Of a DNA stretch of 36,273 nt, positions 1 through 36,273 are shown piece after piece. The translations under genes were made by a program, and so were the position numbers. Within the stretch, counting starts at the first letter, position 1, and each line of letters begins with the position of its first letter. The stretch comes from a virus, in the IMG/VR virus record IMGVR_UViG_3300042868_006846, positions 1 through 36,273 of that record. One strand, 5' to 3'. A model generated the notes under the pieces. That model had not been told where the DNA came from and ran no database searches. It worked only from the letters and a program-made list of their open reading frames with translations.

Positions 1-45
1 TACAGGCTTATTGAGAATGTTTGCTCTCCATGCAATCCTTTGTGC

Positions 46-261
46 ATGGCATCAGCGGCAAGTCTGTTAACGCTCATCGACGCAGCTATTGAGGCTCTCG
101 TTACCGGAGGGGCTCAGCAGTATTCTATTGGCTCTCGGACGGTTACCAAACTTGACCTGAAGTCGCTCTTTGAAGAACGACGAATGTTGCAGCAACAGGT
201 CGAGCGTGAAAGCGGTTCCGGTGGCGTGACTCTTGGCAGATTGTCGAGGGCTCGTCGATGA
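46..261 (+). CDS. gpW-like head-tail joining protein
   Basis: A 71-residue protein placed directly before the portal gene and overlapping it by 4 bases (ATGA). It resembles the lambda gpW-like family: a helix with a small-residue pattern (LLTLIDAAIEALVTGG), a beta hairpin (YSIGSRTVTKLDL), then a second helix with a charged tail. Such proteins close the packaged head below the portal and give the tail its docking site. The frame is open back to base 1, so the true start is uncertain. ATG at 46 gives the usual family length; TTG at 40 is the alternative. No good ribosome site is visible, which fits translational coupling to a terminase gene outside the window. Confidence 0.65.
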   Translation: MASAASLLTLIDAAIEALVTGGAQQYSIGSRTVTKLDLKSLFEERRMLQQQVERESGSGGVTLGRLSRARR

Positions 262-1847
262 TCGGCAAGATGCTCGATTCTGTTATCACGGCCATCAGCC
301 CTACGGCTGGACTCCGACGGGCTCAGGCTCGCAAGGTGCTCAGGTCTTTTACAGGGGCAGAGCCGTCGCGAATCTCATCGAGTCGAAAGCCAAAGAACAA
401 TCCAGCGGACATGGAGCTGTCAGGGCCATTTGGGGCTGATACTCTTCGGGCATGGGCTCGGGACTTGGTGCGGAATAATGCTTACGCATGGGGCGTTGTA
501 GATACCATTGTCTCATCGGTGGTTGGTTGCGGGATCAAAGCACAGAGCCAGTTTGAGACTCCAAGCGGCGATGACATCGAAACGATTAACGACCAACGCG
601 ATAAGGTTTGGTCAGAGTGGGCGGAAGTTTGTGACGTAAACGGGAAATACACTCTCGACGAAATCCAGGCTATTTGCCAACGTGAAATGGTCGAGGCCGG
701 TGAGGTGCTTGTACGGCTCATTAGAACGCCTGGCAAGGTCTATCGAGGAATCTATCGGCCAGTCCCATTGGCTCTCGAATTGATCGAAGCTGACAGGCTT
801 GCAGGCGACAAGGACAACTATGCAGCAAGGCTGACTCCGGCTGGTGACAATCGAATCATTCGCGGGGTTGAGGTTGACGATCTTGGTAGGCCGGTTGCTT
901 ACTGGATCTACAAAGACCATCCATTGCAACCATATGCAGTAACTCGCACTCCCGAACGTGTACCGGCAAATGAGATCATGCACCTATACAGGCAGGATCG
1001 CATCGGTCAAACGAGGGGCGTTACTTGGTTTGCTCCGGTGGTAACTCCGGTGCGTGACCTAGGAACGTATCTCGACAATGAACTTCAAGCTTCGGCTGTC
1101 GCGTCGTGCTTCACTGTTGCCATCAAGACTGATACGCCACTTGGGAATCTGATCGAGCCCGATGGAGTCGGCAACACTGACGACGCAGGCAACAGCTATA
1201 GCCATGTCGAGCCAGGCATGGTCATGAATCTTCGACCTGGTGAGGATGTCGTAGGGCTCAATCCAGGCCGTCCTAACTCAGCGGCAGAGCCTTGGATCGC
1301 TTTGATCCTAAGACAGATCGCAGTCGGTACAGGGCTCTCGTATGAAACGGTAGCAAGAGACTACAGCCAGACAACCTACAGTGCATCACGAACAAGCCAG
1401 CTAGAAGATCGTCGGCGGTTTCGATGTTGGCAGAAATACTTGATCCGTCATTTGCTTCAGCCTGTTTGGGATGCTTTTCTCGATGCGGCGGCACTCAGTT
1501 CCCTACCCTCGTTTCCCACCTCCAGCGAGTTGCTGAGTGACCGTCGCACTTTTGCCCCTGTTGAGTGGATGACACCCGAATGGGAATGGGTCGATCCGGC
1601 AACAGAGCAAGCAGCGGCTAAGGATGCAATTGAATCGTTCATGTCGGACTACCAAGCAGAGTTGGGTGCAAGGGGTCGATCATGGCGAGCGGTCATGTAC
1701 CAACGAGCCAAAGAAAATGCACTTAAGAAGAAGCTTGGATTGCTCACTCCACAAGAGCAACAGCTAGCAATCTCGGCGGCTCAATCGGCATCGGCAACGG
1801 ATCCAGAGGCTCAAGCAGTCGTCAGCGAGGTAGCCAATGCCTTATGA
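258..1847 (+). CDS. Portal protein, lambda gpB family
   Basis: A 529-residue protein with the hallmarks of lambda-type portals (Phage_portal_2): an N-terminal RAWARDLVRNNAYAWGVVDT segment followed by VVGCGI, a central ELIEADRL motif near residue 175, and a C-terminal helical part rich in Ala, Gln and Glu. The dodecameric portal forms the DNA entry vertex, nucleates capsid assembly and anchors the terminase and then the tail. Length matches the family (about 500-530 residues). It overlaps the preceding gpW-like gene by 4 bases and the following protease-capsid gene by 11 bases, the standard lambda-like gene order. Confidence 0.93.
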   Translation: MIGKMLDSVITAISPTAGLRRAQARKVLRSFTGAEPSRISSSRKPKNNPADMELSGPFGADTLRAWARDLVRNNAYAWGVVDTIVSSVVGCGIKAQSQFETPSGDDIETINDQRDKVWSEWAEVCDVNGKYTLDEIQAICQREMVEAGEVLVRLIRTPGKVYRGIYRPVPLALELIEADRLAGDKDNYAARLTPAGDNRIIRGVEVDDLGRPVAYWIYKDHPLQPYAVTRTPERVPANEIMHLYRQDRIGQTRGVTWFAPVVTPVRDLGTYLDNELQASAVASCFTVAIKTDTPLGNLIEPDGVGNTDDAGNSYSHVEPGMVMNLRPGEDVVGLNPGRPNSAAEPWIALILRQIAVGTGLSYETVARDYSQTTYSASRTSQLEDRRRFRCWQKYLIRHLLQPVWDAFLDAAALSSLPSFPTSSELLSDRRTFAPVEWMTPEWEWVDPATEQAAAKDAIESFMSDYQAELGARGRSWRAVMYQRAKENALKKKLGLLTPQEQQLAISAAQSASATDPEAQAVVSEVANAL

Positions 1848-4455
1848 CGCAAAGACTACAGCGGCTTGTCCGATCGCTAAGCCTTGGGGAGTGTTCAAGA
1901 GCAACGAACGCCAGCTTATGGGATGCCACGCAAGTGAATCGGATGCTAACGATCAGATCGCGGCTCTGTACGCATCGGAACAAGTCGAGCGTGCAAAGTA
2001 TGACGGCATTGACTTTACGCCTCCCGAGGGAGTGCGAGAAGAAGCCAAGCAGGGTCTCGAATGGAGGCGCGAACACAATCGCGGCGGGACTCCTGTTGGC
2101 GTTGCTAGGGCTCGCGACCTATCGAACGGCAAAGAGATTAGTCCCGATACCATCGGGCGTATGGTCAGCTACTTTGCTCGTCACGAAGTGGACAAGAAAG
2201 GCGAAGGATGGAAGCCAGGTCAAAAAGGATTTCCGTCAGCGGGTCGAATCGCTTGGGCTCTTTGGGGCGGTGATGCAGGTCGATCTTGGTCAGCAAAGGT
2301 AAAGCGACAAATGGAATCACAAGACAAGGTTGAAAGGATCGCTTCGGTGCCAAAGATCCAGCGAGCATTTCAGGCACCAAAAGACGGAAAAGCAGTTATC
2401 GCAACCGAGACTCCAATCGATATTTACGATCAAGAACGTCGGCAGACGATCCGTCAAGTATTGCTCATGGATGGTGTTCAATTCCGCAACGGAAAGAATC
2501 AACTTCCAATCGTCGATTCTCACAATGATAAAACGGTTCGCAATGTGTTTGGCTCGATCCGGAACATCTCGATTCAAGATGGTTCTCTCGTTGGTGATGC
2601 GTCTTTCGCATCCGACGAAGAATCTCAGATTGTGGCGACTCGGTACAACGAGGGCCATCTAAACGACTTCTCGATTGATGCTCAGATCCTTGCGAGGGTC
2701 TACGTCTCAGAAGGTCAAACGTACACCACCCGACAAGGCAAGGTGATCGAGGGGCCAGCGGAAATTGTAACCGCTTGGGAACCTCACAACGCTTCGATCT
2801 GCGCAACGGGTGCAGATCCGAATTCTACTGTTCGACGGTCATACGACCAAGAAGAAAGGCAGGCAGGCATGAACGAAGAGCTAATGGCTCAACTCACAGC
2901 CCTTGGTCTCCCAGAAGGGATGACCGATGCGAGCGAGATTATCAAGTGGATGGCAGACCACATGGAAAAGCCATCACTTGAAGTTGAAATGATGGAAGGC
3001 GATAAGCCATCCGAAGAAATGGCGAGGGCCGAAGAAAGCAAGCCCGAAGATGAGGCAATGCGAATGGATGAAAAGGTACAAGAGGAAGTGACTCGACAAC
3101 TCAAGGCAGTTGACGAACGACGCAAGGCGATTATCTCGGCGGGGACTCTAGCAAAGGTCGAGCGTTCCTTTGTGGATGAACTGGTCGAATCAGGATGTTC
3201 AGTTCAAGACGCTCAAGAAAGGATCATCCGAAAGATGAGCAATTCCCCAATCGGACAGACTGTCGGCAGCGATGTTCGCGTTACCGAGTCGGAGCATGAC
3301 AAGTTTGAAGCAACAGCTAAAGCTGGTTTGATCCAGCGATGCTTCCAAGGGACTGTCAAACGACAAGCCCCGCAAGCAGCAGGATCGGAAGATTTCCGCA
3401 ACCTCGGAATCTATCGGCTTGCTGAATTGTGCGTTCGACGCATGGGCATCAATCCAGAGAAGTACAGTCGAGCCGACGTTGCTCGAATGGCTATGGGTCA
3501 AGATAAGGCCTTCAATCGGCTCAACATTCGCCGATCGATCGAAGCCTACCACACGACCGGCAGCTTCCAAAACATCCTGCTAGATGCAGCTAGCAAGACG
3601 CTCCGAGCGGCTTACGAAGAAGCTCCATACACTTGGTCTTTGTGGGCTCGTCAGGCTCAATCGGTCGATGACTTCAAAAGCATCAACCGAATCCAACTCG
3701 GAGAATCTCCAAACCTTGAAATGGTTCCTGAATCGGCTCCATACCCTGAAGGTCAAGTAGTCGATTCCAAGCGATCCTACAAGGTTGAGAAGTTCGGCAA
3801 GAAGTTCTCAGTCTCATGGGAAACCGTTGTCAACGACGACCTTGACGCATTGTCCCGCATCCCAGCGATGCACGGCAACGCAGCACGAAGGACGCAGGAG
3901 AAGGTCGTTTACGATGCTTTGCTTGCCAACCCAACGATGGCTGACGGTTTTGCTCTGTTTAGTGCATCGCACACAAGCGGAAGCAACATCACGGCATCTT
4001 CAGTTGCTGCTCCAAGCGTGACGACCTTGAACGAAGCGTTCAAGCTGATGTCCTTGCAAAAGGGCCTCAGCAGCGATGTTTACCTGAACCTTTCGCCTCG
4101 CACGTTGCTCGTACCGCAAGCATACGCAGCGACGGCATTGGAACTGGTCAACAGCCAATCCTACGCTCAGAGCAACGGCAATGAAGGCGTGGTTAACATC
4201 TACGGTGTGAACGGCGTTCGACCGCTTCAAGTTGTTGCAACCGCGTTGCTCGATGCAAACAGCGCGACCAACTGGTATGCGATCGCCGACAACGCCCAAG
4301 TGGATACCGTCGAAATCACGTTCCTTAACGGCGAAGAATCCCCAGTGCTTGAGTCCGAATGGAACAAGGATAATGACACTTATCACTACTACGTTCGCCA
4401 ATCGATGGCCGCAGCAGTGATCGACCATCGAGGTATCTTCGGCAACCGTACCTAG
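1837..4455 (+). CDS. Fused prohead protease, scaffold and major capsid protein
   Basis: An 872-residue polyprotein. Residues 15-50 carry a KPWGVFKSNERQLMGCHAS..A..QIAALYASE motif and residues 85-152 a second conserved block ending PSAGRIAWALWGGDAGRSW; both are common at the start of phage maturation proteases. Residues 190-325 look like an S78-type protease, with likely catalytic His229 (LPIVDSHND) and Ser279 (DFSID), and LVGDASF between them. Residues 345-490 are acidic and helical, as in a scaffold (delta) domain. Residues 500-872 resemble HK97/Mu gpT-type capsid proteins. In relatives these parts are often two or three genes. An internal start at 2869 could make a scaffold-capsid product without the protease. 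A terminator follows at 4474. Confidence 0.85.
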   Translation: MPYDAKTTAACPIAKPWGVFKSNERQLMGCHASESDANDQIAALYASEQVERAKYDGIDFTPPEGVREEAKQGLEWRREHNRGGTPVGVARARDLSNGKEISPDTIGRMVSYFARHEVDKKGEGWKPGQKGFPSAGRIAWALWGGDAGRSWSAKVKRQMESQDKVERIASVPKIQRAFQAPKDGKAVIATETPIDIYDQERRQTIRQVLLMDGVQFRNGKNQLPIVDSHNDKTVRNVFGSIRNISIQDGSLVGDASFASDEESQIVATRYNEGHLNDFSIDAQILARVYVSEGQTYTTRQGKVIEGPAEIVTAWEPHNASICATGADPNSTVRRSYDQEERQAGMNEELMAQLTALGLPEGMTDASEIIKWMADHMEKPSLEVEMMEGDKPSEEMARAEESKPEDEAMRMDEKVQEEVTRQLKAVDERRKAIISAGTLAKVERSFVDELVESGCSVQDAQERIIRKMSNSPIGQTVGSDVRVTESEHDKFEATAKAGLIQRCFQGTVKRQAPQAAGSEDFRNLGIYRLAELCVRRMGINPEKYSRADVARMAMGQDKAFNRLNIRRSIEAYHTTGSFQNILLDAASKTLRAAYEEAPYTWSLWARQAQSVDDFKSINRIQLGESPNLEMVPESAPYPEGQVVDSKRSYKVEKFGKKFSVSWETVVNDDLDALSRIPAMHGNAARRTQEKVVYDALLANPTMADGFALFSASHTSGSNITASSVAAPSVTTLNEAFKLMSLQKGLSSDVYLNLSPRTLLVPQAYAATALELVNSQSYAQSNGNEGVVNIYGVNGVRPLQVVATALLDANSATNWYAIADNAQVDTVEITFLNGEESPVLESEWNKDNDTYHYYVRQSMAAAVIDHRGIFGNRT
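2854..2871 (+). promoter_or_regulatory. Candidate internal ribosome site in the capsid gene
   Basis: GAAAGG at 2854-2859 and a further AGG at 2861-2863 precede an in-frame ATG at 2869 (codon 345 of the fused gene), exactly at the boundary between the protease domain and the acidic scaffold region. Starting here gives a 528-residue scaffold-capsid protein. The nested arrangement recalls lambda C/Nu3, where an internal start makes extra scaffold. Use of this start is inferred from spacing and domain position. Confidence 0.45.
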
Positions 4456-4473
4456 TCCGGTTAATTGACCTAT

Positions 4474-4505
4474 AGCCCTGGTCGGCATTGGCCAGGGCTT
4501 TCTTT
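4474..4505 (+). terminator. Rho-independent terminator after the capsid gene
   Basis: Inverted repeat AGCCCTGG (4474-4481) and CCAGGGCT (4492-4499). A further C-G and a U-G pair shorten the loop to 6 bases. The stem runs straight into TTCTTT. It lies 18 bases after the capsid stop codon and before the decoration gene. A partly leaky terminator here would tune transcription after the most abundant gene, or the hairpin may protect the capsid mRNA 3' end. Confidence 0.8.
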
Positions 4506-4540
4506 GACAGCGACAACACAACACAAAAGGAAAATGAGAA

Positions 4541-5200
4541 ATGAGCGGATTTGTTAATCATGCCAAGTTCGAGGATGATTTCTTCGGCGGCAAGACCTAC
4601 ACGGCCACGGTTGGTGAAGGCAATTGGAAGATCACTGACACCTCGTCCAGTGGCACTCCAACCTATGCTTCGGTGAGCCCATCGGCTACCGGCGAAATCG
4701 CGTTGACCTTCGATAGTGCCAACGAGATTCAAAATGTTTGTCTGGACTTCGGTGACAAGCTTTGTTTTGACATCGACAACATCCAGCGAGCCGTGTTCCT
4801 CGTCAAGACGGTTGCAACTCTCAATGCTGCTACCACATTGGCTTTCGGCTTGCAGTCGGCTCGAAACGACGATACCGACGCGACAGCCAACAACGCACAA
4901 TTCAAGCTTGCGGGCTCGAATGCTGTTGTTTGTGAAAGCGATGACGGAACGACCGACAACGACGACAAGGCATCAGGCGTTTCGTTGGTTGCGACCTACA
5001 AAGAATTCGTTATCGACTTCACTGGCGGCAAGAGCGATGTTAAGTTCTACATCGACGGTGCCCGAGTCGCTTCGACCACGACATTCTCGATGTCGGCTGC
5101 AACTGGATCGCTTCAACCGTTTGTTCAGATCAGCAAGACTGCATCGACCAACGTCAACAGCGTGACGGTTGATTATGTCTCGGTCGAGTGCAAGCGATAA
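4541..5200 (+). CDS. Probable head decoration protein (beta-sandwich)
   Basis: A 219-residue, beta-rich, acidic protein directly after the major capsid gene, the usual place for decoration or head-fibre proteins that stud the capsid surface. The C-terminal half (KEFVIDFTGGKSDVKFYIDG then VNSVTVDYVSVE) looks like a concanavalin/LamG-type jelly roll. Starts at ATG 4541 behind AAGGA. It has no membrane or signal sequence. Family-level identity is not recognised; the role comes from position, fold appearance and its own ribosome site after a terminator, which suggests high expression. A tail or adhesin role is possible but less likely. Confidence 0.55.
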   Translation: MSGFVNHAKFEDDFFGGKTYTATVGEGNWKITDTSSSGTPTYASVSPSATGEIALTFDSANEIQNVCLDFGDKLCFDIDNIQRAVFLVKTVATLNAATTLAFGLQSARNDDTDATANNAQFKLAGSNAVVCESDDGTTDNDDKASGVSLVATYKEFVIDFTGGKSDVKFYIDGARVASTTTFSMSAATGSLQPFVQISKTASTNVNSVTVDYVSVECKR

Positions 5201-5202
5201 GC

Positions 5203-5550
5203 ATGAGCCTTCATGACCTCATCAAAGAGGATGCCAAGAAGGTCTTCGCCAACCTCAATGATTTTGCAGAACCTGCTGGATACAAAAAACGTAACGGCAG
5301 GACTCGCAGCATCAAGGCTGTTATCGTTCGCGAAGCTCTAGGCGTCCTCCCTGAAGATGGCGACGTTGTGTATCCTGTTTTTGAGGTGCACGTTGCCAAT
5401 GATGAAAATGAAGGAATATCGAGCGATGAGCTCAACTTAGGTGGTGATGAATTAAGTTTTTCGGATCGAGTTGGACAACCTCCAAGGCTTCACTCGATTC
5501 TCAGGCTTATAGCACACGATGAAGGGATGCTGATTCTCGAATGCCGGTAG
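5203..5550 (+). CDS. Head-tail joining protein (gpFII-like position)
   Basis: A 115-residue protein starting at ATG 5203, just after the decoration gene stop. The N-terminal helix (MSLHDLIKEDAKKVFANLND) is followed by beta strands with FAEPAGYKK and IKAVIVREALGVLP. This pattern, size and position match small head-tail attachment proteins of the lambda gpFII type, which join the completed head to the tail. An earlier in-frame GTG at 5188 would overlap the previous gene and is less likely. Overlaps the next gene by 10 bases. Confidence 0.55.
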   Translation: MSLHDLIKEDAKKVFANLNDFAEPAGYKKRNGRTRSIKAVIVREALGVLPEDGDVVYPVFEVHVANDENEGISSDELNLGGDELSFSDRVGQPPRLHSILRLIAHDEGMLILECR

Positions 5551-6029
5551 CAGTTGTTGAAACGATCGCTCTCGCTCTCAAGTCGCGTCTCGATGCGATG
5601 GTTGATAGCGGTTCGTACTCGACGGTTATCAGTGAGGTACAGCGTCCAAAGCGGTTCGCAGACTTTACGCCAAGACATAACCAAATCGTCTTGACTCAGG
5701 GGCCACTGGATCGAGTCGGCGAGTTAGATAGGCCAGGTGTTCCGCCTGCTAATGCCTATCGGCAAACCTTCAACATCCATTGCCATGTCATGCAGGACGA
5801 ACGAGGGCAAGAGGCTATAGACGAAATGCTAAATGCTTTCCATGCCGATGTTGTTAAAGCTATTGCAAGTGGCTCATCGACTTGGCATACTTTCGGCGGT
5901 AATGCTATCGATGCGGTGTTTGGGAGTGTACAATTCATTGCGGCGGATGGCGGGATCGATGGACTTACTGTCCCTTTGCAAATCACTTTCAGGGTCTCGG
6001 AAGATGATCCAACGGAGCTTCGGAACTGA
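5541..6029 (+). CDS. Probable tail terminator / minor tail protein
   Basis: A 162-residue protein. Its N-terminal helix (VVETIALALKSRLDAMVD) and beta core with VPLQITFRVSEDDP near the C-terminus fit tail terminator (gpU-like) or tail completion proteins, which cap the tail tube at the head-proximal end. It sits between the head-joining and gpZ-like genes and overlaps both neighbours (10 bases upstream, TGATG downstream). The assignment rests on gene order and size more than on clear motifs. Confidence 0.5.
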   Translation: MPVAVVETIALALKSRLDAMVDSGSYSTVISEVQRPKRFADFTPRHNQIVLTQGPLDRVGELDRPGVPPANAYRQTFNIHCHVMQDERGQEAIDEMLNAFHADVVKAIASGSSTWHTFGGNAIDAVFGSVQFIAADGGIDGLTVPLQITFRVSEDDPTELRN

Positions 6030-6685
6030 TGCTGAAAATCACAGTTGATGAAGCCTCAATCCGGCAAATGAAAATCAACCTTGGAGCGTTCGGCGATCAC
6101 TTGCCAAGGCACTTGGCTACAGCGGTTAATAGGACTGCAAAGACTGTCCGAGTCCAAGCGGCCAAGGCACTCAATCCGCTAGTCAATCTCAAGCTTTCGA
6201 GTGAGAACAAGGGCGTAGCCAAACCGATCAACAAGGCGGCAACGCTCAAAAAGACGATCAAGCAAAAGAACAAAGCAGAGCCCGGAAACGCAGGCGTAAC
6301 CATCGGGCTTTGGGAAGGTCATCACTTCCCGGTTCGGATGAACGAGGCCAAGTCCTATAGCAAAAAACGACGAGGTAAAAGGCAGAGTCTCGGCGTTCAA
6401 TACAAGACGCACATGGGCGGCGGGTGGACGGTCATCTCCGATGGGTTCATTCAATCGCGATGGCGTGGCGATGTTTATCGGCCAGCTAGCGAAGGGGCCA
6501 GGAAGCTTGTTCGGGTTCTTAGCAAGCGACCCGGTGACTACTTCCGAGAAGGCAACATCGGGACGATTGCAGCAGATACAGCAAGGGAGCGACTCCCAAT
6601 TGAAATCAATAGGCGGCTTAGAGAAATCATTCTTGCGGCCAGTGGACAGATCAAACTAAGAGCATCAAGGGAGCTAGGCAAATGA
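6029..6685 (+). CDS. Minor tail protein, gpZ-like
   Basis: A 218-residue basic protein with an N-terminal segment LPRHLATAVNRTAKTVRVQA, typical of prophage minor tail protein Z (needed in lambda for a functional tail end). It is rich in Lys/Arg, and the C-terminus is helical (IEINRRLREIILAASGQIKLRASRELGK region). Starts at ATG 6029 overlapping the previous stop and ends overlapping the tail-tube start by 4 bases. Order terminator, gpZ, tube is classical. Confidence 0.65.
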   Translation: MLKITVDEASIRQMKINLGAFGDHLPRHLATAVNRTAKTVRVQAAKALNPLVNLKLSSENKGVAKPINKAATLKKTIKQKNKAEPGNAGVTIGLWEGHHFPVRMNEAKSYSKKRRGKRQSLGVQYKTHMGGGWTVISDGFIQSRWRGDVYRPASEGARKLVRVLSKRPGDYFREGNIGTIAADTARERLPIEINRRLREIILAASGQIKLRASRELGK

Positions 6686-7617
6686 CTCTACTGAAACGCA
6701 AGCGAGTATTGGCGGCAAAGATCGAGACTACACCGGGAACGGCGGAGGCTCTGACGGCATCCGAAGCAGCGTTCAACTGCTATGACATCATGATCCAAAG
6801 CGAAACGGAACTTGAGGCCAGGGAAGGTCAAGCATCCTTCGGGATGCGTGCTTCCGTGCCAGGCAATTACAAGGGCCGGCTCACATTCAAGCATGATGCA
6901 AGCTGGGATGGTACGGCTACCGAGCCATCATGGGCCGATACGTTTCTTCCTGCTTGCGGTTGGGTCAAGTCGGGTCAAGTGTTCACGCCTCGGACGGAAG
7001 CCCCAGGGACAAACGTAAAGACCCTTACGATGGCTGTCTACATCGACGGCGTTCGTAAGCTTTTGCGTGGATGCGTTGGAACTTTCAAGATCAACTGCCC
7101 GACAGGAAAAGCAGCATTTCTTGAGTTTGATTTTATGGGAGTTTGGGAGTCTCCGACCGATACGGCGATCCTGGTTCCGACCTATCCGACTGCGAGCCCA
7201 TTGCGGTTCGCATCATCGACGACGACATGGAACAGCGTTGATCTTGCAGTTGAGAACATGACGCTCGACAGCGGAAATACGATGATGCTTCGGGAAGATT
7301 CTAGCAACGTCGCAGGGCTCAAGTGCGGATTGATTACCAACAGGCTCATCAAGGTCACGGGGAACCCTGAGGCCAAGCTTGTTGCTACCAACCCGGTTTA
7401 TGCCAAGATGCTCGATATGAGCGAACACGCTCTGACTTGGGATCTCGACGGGCCTACCAACAGCAAGATCACGATCGCTTGCCCGAAGGCTCAGATTGTC
7501 GGATTAACCGAAGCTGATCGAGAAAACATGGTCACTGACGAAATCGAGTGGCAAGCGAATCGAAACGGTTCATCCGTTGACGAAGAATGCTCGATCACCT
7601 TTACAGCGGCAACTTAA
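6682..7617 (+). CDS. Major tail tube protein
   Basis: A 311-residue protein. It opens with LLKRKRVLAAKIETTPGTAEALTASEA, typical of Phage_tail_tube proteins ('K.E.tpGta..lt..da'), then has beta strands with GNYKGRLTFKHD and a C-terminal NSKITIACPKAQIVGLTEADRENMVTDEIEWQ motif usual for the family. Hexameric rings of this protein stack to build the tail tube. It precedes the G/GT chaperones and tape measure, the conserved siphovirus order. Length is within the family's range of about 280-330. Confidence 0.8.
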   Translation: MTLLKRKRVLAAKIETTPGTAEALTASEAAFNCYDIMIQSETELEAREGQASFGMRASVPGNYKGRLTFKHDASWDGTATEPSWADTFLPACGWVKSGQVFTPRTEAPGTNVKTLTMAVYIDGVRKLLRGCVGTFKINCPTGKAAFLEFDFMGVWESPTDTAILVPTYPTASPLRFASSTTTWNSVDLAVENMTLDSGNTMMLREDSSNVAGLKCGLITNRLIKVTGNPEAKLVATNPVYAKMLDMSEHALTWDLDGPTNSKITIACPKAQIVGLTEADRENMVTDEIEWQANRNGSSVDEECSITFTAAT

Positions 7618-7634
7618 TAGGCATCGGAGGTAAC

Positions 7635-7982
7635 GTGCCAATTTTCTTGGAACCAGATCAAAGCTTTTCGGTGGTGCTTGCATCCGACAAGGACAAGCCC
7701 ATCGAATCGCGGCCAGTGTTTCGCGTCAAGTCTCAATCGATGCGGCATCAACGCAAGTTACTTGAGGTTATCGAGATCATCCACAAAGATGGCGTGACTG
7801 TCGATGAAATCTTCGATGCAACCATCGAGCAACTAAAGAGAGTTGTTTGCGGTTGGTCGAACATGGGGCAACCGTTTAGCGTCGATGCTCTCGATGAGCT
7901 GTTGACGTTTAGCGAAGCCAGAGAGCTGCTTTCGTTGTGCGCGTACAATCAACGAATGGACGACTCCGAAAAAAAAGACTGA
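7635..7982 (+). CDS. Tail assembly chaperone G (unshifted product)
   Basis: A 115-residue protein starting at GTG 7635 behind GGAGG (7626-7630). The earlier ATG at 7587 would overlap the tube gene and is poorer. Position between tube and tape measure, size and the helical C-terminus identify it as the gpG-type chaperone that coats the tape measure during tail assembly. It ends SEKKD with stop TGA immediately after a run of eight A, where a fraction of ribosomes should slip -1 to make the longer GT product. Confidence 0.75.
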   Translation: MPIFLEPDQSFSVVLASDKDKPIESRPVFRVKSQSMRHQRKLLEVIEIIHKDGVTVDEIFDATIEQLKRVVCGWSNMGQPFSVDALDELLTFSEARELLSLCAYNQRMDDSEKKD

Positions 7983-8314
7983 GAGTCGCGGCATTGATTC
8001 GGCAGGGATTGCTCTGTCGGCATTGCAGCGACAAAGAATGCAAGGACAAAGGGACGAGCCATGAACCGATCGAGATCGAATGCACAGCTTGCAACGGTGG
8101 TGGGTGCGATCATTGCGATCAAGGCATCTTTCGGATTGAGGGCTGCCCCAATCGATATTGCGATGGACTCGGGCAATTCGTTGAGTTGGTTGACCTGTTC
8201 GATGAAGGCCTGCCACCTGTAGCGGGTGGGGCTCTGGATCAGGCGGTTAGTTTTCTAGAGGCGGCAAGACGGTTTAAGAACGAAGAACAACGAGCAAAAG
8301 CGGAGCGAGCATAG
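7635..8314 (+). CDS. Tail chaperone GT fusion made by -1 frameshift
   Basis: Reading 7635-7976 and then continuing from 7976 in the -1 frame gives a 226-residue G-T fusion ending at 8314. The T part has no good start of its own: the only candidate, GTG 7937, lies inside G with no ribosome site. It is cysteine-rich, with CRHC, then CTACNGGGCDHCDQG, then CPNRYC. The middle part resembles the CxxCxGxG zinc repeats of DnaJ. GT normally bridges tape measure and tube subunits and is absent from the mature virion. The following tape measure starts at 8315, directly after this stop. Confidence 0.75.
7970..8032 (+). promoter_or_regulatory. -1 ribosomal frameshift signal
   Basis: In the G frame the codons are GAA AAA AAA GAC TGA, giving the slippery heptamer A AAA AAA at 7970-7976. 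After an 8-base spacer, GTCGC (7985-7989) can pair with GCGAC (8028-8032), enclosing an inner stem GGCAG (8001-8005)/CTGTC (8014-8018). TGTCG (8015-8019)/CGACA (8029-8033) is a competing pairing. The -1 frame entered is exactly that of the T domain. Heptamer, spacer and stem all fit known G/GT frameshift sites. Confidence 0.8.
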
Positions 8315-9703
8315 ATGGCAGGCGATGCGGTCAAAATCGTTATAGCGGCGGAGGATAAAGCATCCGCACAGGCGATGAGCGCAGCCAAGAACATTGAGGC
8401 ATCGGTTAAGGGCATCAAGGAGACTGGCCAAAAGGCTAAAGCTTCGACCGAGTTCATCGGTATTCTTGCCGGTCAATTGGGCGGCGGTCAGCTTGCGTCA
8501 GCGGCTCAGCAAGTCGCAGCTATCACAGAAAAGGTCGGTCAGTTTGCCGAGGTGCAAAAGCTCGGCGGGGCAGGTGCGAATCTGTTTAAGGCTGGTCTCG
8601 CGGCTCTTGTTGGCGTTATGTCGTTTCAGTTGGGTAAGTCGATCGGTGAGATGATCTTCGGAGTCGAGGAGGTCAAGGACGCACTCACGGAAGCAACGGA
8701 AGATGCCGATAGGTTTACGTCAGCCCTAAACGAGCTCTCTAACAAGAAGTTCGGCGAAACCCTCGAAGATATTTCGCTTGTTCGAGATCCAAAGGCCAAG
8801 CAGCAGGCGGCTTATGATGCTTTCCAAGGCATCCAAAAGGAGCTCAATAAAGCATACGATGGTATGCACTCTAGGCTCACACAGATCGATAAACTCAAGT
8901 CTCAGTTCGATCCGTTTGGAGGTAACACCGACGCGATCAATCAATTGCAGATAGAGGCGAATTCCCAGGTTGAAATCATCAACAACCTTGAGAAGCAAAA
9001 GCAAAAGATGGGAGAGTTGTTCGGGCCAAGATCGTTGGAAATTCAGGCCATCAAGGATAGGCAAAAAGCAGAGGATGAAGCAGCAGCAAAAGCCAAGCAA
9101 ATTAAAGACTCTGCGTTAAACCAACTGAAGAAGGCAAATTTTCAATACATCGAATTGACCAAGGGGATCGAGGCATCAAGACAGGCTCAACTTGCCGACG
9201 AGGGAATCGTTGGTATCGATGCCGAGCGAATCATCTTGGCCGAGCGTGCAGCGGACATCGCCAAGAAGAATGCCGAGGACAAGAAACGAGCCGACGACGA
9301 GGAACAAGCAAGGCTCAAGCGGGTCGCCGATTTGCAAGCCAGTGAAACTCAGCGACTCGAAGAACAGCGAATCCTACTGACGCAAGGCGAAGAAGCGGCG
9401 AATCGCTTTAGGCTCGTTCAAGAGGGATTGTCGGAGGACGCAGCAGCTCGAATCGCAGCAGAGCAAACAGCACTCGACAAGCAAAAGAAGCAAAGCGAAC
9501 TAGCAAAAAAGCTTTCCGAAAAGCCTCAATTAATGGCCGTCGAACAACGGCTTGTGATGCGTGGTGCATCTGAGGACATCCAAAAGGATATTGCATCCAA
9601 TACGCTCAAGACGGTTGAAAAACTTGACCAGGTAACCGAAGCAATCAAAGCGATGCCGAAACAAGGTGCTGCAGATAACTTTCAGTTGGAGTTCGTAGGA
9701 TGA
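8315..9703 (+). CDS. Tape measure protein
   Basis: A 462-residue, mostly helical protein after the G/GT chaperones. Residues 85-115 form a hydrophobic stretch (FKAGLAALVGVMSFQLGKSIGEMIFG), typical of tape measures. Residues 180-400 are long coiled coils rich in Lys, Glu, Gln and Ala. It sets tail length and is ejected with the DNA. At about 0.15 nm per residue it predicts a tail of roughly 70 nm, which is short for a siphovirus (family knowledge, not measured). It starts one base after the GT stop and overlaps the next gene by 4 bases. Confidence 0.85.
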   Translation: MAGDAVKIVIAAEDKASAQAMSAAKNIEASVKGIKETGQKAKASTEFIGILAGQLGGGQLASAAQQVAAITEKVGQFAEVQKLGGAGANLFKAGLAALVGVMSFQLGKSIGEMIFGVEEVKDALTEATEDADRFTSALNELSNKKFGETLEDISLVRDPKAKQQAAYDAFQGIQKELNKAYDGMHSRLTQIDKLKSQFDPFGGNTDAINQLQIEANSQVEIINNLEKQKQKMGELFGPRSLEIQAIKDRQKAEDEAAAKAKQIKDSALNQLKKANFQYIELTKGIEASRQAQLADEGIVGIDAERIILAERAADIAKKNAEDKKRADDEEQARLKRVADLQASETQRLEEQRILLTQGEEAANRFRLVQEGLSEDAAARIAAEQTALDKQKKQSELAKKLSEKPQLMAVEQRLVMRGASEDIQKDIASNTLKTVEKLDQVTEAIKAMPKQGAADNFQLEFVG

Positions 9704-10602
9704 GCAACATCATCGAAGTGACTGAAATGTGGTCTAAGCCGGTTTCATCGGTGACGCTATCGGACAACTTCCGAAAGCGACAGATTAAGTTGCAACGAGC
9801 ATTTCAAATCCTAACGACTCCACAGGCTAAAGAGGTGGACTGCTTTTCATCGACCGGCATCCTAGAGGGTGATCGATTTTCAGAAGACTTTCCGTATGCT
9901 TTCGCTGACAATTTTTCCTTGAGTCGGCAAAGCTTGATCCTATGGCAACTCAACATCGACTACACCGGCGAGCTAGGGCCATCAGAGAACGAGGACAACC
10001 CGCTTTTCGCTCCACCTCGAATCGACTGGGACGACGTTGAGACCGAGGAAGAAATAGACGAGGATTGGGACGGCAACCCGATCCAAACGGTTAACGGCGA
10101 GCCCATCGAGGGCGTTAAGACATTGCTACCGGATCAGACGGTTACGATCAAACGGAACATGCTGATGTTTAATCCTTACGTTCAAGCGGCGTATCGTCGA
10201 TCGGTCAACAGCGATGCGTTTTTGGGATGGCCACCGGGTACAGCCAAATTGATGAAGCTTTCAGCCTCCAATGTAGTCACGCCTCAGCTTGCCTATTGGG
10301 AGGTTACGGGACAGATCCGATTCCGCTATCCATACCGCACGACCAACGAAAAGGCTTGGTATCGTCGGACTCGACATCAAGGCTTCTATAAGAAAATTGA
10401 AATCGACGATCCTGCCAACCCAGGCGAAAAGAAAAACATCATTGTCCGAGCACTCAAGGGCGGTGAGCCGACAAACCGTCCGGTGCTGCTCGATGCGAAC
10501 GGTTTTGAGATACCACAGACCGAAGGTCAACAAGTGCAGGCACACTGGTTAGAGTTTAAAATTTACAATCCACTTCCCTACGGAGCATTGGGGCTACTAT
10601 GA
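9700..10602 (+). CDS. Tail tip protein of unknown family
   Basis: A 300-residue protein immediately after the tape measure, where distal-tail and tail-hub genes normally lie. It contains an acidic segment around residues 105-130 (DWDDVETEEEIDEDWDG), a central IKRNMLMFNPYVQAAYRR stretch, and a beta-rich C-terminal half including YWEVTGQIRFRYPY. I do not recognise the family. A structural role at the tail tip is inferred from position and from 4-base overlaps with both neighbours. Confidence 0.5.
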   Translation: MSNIIEVTEMWSKPVSSVTLSDNFRKRQIKLQRAFQILTTPQAKEVDCFSSTGILEGDRFSEDFPYAFADNFSLSRQSLILWQLNIDYTGELGPSENEDNPLFAPPRIDWDDVETEEEIDEDWDGNPIQTVNGEPIEGVKTLLPDQTVTIKRNMLMFNPYVQAAYRRSVNSDAFLGWPPGTAKLMKLSASNVVTPQLAYWEVTGQIRFRYPYRTTNEKAWYRRTRHQGFYKKIEIDDPANPGEKKNIIVRALKGGEPTNRPVLLDANGFEIPQTEGQQVQAHWLEFKIYNPLPYGALGLL

Positions 10603-11228
10603 CAACGATTCCTGATATCACGATGGTTCTTCCTCCCGAGGTCATCACTAATTACACGATCGCGGGTAATGCCGACATCGCAACAACCAAGCTAGCTCAA
10701 AGGGTCTTGGCTGAGTCCGTTATTCCGTTGACGCAGGCGCGGGTATGGGATGCGGTGCAAACCAACCTACCAGCGACACCGGCCAGCGATGATCTTGGCA
10801 TCATTACAGGCACTTGGGGCACGAATCCTGTCAGAATTACGGCAGGCGACGTAAAGGCTCTAGGATCGACGACTAGGCGGCTCTATTTGGCCATTCCGAT
10901 CCCGTCGAACTATGAGGACGGGCAAACGATCCAACTCAGGATCCGGGCCAAGATGGAAACGACCGTCGCCGACGTGTCTTGCACGATCGACGCAGAGGCT
11001 TATGTCGGCTCCGATGGATCGCTCGGCTCTGATCTTGTGACGACTCCAGCAACGTCGATGAATTCACTCACGGCGGCCAACTACGATTTCACGATCAACG
11101 CTACGGGCGTGGATCCTGGGGATCTGATTGAAGTCCGCTTGAGCATCGCGTCGAATGACGCAGCGACGGCAACGGCGGTTACTCCGGCGATCTACTCGAT
11201 CTCGTTGCTCTGCGATACGAGGGGCTAA
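10599..11228 (+). CDS. Tail tip/baseplate structural protein
   Basis: A 209-residue beta-rich protein with a short N-terminal part and helix (IATTKLAQRVLAESVIPL), then a jelly-roll-like body with repeated Thr/Ala/Asp strands (YLAIPIPSNYEDGQTIQLRI and later DPGDLIEVRLSIASND). This looks like a carbohydrate-binding or appendage domain behind a small trimerising or anchoring helix. The family is not recognised. The ATGA overlap with the upstream gene and close spacing to the next place it in the tail operon. Confidence 0.45.
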   Translation: MTTIPDITMVLPPEVITNYTIAGNADIATTKLAQRVLAESVIPLTQARVWDAVQTNLPATPASDDLGIITGTWGTNPVRITAGDVKALGSTTRRLYLAIPIPSNYEDGQTIQLRIRAKMETTVADVSCTIDAEAYVGSDGSLGSDLVTTPATSMNSLTAANYDFTINATGVDPGDLIEVRLSIASNDAATATAVTPAIYSISLLCDTRG

Positions 11229-11229
11229 G

Positions 11230-11910
11230 ATGGCTCAACAGATCGGAGCGTATACGCCAAAGCAGGCTAAGCGCATTTGGGATGCAGTGCAAGCTTTCGA
11301 GCGAAGTGGCACAGCGTCTCAAGGGGCTTTCCTGCCGTACACGCCGACTCCGATCTACTTCGTGAACAAGTCAACCGAGACGATTCCGCCTTACGGGTGC
11401 GTCCAAATGATCGGATCATCTGAGATCGACGGGACAACGTACATCGAGGTGGATCGGCCATTCGACTACACCGATTCGGTAATGGGGCCGTTCTTGCTCA
11501 ATGGGCCGGGCGAGTGCTTGCCCGATGAAATCGGTACGGCTCAATGGGGGCCAGTGTTTCGAGCAACGAAGGATTCAGCGACCTACACAACAGGCACTCG
11601 GATGGGGCCAGTTGCATCATCTTTCGACTTGTCTAAGGGTTGCTTGTTCACTTACATCGGCGACGACGAACAAGAGGTCGATTTAATCAAGGTCATCGCC
11701 TGTGAGACCCCGCTGTTAGCGGTGGCAACATCGGGCATCGGTGCCAATAGTAGCGGAACGGTAACGGCTAAGGCTCCTGGCTCTGGCAATTGGACAGCGG
11801 GAAGCGTAACATATACCGCATGGAATCCGACCGGCGTTGCAATCGGTTCAGCGGCTCTTGTGCTGCTTTTTCCGGTCGATGCCAAGTGGCTTGCTGTGGA
11901 GCTCTGCTAA
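11230..11910 (+). CDS. Tail structural protein, unknown family
   Basis: A 226-residue protein starting at ATG 11230 behind GAGGGG (11218-11224); the frame extends upstream but those starts overlap the previous gene. Residues 1-30 form a helix (YTPKQAKRIWDAVQAFERS) and the remainder is beta-rich with Gly/Ala/Ser/Thr turns. Its order among the tail tip genes suggests an appendage or baseplate component. The stop TAA shares its last base with the start of the cysteine-rich gene (TAATG), so the two are probably translationally coupled. Confidence 0.45.
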   Translation: MAQQIGAYTPKQAKRIWDAVQAFERSGTASQGAFLPYTPTPIYFVNKSTETIPPYGCVQMIGSSEIDGTTYIEVDRPFDYTDSVMGPFLLNGPGECLPDEIGTAQWGPVFRATKDSATYTTGTRMGPVASSFDLSKGCLFTYIGDDEQEVDLIKVIACETPLLAVATSGIGANSSGTVTAKAPGSGNWTAGSVTYTAWNPTGVAIGSAALVLLFPVDAKWLAVELC

Positions 11911-13340
11911 TGGGTGGAATGGGTCGCTGTTGTTGTGCTTGCGATTGCTTGCCATTGGAGGACTTGCCGACGGTGACTATTAGCGGCTACACCGGAAGCG
12001 GTTGGAGTGGCGATTGTTGCTATGAGCAAACGTTTACGCCAAACAGTACGCCGAGCTGGTCTAAGTCTTGTAGCGGGATGCTTTATGAAGGTCTCGTTAC
12101 TGAGCAATGCGTAACAGATCACAGCCGATTTTTAACGCCGAACTATCGCGGGTTTGAATTCTTTCCTGGTGGGTGTGATGAGATCGCCCAAGACTATTGT
12201 TGTCCCGAGGGAGTTGAGTTAATCGCGACGACTACGACCGATTGGGAGTTCAAGGATAACGCTTTCCTTGCCGTGTGGCGAAGGGTAAGAGAGATCAAGG
12301 TTAGAATCAGTCAAGAAGAAGTTGATTGCAGCGGGGTTGAAGGTCAAACCGGAGGATGCAAGATCGTCATTCGGTCGCGAATAATTTACGATTGGTCATC
12401 GAAGATTTACGGCAATGCGACTACCAAGATTACTCAATCGGTATTGATGCACAATACAACGTGCTTTGAAGCTAATCCAGACTTTGTTTTCAGCGATCCA
12501 ACGCCGAGTCTGATAACTTGCAGCGATGTACCATCGAGCCCACCTAGTAGCGGTGATTGTCGCTTTGGCGGGGAATTCTACTTCGATCGAGTCAAATACT
12601 ATGACACAATGCCAACGGGTAGCGTGTCGTTTGCAAATACCGATGTGCCTGGTTGCGACTCTACGTCATGCGATTACGATCCGTACAGTTACGTCTCATC
12701 GGTTTGTATCTACGGGCCGAGTGGCCCAATAGCAAACAGTCAGTGCATCTTCCAAGAGCCTTGTTATTGCACAGGAGCAATCACACCTGACAATTCAACG
12801 ATCAGCTATCCTGCCGAAGAATGCGACAGGGGCGATGCGTTTATCTTGGAGGTCGATGGATGCGACGATGATCCTTGTCCAGAGTTGTGTACCTCAACGA
12901 ACACTCAATGCGCAAACGATCCTGATCCATACGGATGCCCAGGAACGGCATTGAGCTTGTCGCGACTTGGATTCGACATCGATCCTGTTGATCTTGCGTT
13001 GTGCTTCCGTACCGGCATCGGTGAGGCTGATGGTCTTTGCTGTACTGTATACGGTGACAAAATCATCGGTTGCGGTGCAAGCAAGACTACTGCGGGATTC
13101 TTTCCAGCTACCCCATATCAACCAACATTTGAGTGTAGCGAGATTGCTTGCGATGAAGTTTGCTGTCGATTCTTCAACGATTGCCCTTGCTGTTATCCCG
13201 ATGGTGTTTGTTTAGAGCTTTACGATCCTGCGAACTATTTTTCTGCGATCGATACGCATACCCGCTCACAGACTTGCACAGGTTTACAATCCGCTTCCGT
13301 TTGCACAAGTGCCCCAACATGGACGATCACACTGTCTTAA
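11910..13340 (+). CDS. Cysteine-rich tail protein (43 Cys in 476 aa)
   Basis: A 476-residue protein starting at ATG 11910 (TAATG overlap); the open frame from 11790 is upstream read-through. It contains 43 cysteines by my count, about 9 percent, starting with RCCCACDC and recurring as CC, CxC and CxxC pairs to the end (for example CCRFFNDCPCCYPDGVC). Asp, Ser, Pro and Tyr are also frequent, and Lys is low. There is no signal peptide. The pattern suggests many disulfides or bound metal. Position among tail genes implies a virion surface component such as a fibre, spike or adhesin. The next gene encodes an Erv/Alr-like protein, a possible disulfide-forming partner. Family not recognised. Confidence 0.6.
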   Translation: MGGMGRCCCACDCLPLEDLPTVTISGYTGSGWSGDCCYEQTFTPNSTPSWSKSCSGMLYEGLVTEQCVTDHSRFLTPNYRGFEFFPGGCDEIAQDYCCPEGVELIATTTTDWEFKDNAFLAVWRRVREIKVRISQEEVDCSGVEGQTGGCKIVIRSRIIYDWSSKIYGNATTKITQSVLMHNTTCFEANPDFVFSDPTPSLITCSDVPSSPPSSGDCRFGGEFYFDRVKYYDTMPTGSVSFANTDVPGCDSTSCDYDPYSYVSSVCIYGPSGPIANSQCIFQEPCYCTGAITPDNSTISYPAEECDRGDAFILEVDGCDDDPCPELCTSTNTQCANDPDPYGCPGTALSLSRLGFDIDPVDLALCFRTGIGEADGLCCTVYGDKIIGCGASKTTAGFFPATPYQPTFECSEIACDEVCCRFFNDCPCCYPDGVCLELYDPANYFSAIDTHTRSQTCTGLQSASVCTSAPTWTITLS

Positions 13341-13789
13341 AAATCAATCTCGATGGCTCTCGTTACGTCGAGCAACCGCCAGCGGTGCCAACATCGAGTA
13401 AGATCGAGCTAGTCGGTCAGCAACCGCAACCAAGGCAACCAGTGAGCCAAGAACAGGTGATTGCAGCAAGAGCCGAGCGAACAGCCAAGCAGGGCCGCTT
13501 TGCATGGGCTTTGCTTCACAACTACAAAGGCTGCGATCCTCAGTGGTTGGAATTGTGGGTCTACTTTATTCCGTCGAGATGCGATTGCAGGGACGGATTC
13601 CAGCACATCCTAAAAGAATTGCCACCCGATCACTCAAGCCCCGAAGCCTTTTTCGCTTGGGGCGTGAGACTTCACAACGCAGTCAATGCGAAGCTTGGCA
13701 AGCCACAAATCACTTCGGACGAAGCTTACTCAATTTGGAGGAAAGACGATGGCATGGAGCATAAAGAAACTACAGCGGAACGTAGTTGA
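13319..13789 (+). CDS. Erv/Alr sulfhydryl-oxidase-like protein
   Basis: A 156-residue protein starting at ATG 13319, inside the end of the cysteine-rich gene. Residues 59-140 line up with the Erv1/Alr FAD-linked sulfhydryl oxidase core: GRFAWALLHNY (W63, H67 of the W..LH motif), then FIPSRCDC (C88, C90), then FFAWGVRLHNAVNAKLGKP (HN.VN..LGKP motif, H119, N120, N123) and a final SIW. The expected active-site CxxC is CxC here, so activity may be altered. The first 55 residues are Pro/Gln-rich and probably disordered. Function is inferred from these motifs and from the disulfide-prone neighbour. A purely structural relative of the fold is possible. Confidence 0.5.
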   Translation: MDDHTVLKINLDGSRYVEQPPAVPTSSKIELVGQQPQPRQPVSQEQVIAARAERTAKQGRFAWALLHNYKGCDPQWLELWVYFIPSRCDCRDGFQHILKELPPDHSSPEAFFAWGVRLHNAVNAKLGKPQITSDEAYSIWRKDDGMEHKETTAERS

Positions 13790-14627
13790 GATCACAATCG
13801 ATCTGTCCCGCAACAAGGATTGGGAGCAATGGGTATTGCTTCGGTCGGATGTTCATCATGACAATCCAAAGTGCGACCAAGAGCTAGAGAAGCATCACCT
13901 CCAAGAGGCCATCGACTATGATGCTCCGATCATCGATAACGGCGATTTGTTCTGCGCGATGCAAGGCAAATGGGACAAGCGAGCCGACAAGAATGCTTTG
14001 CGGGAGGAACATCGAGGCGGAAACTACTTCGATCTACTCGTTGAAACGGCGGCTGAGTTCTACAAGCCATTCGGGGCTCAATTCGCGGTGCTCGGAAAGG
14101 GCAATCATGAGACAGCGGTGACTAAGGCACATGAGACCGACTTGACCGACAGGCTGGCCTCTAGGATGCGTGCCCACGGGTCGAAAGTAGAATCGAGCGG
14201 CTACGGCGGGTTTGTTCTGTTCCGCTTTCACGATGCCAACCAGAAAGGCGGAACAGCTCAAAAGGATTCTAAGACGCTCTATCACTTCCACGGATCTGGC
14301 GGAGGCGGGCCAGTTACTAGAGGCGTGATTCAGACGAATCGAATGGCGGTATGGAGTCCCGATGCTGACATCGTTTTATCAGGTCACACTCACGACGAAT
14401 GGACATTGACAATTCCTAGAATGAGAATTTCTTCAAAGGGCGTTGTCTATCACGATGAGCAATTGCACACCAGGCCGCCAGGGTACAAAGATGCTTGGGC
14501 TGACTCGGATCATGGTTTCGAGACCGAGAAGATGCTCGGGCCAAAGTCGATCGGTGCGACATGGTTGCAGTTCACATGGTGCTCTCGTCGATGCAGGGTA
14601 ATGGTCGATACCAAGCGAGCGAAATAA
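13749..14627 (+). CDS. Calcineurin-like metallophosphoesterase
   Basis: A 292-residue protein starting at ATG 13749 behind GGAGGA, overlapping the upstream gene by 41 bases. It shows the family metal-binding motifs in order: SDVHHD (D34, H36), NGD (D66), GKGNHE (N119, H120) and SGHTHDEW. Such enzymes use two metal ions to cleave phosphoesters; nuclease, nucleotidase and phosphatase members exist and the substrate cannot be told here. Its position at the end of the tail operon suggests either a virion-carried enzyme or a moron-type late gene. Confidence 0.8.
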   Translation: MAWSIKKLQRNVVEITIDLSRNKDWEQWVLLRSDVHHDNPKCDQELEKHHLQEAIDYDAPIIDNGDLFCAMQGKWDKRADKNALREEHRGGNYFDLLVETAAEFYKPFGAQFAVLGKGNHETAVTKAHETDLTDRLASRMRAHGSKVESSGYGGFVLFRFHDANQKGGTAQKDSKTLYHFHGSGGGGPVTRGVIQTNRMAVWSPDADIVLSGHTHDEWTLTIPRMRISSKGVVYHDEQLHTRPPGYKDAWADSDHGFETEKMLGPKSIGATWLQFTWCSRRCRVMVDTKRAK

Positions 14628-14926
14628 TGGATAACTTTCGAGCCCTTCGGGATGCTTTGAAGCAAGCCAACCCAACTATTAGCGTGTCGGTGAGGCGTTG
14701 CAAGATGCCTGCGAGATTGCTGGGTGATTGCCTGCGAATGGATGGCTATTTTCGCGTCCGCATCAATGCCGATCGTCCCGAGCAAGTCCAGTTAGATACC
14801 CTGGTTCACGAATTTGCTCACGCCATCGCCTATCTTGAGTGGGAAAACACCGGCGAACATGGGCCGCAATGGGCTCAAGCACACCTAGATTGCTACCGGA
14901 TATACGAAAAAACCGTAACCGGCTGA
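14627..14926 (+). CDS. Small HExxH metallopeptidase, SprT-like
   Basis: A 99-residue protein starting at ATG 14627 (TAATG overlap with the metallophosphoesterase); longer in-frame starts lie inside that gene. It contains LDTLVHEFAHAIAYL, a HExxH zinc site, followed about 20 residues later by EHGPQWAQAH, the third-ligand region seen in SprT-like and related small metallopeptidases. It has no signal peptide. Substrate unknown. It closes the late operon: no gene follows until the promoter at 15011. Confidence 0.65.
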   Translation: MDNFRALRDALKQANPTISVSVRRCKMPARLLGDCLRMDGYFRVRINADRPEQVQLDTLVHEFAHAIAYLEWENTGEHGPQWAQAHLDCYRIYEKTVTG

Positions 14927-14974
14927 AAATTCTCACAATCTTTTTTCCCTGCGTTTTCGTTGGTGAAACGACTA

Positions 14975-15005
14975 TTTTGGGAAACTTCTACATCTTTTCC
15001 CGAAA
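14975..15005 (+). repeat. Inverted repeat upstream of early promoter
   Basis: TTTTGGGAAA (14975-14984) and TTTCCCGAAA (14996-15005) form a 10-bp inverted repeat with one G-T mismatch and an 11-base centre, ending 5 bases before the -35 box. The half-site TTTCCCGAAA occurs again at 19944-19953 upstream of the second promoter. It is probably a regulator binding site; there is no T-run, so a terminator is unlikely. Confidence 0.5.
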
Positions 15006-15010
15006 ACCTG

Positions 15011-15039
15011 TTGACCTTTATTTGGCCGGTCGATAATAT
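15011..15039 (+). promoter_or_regulatory. Strong sigma70-type promoter of the early region
   Basis: TTGACC (15011-15016), a 17-base spacer, then TATAAT-like TAATAT (15034-15039). This sits in a 166-base gap (14927-15092) that otherwise holds only the inverted repeat. It should drive the small early genes from 15093. TATACACAC at 15037-15045, overlapping the -10, recurs inverted at the second promoter (19987-19995). Confidence 0.75.
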
Positions 15040-15092
15040 ACACACGTAAGGCAACAACGCCGACGCGAAACCACTAACCGGAGACGATGACG

Positions 15093-15257
15093 ATGCAAAC
15101 GACGATCAAAATCGAAGATGCCAACAATGAGACCTTGAGCCGTGGTGTTTACAAGAACGCTGACGGAACTTACACCGCGATGACCTTCACTCAGAGCAAG
15201 GACTTTAAGACCCTCAAGGGCGCTCAAAAGTGGCTCGAAGCTCGAACCGCTCGCTAA
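15093..15257 (+). CDS. Small early protein, 54 aa
   Basis: First gene after the early promoter: a 54-residue protein beginning MQTTIKIEDANNETLSRGVY, with a beta-hairpin-like first half and a C-terminal helix (KTLKGAQKWLEARTAR). GGAG at 15080-15083 favours ATG 15093 (9-base spacing) over the in-frame ATG 15087 (3 bases). No family recognised. Its first position after a strong promoter suggests abundant early expression, as with many small host-takeover proteins; that role is inference. Confidence 0.6.
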   Translation: MQTTIKIEDANNETLSRGVYKNADGTYTAMTFTQSKDFKTLKGAQKWLEARTAR

Positions 15258-15287
15258 CCAACTGACGAGCCGGTAACGGCGAAACCC

Positions 15288-15332
15288 TTCGGGGTCTTGG
15301 TTTAACACTTTTTCAATGGAGATAGAACGATG
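15288..15332 (+). repeat. Duplicated leader, copy 1
   Basis: A leader of about 45 bases running TTCGGGGTCTTGGTTT, AACACTTTTT, then GGAGATAGAACGATG. It is nearly identical to 15732-15777, including the start codon and the first codons of the gene. It contains the ribosome site. Copy 1 alone has a left arm for a small CCC-TTCG-GGG hairpin. Confidence 0.8.
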
Positions 15333-15728
15333 GCACGATTAACAAAAGACGGACTTACGATTTACGATCTGCAACCGCAAGCCGGTGAGCTTTGCGTTGT
15401 AGCCGGGCCAATTGGTTACAGCGTCGATCAGATCGACATGGACAACCTGCCCGATGGTTTTCGATGGATCACGGCTGAGGAATGGGAGGAACTGCAAGCC
15501 CAGGACGAGCCCGAGTTAAAAACCATCACGGTTCACTGGGCGGACGGAAAGTTGCACGCAAGATGCGACGAAGATCACACGCTGCACAGTAACGTAGTGC
15601 GATGGGATCCGATCACAGCCTTAAGCGACTCGCACGCGATTGCGATCGCTGTGACGGAAATCAACGGTGCCGAGATTCACTCGGTCGATCACGATGGGGA
15701 ATTTGTGCACGTTCACGTTTTGGCGTGA
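15330..15728 (+). CDS. Hypothetical early protein, 132 aa
   Basis: A 132-residue acidic protein starting at ATG 15330 behind GGAGATAGAACG. Residues 55-70 form an acidic helix (TAEEWEELQAQDEPE). The C-terminal half is beta-rich with several His (DEDHTLHSNVVRW and HSVDHDGEFVHVHVLA), suggesting a metal- or ligand-binding surface without a known motif. No family recognised. Its leader and first residues (MARL) are duplicated before the next gene (MSRL). Confidence 0.6.
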   Translation: MARLTKDGLTIYDLQPQAGELCVVAGPIGYSVDQIDMDNLPDGFRWITAEEWEELQAQDEPELKTITVHWADGKLHARCDEDHTLHSNVVRWDPITALSDSHAIAIAVTEINGAEIHSVDHDGEFVHVHVLA

Positions 15729-15731
15729 TTA

Positions 15732-15777
15732 TTCGGGGTCTTGGTTTCAACACTTTTTTCACGGAGATAGAACGATG
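15732..15777 (+). repeat. Duplicated leader, copy 2
   Basis: Second copy of the leader: TTCGGGGTCTTGGTTT, CAACACTTTTTT, then GGAGATAGAACGATG. It differs from copy 1 (15288-15332) by a few bases and small length changes in the T-run. It places the same ribosome site before the gene at 15775. Confidence 0.8.
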
Positions 15778-16050
15778 TCGCGATTATTGAAAAAACTACA
15801 AGCAATCGAGGAGCTTGATTGCGTTCTGCAAAACTGGTGCAACGATGATGGCAAGCAACCAGAAGACTACACCGCCACAGAGTTGCTTGAACTTGCGAAT
15901 CAAAGGCGGTCGGAGTTTTTCGAGGATGGGCATGTGTTTCACGAGGCTCTTGCGGGCGATCTAGGGCCAGAGGAAAAGAAGTACGCCAAGTCGCAATTGG
16001 CGAAGATCGATCGATTCATTCAATCGGCCAAGAAGGTGCAACATGCCTAA
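15775..16050 (+). CDS. Hypothetical early protein, 91 aa
   Basis: A 91-residue, mostly helical acidic protein (SRLLKKLQAIEELDCVLQNW at the start, EEKKYAKSQLAKIDRFIQSA near the end). The start at ATG 15775 is fixed by the duplicated leader; the upstream open frame is not coding. Overlaps the next gene by 8 bases. No family recognised; the paired helices suggest a small protein-binding module. Confidence 0.6.
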   Translation: MSRLLKKLQAIEELDCVLQNWCNDDGKQPEDYTATELLELANQRRSEFFEDGHVFHEALAGDLGPEEKKYAKSQLAKIDRFIQSAKKVQHA

Positions 16051-16273
16051 ACGCACAAAAGAGCAAATGCTTGCGGAGATTAAGAATCTAGTCGGCGAGA
16101 TTTCTTGGAGCGTTACTCGTTCGCAGCGTCACGGACTGGAAATATCTTGGATAGGTACTGCCAAACGTCGAGCTCAAGAGTTAGCGGTTGAGTGCCAACG
16201 GCTTGAGGATCTTTTGGGCGACGGGATCGAGGAAGCGGTACAGCAACTTAGAAAGGGGTTGAAAGATGAGTGA
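16043..16273 (+). CDS. Hypothetical protein, 76 aa, helical
   Basis: A 76-residue protein with charged helices (KRTKEQMLAEIKNLVGEI and RAQELAVECQRLEDLL). Overlaps both neighbours by 8 bases, consistent with a coupled early operon. No family recognised. Confidence 0.55.
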   Translation: MPKRTKEQMLAEIKNLVGEISWSVTRSQRHGLEISWIGTAKRRAQELAVECQRLEDLLGDGIEEAVQQLRKGLKDE

Positions 16274-16640
16274 AAGTTTTAGGAACGTGCCAGGCGTCCC
16301 CGATGGGTGGGAGTTGGTGGCGATACGCAAGGCTAGGTATATGGAAAATTATATTTGGACAAGCGGTTATACTAGCTTGTGGCAGGATTCAGAGGAATCA
16401 GATTTTGTTGTCCCCATCATACGCAAGATCGAGCAACCGGCGAAGTACAGGCAGTTTGCGAATGCGGAAGAGTTCAAGCCCCATCGGTATCGGTGGTGGT
16501 CGTGGAAAGACGATCGGTCGAATACTTTTCCACCGGCAGCGTTCGGCAAGTCCGGCCATCATAGCCACTCGTGGGAAGCTTCCTTTGATCAAAAGGTTTT
16601 CGACGACGGAACCCCCTTTGGAGTCAAGATCGATGAGTAG
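16266..16640 (+). CDS. Hypothetical protein, 124 aa
   Basis: A 124-residue protein rich in aromatic residues (VPDGWELVAIRKARYMENYIW, HRYRWWSWKDD) ending DDGTPFGVKIDE. Starts at ATG 16266 behind AAAGGGG-type sequence. Trp/Tyr-rich small proteins of this look are common in phage early regions without known function. The stop region contains the start of the next gene (GATGAGTAG). Confidence 0.5.
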   Translation: MSESFRNVPGVPDGWELVAIRKARYMENYIWTSGYTSLWQDSEESDFVVPIIRKIEQPAKYRQFANAEEFKPHRYRWWSWKDDRSNTFPPAAFGKSGHHSHSWEASFDQKVFDDGTPFGVKIDE

Positions 16641-16842
16641 TAACATCGTCAACGTCAACACAACGCAGCCCGCAGACTGGGCAGAGCTCGCACGAAAGGC
16701 AGCATCGCTTGAGGGTATCAACCTTAGCGAGTTCGTTGGGCTTGCGATGGTCGATCGAGCCCATCGGATTCTCGGTACTGATCCGGTCAAGGGCTGGAAA
16801 AAGCTAAGCAAGCGAACTAGAGGGAGGCCGAAAAATGACTAG
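16633..16842 (+). CDS. RHH-like small protein, paralogue A
   Basis: A 69-residue protein starting at ATG 16633. It reads as a ribbon-helix-helix type fold: a short strand (NIVNVNTTQP), helix (ADWAELARKAASLEGI) and second helix (NLSEFVGLAMVDRAHRIL), then a basic tail (KKLSKRTRGRPK). It shares the order N-I-x-QP..W..A..A...(G/D)M.L with the proteins at 20475 and 28912. Such folds usually bind DNA as dimers; the basic tail fits that. Role inferred. Confidence 0.5.
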   Translation: MSSNIVNVNTTQPADWAELARKAASLEGINLSEFVGLAMVDRAHRILGTDPVKGWKKLSKRTRGRPKND

Positions 16843-17176
16843 CCCGATTTGGATTTTGATTCGGATGCAAAAGCAACATGGGACGACCATGACGCGGGTG
16901 GCCAAATGCGTCTTCGATAAAGATGCGGTTTGCGAAGGCATCCAGACAGGTCGATGGTATCGGCTGGAGATATTCGACAACCCGTTTCCGCACATGCTCG
17001 ACTTGGTTTTTGTCGGCTTATCTTCTGATCCGGGCATCAGGGCGGCGGAAGCACTATCTGACCGATTCGAGGCAAGCCTTAACCGTGCAAGCAAGAGCCG
17101 ATGGAAGTGCGATAACTGCGGGCCGATCGATGCCGATGACGCGGCGTTACTTAGAATTGAGTTGGAAGTTGCTTAA
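16835..17176 (+). CDS. Hypothetical protein with C-terminal CxxC
   Basis: A 113-residue protein. It opens with a hydrophobic strand (PIWILIRMQKQHG), has TGRWYRLEIFDNPFPHMLDLVFVGL in the middle and KCDNCG near residue 91. The single CxxC could pair with Cys25 or Cys33 in metal binding, but no full zinc finger is visible. Overlaps the previous gene by 8 bases. No family recognised. Confidence 0.5.
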   Translation: MTSPIWILIRMQKQHGTTMTRVAKCVFDKDAVCEGIQTGRWYRLEIFDNPFPHMLDLVFVGLSSDPGIRAAEALSDRFEASLNRASKSRWKCDNCGPIDADDAALLRIELEVA

Positions 17177-17196
17177 CCTTTTTTGGAGATCGAAAG

Positions 17197-17541
17197 ATGA
17201 ATAAATTTGACGCGTTAAAGCAGTTTCAATCGTGGCCTAGAGAGTGGCAAGAACTGTGCGGCGAATACTGGGCAGAGTGCGAGGAGTCTTTCACGTTGCC
17301 GAGCCCTACGATCCAAGATCAACCGAAGGTGGCTCCAAAGCCAGGTTGTTTAAGCGGTGCGGACTTTGCAGCTTATGAGCTCAAAGAAATCAAGGACTTG
17401 CTAGATTCTGGATGCAACCAGAGTGAAGCGGCAAGAGTGATGCACGATCGTCACGGCCAAGCTAGGTCGCTTGGAGCATACAAGCTCAAAGCCAATCAGG
17501 TCGATCAACAAAGGCGCGGAGTAAGGAAGCGTTCAAAATGA
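17197..17541 (+). CDS. Possible helix-turn-helix protein
   Basis: A 114-residue protein starting at ATG 17197 behind TTTTTTGGAG. Residues 1-30 (MNKFDALKQFQSWPREWQEL and following) resemble the start of the protein at 17707. The C-terminal part, LKEIKDLLDSGCNQSEAARV followed by MHDRHGQARSLGAYKLK, looks like a helix-turn-helix with basic residues. It might therefore be a small DNA-binding regulator, but the HTH is read by eye. Confidence 0.45.
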   Translation: MNKFDALKQFQSWPREWQELCGEYWAECEESFTLPSPTIQDQPKVAPKPGCLSGADFAAYELKEIKDLLDSGCNQSEAARVMHDRHGQARSLGAYKLKANQVDQQRRGVRKRSK

Positions 17542-17633
17542 CATACGCTTTAATTTTCATCGTCGCATTCGGTCTTGGTCTCGGATGTGGAATCTCTGAT
17601 TTAGGGAGTGGTCACGATGAGCCAGATGCTTAG
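17538..17633 (+). CDS. Tiny membrane peptide, 31 aa
   Basis: ATG 17538 overlaps the previous stop (ATGA). The 31-residue product starts MTYALIFIVAFGLGLGCGIS, one predicted membrane segment, followed by an acidic tail. Overlaps the next small frame. Size and coupling suggest a real phage microprotein, with function unknown. Confidence 0.45.
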   Translation: MTYALIFIVAFGLGLGCGISDLGSGHDEPDA

Positions 17634-17706
17634 CGAGTTTGTTTACCTCGGCGTGGTCGAGGTCAGCGTTGGTTTTGTTCTTTACTTGGTTATGAGAGGT
17701 GAATAG
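17617..17706 (+). CDS. Tiny membrane peptide, 29 aa
   Basis: ATG 17617 lies 9 bases after GGGAGTGG and inside the end of the previous frame. The 29-residue product (SEFVYLGVVEVSVGFVLYLV core) is one membrane segment. Its stop TAG directly touches the next ATG at 17707, and its last codons contain that gene's GAGAGGTG ribosome site. Confidence 0.45.
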   Translation: MSQMLSEFVYLGVVEVSVGFVLYLVMRGE

Positions 17707-17973
17707 ATGAATAAAGATGAATTTGTTGCTCTGTTCAAGCAGCAACCGTATGAGGTGCAAGAGGCTTGCGTAATGGCTTTCGAGTTGCCACCGCCTCAAG
17801 CGTTGACGTTTAGCATGGTTTCGGCTGACATGGGGATCAGTCCGTTTCAGCCAACCATCGTTGGTGCTAGCTACCATGCGACGATTGCGGAAGTAAATGA
17901 CGCAGTTGCTCAAGGTCTCAACCTTCTGCCGATGTACTCCCGAGAACTTGACGAGGTGCAAAATGCAAACTGA
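17707..17973 (+). CDS. Hypothetical protein, 88 aa
   Basis: An 88-residue acidic protein starting at ATG 17707 behind GAGAGGTG. The first 25 residues (MNKDEFVALFKQQPYEVQEA and following) resemble the protein at 17197 (MNK, F, P.E.QE.C spacing), suggesting a shared small domain. Overlaps the RecE-like gene by 11 bases, so it is co-translated with the recombination genes. Function unknown. Confidence 0.55.
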   Translation: MNKDEFVALFKQQPYEVQEACVMAFELPPPQALTFSMVSADMGISPFQPTIVGASYHATIAEVNDAVAQGLNLLPMYSRELDEVQNAN

Positions 17974-18778
17974 CTACTACGCCAACCGAGCCTTGAGCCA
18001 CAGCAAGCTATCCTGCTTGGCTCAAAACCCGATGGAATTCAAGATGAGGTACGTTGATGATCCGCCGACGCTACCGCTAAAAGAGTCCGACGCTTTCGCG
18101 ATGGGTCATGCGGTGCATTGCTTGGCACTTGAACCTGAGAAGTTCGATGAACGATTTGCGGCTGCACCAAAGGTTGATCGTCGAACAACGGCAGGGAAGA
18201 TCAGGTGGGCAGAGCATCTTGAGGACAGTAAAGACAAGATCGTTATCGACGAGCAAGACTACGCCGACGCTATGGCTTGCGTCCAGGCGTTGAACAACCA
18301 TGCCGAGTTTGCAACGATCATGGCACAGCCTCGACGGGTCGAAGTGCCTTTTGAGTTCGACTTGTTCGGGCATCGCTTTAAGGCGAAGCCGGATTGCATT
18401 GTGGACTCGATGAAACTCATCCTGGACATCAAGACAACCGACGACGCAAGCCCTCACAGGTGGCAATGGTCGGCGGTTGATTATGGATATCATCGGCAAG
18501 CTTACATTTACCAACAAGCTGTTCAACTTGAAACGAATGAATGGTATCGATTCATTTTCGCAGTGGTTGAAAAACCAAAGCCATCGACAAGAGGCATTCC
18601 GCCGACGGTGGCACTTTATGAGCTTGATCCGGATACGGTACGCATGGGATTGGAGGATTCTGCGGGTCTTGTCCTGCAATACGAAAGCAGACTTGAAACA
18701 AACAACTGGCAACAACCTTACAGCAGCGGGATTGTCCCGTTGCGATTGCCAAAACGAAGGGTTTATTCGGAGGAATAG
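17963..18778 (+). CDS. RecE-like PD-(D/E)XK exonuclease
   Basis: A 271-residue protein starting at ATG 17963 behind GAGGTG; the longer frame from 17897 is upstream read-through. It matches the exonuclease VIII/RecE-like family: LSHSKLSCLAQNPMEFK start, GHAVHCLALEP (H52), VDRRTTAGKIRW, E127 in VEVPFEF, D144 in KAKPD, D155 and K157 in LDIKT, and YHRQAYIYQQAV. It would chew 5' ends of double-stranded DNA and leave 3' single strands for the RecT annealase encoded 2 bases downstream. The C-terminus is slightly shorter than in E. coli RecE, as usual for phage members. Confidence 0.88.
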   Translation: MQTDYYANRALSHSKLSCLAQNPMEFKMRYVDDPPTLPLKESDAFAMGHAVHCLALEPEKFDERFAAAPKVDRRTTAGKIRWAEHLEDSKDKIVIDEQDYADAMACVQALNNHAEFATIMAQPRRVEVPFEFDLFGHRFKAKPDCIVDSMKLILDIKTTDDASPHRWQWSAVDYGYHRQAYIYQQAVQLETNEWYRFIFAVVEKPKPSTRGIPPTVALYELDPDTVRMGLEDSAGLVLQYESRLETNNWQQPYSSGIVPLRLPKRRVYSEE

Positions 18779-18780
18779 GA

Positions 18781-19662
18781 ATGACAACAGAACTAACAAC
18801 AGAACAGAAAAAGGAAACCAAGGCTCTTAGCAAGCCAGCGGCATTCCGTCAAACTGCGTTGAACTTCGCAACGATGGTGCTTACTGATTGGGTCGGCGAA
18901 GATCGAGCAAGGGAAGCGGCTGGACGCATCAGCGTTGCATTGTCGGCGGCTCGATCATCGAGCAAGAAGCCTGAGGACTTCGACGAATGCCTAAGCACAC
19001 CGCAAGGGCAGGAGTCGGTCGGTCGAGTAATCGCAATCGCGGCTCTTACCGGCATGATGCCAAGCACCGGCGCGGGTGCTCTTGCGTTCGCAATCCCTAG
19101 ATCGGTTCGGCGAGGTGAGCCTAAGCAACTGTTTTTCCAGTTGTCGCATCGAGGGCTAAACGCTTTAGCGAATCGTGCTGGTATGCACATGGTCGCAACG
19201 CCAATTGGTTACGATGACAAGATCAAGATCGGAGCAGATGGGACTTGCGAGATCGAGTCGATCGATTTCGATAATCCGCCGATTTCATTTGACGATCTTC
19301 GCGGTGTTGTCTTGTCTGTCAAGATTCGCGACACTGGTACGGTTATCCACACCGGATTTGTCGCTAAAAAGTTGATCGAGAAACGCAGGGCCAATAGCGA
19401 TGGATACAACTACGCAGAAAAGCCTGGCAACGACTTTGCGAAGGACTCTGATCCTTGGCACAAGTGGCCAATTGAGCAATCTATGAAAACGGCCATGCAT
19501 TACGCAATCGGTCGCGGTTGGTGCATTATCGATGACACTGAAAGCGTTCGAGCGTTGCAGGCTGATATCCAAAGCGATAACAGGACGATCGACGCGGAAT
19601 ACGTTAAGCGCGTCACGCTCCAAAAGGTTGACCTACCGGCCATCGAGGGGCCAGCAGAGTGA
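18781..19662 (+). CDS. recT: RecT-family single-strand annealing protein
   Basis: A 293-residue protein with the RecT core: ALSAARSSSKKPEDFDECLS, RVIAIAALTGMMPSTGAGAL, FFQLSHRGLNALANRAGM, and PWHKWPIEQSMKTAMHYAIGR. It binds the single strands exposed by the RecE-like nuclease and anneals them to homologous DNA, which supports recombination-dependent replication. It begins 2 bases after the nuclease stop behind GGAGGAATAGGA. Stop TGA is followed at once by TAA and then by a folded RNA region. Confidence 0.9.
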   Translation: MTTELTTEQKKETKALSKPAAFRQTALNFATMVLTDWVGEDRAREAAGRISVALSAARSSSKKPEDFDECLSTPQGQESVGRVIAIAALTGMMPSTGAGALAFAIPRSVRRGEPKQLFFQLSHRGLNALANRAGMHMVATPIGYDDKIKIGADGTCEIESIDFDNPPISFDDLRGVVLSVKIRDTGTVIHTGFVAKKLIEKRRANSDGYNYAEKPGNDFAKDSDPWHKWPIEQSMKTAMHYAIGRGWCIIDDTESVRALQADIQSDNRTIDAEYVKRVTLQKVDLPAIEGPAE

Positions 19663-19666
19663 TAAT

Positions 19667-19701
19667 GCGAGCATGGCACCAGCTCGCTAAAAAGAGTGCC
19701 A
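19667..19701 (+). ncRNA. H-type RNA pseudoknot after recT
   Basis: Stem 1 is GCGAGC (19667-19672) with GCTCGC (19682-19687), 6 perfect pairs. Stem 2 is TGGCAC (19674-19679), inside the first loop, with GTGCCA (19696-19701), 6 perfect pairs. Loop lengths are 1, 2 and 8 bases, and the 8-base loop is A-rich (TAAAAAGA). This is ideal geometry for an H-type pseudoknot: a short loop over the deep groove and an A-rich loop over the shallow groove. It begins 4 bases after the recT stop and ends exactly where the tRNA-like acceptor stem starts. Confidence 0.6.
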
Positions 19702-19780
19702 GGATCGGCGGCGTGGTGGGACACGCATAGGCACTATGCCCTCTAACGGGTTGCCAGCGGGTTCGAATCCTGCCCGATCC
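19702..19780 (+). tRNA. tRNA-like element, no clear anticodon arm
   Basis: A 79-base element with a perfect 7-bp acceptor stem (GGATCGG 19702-19708 with CCGATCC 19774-19780), a 5-bp T arm with loop TTCGAAT (19757-19773, one G-T pair) and a 4-bp D arm (GCGT 19711-19714 with ACGC 19723-19726) with GG in the loop. No canonical 5-bp stem and 7-base anticodon loop can be drawn. The nearest is CTCTAAC at 19741-19747 (anticodon CUA) flanked by CC/GG pairs only. No CCA is encoded; TTTT follows. It may be a degenerate tRNA, a special suppressor-like tRNA, or a tRNA-mimicking RNA. Isotype not assigned. Confidence 0.45.
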
Positions 19781-19820
19781 TTTTGCCAAACCACTTCGGG
19801 GCGGCGTATGGAGGTGAACA

Positions 19821-19919
19821 ATGGAGATCGCTGGCGATAATCGAGCGACGGCCAAAAGACTAACCATCAGGAAACGCCTGATCCGTCGCTTCGATTCATC
19901 ACTTTGTTCCCCGTTCTGA
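19821..19919 (+). CDS. Basic 32-aa peptide with strong ribosome site
   Basis: GGAGGTG (19810-19816) precedes ATG 19821. The 32-residue product starts MEIAGDNRATAKRLTIRKRL and is rich in Arg/Lys. Its coding region contains a perfect 6-bp hairpin, ATCAGG (19866-19871) and CCTGAT (19877-19882). It is the only frame with a good ribosome site between recT and the promoter at 19969. It could be a small DNA- or RNA-binding peptide or a leader; unproven. Confidence 0.35.
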   Translation: MEIAGDNRATAKRLTIRKRLIRRFDSSLCSPF

Positions 19920-19951
19920 CGCTCCAAAAGATTTTCCAAATAATTTCCCGA

Positions 19952-19997
19952 AAGTGTGTGTAGAGTTCTTGCCCTGGCCGATAAGTGTGTGTATAGT
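19952..19997 (+). repeat. Direct repeats at the second promoter
   Basis: AAGTGTGTGTAGAGT (19952-19966) and AAGTGTGTGTATAGT (19983-19997) differ at one base and start 31 bases apart, three helical turns. The second covers the spacer and -10 box. TTTCCCGAAA (19944-19953) abuts the first copy, and a weaker TTTTCCAAA lies at 19932-19940. Likely operator sites. Confidence 0.55.
19969..19997 (+). promoter_or_regulatory. Second sigma70-type promoter
   Basis: TTGCCC (19969-19974), a 17-base spacer, and TATAGT (19992-19997), 44 bases before the start of the gene at 20042. It should drive the operon with the Lar-like and clamp genes. It shares TTTCCCGAAA, GGCCG in the spacer, and GTGTGTATA (inverted) with the promoter at 15011. 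Confidence 0.65.
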
Positions 19998-20041
19998 AAT
20001 TACATCGCGGCAACGATAACCACAAACAAGGAAATGAAACG

Positions 20042-20248
20042 ATGAGCGAAGCAAAGACAGCAGTCGAATTGGCAGTAATCGCAACGGGTCGAATCGACGC
20101 AAACAATGAGCGAGAGTCGATTAGAGTCGCACGCGAAAGCATCAAGACAATCGCAAGCCTGTTTGAGATTGACGCTGAAACATTGTGGAAAGCAGCGTTT
20201 GACGAGTGGTATCGAATTGGTAGAGAAGCATACAAGGCAGCATCATAA
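20042..20248 (+). CDS. Hypothetical early protein, 68 aa
   Basis: A 68-residue helical protein, first gene after the second promoter, with AAGGAAA upstream. It reads as helices (ESIRVARESIKTIASLFEID and ETLWKAAFDEWYRIGREAYK). No family recognised; it may be a small regulator. It ends one base into the next gene (TAATG overlap). Confidence 0.6.
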   Translation: MSEAKTAVELAVIATGRIDANNERESIRVARESIKTIASLFEIDAETLWKAAFDEWYRIGREAYKAAS

Positions 20249-20478
20249 TGAAAAACGAAATTGAATTACTGCCCTGCCCGTTCTGTGGCGGGCAGGCCAA
20301 GAGTTATTGTTCACCTGTGTGGAAGCACGAAGTGCGCTGTGAGGATTGCGACATTAAGTTTGTTCGCATGTCGAGCGACGATGCGGCGGAAGCATGGAAC
20401 CGCAGAGAGAAGCCAAAGCCAGCCTACGACATCGACGCCATCGGCGCGACGATGTTTGTGTTTGGAGATAAGAAATGA
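20248..20478 (+). CDS. Lar-like restriction alleviation protein
   Basis: A 76-residue zinc-binding protein with ELLPCPFCGGQAK, then VRCEDCDIKF and AAEAWNRRE, the signature of the Lar/Lar-like family. Rac Lar modulates type I restriction and enhances modification. The four Cys (two CxxC) bind zinc. Many phage relatives have unknown roles, so restriction alleviation is a family-level inference. The TAATG junction links it to the previous gene, and the next gene overlaps by 4 bases. Confidence 0.75.
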   Translation: MKNEIELLPCPFCGGQAKSYCSPVWKHEVRCEDCDIKFVRMSSDDAAEAWNRREKPKPAYDIDAIGATMFVFGDKK

Positions 20479-20666
20479 CAAACGAACGAAAGAACATTAC
20501 GCAGCCTTCCGATTGGTGGGCAGCATTCGAAGAAGCAGCGAAAGCCGAAGGCATGACGCTAGCGGCTTGGCTAGGCGAAGCCGCCAAAGCGAAGCTGCCG
20601 CCGAAGGTGGCGAAGAAGCTGACGGAACGGCCGCCAGCGAACAGGCCACCGAAGGCGAAAGACTAG
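20475..20666 (+). CDS. RHH-like small protein, paralogue B
   Basis: A 63-residue protein: strand ERKNITQPSDW, helix WAAFEEAAKAEGM, helix TLAAWLGEAAKAKL, then a Lys/Pro-rich tail. It is related to the proteins at 16633 and 28912, closest to 28912 (RKNI(T/S)QP and shared W, AA and MTL positions). Probably a dimeric DNA-binding ribbon-helix-helix protein; function inferred. Confidence 0.5.
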   Translation: MTNERKNITQPSDWWAAFEEAAKAEGMTLAAWLGEAAKAKLPPKVAKKLTERPPANRPPKAKD

Positions 20667-20682
20667 ATACGGGGAACATAGT

Positions 20683-20958
20683 ATGGTCAATCGTTTTGGT
20701 TTTCTTTGTGTTTTTAGTTGCGTTTGTGTTTGCAGTCTAGTCGGGTGCAAGTCAACGCCAAGTCAGTACGAGATTTTGGAGGTAAATCGTGAAAGTTGTT
20801 TTGAACAGGTCGAAGTTTTTGGAAGCGTTCAATCTCGCAGCATCGGGGGCCAGCAACCAAGTCAAAGACGTTCTTGGCAATGTCTTGATCGATGCGACAA
20901 AGGGCAGGCTAGAGGCGTCCAACGGCGAAACATCGCTGGTAGTCGATGCAATCCCTGA
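20683..20958 (+). CDS. Possible small lipoprotein overlapping the clamp gene
   Basis: ATG 20683, behind GGGGAA, starts a frame with a signal-like segment (FGFLCVFSCVCVCSLVGC) ending in a lipobox LVGC, so a short lipoprotein is plausible. The full 91-residue frame overlaps the clamp gene by 170 bases, which is unusual, and the residues after the overlap look non-biological. Either a real gene with a long overlap or a chance frame. The clamp gene's ribosome site lies within it. Confidence 0.3.
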   Translation: MVNRFGFLCVFSCVCVCSLVGCKSTPSQYEILEVNRESCFEQVEVFGSVQSRSIGGQQPSQRRSWQCLDRCDKGQARGVQRRNIAGSRCNP

Positions 20959-21874
20959 GGAAATACACTCACAAGGGACGGCTCTTTTGGATCCTCGCAG
21001 GGTCGGAGCCATCCTCAAGGAATCCCGGTCAGAGCTGGTCACGATCGAGGCTGACGAAAGGTCGATCGAGATTACCACCGACGAAGGCTCTTTCACGCTC
21101 CAGGCTCGCAATCCAAGCGAATTCCCGAGGGTATCGGCCATCGAGGGCAAGAGCATCGAGGTTGGCTCTACGGGCCTGCTAGGGGCCTTGCGACGCGTCG
21201 ATTTTGCGACGGATGTTGACTCAACAAGATATCAACTCGGCGGGGTTAACTTCGTTGCCGGTGGCGAGCGATTGGAATTGATCGCGACCGATGGGCGCCG
21301 AATGGCCTACAGTGGCCTAGATTTACATCTAGGGAGCGATCTAGAGGGCGGTTCGGCCATTGTGCCAACCAAGGCTCTCGGGCTCGTTAAACGCTCGCTA
21401 GAGGGCTCTGAGGGGTTCGTCGGGATCTCGGTCAACAAGTCGTCGATTCAGTTCAAGGGCGACAAGGTAGCGATTCAGACCAGGCTGGTCGAGGGGCGAT
21501 ACCCAAATTGGCAATCGGTTATTCCAGCGGCGGATGGCATCGAGTACCGATTTTTGGCTGGGCCGTTTCTCCAGGCAGTAAGGCAGGCATCGGTAACGGC
21601 GGAGCAAGAGTCTCGCGGCGTTGTCTTTAGCTTTGGCGATGGCTCTTGCAAGATTGCAGCTAGGGCGGCTGACGTTGGGCGGTCTCAAGTCTCTGTACCG
21701 CTTGAGACTCCGGAAGCTTTTGAAATCACAATGGATTTTCGGTTCGTCTTGGATTGGCTGCAGAGCCTAGACAAGACCGATCAGGTGTCGCTGTGGTGCA
21801 AGGATCCTGCAAGGCCTACGTTATGGGTCAGCGGTGAGTCTAAATACGTCATCATGCCAATGAACAGGAGTTAA
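20789..21874 (+). CDS. dnaN: DNA polymerase III beta-type sliding clamp
   Basis: A 361-residue protein starting at GTG 20789 behind TTGGAGGT. It matches bacterial DnaN across its three similar domains: LLDPRRVGAILKES, RYQLGGVNFVAGGERLELIA and TDGRRMAYSG, VEGRYPNWQSVIP, and the C-terminal YVIMPMNRS (host proteins end YVIMPM..). The ring holds polymerase on DNA. No phage polymerase is visible, so it would serve the host Pol III or other clamp-binding proteins. Length is normal (about 366). Confidence 0.92.
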   Translation: MKVVLNRSKFLEAFNLAASGASNQVKDVLGNVLIDATKGRLEASNGETSLVVDAIPEEIHSQGTALLDPRRVGAILKESRSELVTIEADERSIEITTDEGSFTLQARNPSEFPRVSAIEGKSIEVGSTGLLGALRRVDFATDVDSTRYQLGGVNFVAGGERLELIATDGRRMAYSGLDLHLGSDLEGGSAIVPTKALGLVKRSLEGSEGFVGISVNKSSIQFKGDKVAIQTRLVEGRYPNWQSVIPAADGIEYRFLAGPFLQAVRQASVTAEQESRGVVFSFGDGSCKIAARAADVGRSQVSVPLETPEAFEITMDFRFVLDWLQSLDKTDQVSLWCKDPARPTLWVSGESKYVIMPMNRS

Positions 21875-21875
21875 G

Positions 21876-22055
21876 ATGAGCAAAGCAGAGCAGGATGATA
21901 TCCGCGAAGCGTTCGAGGAATACATGAGGAATCGGTACGATACCTTGGACACATGGATGATCGCTAAAAACGAATTTCGGTACTTCGATAGTCAGGTCGA
22001 GGCTGAATGGCAAGCGTTTCAAGCTGGTTTCAAATTTGCGAAAGGTGAAAAATGA
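21876..22055 (+). CDS. Small acidic protein, 59 aa
   Basis: ATG 21876 follows AGGAG (21866-21870). The 59-residue product starts MSKAEQDDIREAFEEYM and ends EAEWQAFQAGFKFAKGEK. A tryptophan-bearing W.A.QAG helix is common at the C-terminus of small phage early proteins of unknown role. It overlaps the next start by 4 bases. Confidence 0.6.
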   Translation: MSKAEQDDIREAFEEYMRNRYDTLDTWMIAKNEFRYFDSQVEAEWQAFQAGFKFAKGEK

Positions 22056-22723
22056 ACGATAAGATCGAACAATTTTGGCGGGATGCAACAGCTGAGGATG
22101 TTGCCAAGGTGATGAAGGGCGAGAATGTTGAGGCGAGGTTCCGGGATTATGAGCACCGAGGATGGTGGTCTAGTGTATTGAATGGATGGAGGGATGAACG
22201 CGACCGTAGTTGGCTCGATAAAGATGGTGCTGGATGGAACCAATGCCAAGTCTACGATCCGCCACAATGGTACATCGACAAGCCCGATCCCGGCGAAGGG
22301 TACAGGTTGCTTGAGAAGTTTCCCGATGAGCCGAAGCTAGCGACGGATGAGGCGTGGGACTGCCACCTGAGAGAGTGGAGGAAGACATTTACCAACGACA
22401 GCGATCAAGTCAAAACGGTTTGGTATCGCCGACGCATCGAGGCGGTGAATGTCGATTCACGCTCCAAAGACTACATACCAAGCGGCTGGATCAAGCTGCC
22501 AGGCGATGAGCCTCGATTGGCTTCCGATGCGTATTGGTCGCAAGGTGCTAGCGAATGGTGCTTGATCGGTAAGGATCGAGTAAATTTCGCAAACCGAAGT
22601 AAGTGGCCAGCGATCAGGCAGGTCGAAAAATGTCGGTGTATGCAACTAATGGAAGGTTGCTTTTACAGGCTTCCCAATGGTCAGGGCATCAAGGTTACAA
22701 AGCGAGGCTTTGAGTTGGAATAA
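22052..22723 (+). CDS. Hypothetical protein with two internal repeats
   Basis: A 223-residue Trp/Tyr-rich protein. Two copies of a module of about 45 residues are visible: GEGYRLLEKFPDEPKLATDE..W and PSGWIKLPGDEPRLASDAYW, each followed by a W-containing strand and a basic stretch. The C-terminus has KCRCMQLMEGCFYRLPNG. Repeats of this kind occur in phage early proteins of unknown function. Not recognised beyond this. Linked to neighbours by 4-base and TAATG overlaps. Confidence 0.55.
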   Translation: MNDKIEQFWRDATAEDVAKVMKGENVEARFRDYEHRGWWSSVLNGWRDERDRSWLDKDGAGWNQCQVYDPPQWYIDKPDPGEGYRLLEKFPDEPKLATDEAWDCHLREWRKTFTNDSDQVKTVWYRRRIEAVNVDSRSKDYIPSGWIKLPGDEPRLASDAYWSQGASEWCLIGKDRVNFANRSKWPAIRQVEKCRCMQLMEGCFYRLPNGQGIKVTKRGFELE

Positions 22724-23106
22724 TGGAATCCATCTGCACCATCTGCGAACGAACATTCAACCGATCGCTTAGCTATCGGCCAACATGCTGCTTGTCATGC
22801 GATCCACTCAAGCAAGCAGGCATGAGCCCAGAGGAAATCTGCCTACAGCGAGCCGATAAGACTCGATCCAAAGCAGAGCATCAACGGCTCATTCTTGTGG
22901 CTCAAAACCATCGGTTGAACCAGGAAGAATTCGCGAAGCAGAACGGAATCGACCAACGGCGAAACAACGAGCTCCGATCATTACGATCAGGGCTCAAAGA
23001 AAAAAGAAGCAGAGAGGGCAAAAAAGAATGGCTTTGCTCTCGATGCCGACGGACGTACGAGGTCAAGCGTTGCCTAGCTTGCGAATTGGAGATTGCTCGA
23101 TCGTGA
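22723..23106 (+). CDS. Zinc-finger-like protein, 127 aa
   Basis: A 127-residue protein with two cysteine clusters at the ends: CTICERTF..CCLSC (residues 5-26) and WLCSRCRRTYEVKRCLACE near the C-terminus. Between them a helical segment with LNQEEFAKQNGIDQRRNNEL resembles a helix-turn-helix. Likely a nucleic-acid-binding regulator with two zinc ribbons, unproven. Start ATG 22723 is coupled to the previous stop. Confidence 0.5.
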   Translation: MESICTICERTFNRSLSYRPTCCLSCDPLKQAGMSPEEICLQRADKTRSKAEHQRLILVAQNHRLNQEEFAKQNGIDQRRNNELRSLRSGLKEKRSREGKKEWLCSRCRRTYEVKRCLACELEIARS

Positions 23107-23327
23107 TACCAAAGGGACTTAAGCCGGATGAACTGGAAAAAATAAAGCGAGTCCTAGCTAGGACTGATTCAGAGGAATTGTTCGATGAGCGTATAGCCAT
23201 CGCAACGGTTGAAGGTGTTGACGAAAACGAAGCGGTGCGTCTTGGTTATTTCCAAGTTCGCAATGCAAAGAAACCAATAACGAAACTGATTAAATCTAAA
23301 TACAGAAAGGCGGTGGGTCTTGAGTAA
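23103..23327 (+). CDS. Hypothetical protein, 74 aa
   Basis: Starts at GTG 23103, overlapping the previous stop (GTGA) with GGAG at 23089; the upstream in-frame ATGs lie within the zinc-finger gene. The 74-residue product has a charged helical part (KPDELEKIKRVLARTD) and a basic C-terminus (KPITKLIKSKYRKAVG). No family recognised. Confidence 0.5.
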   Translation: MIPKGLKPDELEKIKRVLARTDSEELFDERIAIATVEGVDENEAVRLGYFQVRNAKKPITKLIKSKYRKAVGLE

Positions 23328-23682
23328 TTACAAATGGCAAGTCGGGCCGGTTAAGCTGGCCAATGGTTTCGATGCGGTTATCCATCGGTTTTGTGAAAAC
23401 CGACAGCGTTACATCGGAGAGCGCACGGGGACGCTCGGGGGTATTTATGCTGCCGAGTGGAATATAGCTGGAGAGCATACCATTTCGGGTATAGGTGATC
23501 CGTTGCTTAACCTTGCACCCCCACCAAAAAAGAAGGTGCGAGTTAAGGCGTGGCTAATGATTTGGTCTAACGGCGGGGTTACTGTTTTTCACGATGAGCA
23601 CCAAGCGATTATCGACACCAAAAAGCACGGTTTCGCCCTTATCGAAATCGATCGCGAGGTCGAGGAGGGGGAGGGGCTATGA
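23320..23682 (+). CDS. Tandem duplicate protein 1
   Basis: A 120-residue protein with a TTG start at 23320, supported by homology with the next gene: both begin MSN.KWQ.GPVKLANG and end GFALIEIDREVEEGEGL. A conserved middle part has LAPxPKKKVRVKxWL. The halves between differ strongly, so the copies have diverged in the segment before PKKK. Function unknown; small soluble protein. Confidence 0.6.
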   Translation: MSNYKWQVGPVKLANGFDAVIHRFCENRQRYIGERTGTLGGIYAAEWNIAGEHTISGIGDPLLNLAPPPKKKVRVKAWLMIWSNGGVTVFHDEHQAIIDTKKHGFALIEIDREVEEGEGL

Positions 23683-24038
23683 GTAACAAATGGCAGATAG
23701 GGCCGGTTAAACTGGCCAATGGCGAAGAGGCTTTCATTGACGCGATCAATGAGGGGCAGGAGGCGTTTGAATACACAGGGCGGGTAAAGTCGCTAGGGGT
23801 GTGGGAAACTGCTGGATGGGACGATACTGGCCGAATGATGTACGCTTCAACTGACGATCCACGGAACCTTGCCCCTTCACCAAAAAAGAAGGTGCGAGTC
23901 AAGTGCTGGTTGGTTGTTTACCCAAACGGAAACACTTGCAGATACTCTGATGAACACTGCGCAATTGCTGAAGCAAATCGCCTTGGTTTCGCACTTATCG
24001 AAATCGATCGAGAAGTCGAGGAAGGGGAGGGACTATGA
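23679..24038 (+). CDS. Tandem duplicate protein 2
   Basis: A 119-residue paralogue of the preceding gene, with the same N- and C-terminal blocks and an ATG start in the same context. It overlaps both neighbours by 4 bases. The duplication has kept the ends and PKKKVRVK while changing residues 15-60, as if the variable part is under different selection. Role unknown. Confidence 0.6.
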   Translation: MSNKWQIGPVKLANGEEAFIDAINEGQEAFEYTGRVKSLGVWETAGWDDTGRMMYASTDDPRNLAPSPKKKVRVKCWLVVYPNGNTCRYSDEHCAIAEANRLGFALIEIDREVEEGEGL

Positions 24039-24103
24039 GCCGTATTCACATTTACCAAGCAAAGATTGTCGATGATGGGCTGGTCAAGGAGAGGTATTGG
24101 TAG
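24035..24103 (+). CDS. Possible 22-aa peptide
   Basis: ATG 24035 overlaps the previous stop (ATGA) with GGGGAGG just upstream. The product is MSRIHIYQAKIVDDGLVKER plus two residues. It may be a real microprotein or the remnant start of a third duplicate. Weak evidence. Confidence 0.25.
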   Translation: MSRIHIYQAKIVDDGLVKERYW

Positions 24104-24132
24104 GTTTTTAGTTCTATTTTTTGGAGGTTGAA

Positions 24133-25617
24133 ATGGAGATTACTTTTGATCGAAAAACGATTGCAAGTTACATGCAATTTTTGCAGCTTAGGCAATCGCC
24201 TGTTTATAACTGGAAGGGATCGGCGGCTGTTGTTCCTGACGAATACGCTTCATCCTTTGGCATGAAAGCGAAGCGACGCAAGGCCAGCTATGATCCTTGC
24301 TCGAAGTGTTTTGATTATCAGCGGGATATTGTCGGCATTGCTATACGCAAAAAGAAATACGCGATCTTTGCGGATTGCGGGCTCGGTAAGACTTTGATGA
24401 TCCTTGAGTTCGCAAGGCACGCATCGAAGCAAAGCGGCGGAAAGTTGCTAATCGTTTCGCCTTTGATGGTGTGCAAGCAGACTGTTGATGAGGCATCGCG
24501 ATTTTATGATGATCTTTCGATTGGTCGCATTGTCGCATCGGACTTGCAAGAATGGTTGTCAAGCAACGATGGGCCATTGATCGGCGTTACCAACTACGAA
24601 GCCATCCGCGAAGGGCTTAAGCGTGGAAAGCTTAAAGGGCTTGTCCTTGATGAAAGCTCGATGCTCAAGAGCCATTACGGGGCATGGGGTACGCGATTGA
24701 TTGAGCTTGGTCGAGGTCTTGAGTGGAAGCTTTGCGCCACGGGTACACCGGCTCCTAACGATCGCATCGAGTACGCAAACCATGCTGTGTTTTTAGATCG
24801 AGCCAAAACGGTTAACGAGTTCCTTGCTTGCTATTTCATCAATCGCGGTGAGACTCAAAACCGATGGGAGTTAAAGCCTCACGCATTGAGGCCGTTTTAT
24901 AAATCGCTTTCGGATTGGTCGATATTCTTGACGAATCCAGCGGTTTACGGATGGCGTGATAATGTTGGAGTTACTCCACCTATCAATGTGCATATCCATC
25001 ATATCGACTTGACCGATGAGCAACGTACTGCGGCTCAAGCATTGACAGGTAACCTAGTGACGACATCAGTAGGTGGCATTGGGCAGCGTGGTAAGCTTTC
25101 GCAAATCGCCAAAGGTAAAAACGGCATCGCATCCAACAAAAACGATTTCATCAGGTCGCTTGTTGATTCGTGGCCGGATGAATCAACGATCATTTGGTGT
25201 AACTACAATGATGAACATGAGCAAATGGAGGGTACGTTTCCAGATGCAGTTTCTATCAGTGGAGACACAAAGGAAAGCGATCGGCAATCGATGATTGATC
25301 GGTTTAAGTCCGGCGAAGTTAGGACGCTGATTACCAAGCCAAAGATCCTTGGCTTCGGGCTCAATCTTCAGGTTTGCACTCGTCAGGTATGGTCTGGGCT
25401 CAAAGACAGCTACGAGGAATACTATCAAGGCGTAAAGCGATCCAACCGGATCGGCTCAACAAGACCGCTAAACGTGCATATTCCAGTGACTGAATTGGAG
25501 GTTCCGTTTGTCGAAAATGTTTTGCGCAAAGCGGATCGAGTCGAGTACGACACGAACGAGCAAATGAGACTATTTAAGGAGATTGGCCATGAAGGTTTCA
25601 GCGGAAAGAATGATTGA
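24133..25617 (+). CDS. SNF2-type DEAD/DEAH helicase
   Basis: A 494-residue protein starting at ATG 24133 behind TTGGAGG (an in-frame TTG at 24121 is inside the ribosome site). Superfamily 2 motifs in order: Q-like DYQRDIV, Walker A ADCGLGKT (residues 80-87), LLIVSPLMV, Walker B VLDESS, ATGTPAPN (motif III), IWCNYNDEHEQM, TKPKILGFGLNLQ (motif V) and QGVKRSNRIGSTRP (motif VI). This is the compact SNF2-like form found in phages, which probably remodels or translocates on DNA. Its neighbour is a DNA methyltransferase. It may act in replication restart or against restriction; not determined. Confidence 0.85.
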   Translation: MEITFDRKTIASYMQFLQLRQSPVYNWKGSAAVVPDEYASSFGMKAKRRKASYDPCSKCFDYQRDIVGIAIRKKKYAIFADCGLGKTLMILEFARHASKQSGGKLLIVSPLMVCKQTVDEASRFYDDLSIGRIVASDLQEWLSSNDGPLIGVTNYEAIREGLKRGKLKGLVLDESSMLKSHYGAWGTRLIELGRGLEWKLCATGTPAPNDRIEYANHAVFLDRAKTVNEFLACYFINRGETQNRWELKPHALRPFYKSLSDWSIFLTNPAVYGWRDNVGVTPPINVHIHHIDLTDEQRTAAQALTGNLVTTSVGGIGQRGKLSQIAKGKNGIASNKNDFIRSLVDSWPDESTIIWCNYNDEHEQMEGTFPDAVSISGDTKESDRQSMIDRFKSGEVRTLITKPKILGFGLNLQVCTRQVWSGLKDSYEEYYQGVKRSNRIGSTRPLNVHIPVTELEVPFVENVLRKADRVEYDTNEQMRLFKEIGHEGFSGKND

Positions 25618-25750
25618 GATCGAGCAACACGCTCGACGGTTCGGCTCTGCTAATTGCTGGACAGGCACTAGCGGAACGTTGGCTACGATGATTATTGAAT
25701 TACTCAACCACATCAAGGATATTGAACAAGATGAAAAACGAACTGCTTAG
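25589..25750 (+). CDS. Small protein between helicase and methyltransferase
   Basis: ATG 25589 behind AAGGAG (25576-25581), within the helicase 3' end. The 53-residue product (start MKVSAERMIEIEQHARRFGS) is helical with a charged C-terminus. It overlaps the methyltransferase start by 20 bases, so it bridges the two genes by coupling. No family recognised. Confidence 0.5.
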   Translation: MKVSAERMIEIEQHARRFGSANCWTGTSGTLATMIIELLNHIKDIEQDEKRTA

Positions 25751-26651
25751 CGATGGCGAACAATGGAAGATCCACAATGGTGACTGCATTCCTCACATGC
25801 TTAATGATATGCCTGAATCCAGCGTTGATTTTGCGGTATTCAGTCCACCATTCCCAAGCCTTTACGCCTATACCGATTCGGTGTCCGATATCGGCAATGT
25901 CGATGCGATGGGAATGGAAGCAAAAATACATCTTGGGTTTTTCTTCACTGGACTAGCAAGGGTGCTTAAGCCGGGACGGGCGGCTATTGTTCACGTTTGC
26001 CAAATCCCGCGAATGAAGCGATCCGGCGGCGTTGGGCTCTGCGACTTTCGAGGGCTCAACATTCGCTTAGGTGAGCGTGCTGGGTTGGTCTATGAGTACG
26101 ATTGGAGCGTCCGTAAGAATCCTCAGGCTCAAGCGATCCGAACAAGATCGAGGGAGCTTCAATTCGCAGGGCTCGAATCTGATCGGGCGGCTCAACGCGG
26201 GACGCTTCAGGACTACTTGATTAAATTCCGCAAGCCTGGTGAAAACCAAGTTAAAATTGACTCGGAGAATCAGGTCAGTCGAAACGATTGGATTGACTGG
26301 GCCGAAGGATGCTGGAGTGACATTCAAGAGACTGACACTCTTAACACGGCTGAGGCTAAGTCTGAGGACGATACGAAGCACATTTGCCCGCTTCAATTGG
26401 AGGTGATACGGCGTTGTGTTTTGCTTTACTCGAATCCAGGCGAAATCGTTTTCAGTCCATTCACAGGCATCGGGTCAGAGGGCTACGTTTCGTTGGGTGG
26501 TAAGTCACCTAAGACCAAAAAGGCGATCGCTAATCCGCGTCGGTTTTACGGTTGCGAATTGAAGCCTGAATACTTCCGGCAAGCGGTTAGGAATCTTGAT
26601 CGTGCTATTAACGGTCGCGAGTCCGAATCACAGCCAACCTTATTTGATTGA
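25731..26651 (+). CDS. DNA methyltransferase (N4/N6-type)
   Basis: A 306-residue protein starting at ATG 25731. It has the catalytic motif FSPPFPS (SPPF at residues 38-41) near the N-terminus and the AdoMet-binding motif FSPFTGIGSEGYV near the C-terminus, the circularly permuted beta-type order used by N4-cytosine and some N6-adenine methylases. The central part has SRELQFAG and basic segments that may recognise DNA. No restriction enzyme is visible nearby, so an orphan methylase protecting phage DNA or altering regulation is likely. Target sequence unknown. Confidence 0.85.
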   Translation: MKNELLSDGEQWKIHNGDCIPHMLNDMPESSVDFAVFSPPFPSLYAYTDSVSDIGNVDAMGMEAKIHLGFFFTGLARVLKPGRAAIVHVCQIPRMKRSGGVGLCDFRGLNIRLGERAGLVYEYDWSVRKNPQAQAIRTRSRELQFAGLESDRAAQRGTLQDYLIKFRKPGENQVKIDSENQVSRNDWIDWAEGCWSDIQETDTLNTAEAKSEDDTKHICPLQLEVIRRCVLLYSNPGEIVFSPFTGIGSEGYVSLGGKSPKTKKAIANPRRFYGCELKPEYFRQAVRNLDRAINGRESESQPTLFD

Positions 26652-26757
26652 TCCTTCTCAGGTCGGTTCGCCTACCACAGGGTCGCTCGTTCGAGAGGGC
26701 GGGCGGCTCTTTATTGTGTCCTAAGATTGGACTGTTTTTAACTCCAAGGAAAACGAA
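26652..26757. other. Intergenic gap before the replication genes
   Basis: A 106-base gap. I see a GC-rich stretch with a short AGAG...CTCT pairing (around 26692-26712) followed by TTTATTG, which is a weak terminator at best. No clear promoter is visible. CAAGGAAAAC precedes the next start. Confidence 0.3.
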
Positions 26758-27012
26758 ATGACAGAATCTAAAAACACAGACATTGCGGGCTTAAAGCCAA
26801 AACAATTGCCGGACTCGCCAAGATGGAGCGTCGCTGCTGAAGCAGCGGAGTGTAGTTACCGAAGGGGTTTTGTGCACGGATTTTCGCAGGCTATCGACGC
26901 AGCTGAAAAGTGTATGACGATCAGCGATATGATTGACTACTTAAATAACGATCTTGCAGAGTGGAGGCACTCGAGTGCGGACTCCGAAAAGATACCACCT
27001 AATCTTCCGTAG
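26758..27012 (+). CDS. Hypothetical protein, 84 aa
   Basis: An 84-residue protein starting at ATG 26758 behind AAGGAAAA. It is acidic with a helical central part (EAAECSYRRGFVHGFSQAID, a GFxxGF-like turn) and ends SEKIPPNLP. No family recognised. It precedes the replication initiator. Confidence 0.55.
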   Translation: MTESKNTDIAGLKPKQLPDSPRWSVAAEAAECSYRRGFVHGFSQAIDAAEKCMTISDMIDYLNNDLAEWRHSSADSEKIPPNLP

Positions 27013-27053
27013 GTAGCGGTTTATTGGCTTCAACTGAGAGGGTTGGTGGAGAG

Positions 27054-27872
27054 ATGGCTGGTGATTGGATAAAGTTCGAGACCGCGACGAGCGACAAGCC
27101 GGAGGTTTGGGCGATGGCTCAGTCTCTCGGGATTGATGCTGATGCAGTCGTAGGAAAATTACTTCGTGTATGGTCTTGGTTCGATCAACAGACCCAAGAA
27201 GGTAACGCAGTTGGTAACGGTGCGAGCGTTACCTCTAGCGTTACCAAGGCGTTACTAGATCGACGAGTCGGCGTTAGCGGCTTTTGCGACTCGATGATTC
27301 TTTCGGGGTGGATGGCTGACGACGGGCATAGTTTGACCTTGCCAAACTTTGACCGACACAACGGAAAAACAGCAAAAACGCGGGCAATGACTGCGAAAAG
27401 GGTAGCGACGCACAAAGCAAAAAGTAACGCTGGTAGCGTTACCTCTAGCGTTAGCGATGCGTTACCTAGAGAAGAGAAGAGAAGAGAAGAGAAGAGTAGT
27501 CATTATGTCTCCCTCTCTCTGTTGGGAATCAAGCATTTTGAGTTCTTGTCAGAAAACACAGTTTGCCCTGAGTGGCTTGCACCTGAATTCTGCCGATGGT
27601 TGGCATTTCGTTTTTCGAGAGATGCGGTCAAAGTTGACGAAATACTGCAGGAAACTTGGATCAAGCGATTGATCGAGAGAGGGAAAGAAAAATCACTGGC
27701 GGACATTGATTTTTCAATCAGCAAACAGGCGAAAAATCTATTGCATGTTGAAAACGACTTCGACAAGATCGCAAAAGCGAAACTGGAATCTGCTAAGAAT
27801 CCGCAGGGCAGGGAGACAAGGGGAGACAAGGCAAGGCAACTCATCGAGGATATCAAAAATGGACGCGTCTGA
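27054..27872 (+). CDS. Replication initiator, lambda O-like, with internal origin
   Basis: A 272-residue protein starting at ATG 27054 behind GGTGGAGAG. The N-terminal part (AGDWIKFETATSDKPEVWAM, VVGKLLRVWSWFDQQ, SGFCDSMILSGWMADDGHSL, LPNFDRHNGKTAKTR) is a winged-helix initiator domain common in phage replication proteins. The C-terminal half is helical and charged. The gene contains two clusters of GCGTTACC-type repeats (around codons 50-75 and 124-138) and then an AGAGA repeat encoding PREEKRREEKSS, like the lambda ori inside O. It should bind its own origin and recruit the helicase loader encoded next. Confidence 0.75.
   Translation: MAGDWIKFETATSDKPEVWAMAQSLGIDADAVVGKLLRVWSWFDQQTQEGNAVGNGASVTSSVTKALLDRRVGVSGFCDSMILSGWMADDGHSLTLPNFDRHNGKTAKTRAMTAKRVATHKAKSNAGSVTSSVSDALPREEKRREEKSSHYVSLSLLGIKHFEFLSENTVCPEWLAPEFCRWLAFRFSRDAVKVDEILQETWIKRLIERGKEKSLADIDFSISKQAKNLLHVENDFDKIAKAKLESAKNPQGRETRGDKARQLIEDIKNGRV
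27201..27278 (+). repeat. Origin iterons, cluster 1
   Basis: Copies of an 8-mer: GGTAACGC 27201-27208 and GGTAACGG 27213-27220 (inverted), then GCGTTACC 27226-27233 and 27238-27245, GCGTTACT 27249-27256, and GCGTTAGC 27271-27278. Successive spacing is 12, 11 and 22 bases, about one or two helical turns. The stretch is inside the initiator gene. Confidence 0.75.
27423..27466 (+). repeat. Origin iterons, cluster 2
   Basis: AGTAACGC 27423-27430 (inverted), GCGTTACC 27436-27443, GCGTTAGC 27448-27455 and GCGTTACC 27459-27466, again spaced 12 and 11. Cluster 2 repeats the pattern of cluster 1 (AGCGTTACCTCTAGCGTTA shared) about 210 bases downstream. Confidence 0.75.
27468..27496 (+). repeat. AGAGA pentamer repeat next to the iterons
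   Basis: About 5.8 tandem copies of AGAGA, one base after the last iteron. It is an asymmetric purine tract on the coding strand and a possible DNA-unwinding or loading element. Because the unit is not a multiple of 3, a gain or loss of one copy would shift the initiator frame. Confidence 0.7.
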
Positions 27873-28335
27873 AAATCGATTGTTTTTTACCGAGGTGGTA
27901 TTTGCACATTTTCCGGCTCTTTACGTTTACCTGCAGGAGAACAGCGTAAGGGTCATTGACACAATCGACGCTTGGCAGGGAACACTGCGAGACATAACTA
28001 CGCAGGAGGCTTTGTCGGTTGTCTACAGGTGGACAAAGGACGAGCTCCCAAGACCGAGCCATTTGCAGTATTCTGATTTTGCTTTGCATTTGCGAGGCGT
28101 TGTGATGCGAGACAGAACGGATCAGAAAAAAGGCGTTCTGATTGAATCAATCAAGAGTCGCGAAAGCGATTCAGCAAGCTACAGCCATGTAAGCCTAAGG
28201 CCATTCATGAAACGAATATGGGATTCAGGAGATGCGTTTAAGGCTGGATTGATAACCAGAGAACAGCACGACGAAAACACAAAGCTGGTCTTAAGCGATC
28301 ATGCTGCAGAGTATCGAAAGGCTAACTTACGATGA
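27859..28335 (+). CDS. Possible helicase loader (G39P-like)
   Basis: A 158-residue protein starting at ATG 27859 inside the initiator gene end; the frame from 27706 is upstream read-through. FTEVVFAHFPALYVYL, then DAWQGTLRDITTQEALSVVY and RWTKDELPRPSHLQYSDFA give the pattern seen in G39P-type helicase loader/inhibitors (W..L.D....A......P). Position after the initiator is where lambda P and similar loaders lie. It has no Walker motif, so it is not a DnaC-type ATPase. Assignment is tentative. Confidence 0.45.
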   Translation: MDASENRLFFTEVVFAHFPALYVYLQENSVRVIDTIDAWQGTLRDITTQEALSVVYRWTKDELPRPSHLQYSDFALHLRGVVMRDRTDQKKGVLIESIKSRESDSASYSHVSLRPFMKRIWDSGDAFKAGLITREQHDENTKLVLSDHAAEYRKANLR

Positions 28336-28514
28336 AACTTTCCGAATACTTTGCCAACATCGAGGATCTTAAATCCGAAAATAAAGACCTTCGCAAGCAG
28401 CTAGAGCGAACGAGCCGAAAGCTGACCGAATCTCAGGCGAGAACCAAAGAGTTATTCGACGCACTCCGAGCCGTCGTCAACAAAGATCATCCAGCGCTAA
28501 GGAGGAAGAAATGA
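28332..28514 (+). CDS. Coiled-coil small protein, 60 aa
   Basis: A 60-residue protein, almost entirely a charged coiled coil (IEDLKSENKDLRKQLERTSR). Four-base overlaps with both neighbours. It may scaffold the replication proteins; no family recognised. Confidence 0.55.
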   Translation: MKLSEYFANIEDLKSENKDLRKQLERTSRKLTESQARTKELFDALRAVVNKDHPALRRKK

Positions 28515-28915
28515 AAATTTTCATTCCAGGCGAGCCGGTGGCGCAACCACGGCCAAAGGTTTCGACGAAGAACGGCTTTCCGAGGGCCTACACAGAGCAA
28601 CATCATCCCATCCATGCTTTCAAGCAGGCTGTCCAGTTGGCTTGGAAATCTTCGATCAATCGATGCTTGACAGGGCCATTGTCAATCGAGATTGTTTGCT
28701 GGTACTCGCGACCGAAAGGCCATAGCAAGATACGTCGAACGGCTCGCGAGCCTAAGATGAGCAGGCCGGACATCGACAATACGGCCAAGGGCATCCTCGA
28801 TTCCTTAAACGGCGTTGCTTACATCGACGATGGGCAGGTCTATAGGCTGAAGGTCGAAAAGTGGTACGTTGGGCCAGAGGATCAAGTCGGTACATGGATC
28901 GAGGTGACCCAATGA
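28511..28915 (+). CDS. rusA: RusA-family Holliday junction resolvase
   Basis: A 134-residue protein with the family features: N-terminal strand FIPGEPVAQPRPKV, basic central segment (RPKGHSKIRRTARE), SRPDIDNTAKGILDSLNG with D87 and D89, and YIDDGQV with D106 and D107. These aspartates bind the catalytic metal. It cuts four-way junctions made by the RecE/RecT pathway and replication, preparing DNA for packaging. Length is normal (about 120-135). Confidence 0.9.
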   Translation: MKIFIPGEPVAQPRPKVSTKNGFPRAYTEQHHPIHAFKQAVQLAWKSSINRCLTGPLSIEIVCWYSRPKGHSKIRRTAREPKMSRPDIDNTAKGILDSLNGVAYIDDGQVYRLKVEKWYVGPEDQVGTWIEVTQ

Positions 28916-29112
28916 CGCAACGAAAGAACATCAGCCAACCTGACGAAGCTTGGGCGGCTTGGGATCGAGCAGCGGCCAAAATGGACATGACTTTAAGCCA
29001 ACTGATTTTTGAGGCAATGAACGAGCATTTGGGGCTATTTCTCGCTCGCAAGACCAAGAAGCGACCAAAGACAGCTAAGGCGGCTCGCAAGCGGGAGAAA
29101 CGAAAGGTTTAG
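28912..29112 (+). CDS. RHH-like small protein, paralogue C
   Basis: A 66-residue protein starting at ATG 28912 behind GAGGTG (ATGA overlap with rusA). Strand RKNISQPDEAW, helix AAWDRAAAKMDM, helix TLSQLIFEAMNEHLG, and a very basic tail (KTKKRPKTAKAARKREKRK). It belongs with the proteins at 16633 and 20475. The tail suggests nucleic acid binding. Confidence 0.5.
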   Translation: MTQRKNISQPDEAWAAWDRAAAKMDMTLSQLIFEAMNEHLGLFLARKTKKRPKTAKAARKREKRKV

Positions 29113-29145
29113 TTTTAATCAATATCAAAAACAAGGAGTTTTTCG

Positions 29146-29610
29146 ATGGAGTTGCATTTAGATTTGACTATCAAAGACGAAAAAGGTCATTTGTTGAAAA
29201 GCGGAACCTGTTCTCGTTGCGGGAAAGAATTTACTGGAAAACCGTGGAGAAAATATTGCTCGGATCAGTGTTGCGCAGATCAGCAAAAAGCAAATCAACG
29301 TGGAGATCAGTTCTTGATTTTCAACAGAGATGGCTTTCGTTGCATTTATTGCGGATCGCAAACCAACGAAGTCGAGCTTAGGTGCGATCACATAGTTCCA
29401 CTGTCATCCGGTGGTGACGATTCTGCATCCAACCTGGTTACGGCTTGCAATAGATGTAATCTCGCAAAGCACGCTTCCTTTCTGTCTAGTTCTGGTATGC
29501 AATACGTTTTTTCTGAAGTCACAAGAAGGAATCTTGAAATGGGCATTCCTTTTGACAAAAAGATAAAAGGAAGTCATTCAGCAGATTCTTCAAGGAAACA
29601 CAGAAAATGA
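29146..29610 (+). CDS. HNH endonuclease with zinc ribbon
   Basis: A 154-residue protein starting at ATG 29146 behind AAGGAG. The N-terminal CSRCGKEF..KYCSDQC zinc ribbon (C22, C25, C38, C42) is followed by the HNH core: CIYCG (C66, C69), DHIVPLSSGG (D81, H82), N96 and CNRC (C101, C104), H109. Lys/Ser-rich tail. Base composition appears more AT-rich than its neighbours, and it is flanked by small gaps, so it may be a free-standing homing-type nuclease that entered here; that is inference. A packaging-related HNH would normally lie next to terminase. Confidence 0.85.
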   Translation: MELHLDLTIKDEKGHLLKSGTCSRCGKEFTGKPWRKYCSDQCCADQQKANQRGDQFLIFNRDGFRCIYCGSQTNEVELRCDHIVPLSSGGDDSASNLVTACNRCNLAKHASFLSSSGMQYVFSEVTRRNLEMGIPFDKKIKGSHSADSSRKHRK

Positions 29611-29677
29611 CGAATTTAGGGCCGTTGCTTGCAATTTCAGCGGGTCAAGCCTAAAATGCGGTAAAGGAGTCAAAATT

Positions 29678-29860
29678 ATGGAAAGTCTTTTTAAGTCCAA
29701 ACGCTTTTGGGTTTCGGCTGCGGCCATTGCTGTTGTCGTGCTCAAAGATAAAGTGCCTTTATCTGAGGATCAAATCCAGTTGCTTGTTTACACGATTGGA
29801 GCTTGGGTTGTCGGCGAGTCTGTTCGGCCAGTGGATCCAAAGCCAGAGGTGACCAAGTGA
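29678..29860 (+). CDS. Holin-like small membrane protein
   Basis: A 60-residue protein starting at ATG 29678 behind AAGGAG. Two hydrophobic segments, FWVSAAAIAVVVL and IQLLVYTIGAWVVGES, are separated by a charged turn (KDKVPLSEDQ). This F.S.RFW...-TM-pl.e.q...-TM-G.s.R pattern is common in phage small membrane proteins next to lysis genes. Holin function is inferred from size, topology and neighbours. Confidence 0.5.
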   Translation: MESLFKSKRFWVSAAAIAVVVLKDKVPLSEDQIQLLVYTIGAWVVGESVRPVDPKPEVTK

Positions 29861-30171
29861 ATCGCGTAAAATTTGCTGACAGGCTCAAAGCTAGGCGGGC
29901 GGCTCGGGAAATTTGGATCGCTCGCCGATCCGATCCGACCGTGGCTGATTTGGTCGCAAAGACCATCGACGGCGATGAGGAAGCTGGAAAGTTGCTTTTC
30001 GGCTCGCATCCTGAGTTAGTCGGCATCGATCCGGCAACGCTGTTTTTGCTTATCCAGATCGCTCTCAAGCTCTGGCTCTGGTGGCAATCGCAGAAGGTCG
30101 AGAATCCTTCGGAAGATGTCGCGGTCGGCGAGCCCTTTGATTCCACGGTCAGCGACGACGATCAAGACTAA
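29857..30171 (+). CDS. Small membrane-associated protein, 104 aa
   Basis: Starts at GTG 29857 behind GAGGTGA, overlapping the previous stop. The first 50 residues are basic (FADRLKARRAAREIWIARR), residues 58-78 hydrophobic (PATLFLLIQIALKLWLWW), and the tail acidic. A single membrane segment suggests a lysis accessory or holin partner. Family not recognised. Confidence 0.45.
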   Translation: MNRVKFADRLKARRAAREIWIARRSDPTVADLVAKTIDGDEEAGKLLFGSHPELVGIDPATLFLLIQIALKLWLWWQSQKVENPSEDVAVGEPFDSTVSDDDQD

Positions 30172-30184
30172 GCCCAGATCGCAA

Positions 30185-30226
30185 CGACTACCTACTAACC
30201 TTCAATCCTTGCAAGCGGGTTAGTCG
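30185..30226 (+). repeat. Alternative inverted repeats in a lysis-region gap
   Basis: ACTAACC (30194-30200) pairs with GGTTAGT (30218-30224), and CGACTA (30185-30190) pairs with TAGTCG (30221-30226). The two pairings exclude each other. No T-run follows. The gap 30172-30257 is 86 bases and holds this plus the AAGG ribosome site of the next gene. Confidence 0.35.
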
Positions 30227-30257
30227 GAGCGAGAAGGGCAAAACACAAGGATGGATG

Positions 30258-30635
30258 ATGGCTGACGAAAAGAAAAAAGAAAACTGGTTGCCTTGGATTG
30301 TCGCGGCGTTGGCGGTCTTTGCGATGTTGTGGAACCAGCAACCAGGGGACAAGCCACAACCGAAGGAGCTCAAGGCGGTCGTATCTCAGACGTTGCCATC
30401 CATCCGATCGGCCTACAAGCAGGCTTTCTTAGAGGCAGCTTCAAAGATCGAGTCCGGCGAGATTAAAGATCAAGAAGCTTGGACGAAATTCATTGCCGAC
30501 AACGCAGGGGCTAAGCAACGTGAGGCACTCGATCGAGTCTACGAGGCCATTGACAAACTCGATTTGCCTGCAAGCTTTGCCGGTAAGGAATATGAGATCG
30601 CCAAGGTCAATCGAGAAATAGCGGGGGCTTGGTAA
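30258..30635 (+). CDS. Membrane-anchored protein, 125 aa
   Basis: Starts at ATG 30258 or 30255; AAGG at 30247-30250 fits 30258 better. The N-terminal basic stretch (ADEKKKENW) precedes one membrane helix (LPWIVAALAVFAMLW). The rest is a soluble, helical, charged domain likely outside the membrane, ending AGAW. It couples to the protease (TAATG). It could be a lysis regulator or a partner of the protease; not recognised. Confidence 0.5.
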   Translation: MADEKKKENWLPWIVAALAVFAMLWNQQPGDKPQPKELKAVVSQTLPSIRSAYKQAFLEAASKIESGEIKDQEAWTKFIADNAGAKQREALDRVYEAIDKLDLPASFAGKEYEIAKVNREIAGAW

Positions 30636-31456
30636 TGAGTGATTTTTTCACAGGCTATGACCCAACCATAGAAAACCGAGACGCGATCAAAGCTAGCTCG
30701 ACTCAGATCGAGTTCACCATGCGAGACTTCGCGGCTCCAGAAGAAATCGATCCTCGAAAGTTGATGCGGCACGACAAGCAAGGCAACATGGGATCGTGCC
30801 AAGGCTTTTCGCTTACCAATGCTTGCGAATACGTTTGGGCGTTGGTGCATGGCTCGTTTAGCGTTGATCGTCAGTTGTCGCAATTGTTTGCGTATCTTGA
30901 GTCACAAAGACAAAGCCAAGGCTTGCTCGGTTTCGACAAAGGATCCACCATCGAAGCGGGTCTTAAGGTCGCAACATCGATTGGGATGCTTCCCGAAAAA
31001 GATTTGCCTTACTCAACTCCATATCCAAACAACGCTCGGACGCTCATTAGCGACGATATGCGAATGAAAGCTTTTCCGTATCGCATTGGCTCGCATACTT
31101 GGCTAGATTCGTATGATGCCATCTTTCGGTACTTGGCAAGCGGTGTAGGTGCGGTTCATACCGGGACGCTCTGGAATGATAGTTTCTACAGTCGAAACGG
31201 TGTTTTGGAGTCGGTCAGTCTCGGTCGCGGTGGCGGTCATGCTACGGCATGGCTTGGCTACAGCAAACGCAAAGACAGCAAGAACCGCAACTACATTTGG
31301 AGACTCAACAGCCACAACGATTCTTGGACTGAGATTGCCCCATCGGTAATCGATGCTCTCTGTCGGCATCAATGGACATCGATTGTCGGCGTGTCGGATC
31401 TTTCAACGCCAGGGCCACGCAAAGTATCTTGGATGCAATCGAGGCCATTGGGATGA
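30635..31456 (+). CDS. Papain-like (C1A) cysteine protease
   Basis: A 273-residue protein starting at ATG 30635 (TAATG). Papain-type catalytic elements are all visible: Q49 (oxyanion) six residues before C55 in QGNMGSCQGFS, H202 in GGGHATAWLGY, and N225 in RLNSHNDSW. It has no signal peptide and no obvious long propeptide. C1-family peptidases are rare in small phages. It lies directly after membrane proteins in the position usual for an endolysin, and no muramidase, amidase or transglycosylase is visible. It may degrade a host envelope protein or peptide cross-links at lysis, or mature a virion protein. Function inferred. Confidence 0.75.
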   Translation: MSDFFTGYDPTIENRDAIKASSTQIEFTMRDFAAPEEIDPRKLMRHDKQGNMGSCQGFSLTNACEYVWALVHGSFSVDRQLSQLFAYLESQRQSQGLLGFDKGSTIEAGLKVATSIGMLPEKDLPYSTPYPNNARTLISDDMRMKAFPYRIGSHTWLDSYDAIFRYLASGVGAVHTGTLWNDSFYSRNGVLESVSLGRGGGHATAWLGYSKRKDSKNRNYIWRLNSHNDSWTEIAPSVIDALCRHQWTSIVGVSDLSTPGPRKVSWMQSRPLG

Positions 31457-31887
31457 GTAACGAACAAAGGGAGTCTATCTTGATTGGTTGCATAATGCTT
31501 TGCTTGTTTGGTTGGGTTTTCAATGGGTACAAGCCCGATCCAACGCAATGCGACATTCCATCGAGCGACCTTGCTGGACAGGTCGCAACTGTTCGAGAAT
31601 CTCTAACAGTTCAACCAGCTCCCATCGAAGACCCCAAACCGATCCCGAGCCCAAGCGACAAGCCATTGAAGATTGAGATATTGGTATTCGTCTCCAAAAA
31701 TTGCCCCCCTTGTGAAAAGTGGAAGCGATGCGAGATGCAGAAATTCTTGGATGCGGGATGGCAAGTCGGTATTGTCGAAGATCATCCGTTTCCGGTGACT
31801 CCACGGTTCGAGGTTTCCAAGGGATCGGAGCGTAAGGATCACGTTGGCTATCTCACTTTTGAGCAGGCGAAGGGGTTGGTAAAGTGA
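31453..31887 (+). CDS. Membrane-anchored thioredoxin-like protein
   Basis: A 144-residue protein starting at ATG 31453 (ATGA overlap with the protease). Residues 9-24 are a hydrophobic anchor, residues 52-72 a proline-rich linker, then a thioredoxin-like domain beginning IEILVFVSKNCPPCEKWKRC, with active site C84-P-P-C87, and FPVTPRFEV containing the cis-Pro-type TP. It is short for thioredoxin (about 75 residues of domain). A periplasmic or membrane-surface redox role is likely; partners could be the cysteine protease or host envelope proteins. Confidence 0.7.
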   Translation: MSNEQRESILIGCIMLCLFGWVFNGYKPDPTQCDIPSSDLAGQVATVRESLTVQPAPIEDPKPIPSPSDKPLKIEILVFVSKNCPPCEKWKRCEMQKFLDAGWQVGIVEDHPFPVTPRFEVSKGSERKDHVGYLTFEQAKGLVK

Positions 31888-32093
31888 CACAGGATTCTTT
31901 GGTTGTGATAATCGGCATGGCTGTTTGCGGTGCTCTAACATCGGCCAATGTTTACCAATACCTTCAATTCGTCGAAGAAAAGCGAGCGACTAGGGCAGAC
32001 TTGCAAGAATGCCGAAGCGATCGCGAAAAACTTTGGGCGATGATTTCAGAGCTAAAGACAGAAATCGGAAGATTAATGAGGGGCGGCGAATGA
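31884..32093 (+). CDS. Single-TM coiled-coil protein (spanin-like)
   Basis: A 69-residue protein with a GTG start at 31884. One membrane segment (SLVVIIGMAVCGALTSANVY) is followed by a charged coiled coil (SDREKLWAMISELKTEIGRL). This layout resembles inner-membrane spanins, but it is short and no outer-membrane partner lipoprotein is visible nearby. Treat the spanin idea as tentative. Confidence 0.4.
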   Translation: MTQDSLVVIIGMAVCGALTSANVYQYLQFVEEKRATRADLQECRSDREKLWAMISELKTEIGRLMRGGE

Positions 32094-32617
32094 TCGAGTG
32101 GATCCTATTCGTAATCCTGTCATTCCTCGCGGCTGACTTTATCGCCGGTGTGTTCCATTGGTGGGAAGATTCGTACCTGGATCAAGATACTCCTATTTTT
32201 GGCAGGCTCATCGGTGGGCCAAACCAGTTGCACCATTCAGATCAGTATGCATTCTTGAAGGGCTCTTATTGGCATCGAAACTACACGACAATCATCCCAT
32301 CGATGTTGGCTTGTGGGGCGTGCCTTTGCTTCGATGCGACACAAGACGCATGGCTTACGTTTTTGTTCTTGAGTCAAGCCAACCAGATTCACGCTTGGGG
32401 ACACTCGAAGGGAAAGAATGGCTGGTTGGTTTCGATGGCTCAACGATGTGGCATCCTGCAATCGTGCAAGCATCATGCCGAGCATCACAGAAGCCCCTAT
32501 CACATTCGATATTGCGTAATGTCCCCGATGCTTAATCCGATTCTTGATGCGATCGGTTTTTGGAGGTACATCGAGTATGTTGTTTTTGTCACAACCAGAA
32601 TTGAGGCGCGAGCGTGA
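32090..32617 (+). CDS. CarF/PEDS1-like (Kua) lipid desaturase
   Basis: A 175-residue integral membrane protein starting at ATG 32090. It matches the Kua/CarF/TMEM189 family: ADFIAGVFHWWEDS (H23), PIFGRLIGGPNQLHHSDQY (H48, H49), WHRN (H62), ANQIHAWGH (H101, H105), KHHAEHHRSP (H128, H129, H132, H133) and SPMLNPILDAIGFWRYIE. These histidines would bind the di-iron centre. Characterised members (CarF, PEDS1) convert plasmanyl to plasmenyl ether lipids, forming plasmalogens. Full family length. In this phage it lies in the membrane cluster beside the protease and thioredoxin-like genes. The exact substrate is not known. Confidence 0.8.
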   Translation: MIEWILFVILSFLAADFIAGVFHWWEDSYLDQDTPIFGRLIGGPNQLHHSDQYAFLKGSYWHRNYTTIIPSMLACGACLCFDATQDAWLTFLFLSQANQIHAWGHSKGKNGWLVSMAQRCGILQSCKHHAEHHRSPYHIRYCVMSPMLNPILDAIGFWRYIEYVVFVTTRIEARA

Positions 32618-33072
32618 ATTACGAAACATTGATTGAAGAGCTTAAAAAACCTCAATACCAAGGCGCAAGCGACCAAGCGGCAGCGGACTTGATAAACGTG
32701 CGGACGGTCACGGTCAATCGATTGGTTCCAGTGGTCGAAGTTAAAAAGTGGTCGCTTGAGGAGTCGTTATACGCCTCGGTCAAACTTGGCCGGGAATCGT
32801 CTGACGAACAGATAAAAAAGCTTTGCATCTCGATTGTTGGATGGATAGAGGACGCGAGCGGAAACGTGTTCAACGCAGACCTCAGCAGTCAGACGGCAAT
32901 CGACATGATGCACGGTCTGGTATCGTTTGGCATTGCAACGCAAGCCCAAATCGAGCGGCTCAAGTCGCTACAGTGGAAGACAGTAAAGTGGACGGAATCG
33001 GTAGGATGGTCGCATGTTGAGCCCGGTCACGTTCAATCAGCAAGGAGCATGATGCAAAATGGCGTTGCCTGA
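32614..33072 (+). CDS. Phage structural or fibre-assembly protein, 152 aa
   Basis: A 152-residue protein with a GTG start at 32614 (GTGA overlap with the desaturase). It begins NYETLIEELKKPQYQGASDQAAADLINVRTV, a pattern frequent in small siphovirus proteins beside tail fibre genes ('EL..p.y.g.sD...A..iN'). The C-terminal part is helical (ATQAQIERLKSL). Function not known. Confidence 0.5.
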   Translation: MNYETLIEELKKPQYQGASDQAAADLINVRTVTVNRLVPVVEVKKWSLEESLYASVKLGRESSDEQIKKLCISIVGWIEDASGNVFNADLSSQTAIDMMHGLVSFGIATQAQIERLKSLQWKTVKWTESVGWSHVEPGHVQSARSMMQNGVA

Positions 33073-33589
33073 TAGTTTTAAGGTTTCACAAGGTACGGCG
33101 ATTATTTGGGGTGAGGCTGGTGCAAGCGGTGTTACTCACACGCTATCGTTTGATGCGCTTGGCAATGGATCTGCGATCCAAGGTGCATCCGCGGATCTTG
33201 GCTCTGATTGGGATCGCGATTACGCGGTCTATTTGATTATTGAGACCGGTACAGCTCCGACGGCTGGAAATACGGTTGATCTTTACCTTGTCAATTCCCG
33301 CGACGGATCCGAGTGGCCTGCCAAGGTCACTGGAACTGCGGGTTCTTATACGCTTGGTACTTCGGATGCTAATTTACGTCAAGCAGGGCCAGCGGTTACC
33401 TCGCTAGTGGCAACTGCTGATGCAAATACTGTTCTTATTCAGGCTCCTGTAGTTTGGAGACCTATCGGGCGTTACGTTGCTCCGATTGCAGACAACAATT
33501 TAGGGGTGGCGGTCAGGGACGAAACAACGGCAACCGATAACGCTTCGCGGGTCATTCTCATTCCGCTTGTTGATAAGGTGGTCGAGTAG
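33059..33589 (+). CDS. Tail fibre/appendage protein, beta-rich
   Basis: A 176-residue protein, almost all beta strands with Thr/Ala/Gly/Asp turns (for example GNTVDLYLVNSRDGSEWPAK). Overlaps the preceding gene by 14 bases. It resembles virion surface proteins more than enzymes. Family not recognised. Confidence 0.5.
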   Translation: MALPDSFKVSQGTAIIWGEAGASGVTHTLSFDALGNGSAIQGASADLGSDWDRDYAVYLIIETGTAPTAGNTVDLYLVNSRDGSEWPAKVTGTAGSYTLGTSDANLRQAGPAVTSLVATADANTVLIQAPVVWRPIGRYVAPIADNNLGVAVRDETTATDNASRVILIPLVDKVVE

Positions 33590-34371
33590 TGACTTGGCTT
33601 AATACGTCGGTACAAAATGGTTTCGCTCGGTCGGCATCGGAGGCAATGTTTCCTCGTCTTTTCCCTGATGCCGGATGGTGGTGTCCTTCGCTTAATCCTG
33701 CAATGGGTGGCACTCGATTGTGGGATCTGTCTGGAAGGCAGAACTGGGGCACCTTGACCAATATGGATCCTGCTTCCGATTGGGTAGTCAGCGGTGGAAA
33801 GGGTGCTTTAGATTTTGATGGACTGGATGACGTGGTAACGGCTAATTTACGCACTCAGGCGACAACACAGCTAACGATGTCTGTTTGGGCGAGGTTGCGA
33901 TCAACGGGAGGCAGCGGGACAGGCTTTTCCAGATTGGTTTCGAGGGCCAATTTTTCGGAATTTGCCATGTCATACCAGGGCTCAGGCTTAGCAGTCGCAA
34001 TCAACGGCACGACAAATGTATTTTCGTACACTGCGCCAGGGACTCGCTTCGATCATCTTTGCGCGACTTGGAACGGGACGACAGTAACGGCATTCGTGAA
34101 CGGCGCATCTATTGGCTCAGCGTCGTTTTCTGGCACTATCGCGGCGTCAACAACTACGCTGAATCTTGGCGGTGTAAGTGGGTTGCAGCGAAATATAGAC
34201 GGCTTGGCAGACGACTGGAGGTTGTATCTGCGATCCTTAACACCGGGCGAGGTTCGTCAGCTATGGCAAATCGGTCGCGGCAACATGCCACTAAGACGCA
34301 GGCGAAGGTACACGGAACAAGCGGCGGGCGGAAACAGGCGTAGACGGGTCTTACTAGGAGCAGAGTGCTAA
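33589..34371 (+). CDS. LamG/concanavalin-domain tail protein
   Basis: A 260-residue protein with a GTG start at 33589 (TAGTG). Residues 80-220 form a LamG/concanavalin-like lectin domain: ALDFDGLDDVVTA, LTMSVWARLRS, FDHLCATWNGTTVTAFVNGA, and NIDGLADDWRLYLRSLTPGE, the common 'DG.iddvriy.ral...ei' ending. The tail is basic (MPLRRRRRYTEQ and RRRRVLL). A sugar-binding virion component for host attachment is likely. Confidence 0.7.
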   Translation: MTWLNTSVQNGFARSASEAMFPRLFPDAGWWCPSLNPAMGGTRLWDLSGRQNWGTLTNMDPASDWVVSGGKGALDFDGLDDVVTANLRTQATTQLTMSVWARLRSTGGSGTGFSRLVSRANFSEFAMSYQGSGLAVAINGTTNVFSYTAPGTRFDHLCATWNGTTVTAFVNGASIGSASFSGTIAASTTTLNLGGVSGLQRNIDGLADDWRLYLRSLTPGEVRQLWQIGRGNMPLRRRRRYTEQAAGGNRRRRVLLGAEC

Positions 34372-36206
34372 TGAAGGGATTGAAGCAATCGACGGTAGCA
34401 ACTGTAATCGTTGGGCCTGTTCTTGACTCGACCGGGGCGGCGGTTACCAATGCCGTCGTCGGTGATTTTCGTTTAGCGAAAAATGGGACGGTTGCAACAT
34501 TGAGCGGTGCGACGGTTACGCATGATGCAAACGGTTATTACTTGATCGCGTTGACGACAGGCAACACTGACACGACAGGACGCTTGGTTCTGACTTCGGG
34601 CAATACGGCTCACTCGATGGCATCGCATCATTGGAGCGTGCTGCCTGCCAGCGTGTTCGATGCGATTTACACCAATGCAACTAACTCAACCGGAGGCTTA
34701 GCAACAGCGACAGGGACAATCACGGCTCTTGCTGGGGCGGTAAGTACACTGACGGCAAGCGGCGTTAGGACGGAGCTTGCAACGGAGCTTGGAAGGATCG
34801 ATGCGACAATCGCAAGCCGAGCAACACAAACAAGCGTTGACGCTATCGATGATTTTATCGACACCGAAGTTGCGGCGATTAAAGCGAAGACTGATTTGAT
34901 TGTGACCTTCCCAGTTAACTTCGGCAACCTCGATATCACTGCCGGCGGTGGCATTGCTGAACTAGGGCCAAACGCACTTGCGACTAATGATCTTTACTCT
35001 CCGATTGCCGATGCGGTTTGGGACGAAGTGCTGACGGGCGCGACGCACAACATCGCATCCTCAGCCGGGCGACGATTGCGGCAGTTGGCTAGCGTTATCG
35101 TTCGGGCAGGGACAGCACAGGGGCCAGGAACGGGCAACAATCAGATTCAACTCGATGCGGGTGCAAGTGCGACTAACGGCGAGTACGATCCTGGGTTGAT
35201 ATTTATCGAGACAGGAACAGGAGCGGGGCAGGCTCGATTGATTCTTCAATACAACGGCTCGACCAAGGTTGCGACAGTTGATCGAGATTGGCGAATCAAT
35301 CCAGACAATACAAGCGAGTTTGTAATTCTTGCTGATGCGGGTAGAAACTCAGTCAACGAAGGGCTAGCACAAGGTGGTACATCGACCACGATCACGCTTA
35401 ATGCAAGTGCATCAGCAAGTGACGATGCCTATAATGGGCAGCTAGTTTTCATCAGAAGCGGAACGGGCCAAGATCAAGTTGGGCTTGTCGAGGATTATGT
35501 CGGCTCAACTAAAGTTGCAACGATCCGTACGCGATCGGCAACAGGTCAATGGGCAACTGTGCCTGATACAACATCGGCGTACATGATGATTCCGAACTTG
35601 ACGTTTACCCTGAGCGAAATTTCTGGAGCGGTGGCCGATGGCGTTTGGGATGAGGCGACCAGCGGACACACAACGGCAGGCACAACGGGCAAGGCGTTGA
35701 TTGATTCAGGTGCAGCTGGTAATCCTTGGTCTACTGATCTTGCAACGGGTTACTCAGGGACGCAAGCAGGCAACATTCTAAACAACGTAAAGAGCCAAAC
35801 GGATCTAATCCAGGCAGGCGGAACGGTAACGGTTTCAACTCCGGTTACAGAATCGGGTCAGTTGGCAAGCCCATTGATAATCGGGGATGATTATTTGAAT
35901 TCCAATGGCAGGGCATTCTCTTGGACGGTTGCGCTTCCGAGCGGATTCGTGGCGGCTACAGCGACCTGTAAATTCGGCATGCGTTACGAGGATGACCAAG
36001 GGGTTAATTCATTCGTCCAAAGCGGTACTGTCATTGATGCCGGAAGCGGAAACGTGACGCTTCGATTTGATGTGGCTAAGGCGGTTACTGGATTGCTTCG
36101 ACCTGGTTGGTATGATTGGTCGGTCGAGATCGCTTCGGCTAGCGGGACTGAGATAACCAGGGTCAAGAGTGGCAAGAATGCTGAGTGGCAGGAGAAGCAA
36201 ACATGA
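34371..36206 (+). CDS. Repetitive tail fibre protein
   Basis: A 611-residue protein starting at ATG 34371 (TAATG). Two long modules are repeated: NNQIQLDAGASATNGEYDPG..STKVATVDRDW and TTITLNASASASDDAYNGQ..STKVATIRTRS. Flanking linkers AVWDEVLTGATHN and GVWDEATSGHTTAG are also repeated. Residues 110-175 are helical coil, and the C-terminus forms a beta domain (LPSGFVAATATCKFGMRYED and DVAKAVTGLLRPGWYDW). Such multi-domain proteins make the fibres that touch the host. The DA.A/DDAY.GQLVFI type module is seen in many phage fibres. Confidence 0.65.
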   Translation: MKGLKQSTVATVIVGPVLDSTGAAVTNAVVGDFRLAKNGTVATLSGATVTHDANGYYLIALTTGNTDTTGRLVLTSGNTAHSMASHHWSVLPASVFDAIYTNATNSTGGLATATGTITALAGAVSTLTASGVRTELATELGRIDATIASRATQTSVDAIDDFIDTEVAAIKAKTDLIVTFPVNFGNLDITAGGGIAELGPNALATNDLYSPIADAVWDEVLTGATHNIASSAGRRLRQLASVIVRAGTAQGPGTGNNQIQLDAGASATNGEYDPGLIFIETGTGAGQARLILQYNGSTKVATVDRDWRINPDNTSEFVILADAGRNSVNEGLAQGGTSTTITLNASASASDDAYNGQLVFIRSGTGQDQVGLVEDYVGSTKVATIRTRSATGQWATVPDTTSAYMMIPNLTFTLSEISGAVADGVWDEATSGHTTAGTTGKALIDSGAAGNPWSTDLATGYSGTQAGNILNNVKSQTDLIQAGGTVTVSTPVTESGQLASPLIIGDDYLNSNGRAFSWTVALPSGFVAATATCKFGMRYEDDQGVNSFVQSGTVIDAGSGNVTLRFDVAKAVTGLLRPGWYDWSVEIASASGTEITRVKSGKNAEWQEKQT

Positions 36207-36273
36207 TGACAGCTACGCCCCCCTATTTTGGGGTCCTTTCAGCGACATGGACTTTTGGTACGCAGACCATTAG
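36203..36273 (+). CDS. Start of a further tail gene (cut by window)
   Basis: ATG 36203 overlaps the previous stop (ATGA), and the frame stays open to the end of the window: MMTATPPYFGVLSATWTFGT and a few more residues. The stop, if any, lies outside. Too short to classify; coupling to the fibre gene makes it probably real. Confidence 0.45.
   Translation, partial: MMTATPPYFGVLSATWTFGTQTI

Follow-up and report, generated by a model that had tools for sequence, protein, structure and literature searches.

Repeats within a phage replication initiator gene

The window analysed here, the full 36,273 nt of the viral record IMGVR_UViG_3300042868_006846, contains on its forward strand a replication initiator gene at 27054..27872, encoding a 272 aa protein, with an alternative in-frame TTG start at 27024. 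This annotation draws on profile matches to PHROG 2509 (E 3.7e-59) and PHROG 9474 (E 1.5e-28), an AlphaFold model and structure comparison. The PHROG 2509 profile, a replication initiation protein, covers residues 1-147, and on the strength of this similarity the product is assigned to that family of initiators; profile searches found no Pfam or NCBIfam match.

A scan of both strands of this ORF for GCGTTACC, allowing up to one mismatch, detected ten copies grouped in two clusters 210 bp apart. Cluster 1 begins with two inverted iterons on the reverse strand, GCGTTACC at 27201..27208 and CCGTTACC (also written GGTAACGG) at 27213..27220, followed on the forward strand by GCGTTACC at 27226..27233 and 27238..27245 and by GCGTTACT at 27249..27256; the last of these includes the rare TTA codon of Leu67, and is marked by the recoding test and codon conservation as well as by the motif scan. 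An outlying iteron-like sequence, GCGTTAGC, lies on the same strand at 27271..27278, where Val74 is GTT in 29 of 29 relatives, and many relatives retain GCGTTACC or GCGTTAGC at the equivalent position. Cluster 2 has an inverted GCGTTACT (also written AGTAACGC) on the reverse strand at 27423..27430 and forward copies at 27436..27443 (GCGTTACC), 27448..27455 (GCGTTAGC) and 27459..27466 (GCGTTACC), the final one including the TTA codon of Leu137, likewise conserved, and adjoining a purine tract. In both clusters the step between direct copies is 12 and then 11 bases, such that the two form a 42-nt direct repeat, 86% identical, at an offset of 210 nt. The tract, at 27468..27496 on the forward strand, is a (GAAGA)n sequence of period 5 that runs for 29 nt without a pyrimidine; besides its sequence, it is marked by arginine AGA codons that are fixed in relatives and by the crossover of cassette swaps.

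The original prediction of two 8-mer clusters with 12 and 11 base spacing, about 210 bases apart, flanked by inverted copies and trailed by a purine repeat, is thus borne out by the motif scan, which places the inverted copies at 27201, 27213 and 27423 and the repeat at 27468-27496. To this, the present analysis adds the second inverted copy in cluster 1, the extra site at 27271 and the reading of one word in several frames.

Other genes in the window are of separate interest. Those at 24121-25617 and 25695-26651, encoding a SNF2-type helicase and an N4/N6 DNA methyltransferase, match different parts of phrog_16; as both fall within one profile, they may be halves of a protein that is fused in other phages. 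An 872 aa protein encoded at 1837-4455 matches head-protease and major-capsid profiles together, from which the protease and capsid protein appear to be fused, and a 275 aa protein encoded at 30629-31456 has features, suggested by eye, of a papain-like peptidase (GSCQGFS... GGGHATAWLGY).

Conservation of the repeats at the DNA level

Under the same criterion the whole window contains 47 matches, with 19.7 expected; there are only seven exact copies in the 36 kb, five of which are inside the initiator gene. With the amino acid sequence fixed, the 5 exact and 10 one-mismatch copies observed in this gene compare with expectations of 0.50 and 2.48 under codon permutation, a conservative null because the codon pool already holds the iteron codons, and of 0.24 and 1.78 when codon usage is taken from 17 other genes in the window. 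In neither case did any of 20,000 simulations reach the observed value. Within the gene, the same word is read as SVT, as ALP or ALL and, when inverted, as GNA.

For comparison, 80 loci were fetched from viral contigs by protein similarity, and 46 GenBank phage records, including phages of Salmonella, Escherichia, Xanthomonas, Pseudomonas, Klebsiella and Vibrio, were found to match. In many of these relatives, whose genes range from 38 to 62% GC, GGTAACGC and GCGTTACC separated by 5 nt appear twice, once in the part encoding the DNA-binding domain and once ahead of a CCTARAGAAGAGAAGAGAAGA tract. The inverted sets of 39 dereplicated, protein-selected relatives could all be assigned to an iteron class, namely CGTTA (33), TCCGC (4) or TGTCAC (2), and their sites sum to 219, where 97.9 would be expected if the proteins were kept unchanged. 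Leu137 is encoded by TTA in 33 of 33 relatives (1.7 expected) and Leu67 in 25 of 29 (1.6 expected), whilst the arginines of the tract are AGA in 25/25 and 26/26 (1.6-2.0 expected). The mean z for codon freezing is 6-11 in the iterons and tract and about 1.5 across the rest of the gene, although these values are not probabilities, because the genes are related. Loci fetched by DNA pattern, being biased towards the motif, were left out of the site, codon-freezing and iteron-class counts, and were included in the counts of reading frames and hairpins that follow.

The reading frame itself also varies: the inverted pair of cluster 2 is in phase 0 (GNA..SVS/SVT) in 122 genes and in phase 2 (KVT..ALP) in 35. 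The composite motif of last iteron and purine tract nevertheless falls within the family ORF in 177 of 178 instances, the exception being the cut end of a contig, and a purine run of at least 15 nt is present in 149 of 187 relatives.

These data bear on the proposal that the conserved unit is a repeat in the protein (SVTSSV, EEKRREE) under selection for its own sake, with the DNA pattern a by-product. SVTSSV is indeed encoded twice in the window, and the linker in which the second cluster lies is rich in charged residues. However, the nulls exceeded above hold the protein constant, rare codons are frozen, the residues concerned are in low-confidence, disordered segments, and the frame changes, under which a single DNA word yields GNA, SVT, ALP or KVT, contradict this proposal, which we find scarcely credible. 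Instead, the comparison points to selection acting on the DNA and not the peptide. The original prediction had called for a search for iterons conserved despite codon changes, and such conservation is seen in the 39 of 39 relatives with a class, in the frozen codons and in the changes of frame.

One relative, in a Verrucomicrobiales MAG (L295, 3191-3214 on the reverse strand), has mixed iterons, GTGTCACGCC and GCGTGACA, the last one ahead of the shared purine tract being GCGTTACC. Its DNA-binding domain is very divergent, and it is possibly an intermediate between the iteron classes.

The initiator protein and its relation to known systems

AlphaFold predicts a helical, winged-helix-like N-terminal domain (aa 1-120), likely to bind DNA, then a disordered linker (aa ~120-155) and a helical C-terminal domain. 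Residues 4-113 show weak similarity to winged helices, with Z up to 4.9 (4.1 for the DnaD N-terminal domain); Foldseek finds nothing at E <=0.001 for the whole protein, and the PDB contains no sequence relative of it. Confidence (pLDDT) is low at aa 54-58, corresponding to cluster 1, and at aa 120-150, corresponding to cluster 2 and the tract. The iterons are encoded by disordered segments, one a loop of the DNA-binding domain and the other the linker, and hence the peptide would tolerate the constraint on the DNA; judging from the model, these may be the segments that the protein most easily spares. A DnaT-type domain (PF17948) is found in the C-terminal half of the initiators of epsilon15, L039 and L032, but was absent from the window protein in a profile search.

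The product had been predicted to be a lambda O-type initiator. In the sense that it would work like O this still stands, but the protein is not an O homologue: TIGR01610, the O N-terminal domain, matches lambda O at 5.4e-39 and gives no match to the window protein, BLASTP between the two is not significant (E 0.12), and the family is PHROG 2509. In lambda, it is established that iterons and an AT-rich tract lie in the middle of gene O (PMC7466680), and synonymous mutations in the iterons abolish replication of plasmids derived from P27 (PMC7466680). In both ori-lambda and the window, iterons and an opening region, here a candidate, occupy the central part of the initiator gene, separating the half for DNA binding from that for partner binding, and a helicase-loader gene is usually next. 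However, lambda has a single cluster of four annotated 18-bp iterons and an A-rich tract, whereas the window has 8-bp iterons with inverted pairs, two clusters, of which one is within the DNA-binding domain, and a (GAAGA)n tract; the DNA-binding domain also differs from that of O, without a detectable sequence relation. As far as can be judged from sequence, the putative origin of the window probably works like ori-lambda, but its initiator belongs to a family that has no sequence relation to O, its inverted iterons form two clusters, and cassettes are exchanged.

The same family and layout are found in the PHROG 2509 or 9474 proteins of epsilon15, TL-2011b, Xanthomonas phage CP2 and the Rac-type YdaU of E. 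coli 442/2. The Rac 442/2 and TL-2011b genes have GCGTTACA/GCGTTACC variants, whereas those of epsilon15, phiPSA1 and BUCT711 have iterons of the TCCGC class and lack cluster 1. The YdaU of the Rac prophage in E. coli K-12, which shares the neighbouring ydaV with 442/2, is 87-89% identical to its counterpart in the C-terminal half, but has an unrelated DNA-binding domain (DUF1376), and its gene contains its own repeats, three copies of TGTTCAAAC. According to a published report, Rac contains an origin, oriJ, that is active (PMC3945230).

Exchange of the DNA-binding domain together with its sites

The strongest evidence comes from natural swaps. Between the window and the phage locus L008, identity is 95.5% at 26675-27071 and 94.4% at 27460-28519, but there is no alignment at 27072-27459; the same interval matches three other loci (L013, L003 and L004) at 91-92%, as far as 27490. 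A specificity cassette comprising the DNA-binding domain and both iteron clusters, at 27072..27465 on the forward strand, has thus been replaced as a block relative to L008 and L012, with its right edge between ~27460 and 27490. The L008 initiator is 98% identical to that of the window at the C-terminus and 35% identical in the DNA-binding domain, and its iterons are of the TGTCAC class. Similarly, the initiators of Klebsiella phages phi3.2 and BUCT711 are 100% identical at the C-terminus but 39% identical at the N-terminus, with iterons of GCGTTACA and GCGGAC respectively, and those of Rac 442/2 and Rac K-12 have unrelated N-termini, with iterons of GCGTTACC and TGTTCAAAC; in both pairs homology resumes at the tract. 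Each of the three swaps is accompanied by a change of iteron, which means that a recognition domain travels together with its sites, as a single block.

Such covariation of sites and DNA-binding domain would also be expected if the repeats had no part in an origin and were intragenic operators, used by the initiator or some other regulator to repress its own operon: a winged-helix protein could equally well bind inverted 8-mers as operators, and those used for intragenic autoregulation would be conserved too. However, the sites lie 150-410 nt into the gene, away from the promoter, and the purine tract follows even where the iteron sequence differs (epsilon15, phiPSA1 and BUCT711), although a repressor needs no tract. 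Repression as the sole function is consequently improbable, whilst operator and origin roles can coexist.

As the tract is also the crossover point of the swaps, it, and perhaps the iterons, might be conserved mainly as a recombination seam for exchanging DNA-binding domains rather than for unwinding. In three independent swaps the sequences become homologous again at the tract, and the phage encodes an exonuclease-VIII-like protein. Nevertheless, we judge this very improbable as the main explanation, since it leaves both the co-varying inverted iterons and the AGA codons frozen across the family unexplained. A shared functional element is also a natural point of crossover, and the seam and unwinding readings are therefore compatible. 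We infer that the tract could be the unwinding or single-strand loading side of an origin, a role that fits its fixed position beside the last iteron.

A variable hairpin after the purine tract

In many relatives (L188, L124, L250, L137, L278, L283 and others) a hairpin of variable sequence lies directly after the tract, within 0-50 nt. The 50 nt past the tract fold better than shuffled sequences (mean z -1.06, s.e.m. 0.12), whereas stretches from 40 nt onwards fold no better than shuffles. One version, of the form C5-N4-C5-N3-G5, occurs in 23 of 121 dereplicated genes, with 0.93 expected, and the CCCCCTWWACCCCCNNNGGGGG version encodes PPxPPxGG-like peptides in all three frames. A single-strand loading site, a primer site and a recombination seam are candidate roles for this structure. 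In the window itself such a hairpin was rejected, the folding z being +0.93, in contrast to the significant mean for the family.

Evidence for a replication origin

Genes for DnaC-like, P-like or DnaB proteins neighbour many of the relatives, and are directly downstream in Rac 442/2, PAN70, phiPSA1, Carin1 and VW-6S. In the window, the next ORF, 27859-28335, matched no family in profile searches, helicase loaders included. Its close relatives, whose small number and high similarity preclude a profile, are in L008-type phages that share the C-terminal half of the window initiator, at the position that a helicase loader occupies in others.

GC skew, which had been suggested as a check, is uninformative in the window, since it rises throughout and shows no turn. 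One relative is carried by the 41-kb circular plasmid NC_015459, itself a phage genome with no other evident replication initiator; cumulative GC skew there reaches its minimum 1.5 kb from the iterons, although the genes change direction at that point as well. A second circular replicon, a 52-kb E. coli 'plasmid' (CP088505.1; loci L297 and L298), has a family initiator at 43099-43869 of the record. The record consists of a TL-2011b-like phage remnant that harbours a Mu-like prophage; no other annotated replication initiator was seen in it, and it is either a plasmid run by the family origin or an excised prophage circle.

Taken with the comparison of relatives, which upholds the predicted location of the origin inside the initiator gene, sequence evidence makes it very probable that the repeats are the replication origin of the phage. 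By analogy with lambda, the initiator would bind at the iterons and the duplex would open at the purine tract. The N-terminal winged-helix domain, acting as dimers, would occupy the inverted iterons of both clusters, ~210 bp apart, and wrap or loop the DNA, with the resulting strain causing the opening at the tract. The C-terminal domain, which in several relatives is of the DnaT single-strand-binding type, could then hold the opened strand and recruit a DnaC- or P-type loader, encoded just downstream in many relatives, which would place the replicative helicase.

More broadly, we consider it fairly likely that these loci represent a large and largely undescribed class of phage origin, in which a cassette of coding DNA, comprising a DNA-binding domain and its cognate iterons and bounded by the gene start and the purine tract, is replaced as a block to exchange replication specificity, with the helicase-recruiting half kept; many members would have the variable hairpin after the tract as a third element. 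Searches of open-access papers for the iteron, for YdaU, for the purine repeat and for phage origins within genes turned up no account of such an origin in the PHROG 2509 family.

The origin reading would give a readable signature for a widespread family of initiators annotated only as 'replication initiation protein' or 'hypothetical', among them relatives in phages of E. coli, Salmonella, Klebsiella, Pseudomonas and Xanthomonas. With their matched DNA-binding domains, the three iteron classes would form a ready set from which to work out rules of recognition, and the near-identical pair of the window and L008 a natural domain-swap experiment. It would also provide a plain reason for origins to lie inside initiator genes, in that the recognition domain and its target move together.
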